From a virus: DNA of 20,329 nt. Below the pieces are notes generated by a model that made no database searches, was not told where the DNA came from, and saw only the letters and a list, made by a program, of their open reading frames with translations. The translations under genes and the position numbers were made by a program. The stretch is taken from IMG/VR virus record IMGVR_UViG_3300020202_000230, positions 1-20,329 of that record, one strand, 5' to 3'. Below are positions 1 through 20,329 of this stretch, in pieces; within the stretch, counting starts at the first letter, position 1, and every line of letters begins with the position of its first letter.

Positions 1-436
1 CGAATTCCTCATCTGTCGGACGACGCTCCCGCGGCGAGCTTTTGGCGATCAGCCCGTTCGCCTTCATGAACGGCTTCGCGGCGAGCACGCAGGCGTTCGT
101 GATGCCCTTGCAGTCGGTCCAGGTCGGGTCGCTGCCGGCGTAGGCAAGCACGACCGACAGCTTGGCGATGTCGTGCCCCACAGTGGCCGCGCAGACCTTG
201 TCCTGCTCGATGCGCTGGCGTCCGTGGATGATGACGTCGTCGCTCGTGAGCGCGCGCGCGTCCTTGGCGCCGATCGGCATGCGCTGCAGGGCCGCATAGG
301 CGTAGCGGTCGGACTCGCAGAACGTGCGGACGGCGCCGACGCTCATGAGATACCGCCCGATGAGGTTTGCCACCGTGCCCGGCGTGCGGATGGCCTGGAA
401 CTGCGCGTAGGTGAGGCGCTGCTTCTGCTTTTGCAT
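1..436 (-). CDS. int: Tyrosine integrase, N-terminal part (cut by left edge)
   Basis: The frame stays open from an ATG at 434-436 to the left edge, giving about 145 residues with no stop. Hand translation shows the usual lead-in of phage tyrosine recombinases: an L-T-S-D-D-V-I-x-H-x-R-x-R core-binding motif near residues 64-76, a V-G-H-D-I-x-K-L-x-V-V-L helix near residue 87, and a linker ending in G-L-I-A-K-S, R-E-R-R-P-T-D-E-E that normally opens the catalytic domain. The catalytic R-H-R-Y residues lie outside the window. The family inserts the phage genome at an att site. A GGGAG element precedes the ATG. It is the last visible gene of the leftward early operon, 70 bases after the preceding stop. 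Family assignment rests on motif recognition only. Confidence 0.78.
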   Translation of the reverse strand, partial: MQKQKQRLTYAQFQAIRTPGTVANLIGRYLMSVGAVRTFCESDRYAYAALQRMPIGAKDARALTSDDVIIHGRQRIEQDKVCAATVGHDIAKLSVVLAYAGSDPTWTDCKGITNACVLAAKPFMKANGLIAKSSPRERRPTDEEF

Positions 437-506
437 GGTGAGGCTCCCGTAGATGCAGCCCCGGCGTGCTTCTCAGTGGGCTGCAAGTTGAACATCCCGA
501 AGAACT

Positions 507-707
507 TCATGCCGCCGCCTGCCGCTTCTTCAGCGCGCCGAGGCGACCGGCCACCGCTTTCGTGAAGCGCTCGTCGTGCCGCACCGCGGCCGGCGCGAGC
601 TCGGCGAACACCGAGACCTCGGCGGGCGTCACGCACTGCTCGAGCGCCGCGATGTAGTCCACCGCGGTGAGCGGCTTCTCGACCGTGGAGACGAGGCGAG
701 GAATCAC
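507..707 (-). CDS. Small hypothetical protein (66 aa) after the exonuclease
   Basis: This 66-residue frame starts with GTG at 705-707, which overlaps the stop of the exonuclease gene in a GTGA arrangement, so it is probably translated by coupling. The product is mixed helical and acidic in the middle (T-P-A-E-V-S-V-F-A-E-L) and ends in a basic segment (G-R-L-G-A-L-K-K-R-Q). It has no signal peptide or membrane segment and I do not recognise a family. Its place between the exonuclease and the integrase suggests an early accessory role in recombination, which is inference from position only. Confidence 0.6.
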   Translation of the reverse strand: MIPRLVSTVEKPLTAVDYIAALEQCVTPAEVSVFAELAPAAVRHDERFTKAVAGRLGALKKRQAAA

Positions 708-1363
708 GCGGCCACCAGCGACTTTTTGAGGAGCGCCGCGACGTCCTGCTGGCTGGCGTTCAGACGCGTGATGCAGGCGTCTACCTCATTCAGGAAGGTG
801 ACCACCTTCACGGCGAGCGCTTGGATGTATGGTTCGTCGCGCTTCACCGTGTGGATGTACGTGCGCAGGTGCGTCGGCATATCCGGCGAGTAGCTGACGA
901 AGTCCCACTCCTCGTATCCGGTGATCCACATCGAGCCTTGAATCTGCGCCTTGTGCTCCGGCGGATGGCCACCGCGCTCAATGGTCTGCACTTGGATGTC
1001 CGGCAGGACGCACTTCACCTCTACGCCGCGCCGACGCCCAAAGACAAGCGAGTCGGGCGAGCAGCCGACGCGGAGCTCGTCGTGCTCGATGAAGGCGACG
1101 CGGTCGAGGACGTTGTCCGTCACCGCCTCGTAGGCCATGCGCGCCATCGGCTCTTGCTCGATGCCGCGGTCCATGTGGTGATTGCGGTACGACTCCGAGG
1201 TCTTCCCGGTCAGGCGCTCAGCGACGATCTGCCGCAGGTACTTCGCGCGCGTCTTGCCCTGGCCCTCGGCAAGGATGTCGCCGAAGCAGGAGGCCGTGAC
1301 CCAGCCGGCGCGGAGCGCCAGCCACTCCGGCGCGCCCTGCTCGATGTCTCGGTGCACCTTCAC
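704..1363 (-). CDS. YqaJ / lambda-exo type 5'-3' exonuclease
   Basis: The 219-residue product is close in size to lambda exonuclease (226). An R-A-G-W-V-T-A-S motif at residues 18-25 matches the N-terminal substrate-binding region, and M-D-R-G-I-E-Q-E near 64-71 matches the acidic helix. The nuclease core is visible as G-C-S-P-D-S (Asp104) followed by G-V-E-V-K (Glu115, Lys117), the D...ExK metal-binding set. The family degrades one strand of linear duplex DNA and works with an annealase, here the RecT gene just upstream. The GTG start at 1361-1363 is chosen because it overlaps the RecT stop (GTGA) and begins where homology-like sequence begins. The open frame extends further upstream, but only as a shadow of RecT. 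Confidence 0.88.
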   Translation of the reverse strand: MKVHRDIEQGAPEWLALRAGWVTASCFGDILAEGQGKTRAKYLRQIVAERLTGKTSESYRNHHMDRGIEQEPMARMAYEAVTDNVLDRVAFIEHDELRVGCSPDSLVFGRRRGVEVKCVLPDIQVQTIERGGHPPEHKAQIQGSMWITGYEEWDFVSYSPDMPTHLRTYIHTVKRDEPYIQALAVKVVTFLNEVDACITRLNASQQDVAALLKKSLVAA

Positions 1364-2280
1364 GCCGCCGCCTTTTCCTGCTTGGCCGCGGCGTCGATAA
1401 ACTCGCCGTGCTTGAGCAGCACGCCCTTCAGGTACTCGGCCGTCGCGCGGTCGCCGAGGCCCTCGCAGATGCTGAATGCCTCTTTCCAGATTGCCTTGGC
1501 CGCGTCCTTCGTGGTGGTGGCCTCGATCTTCTTCTGCCAGTCGTCGCGCTCGTCCTGCGGCATGGCGTTCGGCTTGAGCGTGATGCCTTCGCCGCCGTCG
1601 GTGTTTAGGTAGTGCACGGCCTGGTCGAGGCGGTCGCTGCGCGGCCAGTATTTCGCGGCCTGCTTCACGCACGTTTTCTTGATCATCTCCTCCTCGTCCG
1701 TCACCCAAGGGCACGTCTTCGAGGAATCGCGCTTGTACGCCTTCCACGCCTCCGAGCGGTCGCGGATGGCGTATACCTTGTCGATCGGCATCGGGTGCGT
1801 GAGGTAGTCGCCCTCCGGCGTCTTCACCACGACGTACACGCCGACGATGGCGCCGCGGTCCTTGTCGAAGGGCTGATAGATGTGCTTCGGCTCCTTGTCG
1901 ATGCCCTGGAGCTCGAAGACGTCCTTCGCGCGCGCGACCACCGCCTGCCCCCAGCGGATGGCGCCGGCGTCGATGGCGATCCACAGCAGGCCCATGTACG
2001 AGAGGTCGAGGCACACCGCCGGCGTGCCGCCGACCTTGCGCGGGACGAGGTACGCCAGCTTCTCGGCCGGGTTCAGGCTGATGCCGATGGCGCCGACGTT
2101 CGTGATAGCCGCCTCGAGCGAGGCCGGGTTGTTCAGCGCGACCTTGGCGAGGTAGTCGCTAGCCCGCAGGATCTGCAGCGCGAAGCCGGCCTCGCGGTCG
2201 AAGTTGATGGACTTGTAGGCGCAGACGGTCAGGAAGTTCTGACGCTGGCCCTCGACGATCATAGGCAGGTGGTCGGTCAT
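1360..2280 (-). CDS. recT: RecT-family single-strand annealing protein
   Basis: The 306-residue product carries the RecT pattern: N-P-A-S-L-E-A-A-I and G-I-S-L-N-P-A near residues 51-76, Y-L-V-P-R-K, then D-L-S-Y-M-G-L and a distal block with [15 protein letters not shown]. RecT proteins coat single-stranded DNA and anneal complementary strands, using overhangs made by a partner exonuclease. That partner is encoded immediately downstream with overlapping stop and start. The ATG at 2278-2280 overlaps the previous stop (ATGA) and is preferred; the longer open frame to 2547 is a shadow of upstream genes. The C-terminal part is longer than in short RecT proteins and helical. The pair forms a Red-like system expressed early from the left promoter. 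Confidence 0.88.
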
Positions 2281-2501
2281 GCAGCCTCCAGGCAAAGGCC
2301 GCGCTCCTCGCAGCCGCACAGGGCGCTCTGGAAGTAGCGGCAGGTCGGGTAGGGGGTGAGCGGCGTCGGCCACGAGGCGCGGCTCGTAATGCGTTTCAGC
2401 GCGGTGTAGGCGGGGCGCTCGGTCTTGCAGGTCGGACACACCGCGCCGGCGTAGTGGTGGCCGCACTCGTGGCACGGCTGGGGGATCGGCGCGCGGCTCA
2501 T
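2277..2501 (-). CDS. Small Cys-rich zinc-ribbon-like protein (74 aa)
   Basis: The 74-residue product begins with a compact metal-binding-like knuckle: C-H-E-C-G-H-H near residue 10 and C-P-T-C near residue 22, that is two CxxC pairs about ten residues apart. A second cysteine cluster (C-R-Y, C-G-C, C-L) occupies the last 25 residues. This looks like one zinc ribbon plus a less regular Cys-rich tail. The ATG overlaps the preceding stop, and its own stop overlaps the RecT ATG, so it is tightly coupled inside the operon. Small zinc-ribbon proteins next to phage recombinases are common and usually uncharacterised; no function is assigned. Confidence 0.65.
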
Positions 2502-2800
2502 CGGGTGTACTGGTCGTGCACCTGCGGCGGGGCCTCGAATGGGCCAACCGAGCCGAGACGCTTCTCGACCGCGCCGAGCGCCTCGCGCAGCTTCGCGAAG
2601 GCCTCGGTCACCTGCTCGACATTGCGGTTGTCGTAGCGGCTCTCGAAGGCGGACTTCAGCGCGCAGACGAACTCGTCGGTCTCGACGGCGTCGGGCGCGA
2701 AGCGGGTGATGGCGTTCTCGATCGCCTGCTGGCGGCGCAGCCGCGGCGCGGCAGGGATGACGTCGAAGTCGTCGTGGACTGCTGCGGCGGGCGCGTTCAC
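2498..2800 (-). CDS. Hypothetical early protein (100 aa)
   Basis: The 100-residue product has an Ala/Pro-rich N-terminus and then a mostly helical body with heptad-like spacing (V-E-Q-V-T-E-A-F-A-K-L-R-E-A-L), suggesting a short coiled coil or helical bundle. I do not recognise a family. The GTG start at 2798-2800 overlaps the stop of the 21-residue leader peptide (GTGA), and its stop overlaps the next ATG. As the first sizeable gene of the leftward operon it would be made soon after derepression. In this position some phages encode nuclease inhibitors or recombination modulators, but nothing in the sequence supports a specific choice. Confidence 0.65.
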   Translation of the reverse strand: MNAPAAAVHDDFDVIPAAPRLRRQQAIENAITRFAPDAVETDEFVCALKSAFESRYDNRNVEQVTEAFAKLREALGAVEKRLGSVGPFEAPPQVHDQYTR

Positions 2801-2862
2801 GTCGCCACCCGCTCTAAGATCAGGGCGGCAATCGCGCCCCAGAACACCACTGCGTCTTGCAT
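2797..2862 (-). CDS. 21-residue hydrophobic leader microprotein
   Basis: An ATG at 2860-2862 follows a strong Shine-Dalgarno sequence (GGGAGG, five bases before the start) and opens a 21-codon frame ending in TGA that overlaps the GTG start of the next gene. The peptide has a central run of hydrophobic and aromatic residues (V-V-F-W-G-A-I-A-A-L-I-L) flanked by polar ends, short for a membrane span but consistent with a membrane-associated peptide. It is the first open frame downstream of the predicted left promoter, about 27 bases from the expected start of transcription. It may be a real microprotein, or a leader that delivers ribosomes to the GTG start. Confidence 0.55.
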   Translation of the reverse strand: MQDAVVFWGAIAALILERVAT

Positions 2863-2895
2863 CGCTGCCTCCCGTGGGAATGCGTTACGGGAGTC

Positions 2896-2924
2896 AGGCT
2901 AGCCGAATCTGGTTATACTGTCAA
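2896..2924 (-). promoter_or_regulatory. Leftward early promoter (PL-like)
   Basis: Read leftward, a perfect TTGACA (2919-2924) is followed after 17 bases by TAGCCT (2896-2901), a weak -10 that keeps the conserved T-A...T. Operator A lies between the two boxes and operator B overlaps the -35, so a bound repressor would block it. It drives the recombination/integration operon, with an expected start near 2889. Confidence 0.65.
2901..2914 (+). promoter_or_regulatory. Left operator A
   Basis: The 14-mer AGCCGAATCTGGTT is an imperfect palindrome and one of five related sites. It sits in the spacer of the left promoter, and its centre is 22 bases from that of operator B. Confidence 0.7.
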
Positions 2925-2936
2925 CCGAATTCGGCT
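2923..2936 (-). promoter_or_regulatory. Left operator B
   Basis: On the minus strand this reads AGCCGAATTCGGTT, the most symmetrical of the five sites (12 of 14 positions palindromic). It overlaps the -35 box of the leftward promoter. Confidence 0.7.
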
Positions 2937-2959
2937 AGTTTCATGTGGAACACGCCGGA

Positions 2960-2974
2960 TGCGGCTATGCCGCA
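2960..2974. repeat. Short palindromic hairpin next to the repressor stop
   Basis: TGCGGC, a three-base loop and GCCGCA form a 6-bp perfect stem 5 bases beyond the repressor stop codon. There is no T-run on either strand, so it is not a canonical intrinsic terminator. It could slow or protect the 3' end of the repressor message. Confidence 0.3.
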
Positions 2975-2979
2975 CTGCG

Positions 2980-3291
2980 TCATTCCTTGGTGGCCGCCGC
3001 CTCCTTCATCGCTGCCTTGAGACTGTCGTACAGGGCGCGCTCGGCCTTTGAGATCGGAACCAGGACGGGCGGGTTCGTGGGGTCCATGCCGGCGACCATG
3101 AGCTGCCAGGCCTGCAGGCCGTAGGCCGCTGCGATCTCCTCGACCGTGTCGATGCTGGCGGCGGTTTCTTCGCGAAGTATCCGGCCGATGGTCGCTTGGC
3201 CGACGCCCGACTTTTTCGCGAGCGCTAGCTGCGACTTGGGCCCGGCCTTGCTCTGCATCAGCGCTTTGAGGTTCTGCGCGAGGACGGACAC
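2980..3291 (-). CDS. XRE-family phage repressor (CI-like, no peptidase domain)
   Basis: The product is a helix-turn-helix protein: L-A-Q-N-L-K-A-L-M opens helix 1, S-Q-L-A-L-A-K-K-S-G-V-G-Q-A-T-I-G-R-I-L is the HTH core, and T-V-E-E-I-A-A-A-Y-G-L-Q-A-W-Q-L-M closes the five-helix domain. A short C-terminal helix (A-E-R-A-L-Y-D-S-L-K-A-A-M) may dimerise. At about 103 residues it lacks the LexA-like autocleavage domain of lambda CI, so induction would need another route, such as an antirepressor. It is divergent from the Cro-like gene across three operators. The start is uncertain: GTG 3291 gives the usual N-terminus, GTG 3318 or ATG 3258 are possible, and the open frame to 3408 runs through the operators and is unlikely to be coding there. 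Confidence 0.8.
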   Translation of the reverse strand: MSVLAQNLKALMQSKAGPKSQLALAKKSGVGQATIGRILREETAASIDTVEEIAAAYGLQAWQLMVAGMDPTNPPVLVPISKAERALYDSLKAAMKEAAATKE

Positions 3292-3319
3292 GGCCTTGAA
3301 TTGGTCTCGGCTTACCACC

Positions 3320-3333
3320 AACCGAGTTTGGTC
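3320..3333 (-). promoter_or_regulatory. Right operator C (repressor-proximal)
   Basis: On the minus strand this reads GACCAAACTCGGTT, the most divergent of the set, immediately upstream of the repressor coding region. Its centre is 23 bases from that of operator D. By position it would control the repressor's own transcription. Confidence 0.5.
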
Positions 3334-3342
3334 GATTGATCT

Positions 3343-3356
3343 AGCCGAATGCGGTT
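3343..3356 (+). promoter_or_regulatory. Right operator D
   Basis: AGCCGAATGCGGTT differs from operator A at two positions. It overlaps the -35 box (TTGACT, 3355-3360) of the rightward promoter, as operator B does on the left, and lies exactly 23 bases from C and from E. Confidence 0.7.
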
Positions 3357-3384
3357 GACTATTTGAGCCGTTTTCGGTTAGTGT
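3355..3384 (+). promoter_or_regulatory. Rightward early promoter (PR-like)
   Basis: TTGACT (3355-3360) is followed after 18 bases by TAGTGT (3379-3384), the same weak -10 style as the left promoter. Operator E fills the spacer and operator D overlaps the -35, copying the left-promoter layout. Transcription would start near 3391, almost at the cro ATG. An alternative is TTGATC (3336-3341) with TATTTG (3360-3365), which would leave a short leader. Confidence 0.55.
3366..3379 (+). promoter_or_regulatory. Right operator E (cro-proximal)
   Basis: AGCCGTTTTCGGTT keeps both outer arms of the operator consensus with a changed centre. It occupies the spacer of the rightward promoter just ahead of the Cro-like gene. 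Confidence 0.65.
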
Positions 3385-3391
3385 GAAGTCC

Positions 3392-3613
3392 ATGTCAGAA
3401 ACCACCACGATGCTCGCCTACGTGCTCGAGCGCCTGCCTCACACCGGCGACGCGCACTACCTCGCCCGCCTCGAGCAGGTAGCGCTGGCCGCCGGCGTCA
3501 GTTTCCACACCCTCCTGAAGATCGCCAAAGGCGAGACGGCCGACCCGCGCGTGAGCACGGTGCAATCGCTCTACGACTACTTCAAGGCGCTCGAGCAGCG
3601 CGAGGCGGCGTAG
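3392..3613 (+). CDS. Cro-like HTH regulator (73 aa)
   Basis: The 73-residue product contains one helix-turn-helix: L-A-R-L-E-Q-V-A-L-A-A-G-V-S-F-H-T-L-L-K-I-A followed by a wing-like loop (G-E-T-A-D-P-R-V) and a closing helix (T-V-Q-S-L-Y-D-Y-F-K). Size, position and divergence from the repressor across three operators fit a Cro-like early repressor that shuts down the repressor promoter and later the early promoters. ATG 3392 is preferred over the in-frame GTG at 3383, because the predicted transcription start near 3391 would exclude the GTG. No good ribosome-binding site precedes the ATG. The next gene starts directly after its stop. Confidence 0.72.
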   Translation: MSETTTMLAYVLERLPHTGDAHYLARLEQVALAAGVSFHTLLKIAKGETADPRVSTVQSLYDYFKALEQREAA

Positions 3614-4027
3614 ATGCCAAAGTCTCGCGTGCGAGTGGCGTTGGATTTCGCGATCAATGTCGCCGGAAGTCTGAACGCTTTCGCCGAGGCTGTAGGCGTA
3701 AGTCCTCAGGTCGTGTCGATGTGGCGCAAGCGAAACGCCATCCCCGCAGAACGAGTCATCGCCGTGGAGCAAGCATCTCGCGGAAGGATTACCCGCCACG
3801 ATCTTCGGCCGGACATCTACCCGCCGAGCGACTCGACTATTGCGGAAGGGGTGGGGGCTTTCTCGATTTCGCATCGCCAGCCTTCGCCAGAAGAGCTTGC
3901 CCTAGATCCACGGCCGATTCAGGGGCAAGTTCGATCCGTAACCACGGTTCCCGGCCCGATTCTCGACTCGGGTTTGGCAAGTAGAGCGCTACCACCCAGC
4001 CGTCCGAAGGCGTCGGGACGGCCATGA
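3614..4027 (+). CDS. YdaS-like / Cro-family regulator with unusual C-terminal tail
   Basis: The first 70 or so residues match the YdaS/Cro-type pattern: G-S-L-N-A-F-A-E-A-V-G-V-S-P-Q-V-V-S-M-W-R-K-R-N-A-I-P, then V-I-A-V-E-Q-A-S-R-G-R-I-T-R-H-D-L-R-P-D-I-Y-P, the typical end of the family. The frame then continues for about 65 residues of low-complexity, Pro/Ser-rich sequence to 4027. That tail overlaps the opposite-strand gene at 3837-4049 by 191 bases, so it may be a weakly constrained extension. The ATG directly abuts the Cro-like stop. In lambdoid phages proteins of this type occupy the cII position and act as DNA-binding regulators in the lysis-lysogeny decision; the exact role here is unknown. 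Confidence 0.7.
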   Translation: MPKSRVRVALDFAINVAGSLNAFAEAVGVSPQVVSMWRKRNAIPAERVIAVEQASRGRITRHDLRPDIYPPSDSTIAEGVGAFSISHRQPSPEELALDPRPIQGQVRSVTTVPGPILDSGLASRALPPSRPKASGRP

Positions 4028-4049
4028 CTTTCCACGGCTGCTGCTCCAT
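3837..4049 (-). CDS. Small hypothetical partner of the lipoprotein (70 aa)
   Basis: The ATG at 4047-4049 lies one base after the stop of the upstream lipoprotein gene and is preceded by GGGAGAA, so the two are surely co-translated. The 70-residue product has a beta-like first half (W-K-V-M-A-V-P, W-V-V-A-L-Y-L-P) and a helix (A-V-D-L-G-Q-A-L-L-A-K-A), ending in a basic Pro-rich tail. There is no signal peptide, so it is presumably cytoplasmic. The family is not recognised. The longer open frame to 4124 is a shadow of the lipoprotein gene. It overlaps the tail of the convergent YdaS-like gene on the other strand. Confidence 0.6.
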   Translation of the reverse strand: MEQQPWKVMAVPTPSDGWVVALYLPNPSRESGREPWLRIELAPESAVDLGQALLAKAGDAKSRKPPPLPQ

Positions 4050-4050
4050 T

Positions 4051-4407
4051 TCATCTTCTCCCTTGTTTGTGGCGTTCCCAAGCGTCGCGCGTGAACGTCT
4101 CGCCCGGGTGGTCATATCCGGCACAGTGAGCGCGCTCGTGCGCGAGGAGGGCGGCGCGATTCGGATGAGCTTCCACGAGGAATATCGCGCACCAGCCCTC
4201 GAGGAAGTTGTAGCCGGTACAGGCGACCAACGACGGTCCGACGGTCGGCGTGCCCTTGCAATACTCGCGCAATTTCACCGCTGGCACGTCGTAGACGATC
4301 TCCCGCAGTTTCGGCCAGTCGGCCGACGGCGCGCGGCTGTAGTCGATCTGGGTGTACGTCTCGGCCGTGGCGCAGCCCGCCAGCAGCAGGACAACCAGCA
4401 AACGCAT
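4051..4407 (-). CDS. Small lipoprotein with HExxHxxGxxH zinc signature
   Basis: The 118-residue product opens with a short lipoprotein signal (M-R-L-L-V-V-L-L-L-A-G-C) whose L-A-G-C lipobox puts the modified cysteine at residue 12. Near the C-terminus it carries H90-E91-R-A-H94-C-A-G97-Y-D-H100, an exact match to the metzincin zinc-binding signature. Four further cysteines (50, 63, 73, 95) could form disulfides. The body is far shorter than a typical metzincin, so it may be a minimal metallopeptidase or a zinc-binding protein. GGGGG precedes the ATG. It is transcribed leftward against the early operon, together with the small gene that follows. Such reversed lipoprotein genes in prophages are often expressed in the lysogen and alter the envelope, for example to exclude other phages; that role is inference. 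Confidence 0.72.
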   Translation of the reverse strand: MRLLVVLLLAGCATAETYTQIDYSRAPSADWPKLREIVYDVPAVKLREYCKGTPTVGPSLVACTGYNFLEGWCAIFLVEAHPNRAALLAHERAHCAGYDHPGETFTRDAWERHKQGRR

Positions 4408-4484
4408 GGAGCCCCCTTGTGAAGGTGGTCAGGTCGCACTGCCATCGTAGCAGGGGCGGCTCCTGCCTCATGGGGGCGGCGTAG

Positions 4485-4682
4485 ATGCCCCTCCAGCGCG
4501 AGAAGAGATCCGCCCAGATCAAGGCGCACGTCACGCCAACGCTGCGCGAGCAGCTCGAACTGTTCGTGAGGCAGGAAGGCAACGTGGTCTCCCTTTCTGA
4601 TTATTTGTTCGGCGTGCTCCAGGAGCACGTGGCGGTGCGCATTGCACGGCAGGAGGTCGGCAAAAGGAAAGCGGTTTCGTAG
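4485..4682 (+). CDS. Ribbon-helix-helix-like DNA-binding protein (65 aa)
   Basis: The 65-residue product has a basic N-terminus, a short strand-like segment (Q-I-K-A-H-V-T-P), a first helix (L-R-E-Q-L-E-L-F-V-R-Q-E) and a second helix starting at the typical L-S-D-Y-L motif (S-L-S-D-Y-L-F-G-V-L-Q-E-H-V). This order is that of Arc/CopG-type ribbon-helix-helix repressors, which bind DNA as dimers through the strand. It is divergent from the lipoprotein gene with 77 bases between the start codons, so it could control that unit or the early operon. Assignment rests on pattern, not on a database match. Confidence 0.6.
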   Translation: MPLQREKRSAQIKAHVTPTLREQLELFVRQEGNVVSLSDYLFGVLQEHVAVRIARQEVGKRKAVS

Positions 4683-4690
4683 GGACGCAC

Positions 4691-4757
4691 CGGGCCTGAG
4701 TGGCCCACAAAATTTTTTTCTCCGCAGAGTGGCCCACTTCGGGCCAGTCTGGGCCAC
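4691..4757. repeat. Repeat cluster with A/T tract (possible terminator or binding sites)
   Basis: An 11-bp direct repeat, GAGTGGCCCAC, occurs at 4698-4708 and 4727-4737, 29 bases apart. GGGCCA occurs at 4741 and 4751, and TGGGCCAC (4750-4757) is the exact inverse of GTGGCCCA inside the second repeat, forming an 8-bp stem with a 13-base loop. A run of four A and seven T lies at 4708-4719. GGGCC (4692-4696) and GGCCC (4702-4706) could also pair ahead of the T-run, but with six bases in between, so a Rho-independent terminator is only possible. The cluster lies in a gene-free 137-base stretch just before the replication genes, where iterons or a tR-like terminator would be plausible. Confidence 0.5.
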
Positions 4758-4819
4758 AAGAAAGCAGTGCAGCAACCGACCGGGTAAGGGCCGGCGGATA
4801 ACAAGAACGGGGTGGGGCA

Positions 4820-4900
4820 GTGGCTACACGTATTTACGACCTCCTGCGGGAGTGGCGGCTGCGTATCGCCGAGCGCCTGTACTGGTGGCGCCGGTCATGA
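4820..4900 (+). CDS. 26-residue Arg/Trp-rich microprotein
   Basis: A GTG at 4820-4822, preceded by a G-rich stretch, opens a 26-codon frame whose TGA overlaps the ATG of the next gene (ATGA at 4897-4900). The peptide is strongly basic and amphipathic (D-L-L-R-E-W-R-L-R-I-A-E-R-L-Y-W-W-R-R) and would form one helix with aromatic and Leu residues on one face and Arg on the other. The overlapping stop and start, the usual gene junction in this genome, is the main reason to accept it. It may act as a leader for translation of the winged-helix protein or as a membrane- or nucleic-acid-binding peptide. Confidence 0.45.
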   Translation: MATRIYDLLREWRLRIAERLYWWRRS

Positions 4901-5577
4901 GCCTGGTCGATCAGGCTGTCGCCTACGTCAAGCAGCGCGAGCGCGCGCGCACGCCGGACATCGCCCGCGAGCTACGCATGTCCCCGCCGGACGTCGACAT
5001 GCTGCTCGAGCGCCCCTGCGCCGACGGCGTGCTGATCACCTGCACCGTCGAAGTCGCGGGCGTGAAGGTCAAGGAGTACCGCCCCACGAACGCGAAGGCC
5101 CAGCTTCCGCCGCTCGGGCCGCTCCACATTCCCAAGTTCACCGCCTGGACGGTCTCGGACGCGGCGCGTAAGCCGCCTTCTCCTCCTCCGACAGCGCAGC
5201 CAGCCGCACCCGCGCCGGCCAAGGCGGTGAACCCATCCGAGGTAGACATGACCACCACCGAGAAGATCAAGGCGGCCCTGCGCGAGCACGGGCCGATGAC
5301 GACGTACGAGCTGGGCAAGAAGGTAAAGGTGCCGTTCCTGTCGCAGACCTGCTCTCAGCTTCGCAAGTCCGGTGCGCTCGTCGTTGTCGGCGGCGGCCCG
5401 CGCGCGAAGCTCTACGGACTACCAGGACAGAAGGCGGAGAAGACCGCGGAGGCGAAGCCGAGTGGCGGCGACCACCTCACCGGCACGATCGCCATGCTCG
5501 AGCAACGGCGCCTCGCGCTCATGGTCGAGGTCGAGAAGATCGACAACGCCATCGCCGCGGTTAGGGCGCTGGGGTGA
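4897..5577 (+). CDS. Replication-region protein with two winged-helix-like domains
   Basis: The 226-residue product appears to have three parts. Residues 1-65 look like a winged helix (V-D-Q-A-V-A-Y-V-K-Q, T-P-D-I-A-R-E-L-R-M-S, then a strand pair). A Pro/Ala-rich linker covers about 85-120. A second winged helix follows (T-T-E-K-I-K-A-A-L-R-E-H-G-P-M-T-T-Y-E-L-G-K-K-V), ending in a hairpin before Y-G-L-P-G. The C-terminus is a short coiled coil (R-R-L-A-L-M-V-E-V-E-K-I-D-N-A-I). Its stop overlaps the helicase GTG. The position suggests an origin-binding or helicase-loading partner of DnaB, which is inference. ATG 4897 is chosen because it overlaps the microprotein stop; the open frame extends to 4642 but runs through the repeat cluster. 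Confidence 0.65.
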   Translation: MSLVDQAVAYVKQRERARTPDIARELRMSPPDVDMLLERPCADGVLITCTVEVAGVKVKEYRPTNAKAQLPPLGPLHIPKFTAWTVSDAARKPPSPPPTAQPAAPAPAKAVNPSEVDMTTTEKIKAALREHGPMTTYELGKKVKVPFLSQTCSQLRKSGALVVVGGGPRAKLYGLPGQKAEKTAEAKPSGGDHLTGTIAMLEQRRLALMVEVEKIDNAIAAVRALG

Positions 5578-6875
5578 ACCACCCGAACGCTCCCGAGGAG
5601 AACGTCCTCGCGTTCCGCGCGCCGCCGCATTCCAGCGAGGCCGAGCAGTCCCTGATCGGCGCCGTGCTTCTGGACAACCGGGCCTTCGACAGGGTGTCGT
5701 GGCTTGCACCGAATGCGTTCTACGAGGACCGGCACCGCCGGGTGTGGTCAGCCATCGTCCGGCTTATCGAGGCAGGCAGGGAGGCCGACGTCGTCACGGT
5801 GAGCGAGACGCTCGGCGACGACCTCGAGAGGGCTGGCGGAGCGGCGTACCTCGCCGCCCTGACCCAGACCACGCCGACCGCGCTCAACGCGCACCGCTAC
5901 GCCGAGATCGTGCGCGACAAGCGCATCCTGCGCGAGCTCGCCCAGCGCGGTACCGACATTGCCGAGAAGGCGCTCGCCGCCTCCGCCGACCCGCGCGAAC
6001 TGGCGCAGGAGGCTGAGGCGTCCATCATGGCCGTGCTCGACGACCGGATCGTGTCCGGTGACGTCGTGCATATCGGCCAAGCCGCGACCGAATACGTCGA
6101 TTGGGTCGATGCGCACCCGAACGGCATCGAGACCGGGCTCAAGGACTTCGACGCGCTCACCGGCGGCCTGCTGCCCGGGAACCTCCTTATCATCGCCGGG
6201 CGCACGCACATGGGGAAAACCTCCCTAGCGCTGCAGTTCGCCGAGCACATCTGCGAGAAGGCGCCGGGCGTGATGTTCTCGCTCGAGGCGACGCGCCGGG
6301 AGATCGCCGGGCGCCTTGTCGAGTGGCACAAGCACCGCGCCGGCCGCGACGCCGCGGTCGACAAGGTGTTCCGGCTGAACCTCTTCATCGACGACTCGGC
6401 GCGGATCTCGCCCGCCATGATGCGCGCGCGGCTGCGTCGGGCGAAGCGGCAGCATGGCCTCTCGCTCGTGGTGGTCGACTACCTGCAGCTTGTCGCCGGC
6501 AAGGGCGATACCCGCGAGCAGGAGGTGGCGCACATCTCCCGCGAGCTTAAGGCGATCGGCAAGGAGTTCGAGGTTCCGGTGATCGCGCTGGCGCAGTTGA
6601 ACCGCGACGTCGAGAAGCGCGCCGACAAGAAGCCGTACATGAGCGACCTGCGCGAGTCAGGCGCCATCGAGCAGGATGCCGACATCATCGCGCTGCTCTA
6701 CCGCCCTGACTACTACGACGCGAATTTCGAGGGATCGATGGCCGAGGCCGAGATCCACGTCCCGAAGAACCGGAACACCGGGCGCACGGGGCTAGTGAAG
6801 GTGATGTTCTCGCGCGACATCGGCCGCTTCGGAGACTGGGTGCCGGAGCGCTTTCGTCCGGGGGCCGCGGCATGA
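5574..6875 (+). CDS. dnaB: DnaB-type replicative helicase
   Basis: The 433-residue product is close to the family's usual 450-470. An N-terminal DnaB domain spans about 18-120 (E-A-E-Q-S-L-I-G-A-V-L-L-D). The RecA-like domain begins near 185 (G-I-E-T-G-L-K-D-F-D-A-L-T-G-G-L) with a Walker A of G-R-T-H-M-G-K-T (209-216), where His replaces the more usual Ser, Walker B L-V-V-V-D-Y-L-Q-L near 298-306, and downstream motifs V-I-A-L-A-Q-L-N-R and S-D-L-R-E-S-G-A-I-E-Q-D-A-D. It unwinds DNA 5' to 3' ahead of the fork as a hexamer. The GTG start overlaps the preceding stop (GTGA), and its own stop overlaps the next ATG. A phage-encoded DnaB removes the need to capture the host helicase. Confidence 0.95.
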   Translation: MNHPNAPEENVLAFRAPPHSSEAEQSLIGAVLLDNRAFDRVSWLAPNAFYEDRHRRVWSAIVRLIEAGREADVVTVSETLGDDLERAGGAAYLAALTQTTPTALNAHRYAEIVRDKRILRELAQRGTDIAEKALAASADPRELAQEAEASIMAVLDDRIVSGDVVHIGQAATEYVDWVDAHPNGIETGLKDFDALTGGLLPGNLLIIAGRTHMGKTSLALQFAEHICEKAPGVMFSLEATRREIAGRLVEWHKHRAGRDAAVDKVFRLNLFIDDSARISPAMMRARLRRAKRQHGLSLVVVDYLQLVAGKGDTREQEVAHISRELKAIGKEFEVPVIALAQLNRDVEKRADKKPYMSDLRESGAIEQDADIIALLYRPDYYDANFEGSMAEAEIHVPKNRNTGRTGLVKVMFSRDIGRFGDWVPERFRPGAAA

Positions 6876-7612
6876 ACTACCTGTACGTCAAGAACTGGGA
6901 CGAGTTCCAGCATTACAAGGACCGCAATCCGCCCTGGATCAAGCTGCACCGTGCACTGCTCGACGACTACGAATTCGCGCGCTTGCCTGATGCTAGCAAG
7001 GCGCACCTGATGCTCATCTGGCTGCTCGCCAGCCAGTCCGAGGGCCGTATCCCCGCTGACCCGAAGTTCCTCCAAGCCAAGCTCGGTCTTGATAAGCAGC
7101 CGGACCTACAAGTGCTGGTGGATTCAGGGTTTTTGATAGCGGAGCAATCTGCTAGCACGTTGCTACAGCAAGGCGCTAGCAACGCGCTAGACCTCGCGCG
7201 CTCGCGAGAGAAGAGAAGAGAAGAGGCAGAGGAGAGTATTGCTCGCTTCGGCCGATTCTGGCTCGCCTACCCGAGACGTGTTGCCAAGCCGGACGCCCTG
7301 AAGGCATGGAAGAAGCTCGGCCTCTCGTTCGAGGCGTTCGAGGAGTTGATGGCGGCGCTCGAGCGCGCAAAGGCATCTGAGCAGTGGCAGCGCGACGGCG
7401 GCAAGTTCATCCCCCACCCGGCGACCTGGCTGAACAAGCGCCGCTTCGAGGACGAGGCGCCGATGGAAGCCCCGGCGCCTGCTGCGCCGGCGAGCGTGAA
7501 GACCGAACCGTGCCCGTGCGGTGCGCCGGGCGCCGTGAAGGTCGGCGGGAAGTGGCGCTGCAACGCGCATGTGCGCACCGATTTTTCAACCGCGGCCGAG
7601 AAGGCCGCATAG
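6872..7612 (+). CDS. O-like phage replication protein
   Basis: The 246-residue product starts with a segment common in phage replisome organisers (F-Q-H-Y-K-D-R-N-P-P-W-I-K-L-H-R-A-L-L-D-D-Y-E-F, then A-H-L-M-L-I-W-L-L-A-S), a winged-helix-type origin-binding fold. A variable linker near residues 93-125 is rich in Ser, Arg and Glu. The second block (F-W-L-A-Y-P-R-R-V-A-K-P-D-A-L-K-A-W and F-I-P-H-P-A-T-W-L-N-K-R-R-F-E-D) is the typical C-terminal part of these proteins. A final C-P-C-G...W-R-C-N-A-H cluster may bind zinc. The ATG overlaps the helicase stop. Replication protein O analogues bind iterons inside their own gene, and repeats are present in the linker here. Confidence 0.75.
   Translation: MNYLYVKNWDEFQHYKDRNPPWIKLHRALLDDYEFARLPDASKAHLMLIWLLASQSEGRIPADPKFLQAKLGLDKQPDLQVLVDSGFLIAEQSASTLLQQGASNALDLARSREKRREEAEESIARFGRFWLAYPRRVAKPDALKAWKKLGLSFEAFEELMAALERAKASEQWQRDGGKFIPHPATWLNKRRFEDEAPMEAPAPAAPASVKTEPCPCGAPGAVKVGGKWRCNAHVRTDFSTAAEKAA
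7151..7235. repeat. Iteron-like repeats and purine tract inside the O-like gene (candidate origin)
   Basis: GCTAGCA occurs at 7151-7157 and 7175-7181, with related GCTACAG at 7162 and GCTAG at 7186, so spacing is 11, 13 and 11 bases, about one helical turn each. Another GCTAGCA lies upstream at 6992. Immediately downstream (7205-7235) is a GA-rich tract of lower GC content. Lambda's origin has the same plan inside gene O: tandem iterons followed by an easily melted stretch. Confidence 0.45.
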
Positions 7613-7621
7613 GAGACGAGG

Positions 7622-8005
7622 ATGACGTTCGACGAGAGAAGCGAATCGCAGCGAGAGGCGGAAGTGGAGCGCGCGGTCGGCAAGGGCAAGAAGGGGAAGA
7701 AGGGCAAGGCGAAGCCGGCCGCCGAGCGGGTGCGCGGCAAGGGCCGCATGGACGCCGACAAGCAGCCGGCGGCGAAGAAGCCGAAGGTCATCGCCGACCG
7801 CATCGACGAGCTGGTGACCCTGCACCAGAAGGCGCAGGACGCGGCCGAGCGCGCGAAGGACGCGATCACGAAGGCGGCCGAGGACTCGGGCTATCTGGCG
7901 AGCGCCGTGCGCAAGATCGTCACGGCCAAGGCCGGCGAGAAGTTCGAGGAGAAGCACCGCGAGGTCGAGCAGCAGATGGAACTCTTCGACGAGGTGGCGG
8001 GGTAG
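7622..8005 (+). CDS. Lys-rich hypothetical protein with helical C-terminal domain
   Basis: The 127-residue product has a strongly basic, disordered-looking N-terminal half (repeated G-K-K-G and K-P-K blocks up to about residue 58). The second half is helical: R-I-D-E-L-V-T-L-H-Q-K-A-Q-D-A-A-E-R-A-K, then G-Y-L-A-S-A-V-R-K-I-V-T-A-K-A and E-K-H-R-E-V-E-Q-Q-M-E-L-F-D. That helical order faintly recalls GapR (DUF2312), a protein that binds overtwisted DNA, but the resemblance is by eye and weak. A good ribosome-binding site (AGGAGACGAGG) precedes the ATG. It follows the replication genes, so a DNA-binding accessory role is plausible. Confidence 0.6.
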   Translation: MTFDERSESQREAEVERAVGKGKKGKKGKAKPAAERVRGKGRMDADKQPAAKKPKVIADRIDELVTLHQKAQDAAERAKDAITKAAEDSGYLASAVRKIVTAKAGEKFEEKHREVEQQMELFDEVAG

Positions 8006-8371
8006 ATGCGCGGCACCCTCGTCGATCGGTGCGACCGCTGCGGCGCTCTGCTGGTGCGAATGACGCCGGCGCAGCACGCAGCCGTGGAGGCCGTCTACGA
8101 GGACGCCGCGGCGCAGCTCGACTACCCGCCGGAGTCCGGGCAGATGTGGGATGCGCCTGCGTGGCACCAGATCCTGCTGGGCTTGTTCGCCGAGGAGCAG
8201 GGCTGGGACCTGCCGAAGTTCGTGCCGACGCCGCGTGGCGGAGTGATCCCCGTATGGCGGCAGAAGCAGTCGCGCCTCACGAAGCGGCAGGGGTCCGAGC
8301 TGATCGAGTTCTCCAAGGCTTACGTCGTCGGCCGCGGCGCGCGGGTGCGGGAATGGTCGGAGGCCGCGTGA
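8006..8371 (+). CDS. ninB: NinB-like recombination protein
   Basis: The 121-residue product ends in a block typical of NinB: A-W-H-Q-I-L-L-G-L-F near residue 52, P-R-G-G-V-I-P-V-W-R-Q-K-Q-S-R-L-T-K-R-Q-G-S-E-L-I-E-F, and G-A-R-V-R-E-W. In lambda, NinB (Orf) binds single-stranded DNA and helps load annealing proteins during Red recombination, which fits the RecT/exonuclease pair in this phage. The N-terminus has an extra C-D-R-C-G pair, possibly half of a metal-binding site, not usual for lambda NinB. The ATG directly follows the previous stop (TAGATG), and its stop overlaps the next GTG. The family call is by motif pattern. Confidence 0.68.
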   Translation: MRGTLVDRCDRCGALLVRMTPAQHAAVEAVYEDAAAQLDYPPESGQMWDAPAWHQILLGLFAEEQGWDLPKFVPTPRGGVIPVWRQKQSRLTKRQGSELIEFSKAYVVGRGARVREWSEAA

Positions 8372-8595
8372 GCCAAGACCGCTTCCGCGACCTGCCGGCG
8401 AGCCAATGTCAGGGCAAGGAGGCCTTCGACTCCATGTCGCGCGCGCGCCAAGTCGCGCGCCGGCGGCGCCGGAACGAGCGGGACGGGCAGGCGTACCACT
8501 GCACCTTCTGCAAGCGCTACCACATCGGCTCGGTACTCGGCGCGAAGCGCAAGGCGGGGAAGCCGCGCCGTCAGCGCGACGAGGAGTTCGCGTGA
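8368..8595 (+). CDS. Small basic zinc-finger-like protein (75 aa)
   Basis: The 75-residue product starts at a GTG overlapping the NinB stop (GTGA). It has an early Cys (P-A-S-Q-C-Q-G-K), a long Arg-rich helix (S-R-A-R-Q-V-A-R-R-R-R-R-N), then Y-H-C-T-F-C-K-R-Y-H-I-G-S, so Cys...CxxC...H could bind one zinc ion. The pattern of Cys, Arg helix and Cys-x-x-Cys-x-x-x-His ending in H-x-G is common among small phage proteins of unknown role. The basic charge suggests nucleic-acid binding. Its stop overlaps the GTG of the resolvase, so it belongs to the nin-like block. Confidence 0.65.
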   Translation: MSQDRFRDLPASQCQGKEAFDSMSRARQVARRRRRNERDGQAYHCTFCKRYHIGSVLGAKRKAGKPRRQRDEEFA

Positions 8596-9077
8596 AGGTG
8601 TTCGCCATAGACCCCGGCAACGAGATGTCCGCCTGGTGCGTGGTGCAGGACGGCCAGCCGTTCGAGTCCGGCAAGGAGTTGAATTGCGCGCTCCGCGACC
8701 GGCTGCGGGAGTGGCGCAAGGAGGACTGGCTGCTCGCAGTCGAGATGATCGCCTCCTACGGCATGCCGGTCGGGCGCGAGGTGTTCGAGACCTGCGTCTG
8801 GATCGGCCGATTCGCCGAGGCCTGGGCGCACGGCGGCGGCGAGTACCGCCTCGTCTACCGGCGCGAGGTGAAGCTCCTGCACTGCAACAGCGCGAGGGCG
8901 AAGGACGCGAACGTCCGGCAGGCACTGATCGACCGCTTCGGCGGCAAGGAAAAGGCCATCGGTCGCAAGGCGGCGCCAGGGCCGCTGTACGGCGTCAAGG
9001 GCGATGCGTGGGCGGCGCTGGCAGTAGGACTCACCGCCGACCCGCGCGCCGCGCGTAACACATTGGAGGCGGCTTGA
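8592..9077 (+). CDS. RuvC-like Holliday junction resolvase
   Basis: The 161-residue product has the RNase H-fold pattern of RuvC-like resolvases: F-A-I-D-P-G-N-E with Asp7, L-L-A-V-E-M-I-A-S-Y-G-M-P-V-G with Glu51, and G-V-K-G-D-A-W-A-A-L-A-V-G with Asp138, the carboxylates that hold the catalytic metals. Length is close to RuvC (about 170). It would cut branched DNA arising from replication and recombination before packaging, the role of Rap or RusA in other lambdoid phages. The GTG start overlaps the previous stop. A fourth carboxylate usual in RuvC is not obvious by eye. Confidence 0.75.
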   Translation: MKVFAIDPGNEMSAWCVVQDGQPFESGKELNCALRDRLREWRKEDWLLAVEMIASYGMPVGREVFETCVWIGRFAEAWAHGGGEYRLVYRREVKLLHCNSARAKDANVRQALIDRFGGKEKAIGRKAAPGPLYGVKGDAWAALAVGLTADPRAARNTLEAA

Positions 9078-9454
9078 GTGCGGTGCTGGCAATGAAAGGG
9101 TCCTGCGCGGTCACCTTCGGCACGCCGGAGCGAATCGAATGGCACCTCTATAATTGGCGCCGGTGGATGCGCTCGGGGCAGGAGGTCGACGGACACGCGC
9201 GCGAGTCGACCGGCCTCTCCGACGGCGGAACGTCGAAGGGCTTCGACGAGATGGTCGAGTCCGAGGACCGGCGCTGCGCCAGGGTGGTGGACACGATCCT
9301 GTCGAACCTGCCGGCGCCGCAGCGCATCGCGATCTACGTCGAGCGCGGGATCATGGGACGCGTGTTCCGCTTCGAGCGCACGACCTACGAGCAGGCGCTG
9401 AAGGAAGGGAAGGCCGCGCTCGGCCGGGAGCTCGCGCGCCGCGGGGTCTGGTGA
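9074..9454 (+). CDS. Probable Q-type late antiterminator
   Basis: The product (126 residues from TTG 9074) has a tryptophan-rich N-terminal part (E-W-H-L-Y-N-W-R-R-W-M-R), an S/G-rich middle, and a helical C-terminal part (D-E-M-V-E-S-E-D-R-R-C-A-R-V-V-D-T-I-L-S-N-L-P-A-P-Q-R) recalling antitermination Q proteins with a sigma region 4-like end. Context is the best support: it ends 257 bases before a strong promoter with an early intrinsic terminator, the target of Q. The start is uncertain. GGAGG at 9065-9069 best serves the TTG that overlaps the resolvase stop; GTG 9083 and ATG 9092 are alternatives. The family match is by eye only. Confidence 0.55.
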   Translation: MSAVLAMKGSCAVTFGTPERIEWHLYNWRRWMRSGQEVDGHARESTGLSDGGTSKGFDEMVESEDRRCARVVDTILSNLPAPQRIAIYVERGIMGRVFRFERTTYEQALKEGKAALGRELARRGVW

Positions 9455-9714
9455 CCTGCCGCTGGTGCCACGGCCGCAAGGTGGAGATCGCCATCGACGT
9501 GCCGGGCACGCCGGAGATTCCATGCCGGCTCTGCGCCGGGGCCCCGGTGCGCGAGACGCGCCGGCCCTTCCTCCTCGACACCCGCGAGAAGGTGGCGTGG
9601 GCGAGGATGTGCGAGCCCGACCGGGACTTCAGGCTGGGCGATCACTGCATGTTCAGCCCAGCGGACGACGGCGCCTTCCAGCCCACAGCCCGCGGTGGTC
9701 GCGAAAGTTATTGA
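9451..9714 (+). CDS. Small zinc-ribbon protein (87 aa)
   Basis: The 87-residue product starts at a GTG overlapping the previous stop. C-R-W-C near residue 3 and C-R-L-C near residue 28 form two CxxC knuckles separated by a beta-like stretch, a DnaJ-like zinc ribbon. The remainder has an Arg-rich segment (R-E-T-R-R-P-F) and a G-D-H-C-M-F turn. Its stop codon TGA lies inside the TTGACA of the late promoter, so gene and promoter share bases. The function is unknown; the location between Q and the late promoter suggests an early accessory protein. Confidence 0.62.
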   Translation: MTCRWCHGRKVEIAIDVPGTPEIPCRLCAGAPVRETRRPFLLDTREKVAWARMCEPDRDFRLGDHCMFSPADDGAFQPTARGGRESY

Positions 9715-9738
9715 CACCGGATGCGGTAGGCGTATAGT
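9711..9738 (+). promoter_or_regulatory. Strong late promoter (pR'-like)
   Basis: Perfect TTGACA (9711-9716) and TATAGT (9733-9738) are 16 bases apart, the best sigma70 match seen in the window. Expected start is near 9745. The first transcribed bases include TAGGAG (9746-9751), which might act as a sigma-dependent pause, and GGGG...CCCC (9752-9770). Confidence 0.82.
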
Positions 9739-9779
9739 CCGCCGCTAGGAGTGGGGAGAAGCTTTGCCCCAAGCATACG

Positions 9780-9812
9780 AAGGCTCGCCACCGAAAGGTC
9801 GCGGGCCTTTTT
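9780..9812 (+). terminator. Intrinsic terminator just after the late promoter (tR'-like)
   Basis: GGCTCGC (9782-9788) pairs with GCGGGCC (9801-9807) with one G-T wobble, an inner ACC-GAAA-GGT stem lies between them, and five T follow (9808-9812). It ends about 65 bases after the predicted start, so late transcription would stop here unless antiterminated. Confidence 0.82.
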
Positions 9813-10013
9813 CGTTTCTGGACTCGGGACTCCCTGCCGTTCGCCTCAACCACGCCGGTGCGCGGGCGGCACAGTAGCCGACAGCCAGAGGCACCTAAAC
9901 CGGGAGGGGATGGTGCAGCTCGCGACGGGTGCACCCGGGCGCGAGTACCTATCACTGCGGGCGCCGAGCGACCGCGATCTGCTGCTTAAAAGATCACCCG
10001 AGAGGACACGAAC
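9813..10013 (+). other. Untranslated leader ahead of the terminase genes
   Basis: No convincing gene is seen in this stretch. An open frame crossing it continues out of phase into the terminase small subunit and lacks protein-like composition. The notable content is a structured segment at 9911-9945: CTCGCG (9919-9924) and CGCGAG (9940-9945) flank a perfect 10-bp palindrome GGGTGCACCC (9926-9935 region), and an overlapping GGTGCA/TGCACC pairing is possible. Its position just before terminase fits either an RNA leader or a DNA packaging site. AGAGGA near 10000 serves as ribosome-binding site for the next gene. Confidence 0.4.
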
Positions 10014-10262
10014 ATGGCTGCGAGGCTACGCGCCCGCCACCAGGACGAGATTCGCGAGAAGATCCGCGCGAGTCAGTTGGTGAACGCGCTTGAGAATCAC
10101 GTACTTGGGAAGCGCAAGATGGCTTCGACCCAAGTCACTGCCGCGCTCGGCCTGCTGAAGAAGTGCGTGCCGGACCTGTCGAGGTCGGAGGTGACCGGCA
10201 AGGACGGCGACGCCATCCAGTTCGAGAAGGTGGTCCGCGAGGTGGTCGACCCTCAGAAGTGA
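10014..10262 (+). CDS. Terminase small subunit-like protein (82 aa)
   Basis: The 82-residue product is helical and basic at the N-terminus (H-Q-D-E-I-R-E-K-I-R-A-S-Q-L-V-N-A-L-E-N-H-V-L-G-K), then T-Q-V-T-A-A-L-G-L-L-K-K-C-V-P-D-L-S, a pattern I associate with short proteins that precede large terminase genes in short-tailed phages. They recognise the packaging site and stimulate the large subunit. It is shorter than P22 gp3 (162 residues) and has no separate oligomerisation domain. Its stop overlaps the GTG of the large subunit, the expected pairing. Confidence 0.68.
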   Translation: MAARLRARHQDEIREKIRASQLVNALENHVLGKRKMASTQVTAALGLLKKCVPDLSRSEVTGKDGDAIQFEKVVREVVDPQK

Positions 10263-11506
10263 GCGTCCTGCGGATCAAGACGCCGCGGGTCTTCGTGCCG
10301 CTGCTGGCGCCTGCCCGCTACAAGGGGGCGCGCGGTGGCCGGGGGTCTGGGAAGTCGCACTTCTTCGCCGAGCTGTGGCTCGACGAGAACATCGACCGCA
10401 AGCTCGACTACGTCTGCATCCGGGAGCACCAGAAGTCGCTCACGTTCTCGGTGAAGAAACTGCTCGAACAGAAGATCGAGCACTTCAACGCCGGGGCGTA
10501 CTTCGACGTCCAGGACAAGAAGATCGGCAGCAGGCGGGGCGGCGTGACGATCTTCGAGGGGATGCAGGACCACACGGCCGACTCCATCAAGTCGCTGGAG
10601 GACTTCGACCGGGCGTGGTTCGAGGAGGCGCACCGCTGCAGCGCCAGGTCGTTGAAACTGCTTCGCCCGACGCTGCGTAAGCCCGGGTCGGAACTGTGGT
10701 TCTCGTGGAACCCGGAGCAGCCGACGGACCCGGTCGACGAACTGCTCTGCAGCGCGGAGCCGCCCCCGCGGTCGGTGGTGGTGACGGCGAACTACTTCGA
10801 CAACCCGTTCTTCCCGGACGAGCTCCGGGAAGAGATGGAGTACGACCGGCGCACCGACCCGGACAAGTACCAGCACGTCTGGATGGGCGGGTATCTCGAG
10901 CACAGCGAGGCGCTCGTCTTTAAGAACTGGCGCGTCGAGGAGTTCGAGGTCGACGAGGAGACGATCAAGCGGCAGGGGGCGGACTGGGGATACTCGGTCG
11001 ACCCGACGGTGCTCGTGCAGTGCTACATCGTCGGCCGGAAGCTCTTCGTGCCGTACGAGGCGTACATGGTCGGCTGCGAGATCGTGGACACGCCGGCGCT
11101 GTTCATGACTGTGCCGGAGGCTGAGAAGTGGCCGATCACGGCGGACTCGGCCAGGCCAGAGACCATCGCGCACATGCGCAAGCACGGCTTCCCGAAGGTC
11201 ATGCCGGCGGTGAAGGGGCCGCGGTCGGTCGAGGAGGGGATCGAGTTCCTCAAGAGCTTCGAGATCATCGTGCACCCGCGCTGCGTGCAGACGCAGAAGG
11301 AACTGCGCACGTATAGCTACGAGGTCGACGATCTGACCGGCAAGGTTCTGCCCAAGCTTGCAGACCGGAACAACAACGTGATCGACGCGCTGCGGTACGC
11401 CTGCGAGGGCGCGCGTCGGGCGAAGAAGGCGGAGCGTCCCGCTCCGAACAAACCGAAGCCTGACCGGCACGCGCCGGCAGGCCCACAAGGCTGGATGGGG
11501 GGCTGA
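10259..11506 (+). CDS. terL: Terminase large subunit (packaging ATPase/nuclease)
   Basis: The 415-residue product has an N-terminal ATPase with Walker A G-G-R-G-S-G-K-S (26-33) and an acidic W-F-E-E-A-H motif (120-125) that fits Walker B plus the catalytic Glu. The motif F-S-W-N-P near 148-152 fits the coupling segment. The C-terminal nuclease has G-A-D-W-G (Asp242), T-A-D-S (Asp296) and N-V-I-D-A-L-R-Y (Asp376), the three metal-binding Asp residues of the RNase H fold. It drives DNA into the prohead and cuts the concatemer. The GTG start overlaps the small subunit stop. Length suits the short P22/PBSX-type class. Its stop overlaps the next ATG by one base (TGATG). Confidence 0.92.
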   Translation: MSVLRIKTPRVFVPLLAPARYKGARGGRGSGKSHFFAELWLDENIDRKLDYVCIREHQKSLTFSVKKLLEQKIEHFNAGAYFDVQDKKIGSRRGGVTIFEGMQDHTADSIKSLEDFDRAWFEEAHRCSARSLKLLRPTLRKPGSELWFSWNPEQPTDPVDELLCSAEPPPRSVVVTANYFDNPFFPDELREEMEYDRRTDPDKYQHVWMGGYLEHSEALVFKNWRVEEFEVDEETIKRQGADWGYSVDPTVLVQCYIVGRKLFVPYEAYMVGCEIVDTPALFMTVPEAEKWPITADSARPETIAHMRKHGFPKVMPAVKGPRSVEEGIEFLKSFEIIVHPRCVQTQKELRTYSYEVDDLTGKVLPKLADRNNNVIDALRYACEGARRAKKAERPAPNKPKPDRHAPAGPQGWMGG

Positions 11507-11985
11507 TGGAAGGCATCAAGGTGGCGTGGCGCGGCTGGCGGGCGGCTTGGGCGTTCCTCTTCTGGACCGTCGTCGAGGCCGTGACGCGTGCGGTGTACTG
11601 GCACAAGGAGGCGAGCCGCGAGCTGCTCATCCTGAAGCCGCGCCGACCGAAGGATCTGTACGACGAGGGCTATGCGCTCTTCGCCTTCGACATCTCTATC
11701 GACGGCTGGGTCGGCCACTGGCGAGCGCCGAGCGCGAAGCCGGGCACGCCTGCGAACGAGGTCTACTGCTGGAAGGATGCGTGGGACGGCATCCCCTTCC
11801 ACGAGGTCGAGTTCAGCGACATGCCGCAGATCACCTTCAAGGTGCGCGCGGTGTCGCTCGAGTGGTGCCGGCAGCACCTCGACGGCGCGGAGATCCGCGA
11901 GGCCTTGGCCAAGGCGGCGGCGGCGCGGGATGCTGCGGTGGAGCGCGCCGAGGCCCTCGCGGCTGCGCAGGCAACGAGGCATTGA
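11506..11985 (+). CDS. Hypothetical protein between terminase and portal (159 aa)
   Basis: The 159-residue product opens with an aromatic, partly hydrophobic helix (W-R-G-W-R-A-A-W-A-F-L-F-W-T-V-V-E-A-V), which could be a membrane segment or a buried helix. The middle is beta-like with many Trp and Tyr (D-G-W-V-G-H-W-R-A-P, Y-C-W-K-D-A-W), and the C-terminus is an Ala-rich helix (A-K-A-A-A-A-R-D-A-A-V-E-R-A-E-A). I do not recognise it. It starts at TGATG with the terminase and ends in TGATG with the next gene, so it is part of the packaging operon. Confidence 0.65.
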   Translation: MEGIKVAWRGWRAAWAFLFWTVVEAVTRAVYWHKEASRELLILKPRRPKDLYDEGYALFAFDISIDGWVGHWRAPSAKPGTPANEVYCWKDAWDGIPFHEVEFSDMPQITFKVRAVSLEWCRQHLDGAEIREALAKAAAARDAAVERAEALAAAQATRH

Positions 11986-12242
11986 TGCAGGGCCGGGAGA
12001 TCACCGCGGCGGAGGCTGCGGGGATGACGCGCGCCCAAGCCATCGCGGCGCTGCAGCACTCGCCGCACGAGCGCGACCGGCGCGTCGGCGCGCTGCTGGC
12101 GGCCGGGCCGGTGATTGATGGCGCCGACGTGGCGCGGCTGCACGGCTTCGTCCCGAGGCTGACGGCCATGTCGCGAGCCGTGGGCTTGGCGATGCGCCAG
12201 ATGCAGGCTGAAGCCGCGGCATGGCGCGAGGCCGGCCTGTGA
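11985..12242 (+). CDS. Small helical hypothetical protein (85 aa)
   Basis: The 85-residue product is Ala-rich and helical: T-A-A-E-A-A-G-M-T-R-A-Q-A-I-A-A-L-Q, then R-R-V-G-A-L-L-A-A-G and M-S-R-A-V-G-L-A-M-R-Q-M-Q-A-E-A-A-A-W. There is no Cys, no signal peptide and no recognised family. Both junctions are TGATG overlaps, with the preceding unknown gene and with the portal, so translation is probably coupled. Its place right before the portal could indicate a packaging or portal-assembly helper, by position only. Confidence 0.6.
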   Translation: MQGREITAAEAAGMTRAQAIAALQHSPHERDRRVGALLAAGPVIDGADVARLHGFVPRLTAMSRAVGLAMRQMQAEAAAWREAGL

Positions 12243-14509
12243 TGGTCGACGAGGACAAGAAGAAGCGCAGCGCTGAAGAGGACAAGAAGATCCTCGAGCG
12301 CGCGCGCCAGCGCTGGAAGCAGGCCGACGAAGCCGAAAGCGAGAACCGCCGCAAGCAGGTCGACGACATGAAGTTCGCGGCGGCGAGCCCGGATGACAAC
12401 TTCCAGTGGCCGCAGTTGGTGCTCGACCAGCGGCTCGACCGCAATCAGGAAGGCGGCCCGCGGCCCTGCCTGACGATCAACAAGATTCCGACGCACATCC
12501 GCCAGGTCACGAACGAGCAGCGGATGAACCGGCCGCAGATCCGGGTGCAGCCGGTCGACGACAAGGCGGACCCGGAGGTCGCCGAGATCCTGAACGGCAT
12601 CATCCGGCACATCCAAGTGGCGAGCGAGGCAGACCTCGCCTACGACACGGCTTGCGACCAGCAGGTTGCGGCAGGCGAAGGGTACTTCCGCATCCTGACC
12701 GAGTACTGCGACGAGATGTCCTTCGACCAGGACATCGTAATCGCGCCGCTCGGAGACCGGATGAAGGTCTACATGGACCCGATAGGGCTGATGGCGCATC
12801 CGGCGGGACGGAAGTGCCAGTGGGGCTTCATCGTCGAGGACGTCCCGAAGGAGGATTACGAGGACGACTACGGCGACGAGCACCCTGTCGACTGGAACCT
12901 CGCCGGAGTGGGCGACCAGGCGGACTGGTATCCGAACAAGAAGACGGTGCGCATCGCTGAGTACTTCGAGATCGAGAAGAAGCCGGCGACGCTGCTGGGG
13001 TGGGAGATGCCCGACGGGACGACCGTCACGGCGATCGAGGGCGAGCCGCTGCCCGCCGGCGTGAACGCGGCTATGGTGCCGCGCAAGCGCAAGACGAAGC
13101 TGCCGCGCTGCATGTGGCGCAAGATCACCGGGCAGCACGTCATCGACGAGCGCGAGATGCCGACGAAGTACATCCCGATCATCCGGGTGGTCGGAAACCA
13201 GTGGGTGATCGAGGGCAAGCCGATCGTGTCCGGGCTGACGCGTAACGCCAAGGACGCGCAGCGGATGTACAACTACAACGCCTCGACCGAGGTGGAGATC
13301 AACGGCCTGGCCCCCAAGGCGCCGTGGATCGGGATGGCGGAGCAGTTCGAGGGCCACGAGGACAAGTGGCGCGCGTCGAACCGGGTGTCGTACGCGTACC
13401 TGCCGTACAACGCCGTCATCGACGAGGCGACCGGACAGATCGTGAGCGTGCAGCCGCCGCAGCGCGCGCAGCCGGCTATGCCGCAGGCGGCCATCATCAC
13501 GGCGAAGATGGCCGCGGCCGACGACATCAAGTCGACGACGGGGCAGTTCGACCCGTCGCTGGGAAACAACCCGCAGGCGAAGTCCGGTATTGCGCTGCAG
13601 CGCGAGCAGGTGAAGAGCGAGGTCGGCACCTTCCACTATGTGGATAACCTCGCCAGGGCGCTCCGGTACGCCGGGACCATCATCCTGGACATGATCCCGC
13701 GCGTGATGCCCGGAAAACGCATCGCACGCATCCTTGGCGAGGATGGGAAGCCGGACCACGTCGTTCTCGACTCATCGATCGGCAGCGCCTACGAGGACGT
13801 GACCGACGAGGCCGAGAAGAAGATCGGCAAGGTCTACAACATCGGCGTCGGCAAGTACGACGTCGTGGTGAGCACGGGCCCGTCGTTCACGACGAAGCGG
13901 CAGGAGGCTGCCGCGGACATGACCGCGCTGGTGCAGGCCAGCCCGCAGCTCATGGGGGTTATCGGCGACCTGTACTTCCGGGCGCTCGACATGCCGTACG
14001 CGGAGGAGTTCGCCAAGCGCATGAAGGTGATGCTCGCCCCGCCGGTGCAGGAACTCATCGCCGGCGAGGAGGAGGGCGGCGCCGAGATCCCGCCGGAGGT
14101 GAAGGCGGCCCTCGAGCAGGCCGAGCAGCAGATCGCCAACGTCACCGGACAGATGCAGGCCGCGCAGCAGGCCGTCGCCGAGCGCGACAAGACCGTCATG
14201 GAGCTCAAGGGCAAGCTCGACGGCCGCAACGTCGACGCCATGGCCAAGGTGTACGAGGCCGACAAGAAAGCCGAGGCCGAGATCTACAAAGCGCGCGCGG
14301 AAGTGGAGGTGGCGAAGGTGAACGCCGTCACCGCCGCCGCGGCCCAGCCGGAGAACACCGAAATGCAGGCCTTGATCGCGCACCTCGACGAGGTGCTCAA
14401 GGCCTACGACGCGAAGCTCGAGGCGCTGGCCCAGCACTCCGCGGCCATCGCCCAGCAGTTGCAGGCCTTCGAGATCGCGGCCACGACGCCGCTCACGAAC
14501 GCCGCTTAA
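12242..14509 (+). CDS. P22-type portal protein
   Basis: The 755-residue product is close to P22 gp1 (725). Recognisable portal features include the early F-Q-W-P-Q-L-V-L-D-Q-R, L-T-I-N-K-I-P-T-H-I-R-Q-V-T-N-E-Q-R, the I-A-P-L-G-D-R-M-K-V-Y-M-D-P segment, P-K-A-P-W-I-G near 360, and N-N-P-Q-A-K-S-G-I-A-L-Q near 442-453. The last 120 residues are a long Ala/Gln/Glu-rich helix, like the barrel helix of P22 portal. It forms the 12-subunit ring at one capsid vertex, where terminase and tail attach. ATG 12242 is chosen for its TGATG overlap; ATG 12221 in the same frame would add seven residues. Confidence 0.9.
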   Translation: MVDEDKKKRSAEEDKKILERARQRWKQADEAESENRRKQVDDMKFAAASPDDNFQWPQLVLDQRLDRNQEGGPRPCLTINKIPTHIRQVTNEQRMNRPQIRVQPVDDKADPEVAEILNGIIRHIQVASEADLAYDTACDQQVAAGEGYFRILTEYCDEMSFDQDIVIAPLGDRMKVYMDPIGLMAHPAGRKCQWGFIVEDVPKEDYEDDYGDEHPVDWNLAGVGDQADWYPNKKTVRIAEYFEIEKKPATLLGWEMPDGTTVTAIEGEPLPAGVNAAMVPRKRKTKLPRCMWRKITGQHVIDEREMPTKYIPIIRVVGNQWVIEGKPIVSGLTRNAKDAQRMYNYNASTEVEINGLAPKAPWIGMAEQFEGHEDKWRASNRVSYAYLPYNAVIDEATGQIVSVQPPQRAQPAMPQAAIITAKMAAADDIKSTTGQFDPSLGNNPQAKSGIALQREQVKSEVGTFHYVDNLARALRYAGTIILDMIPRVMPGKRIARILGEDGKPDHVVLDSSIGSAYEDVTDEAEKKIGKVYNIGVGKYDVVVSTGPSFTTKRQEAAADMTALVQASPQLMGVIGDLYFRALDMPYAEEFAKRMKVMLAPPVQELIAGEEEGGAEIPPEVKAALEQAEQQIANVTGQMQAAQQAVAERDKTVMELKGKLDGRNVDAMAKVYEADKKAEAEIYKARAEVEVAKVNAVTAAAAQPENTEMQALIAHLDEVLKAYDAKLEALAQHSAAIAQQLQAFEIAATTPLTNAA

Positions 14510-14517
14510 CCGCTCGG

Positions 14518-14563
14518 CGCGGACGGTAATTCCGCGTCACCGCAGTGGACTGTCGGGAGACAG
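14518..14563 (+). repeat. Two small hairpins between portal and scaffold
   Basis: CGCGGA (14518-14523) pairs with TCCGCG (14531-14536). CTGTC-GGGA-GACAG (14550-14563) is a 5-bp stem with a GNRA-type loop. No T-run follows, so they are not terminators. They may shape the mRNA in the 78-base gap before the scaffold ATG. Confidence 0.35.
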
Positions 14564-14587
14564 ACCGTTTCACCATAGGGAGCACGC

Positions 14588-15508
14588 ATGGCTGGAGAAC
14601 AGCCCGCGCCGCAGCCTGGCGCACAACCGCAGCCGCAGCAAACGCAGCAACCGCCCCAGACGCCTCCGCAGGACGGGCAGCGCCCGCCCAGCCGGACGTA
14701 CACGCAGGCGGACATGGACCGCATCACGAAGAAGGTGCGGGAGAACGCCGCGCGGGACGCGGAGCTTCGCCTGCGGCGCGAGATGGAATCGCGCCCGGCG
14801 TCGACCCCCGCCGCCCAGCCGGACAAGAAGGACCCGCCGCAGCAGGACGAGGCACCCAAGCGCGAGACCTATTCGTCGTACGAGGAGTATGTCGAGGCGC
14901 GCGCGGACTGGCGGGCGCGCGTGGCGGCGCGCGAGGAGCGCGAGCAGGCGGCCAAGGAAGAGCAGGAACGCAAGGAGCGCGAGACGCTCCAGACGCGCGA
15001 GAAGGACTGGCACGGCCGCATCAACAAGGCCGCCGAGAAGTACACCGATTTCGCGACGGTGATGGAGGACAGCGAGGCCACCCTCGCGCTTATCCACAGC
15101 AGCCCGATGAGGGCGTTCATCGTGGAGTCCGACATCGGCCCGGAAATCATCTACGAGCTCTGCCGAAACCCCGCTGAAGCGAAGCGGATCGCCGAGCTCC
15201 CGCCGCGCAAGCAGGCGGCGGAGATCACGAAGATCGAAGAGAAGCTCGCGGCTGCAGCACCAAAGCCCAACGACGAGGAGAAGGTCGACGAGGTCGACGA
15301 TCCGGGGAAGGAAGACCGGACGCGCGATAACTCCGGCCGCTTCACGTCGACGCAGAAAAAAGAGGCCCCGAAGCCGCCGCCCGAGCCGATCGAACCCGGC
15401 ACGAGCCGATCCGCCACCGCCAGCTCGAAGCCGTCCGACAAGGACGACGCCGACACCTGGAGGCGCAAGCGGGTCGCCGAGATCGAGGCGCGCCGCAAGG
15501 GGAAATAG
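14588..15508 (+). CDS. Scaffolding protein
   Basis: The 306-residue product is close in length to P22 gp8 (303) and lies between portal and coat genes, as gp8 does. It is very hydrophilic: a Gln/Pro-rich N-terminus, long charged helices (R-E-E-R-E-Q-A-A-K-E-E-Q-E-R-K-E-R), a central more conserved-looking part (Y-T-D-F-A-T-V-M-E-D-S and I-G-P-E-I-I-Y-E-L-C) and a strongly basic end (D-T-W-R-R-K-R-V-A-E-I-E-A-R-R-K-G-K). The basic C-terminal helix matches the coat-binding end of gp8. It guides prohead assembly and then leaves. GGGAG precedes the ATG. Confidence 0.82.
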   Translation: MAGEQPAPQPGAQPQPQQTQQPPQTPPQDGQRPPSRTYTQADMDRITKKVRENAARDAELRLRREMESRPASTPAAQPDKKDPPQQDEAPKRETYSSYEEYVEARADWRARVAAREEREQAAKEEQERKERETLQTREKDWHGRINKAAEKYTDFATVMEDSEATLALIHSSPMRAFIVESDIGPEIIYELCRNPAEAKRIAELPPRKQAAEITKIEEKLAAAAPKPNDEEKVDEVDDPGKEDRTRDNSGRFTSTQKKEAPKPPPEPIEPGTSRSATASSKPSDKDDADTWRRKRVAEIEARRKGK

Positions 15509-15524
15509 AAACCGGGCAATAGCA

Positions 15525-15538
15525 CCGCCGGGAGGCGG
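15525..15538 (+). repeat. Hairpin in the coat-gene leader
   Basis: CCGCC-GGGA-GGCGG is a 5-bp GC stem with the same GGGA loop as the hairpin before the scaffold gene. It lies 30 bases before the coat start, ahead of an AAGGGAGAAG ribosome-binding site that can itself pair with nearby TTCCC. Confidence 0.35.
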
Positions 15539-15567
15539 CGCGTTCCCATCAAGGGAGAAGTTCCCCC

Positions 15568-16749
15568 GTGTCGAACGACATCCTCACCCCTACGCAGGTG
15601 ACGCGCGAAGCGCTGCGCATCCTGCACCAGAAGCTGAACTTCGTTGGCCGGGTCAACCGGCAGTACGACGACTCCTACGCCCAGAAGGGCGCGAAGATCG
15701 GCTCGTCGCTCAAGATCCGCCTGCCGAACGAGTACACGGTGCGCACCGGCGCCGTGATGGCGTCGCAGGACACCTCCGAGCAGAGCGTGACGGTCACCAT
15801 GGCGACGCAGAAGGGCGTCGACATGGAGTTCTCGTCGCAGGATCTCACGCTGTCCCTCGACGACTACTCCGAGCGCATCCTCGAGCCGGCGATGTCGGTG
15901 CTGGCGGCCAACATCGAGGCCGACGCGCTGTCGATGTACAAGGACGTCTACAACCAGGTGAACAACCTCGGTGCGGCGGCCACGTACAAGAAGCTGCTCG
16001 AGGTGCGCAAGAAGCTGGTGGACAACCTCACGCCGATGGACAAGTCGGCGACGATGACCCTGAACACGCAGGACAACGTCGACCTGGTAGACGCCCTGAA
16101 GGGTCTCTTCCAGCCCTCGCAGATCCTCGCGGAGCAGTACCGCGACGGCTCGCTCGGCCGCACCGCAGGCTTCGAGTTCTTCGAGAACACTCTGCTGGTG
16201 AACCACACCTCGGGCACCGACGCCTCGGCGCACACCGTGAACGGCGCGAACCAGACCGGCTCGTCCATCACGGTCGCGACCGGCACCGGCACCTTCGTGG
16301 CGGGCGACATCATCACCTTCGCGGGCTGCAACCGCGTGCACCCGGAGACGAAGTCCGACACGGGCGAGCTGCAGCAGTTCGTGGTCACCGCCAACTACGC
16401 GGGCGGCGCCGGCAACGTGTCGATCAGCCCGGCGATCACCACCTCGGGCGCGCGGCAGAACTGCGCAGCCTCGCCGACCAACGGCGGCGCGGTCACCAAG
16501 GTGGGCGGCAACGCCGAGGTCTACGGCATCTCGCTGGGCTTCCACAAGGACGCCTTCGTGTTCGTGTCGGCGGACCTGGTGATGCCCAAGGGCGTGCACT
16601 TCGGTGCCCGCGAGGTGATGGACGGGATCTCGATGCGCATCGTCAGCGCGTACGACATCACGAACGACACCTTCCCGGCGCGCATCGACGTGCTCTACGG
16701 CTACGAGACGGTGCGGGCGCAGCTCGCCTGCCGCTTCGCCAACAACTAG
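15568..16749 (+). CDS. Major coat protein, P22 gp5 family
   Basis: The 393-residue product compares with 430 for P22 gp5. It opens with S-N-D-I-L-T-P-T-Q-V-T-R-E-A-L-R-I-L, followed by K-I-G-S-S-L-K-I-R-L-P and the S-S-Q-D-L-T-L-S-L-D-D-Y-S-E-R-I-L-E-P-A segment typical of the family. A Thr/Gly-rich beta region at about 215-310 (V-A-T-G-T-G-T-F-V-A-G-D-I-I-T-F-A-G) corresponds to the inserted I-domain region. The C-terminus returns to the HK97 fold (F-P-A-R-I-D-V-L-Y-G-Y). The GTG start at 15568 is supported by AAGGGAGAAG, with no in-frame alternative nearby. It forms the icosahedral shell with the scaffold encoded just upstream. Confidence 0.9.
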   Translation: MSNDILTPTQVTREALRILHQKLNFVGRVNRQYDDSYAQKGAKIGSSLKIRLPNEYTVRTGAVMASQDTSEQSVTVTMATQKGVDMEFSSQDLTLSLDDYSERILEPAMSVLAANIEADALSMYKDVYNQVNNLGAAATYKKLLEVRKKLVDNLTPMDKSATMTLNTQDNVDLVDALKGLFQPSQILAEQYRDGSLGRTAGFEFFENTLLVNHTSGTDASAHTVNGANQTGSSITVATGTGTFVAGDIITFAGCNRVHPETKSDTGELQQFVVTANYAGGAGNVSISPAITTSGARQNCAASPTNGGAVTKVGGNAEVYGISLGFHKDAFVFVSADLVMPKGVHFGAREVMDGISMRIVSAYDITNDTFPARIDVLYGYETVRAQLACRFANN

Positions 16750-16750
16750 C

Positions 16751-16791
16751 AGTCCGCCGCTAGGTAGCGCCGGGCTCGCATAGACGGCGCT
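16751..16791 (+). repeat. Leader copy of a late-promoter 14-mer plus hairpin
   Basis: AGTCCGCCGCTAGG (16751-16764) repeats exactly the bases at 9736-9749, which span the end of the late promoter -10 and its start site. A 7-bp stem follows: AGCGCCG (16766-16772) with CGGCGCT (16785-16791), loop 12. No -35 box is present here. Confidence 0.4.
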
Positions 16792-16822
16792 CACCCTCCG
16801 GCACTTCTTCGGGAGTACAGCA

Positions 16823-17080
16823 ATGGCTGCACGGCAACTCAGCAGGAAGAACCCCGACGGCACGCAGATGGGCCAGTCGGCCACGGACAAGATCGGCTTC
16901 TACGGCACCACGGCGATCGTCCAGCGCTCGGGCTCGGCGCAGGCCGCCCTGACGCTGACCACGGTGAAGACGACGGGCTTCGGCTTCCAGAGCTCGGCCG
17001 CCTTCGAGGCGTTCATCGCGCAGCTCGAGGAAATCCGCGCGACGCTCGCCGCCCTCGGCCTGTTCAAGGGCAGCACGTAA
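16823..17080 (+). CDS. Decoration / head-fibre-like protein, copy 1 (85 aa)
   Basis: The 85-residue product carries D-K-I-G-F-Y-G-T-T-A-I-V-Q-R-S-G-S-A-Q-A, a pattern (G-F-x-G followed by Q-x-S/T-G-x-x-Q-A-A-L) frequent in small phage head-fibre or capsid-decoration proteins. It ends in a helix (E-A-F-I-A-Q-L-E-E-I-R-A-T-L-A) that may trimerise. It is a close paralogue of the next gene (about 70 % identity over the last 70 residues by eye). GGGAG precedes the ATG. Placement straight after the coat gene supports a capsid-surface role, which is inference. Confidence 0.65.
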   Translation: MAARQLSRKNPDGTQMGQSATDKIGFYGTTAIVQRSGSAQAALTLTTVKTTGFGFQSSAAFEAFIAQLEEIRATLAALGLFKGST

Positions 17081-17085
17081 GTCTC

Positions 17086-17111
17086 GGGAGGGGGCTTTCG
17101 GGCCCCCTCTC
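17086..17111 (+). repeat. Strong hairpin between the two paralogues
   Basis: GGGAGGGGGC (17086-17095) pairs with GCCCCCTCTC (17102-17111) around a six-base loop, a 10-bp stem with one wobble. No T-run follows, so it is more likely a processing or stability element than a terminator. Confidence 0.45.
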
Positions 17112-17129
17112 CCACCTCGGGAGATCACC

Positions 17130-17378
17130 ATGCCAGGCAAAGCACTCGGCGTCGCGAACTCGGTACTCGGAGAGTCGGCCAGCGATCCGGTCGGCTTCTA
17201 CGGGACCAACGGCGTCTCGCAACGCTCCGGCGCCTCACAAGGGGCGCTTACCCTCACCACCTGCCTCCAGTCGGGCTTCGGCTTCCAGACCTCGGCAGGC
17301 TTCAACGCCTTCATCGCCCAGCTGGAAGAAATCCGGGCGACGCTGGCGGCGACCGGCCTCTTCAAAGGCAGCGCGTGA
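17130..17378 (+). CDS. Decoration / head-fibre-like protein, copy 2 (82 aa)
   Basis: The 82-residue paralogue of the preceding gene shares G-F-Y-G-T, Q-R-S-G, A-L-T-L-T-T, G-F-G-F-Q and the nearly identical end N-A-F-I-A-Q-L-E-E-I-R-A-T-L-A-A-T-G-L-F-K-G-S. The N-terminal 12 residues differ, so the duplication affects mainly the core and C-terminal helix. A single Cys appears in the middle, absent from copy 1. GGGAG precedes the ATG. Its stop overlaps the GTG of the DUF115-like gene. Two copies could assemble mixed oligomers on the capsid. Confidence 0.65.
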   Translation: MPGKALGVANSVLGESASDPVGFYGTNGVSQRSGASQGALTLTTCLQSGFGFQTSAGFNAFIAQLEEIRATLAATGLFKGSA

Positions 17379-18178
17379 AGAAGCCCTTCCGGCTGGAACT
17401 CCAGACGGACTGCATCGTTCCGCTTCCCCGCATGCAGGAGAACGCGGAGCGGTGCAGCGCGCCGCGCGTGCAGATGGCGCCGCCGCACGGCCGGAAGCTC
17501 GCCATCGTCGGAGGCGGCCCGCTCGTCGCTCACGACCTGCCGGAATTGCAGGCCTGGCAGGGCGACGTGTGGGGCATCAACCACACCGCTGGCTGGCTGG
17601 TCGAGAACGGCATCGACGCCATGATGGTCTCGGTCGACCCGCAGCCGTGGACCCCACCGGCCAACGTACGCCGCGCGCTCCTCGCCACCTGCGCCGACCC
17701 GTCTGTGTTCGAGCAGCTCGCAGGGAAGGACGTGAAGGCCTTCGACCTGCACGAGACCGCGCTCGGCGGCATCTTCGGCGGCTGCACGACGGCAACCCGC
17801 ATGCCGATCCTCGCCCTGCGGATGGGCTACACCGACATCAGCTTCTTCGGCTGCGAGGGGTCCTACTCCGGCGACCGGGACCACGTTGACCGCCACAACG
17901 GCGAGGCGATGGAGCTCATCATCCGCGCCGGCGGCAACGACTACCGCTGCGAGACCGGGCTTCTCATCCAGTGCCAGGACTTCGCGGCGATCTTCGGCAC
18001 GTTCGGCAACTTCTTCAAGAACCGCAGCGGCGGCCTGCTCAAGGCCATGATCGAGAACCCCGACACCTGGGAGATCGTCGCCGTGTCGGCGGCCATGCGG
18101 GACCACCTCGAGAAGGTCAACGGCGAAATCTGGAAGCTCGCGCTCGACGAGCCCTACCACCTGAAGGAGGCAGCATGA
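17375..18178 (+). CDS. DUF115 / MptE-like Rossmann enzyme in the head operon
   Basis: The 267-residue product has a Rossmann-type start (K-L-A-I-V-G-G-G-P-L-V-A-H-D-L, residues 41-55), then D-V-W-G-I-N-H-T-A and M-M-V-S-V-D-P-Q near 83-90, and later I-S-F-F-G-C-E-G-S-Y-S followed by H-V-D-R-H. This order resembles DUF115 proteins, which include archaeal MptE pterin diphosphokinase and bacterial flagellin glycosylation factors. The reaction here cannot be told from sequence; sugar or nucleotide transfer onto a virion protein is one possibility. The GTG start overlaps the paralogue stop and its stop overlaps the next ATG, so it is co-expressed with head proteins. Confidence 0.6.
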   Translation: MKKPFRLELQTDCIVPLPRMQENAERCSAPRVQMAPPHGRKLAIVGGGPLVAHDLPELQAWQGDVWGINHTAGWLVENGIDAMMVSVDPQPWTPPANVRRALLATCADPSVFEQLAGKDVKAFDLHETALGGIFGGCTTATRMPILALRMGYTDISFFGCEGSYSGDRDHVDRHNGEAMELIIRAGGNDYRCETGLLIQCQDFAAIFGTFGNFFKNRSGGLLKAMIENPDTWEIVAVSAAMRDHLEKVNGEIWKLALDEPYHLKEAA

Positions 18179-18606
18179 AGAGCATCCGCATCCTCGTTGC
18201 GCTCGCGCTGGCGCTGGCCGCGGCCGGCGCCTTCGCTCAGAACGCGAACCGCGGCGGCACGATCTACGAGTCGGCCACGCGTGCGGCCACGGTGACGAGC
18301 GGCGACATCGCGAACGACGTCTACCGCGGCATCCACCTTATCGTGGACGTGACCACCGCGCCAGGCGGCGACACGATCACGCCGAAGATCCAAGGCAAGG
18401 ACCTGACGAGCGGGAAGTACTACGACATCCTGGTCGGGGCGGCGATCAGTTCGACCGGCACCAACGTCCTGAAGGTGTACCCGGGCATCGGGGCCTCGGC
18501 CAACGCCGCGGCCAACGACTTCCTGCCGCGCGTGTGGCGCGTGGTCGTCACCCACTCGGCCGGGACGAACTTCGTCTACTCGGTCGGCTACAACGCGGAC
18601 TACTAG
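18175..18606 (+). CDS. Secreted-type beta-rich protein with Sec signal peptide (143 aa)
   Basis: The 143-residue product starts with a clear Sec signal: M-K-S-I-R, a hydrophobic core (I-L-V-A-L-A-L-A-L-A-A-A) and a likely A-F-A|Q cleavage site after residue 21. The mature part is beta-rich (I-H-L-I-V-D-V-T-T-A-P, D-T-I-T-P-K-I-Q-G-K-D, R-V-W-R-V-V-V-T-H) with one compact domain and no Cys. GGAGG precedes the ATG, which overlaps the previous stop (ATGA). The mature domain resembles small beta-sandwich proteins found among phage tail or capsid genes, but a signal peptide there is unusual. No specific function is assigned. Confidence 0.65.
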   Translation: MKSIRILVALALALAAAGAFAQNANRGGTIYESATRAATVTSGDIANDVYRGIHLIVDVTTAPGGDTITPKIQGKDLTSGKYYDILVGAAISSTGTNVLKVYPGIGASANAAANDFLPRVWRVVVTHSAGTNFVYSVGYNADY

Positions 18607-18609
18607 CCC

Positions 18610-19545
18610 ATGAAACCCATGCTGAAACGCATTGTGGCGGGCGTGGCGGCCCTCGCCGTCGCCGGGGCGGCCCTCGCCGCCAACGTCTTCAACATCCTCG
18701 ACACGGTGGCCCTGAACTTCAGCACGGCCACGGTGACCGGGACCCTGTCCGCCGCCAACGGCGGCACCGGGGTGGCGAACAACTCGGCGGCGACCCTCAC
18801 GCGCTCGGGCAATCACGGTCTCACGATCACCACAACCGGCACGACGAGCGTCACGCTGCCGACCAGCGGGACGGTGGCTACGCTGGCGGGCTCCGAATCG
18901 CTTACGAACAAGACCATCAGCGCAGCGGTGTTCAGCGGCACGCACACCGGAAATTTCGTGTCGAGCGCCACGCAGAGCTCGTTCGGTGGGGCGTATGACA
19001 GCACCGGATCGGGCGTGCTGTCGGTCATCGGCACCACCGGCTCGTTACTCGTGAAGAACACGGCTGGCTCCTCCGGGAACGCCGGGGTGGTGTGGAACAC
19101 GGCCACGTCCACCGACAACAAGTTTCTCTCCTTCGGCACCGAGGGCACTTACACGGAACGGGGCTCGATTGACTACAACCGAGCTGGTACGGCGGTGCGC
19201 TACAACACCTCGTCCGATGCGCGTCTGAAGGACAGCATCCGCGACGCTGCATATGACCCGAGTGCCATCGAACGCATCCGGGTGCGCTCGTTCAAGTGGC
19301 GTGAAAGCGGAGCGTCCACTGCGCGCGGGTTCGTCGCGCAGGAGCTCGTTACCGTCGAGCCGGACGCGGTGAAGACCTGCGAGCCTCGACAGCCGATCAA
19401 GGAATGCCAGTGGGGCGTCGACTACTCGAAGATGGTCCCGCTGCTCGTGCAGGAGATTCAAGCGCTGCGCGCGCGCCTGGCTGCCGTGGAGGCGAAGGCC
19501 ATGGCGGCGGAGCAGGACCACATCCGCGTCTCGGCGCGGCGCTGA
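18610..19545 (+). CDS. Fibre-like protein with signal peptide and S74 chaperone domain
   Basis: The 311-residue product begins with a Sec-like signal (M-L-K-R, V-A-G-V-A-A-L-A-V-A-G-A-A-L-A, likely cut after residue 23). A Thr/Gly/Ser-rich beta region typical of trimeric fibres spans about 35-195 (N-G-G-T-G-V-A, L-T-N-K-T-I). Residues 201-290 form an S74 intramolecular chaperone: S-S-D-A-R-L-K (Ser202, Lys207 as the cleavage dyad), F-K-W, F-V-A-Q-E-L, P-D-A-V, and a final helix V-P-L-L-V-Q-E-I-Q-A-L. Such domains trimerise the fibre and then cleave themselves off. Receptor-binding fibres normally lack signal peptides. It follows the previous signal-bearing gene after a three-base gap. Confidence 0.75.
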   Translation: MKPMLKRIVAGVAALAVAGAALAANVFNILDTVALNFSTATVTGTLSAANGGTGVANNSAATLTRSGNHGLTITTTGTTSVTLPTSGTVATLAGSESLTNKTISAAVFSGTHTGNFVSSATQSSFGGAYDSTGSGVLSVIGTTGSLLVKNTAGSSGNAGVVWNTATSTDNKFLSFGTEGTYTERGSIDYNRAGTAVRYNTSSDARLKDSIRDAAYDPSAIERIRVRSFKWRESGASTARGFVAQELVTVEPDAVKTCEPRQPIKECQWGVDYSKMVPLLVQEIQALRARLAAVEAKAMAAEQDHIRVSARR

Positions 19546-19566
19546 CCTTTCAACCAGGGAGAACAC

Positions 19567-19878
19567 ATGCAAGATCCAAGAGAAGCGAAAGCCCTCTACA
19601 ACGCGGCCGGCGAGTCGCGCGTGGTGTACAACGAGACCGAGGAGCAGAAGGCGCGCGCCGCGGGCTTTACGCACGGCTACAAGTTCCGGGAGTACCCGAA
19701 GTCGCTCTATCAGGGCGGCGAGCGCAGCGGGAAGCACCGCGTGGTGGCGAGCGAGTCCGAGGAGCGCGCGGCGCGCAAGGACGGCTACAAGATGCTCGAC
19801 GCCGACCTCGACAAGGCCGCAGCCGCGCGCCTGGCGCCGGCCGAAGAGCCGGCGGCCGAGAAGAAGGGCAAGAAGTAA
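19567..19878 (+). CDS. Small protein with two internal repeats (103 aa)
   Basis: The 103-residue product carries two versions of one motif: R-V-V-Y-N-E-T-E-E-Q-K-A-R-A-A-G-F near residue 18 and R-V-V-A-S-E-S-E-E-R-A-A-R-K-D-G-Y near residue 58, each followed by an aromatic residue and a Lys or Met. Between them lies Y-P-K-S-L-Y-Q-G-G. The end is basic and Ala/Pro-rich. AGGGAGAAC precedes the ATG. I have the impression that similar proteins sit beside gp4-like genes in other podophages, but this is memory rather than a match. The role is unknown. Confidence 0.68.
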   Translation: MQDPREAKALYNAAGESRVVYNETEEQKARAAGFTHGYKFREYPKSLYQGGERSGKHRVVASESEERAARKDGYKMLDADLDKAAAARLAPAEEPAAEKKGKK

Positions 19879-19884
19879 CCGTCG

Positions 19885-20329
19885 GTGGCAACCGCCTCGG
19901 ACCTGATCACCCGCGCCCTGCGGCGCGTGCGAGCGATCGGCAAGGACCAGGTGCTGACCGCCGACGAGGCCGCCGACGCGCTTGCCGAGCTGAACGACAT
20001 GCTCGCCGAGTGGCGCAATGACGGGCTGATCGTCTTCAGGATCGTGCAGGAGAACTTCGCGCTCGTCGCGGGGCAGGCCTCGCGGACCATCGGGCCAACG
20101 GGCAACTTCGCGACCACGCGGCCTCTCAAGATCCTGGAGGGCTGCTTCGTGCGGCGCAGCGGGGTAGATCATCAGGTCAAGGTGCTCGACGACCGGACCC
20201 TCTTCGACCGCTGGCCGGTGAAGACCACGCAGGGGCTCGTCGAGGCGCTCTACTACGACCCGACCGTCACGAACGGCACGCTCTACTTCAAGCCGGTTCC
20301 GGACGCGGCGGACACCATCTTCCTCAACT
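19885..20329 (+). CDS. P22 gp4-like tail accessory factor (cut by right edge)
   Basis: The frame opens with GTG 19885 after an in-frame stop at 19876-19878 and runs 148 codons to the right edge. The first residues (A-S-D-L-I-T-R-A-L-R-R-V, T-A-D-E-A-A-D-A-L-A-E-L-N-D-M-L-A-E-W) match the helical start of gp4-type head-tail adaptors. They are followed by F-A-L-V-A-G-Q, T-I-G-P-T-G-N-F, R-P-L-K-I and a beta region. P22 gp4 (166 residues) binds below the portal and, with gp10 and gp26, closes the head after packaging. No clear ribosome-binding site precedes the GTG, so coupling with the previous gene is likely. Confidence 0.75.
   Translation, partial: MATASDLITRALRRVRAIGKDQVLTADEAADALAELNDMLAEWRNDGLIVFRIVQENFALVAGQASRTIGPTGNFATTRPLKILEGCFVRRSGVDHQVKVLDDRTLFDRWPVKTTQGLVEALYYDPTVTNGTLYFKPVPDAADTIFLN

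Follow-up and report, generated by a model that had tools for sequence, protein, structure and literature searches.

A widespread phage family of small putative envelope lipoproteins with an unusual zinc-site motif

P0001, a 118-residue protein encoded close to the repressor switch of a tailed phage, is by its sequence a member of a new, unnamed, and widespread phage family of small predicted envelope lipoproteins that carry an unusual zinc-site motif. The protein probably alters the bacterial envelope and perhaps keeps competing phages out. Envelope action had been proposed in a first-pass annotation of the same DNA, and the comparisons described here support it as the likely role.

The lipoprotein gene and its setting

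The window, by which we mean the whole stretch of DNA analyzed, is a 20,329-base virus record. Besides CI- and Cro-like regulators, it encodes recombination and replication proteins (a RecE-like exonuclease, a RecT-like annealing protein, a DnaB-like helicase, a replication protein, and a Holliday junction resolvase) and structural and packaging proteins (terminase, portal, scaffold, major head protein, and tail fiber). The large terminase shares 68% identity with its counterpart in Xanthomonas phage PBR31, and a homolog search with the helicase led to one distant locus. Upstream of the helicase gene, positions 4894-5577 give a weak match (E = 1e-4) to a Ren-like exclusion protein. Two adjacent paralogous small ORFs of 85 and 82 aa (16823-17080 and 17130-17378) directly follow the major head protein gene; both carry SGFGFQ/TGFGFQ and FIAQLEEIRATLAA, and neither has a PHROG match. 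The same is true of a 267-aa protein in the structural region (17375-18178; KLAIVGGGPLVAHDLPELQAWQGDVWGINH...), which has the appearance of a nucleotide- or sugar-binding enzyme more than of a virion part. The tail fiber (18610-19545) has a signal-like N terminus, and its C terminus looks like an intramolecular chaperone (SDARLKDSIRD...).

Table 1. Positions of the lipoprotein gene and of neighboring features in the window
Feature	Positions	Strand	Remarks
CI-type HTH repressor gene (context)	2980..3408	-	HTH_3, E = 1.1e-8
Cro-like repressor gene (context)	3383..3613	+	phrog_9425, E = 4e-16
YdaS/CII-like HTH gene (context)	3614..4027	+	YdaS_toxin, E = 2.7e-20, residues 11-70 only
P0002, 70-aa ORF, doubtful functional partner	3837..4049	-	1-nt spacing after P0001; good ribosome-binding site
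P0001, 118-aa lipoprotein (predicted)	4051..4407	-	signal peptide 1-11; predicted lipidated C12; HERAHCAGYDH at 90-100; conserved C50, C63, C73, C95
Codons of the zinc-site motif H90-H100 (HExxHCxGxxH)	4108..4140	-	invariant columns H90, E91, H94, C95, G97, H100
Divergent intergenic region, 77 bp	4408..4484	.	separates the lipoprotein gene (minus) from a small plus-strand gene at 4485-4682

The two minus-strand ORFs, P0001 and P0002, are flanked by the YdaS/CII-like gene on one side and, at 4485, by the small plus-strand gene on the other, and both exist as the first-pass annotation had placed them, opposed to the rightward early operon. The AT skew is negative across 3800-4400, the sign of minus-strand genes, which matches coding on that strand. 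P0001 itself has a coding score of +9.1 and a strong Shine-Dalgarno sequence (AAGGGGG) ahead of its ATG, and no sigma-70-like promoter was detected in the intergenic region upstream.

The N terminus of P0001, MRLLVVLLLAG-C12, consists of a short basic n-region, a hydrophobic stretch, and the lipobox LAG-C, as in substrates of Lsp. Outer-membrane sorting is governed by whether the residue at +2 after the lipid-bearing cysteine is Asp or another residue. In P0001 it is Ala, which favors sorting to the outer membrane, and Asp occurs there in 1 of the 28 recognized lipoboxes of the family. Given the amino acid composition, 0.013 occurrences of HExxHxxGxxH would be expected by chance over all window ORFs of at least 40 aa, and 4e-5 within P0001. 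The motif is not a product of chance, and the decisive support for it is homology. The 118-residue lipoprotein with H90, E91, H94, G97, and H100 described earlier is thus confirmed.

The second ORF fares differently. Its ATG, at 4049, stands one base past the P0001 stop codon and is preceded by AAGGGAGAAG, and over ~190 bp it is antisense to the 3' half of the YdaS/CII-like ORF. Neither strand is strongly favored in this overlap, the coding scores being -2.4 for P0002 and -11.5 for the overlapped plus-strand stretch. No homologs of P0002 and no evident export signal in it were detected. A search of the P0001 relatives for conserved neighbors showed that the gene following the lipoprotein varies from locus to locus; because of this, and because P0002 has no relatives, the pair does not appear to be a conserved unit. 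Of the two-gene unit first proposed, the tight spacing therefore stands, but we reject P0002 as a functional partner of P0001.

Conservation and spread of the family

Viral contigs were scanned with the pattern [AG]HExxHCxGxxH, and the cysteine and motif columns were followed in an alignment of 33 diverse members. The family extends over about 38 IMG/VR loci, the cultured Xanthomonas phage Rb1 (XPA09438.1), and a few bacterial genomes. The motif and four cysteines (C50, C63, C73, and C95) are invariant or nearly so over the 33 members, 28 of which have a recognized lipobox. Conservation of the motif in this set is partly a matter of selection, since the scan was conditioned on it; the lipobox, C50, C63, and C73 lie outside the scan pattern. 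Homologs found without the motif as a search condition nevertheless keep HExxHC...G..H: L120, recovered with patterns outside the motif; L126 and L143, recovered by profile in bacterial genomes; and L128. The last three have one extra residue before the motif Gly. Both the lipid anchor and the conserved zinc-site motif of the first-pass annotation are upheld by these comparisons.

Two loci show duplication. L128, on a 164,769-bp phage record (G007), is a second, diverged family copy within one genome and carries HELMHCVYGKYH. At L093:459-986, a tandem duplication lies inside a single family ORF, the first copy having lost its zinc site (GREFRRCFGY) and the second keeping GHELRHCFGWKH.

C50 and C63 are jointly absent from L025 and L053, the only members without either, and C73 and C95 are kept there. 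This joint loss suggests that the four cysteines form two pairs, C50/C63 and C73/C95. Between close pairs of the family, dN/dS is about 0.09-0.22, indicating purifying selection. The mature parts of the family run to about 62-110 residues.

P0001 has no significant match in Pfam, NCBIfam, PHROG, or PDB, and all matches of family members to Pfam, PHROG, and NCBIfam are subthreshold, weak, or largely signal-peptide-like; the family is consequently invisible in current annotation. The sole plasmid-collection match in a single-protein search, to Nonomuraea (E = 0.08), was dismissed. We did not find the family described in the papers searched.

Bacterial genomes yielded three matches in a sample of 369 and three in a sample of 398, some of them outside the family. 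We likewise kept L127, L144, and metzincin-like loci that scored low against the profile out of the family. The bacterial homologs (L120, L126, and L143, the last preceded by an ordinary dehydrogenase-like gene) could be taken to mean that phages acquired a housekeeping-type bacterial lipoprotein with a role in host physiology apart from phage competition or lysis. The family is rare in the sampled bacterial genomes and present in many unrelated phages, which makes a phage-serving role more likely and the housekeeping origin very improbable.

Predicted structure

AlphaFold2, run on the family alignment, gave a pLDDT of 87.7 and a pTM of 0.77 for full-length P0001 and 88.0 and 0.82 for the mature part. 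The predicted fold is thus a confident one. The model contains three strands and helices at 43-49, 84-95, and 105-116, in the order strand, short helix, two strands, helix 84-95, loop, and C-terminal helix. It places H90 and H94 on one predicted helix (84-95) and H100 in the loop that follows. Foldseek against PDB returned nothing at E <= 0.001, with MMP-11 appearing only at E of about 3, and a structural comparison run on the mature domain was likewise without a relative in PDB. Against a viral library, only uncharacterized proteins of uncultured phages matched (best E = 1.8e-4).

Gene neighborhoods of the relatives

In L121 and L124, the family gene lies downstream of a CI-type repressor gene and is co-directional with it, while a Cro-like gene runs against the repressor; L109 is arranged likewise, except that a 99-aa ORF intervenes. 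This position fits lysogenic expression of these three copies. The L079 gene belongs to an early operon, a few genes past a YqaJ/exonuclease-like gene, and those of L122 and L123 lie within runs of small same-strand genes. In our tree, the window copy falls, with low support, with the branch that contains the immunity- and early-region members.

In other phages, large T4-like ones among them, members occur in tail, head, and lysis regions. In L132 and L133 a tail-protein gene and the family gene overlap; the family gene has a tail fiber gene nearby in L135, lies in the structural region in L137, and adjoins topoisomerase genes in L130. With other branches in tail, head, or lysis modules, the family as a whole is not specific to lysogens; the earlier idea of expression in the lysogen thus finds parallels in L109, L121, and L124 but does not generalize. 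The varied neighborhoods mark it as an accessory gene, mobile across modules and across phages.

The late loci raise the question of lysis. A lipid-anchored zinc protein could weaken or remodel the envelope and so make holin/endolysin/spanin lysis more efficient, for which Listeria Mtz/Tim offers a precedent (PMC8235301). Many copies do lie in late structural modules, and the L131 copy adjoins Rz-like (phrog_739) and Rz1-like (LysC) genes, but it is opposite to them in orientation and separate from that pair. No lysis genes were seen next to the window copy or next to its nearest relatives, which occupy early or immunity regions, and no lysis family is among the 25 commonest in the neighbor scan. 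On balance, we regard a lysis helper as unlikely. P0001 was also considered as an Rz1-type o-spanin and rejected, there being no co-directional nested or overlapping Rz-type gene at the window copy or its close relatives; its PHROG Rz match (E = 0.037) covers residues 3-29 only, mostly signal peptide.

Possible function in the envelope

The explanation we favor, tentatively, is that P0001 is an envelope lipoprotein that alters an envelope protein, enzymatically or in an enzyme-like manner, for exclusion. The mature protein would sit on the periplasmic side of the outer membrane, held there by its lipid anchor, and would bind a single zinc with H90, H94, and H100 as ligands and E91 acting as the general base. 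It would cleave or otherwise alter an envelope protein, and the change to a receptor or envelope factor would exclude other phages. Since this phage and the relatives nearest to it carry the gene next to the CI/Cro switch or among the early genes, a lysogen, or a cell early in infection, would most likely benefit. Catalysis is argued for chiefly by E91, which is invariant though not a zinc ligand. The proximity of the L132, L133, and L135 copies to tail genes also counts for exclusion, in parallel to llp in T5 (PMC9586334). Against this explanation stand, above all, the missing Met-turn and the very small size, the shortest mature parts being small for a protease, and further the lack of a PDB fold match, the structural-module loci, the one Rz/Rz1-adjacent locus, and the failure to detect a promoter for P0001.

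Some of these points would equally suit a lipoprotein that binds and does not catalyze, in which zinc and two disulfides staple a tiny domain that serves as an allosteric receptor plug like T5 Llp or Cor. The shortest members have ~62 mature residues, no protease fold was matched, and the small size, lipid anchor, disulfides, and tail-gene adjacency in several phages resemble Llp (PMC9586334). What makes such a binder somewhat unlikely is, again, the non-ligand E91, which is kept also in homologs found without the motif and which a purely structural zinc site does not need.

A bolder form of the catalytic explanation, which we consider rather unlikely, is that the family is a large, unrecognized group of phage-borne secreted zinc peptidases, disulfide-stapled and lipid-anchored, that cut envelope proteins and control superinfection across unrelated phages. 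If true, these would be, by their mature length, among the smallest zinc peptidases known, and would have no Met-turn. Small phage lipoproteins are a proven means of rewiring the bacterial surface, and those known to us act by binding; a widespread lipoprotein family whose zinc-peptidase motif is intact would extend this repertoire to enzymatic change. The member in phage Rb1 makes the family directly testable.

Comparison with known systems

P0001 contains the metzincin motif HExxHxxGxxH/D, invariant in the 33 members, and shares with the metzincins (Reprolysin, Astacin, and matrixins) its placement on the active-site helix; a few family members have subthreshold Reprolysin/Astacin matches (best E = 0.012). 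The family differs in being far smaller and in having no match at the Pfam cutoff, no significant fold match, and no Met-turn: no Met follows H100 in P0001, and many members end a few residues past the third His. Nor does the P0001 model have the metzincin fold (twisted sheet, backing and active-site helices, and C-terminal subdomain). Since both the Met-turn and a solved-fold match are missing, we do not file P0001 as a metzincin, although it perhaps works in a metzincin-like way.

The YbeY endoribonuclease (PF02130) has a similar HxxxHxxGYDH-type metal site, which three family members match (best E = 0.07). In YbeY the motif Glu is absent, and the enzyme is cytoplasmic, with no lipoprotein signal and no cysteine pattern like that of P0001. 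The rexAB genes of lambda follow CI and share its orientation, as do the L109, L121, and L124 copies. P0001, in contrast, is a predicted exported lipoprotein on the other side of the switch in the window, and we claim no sequence relation.

The superinfection-exclusion lipoproteins T5 Llp and T1 Cor resemble P0001 in their lipid anchor, and tail genes lie beside the L132 and L133 copies much as llp adjoins the receptor-binding protein gene. Llp is a small lipoprotein that blocks its receptor, FhuA, by binding and is described without a zinc motif (PMC9586334); we set it beside P0001 by description only.

A functional parallel is Listeria Mtz/Tim, a phage-derived secreted metzincin and lipoprotein that are governed by a CI/Cro-type switch and sensitize cells to phage lysis (PMC8235301). 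Features in common with the window are a secreted HExxHxxGxxH protein, a lipoprotein, adjacent genes beside opposed CI/Cro-type regulators, phage origin, and action directed at the envelope, which for P0001 is the probable role. In Mtz/Tim, however, the host is Gram-positive and the protease, for which the lipoprotein serves as substrate, is soluble (SPI) and has a Met-turn, whereas in the window the motif is on the lipoprotein itself, the Met-turn is absent, and the unrelated partner ORF lacks conservation. We do not count P0001 as part of a protease-plus-conserved-substrate system of this kind, as P0002 has no evident export signal and no homologs and the genes that follow the relatives vary. 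The earlier statement that no phage system of such composition is known nonetheless needs qualifying, because Mtz/Tim is a functional precedent from a different protein family (PMC8235301).
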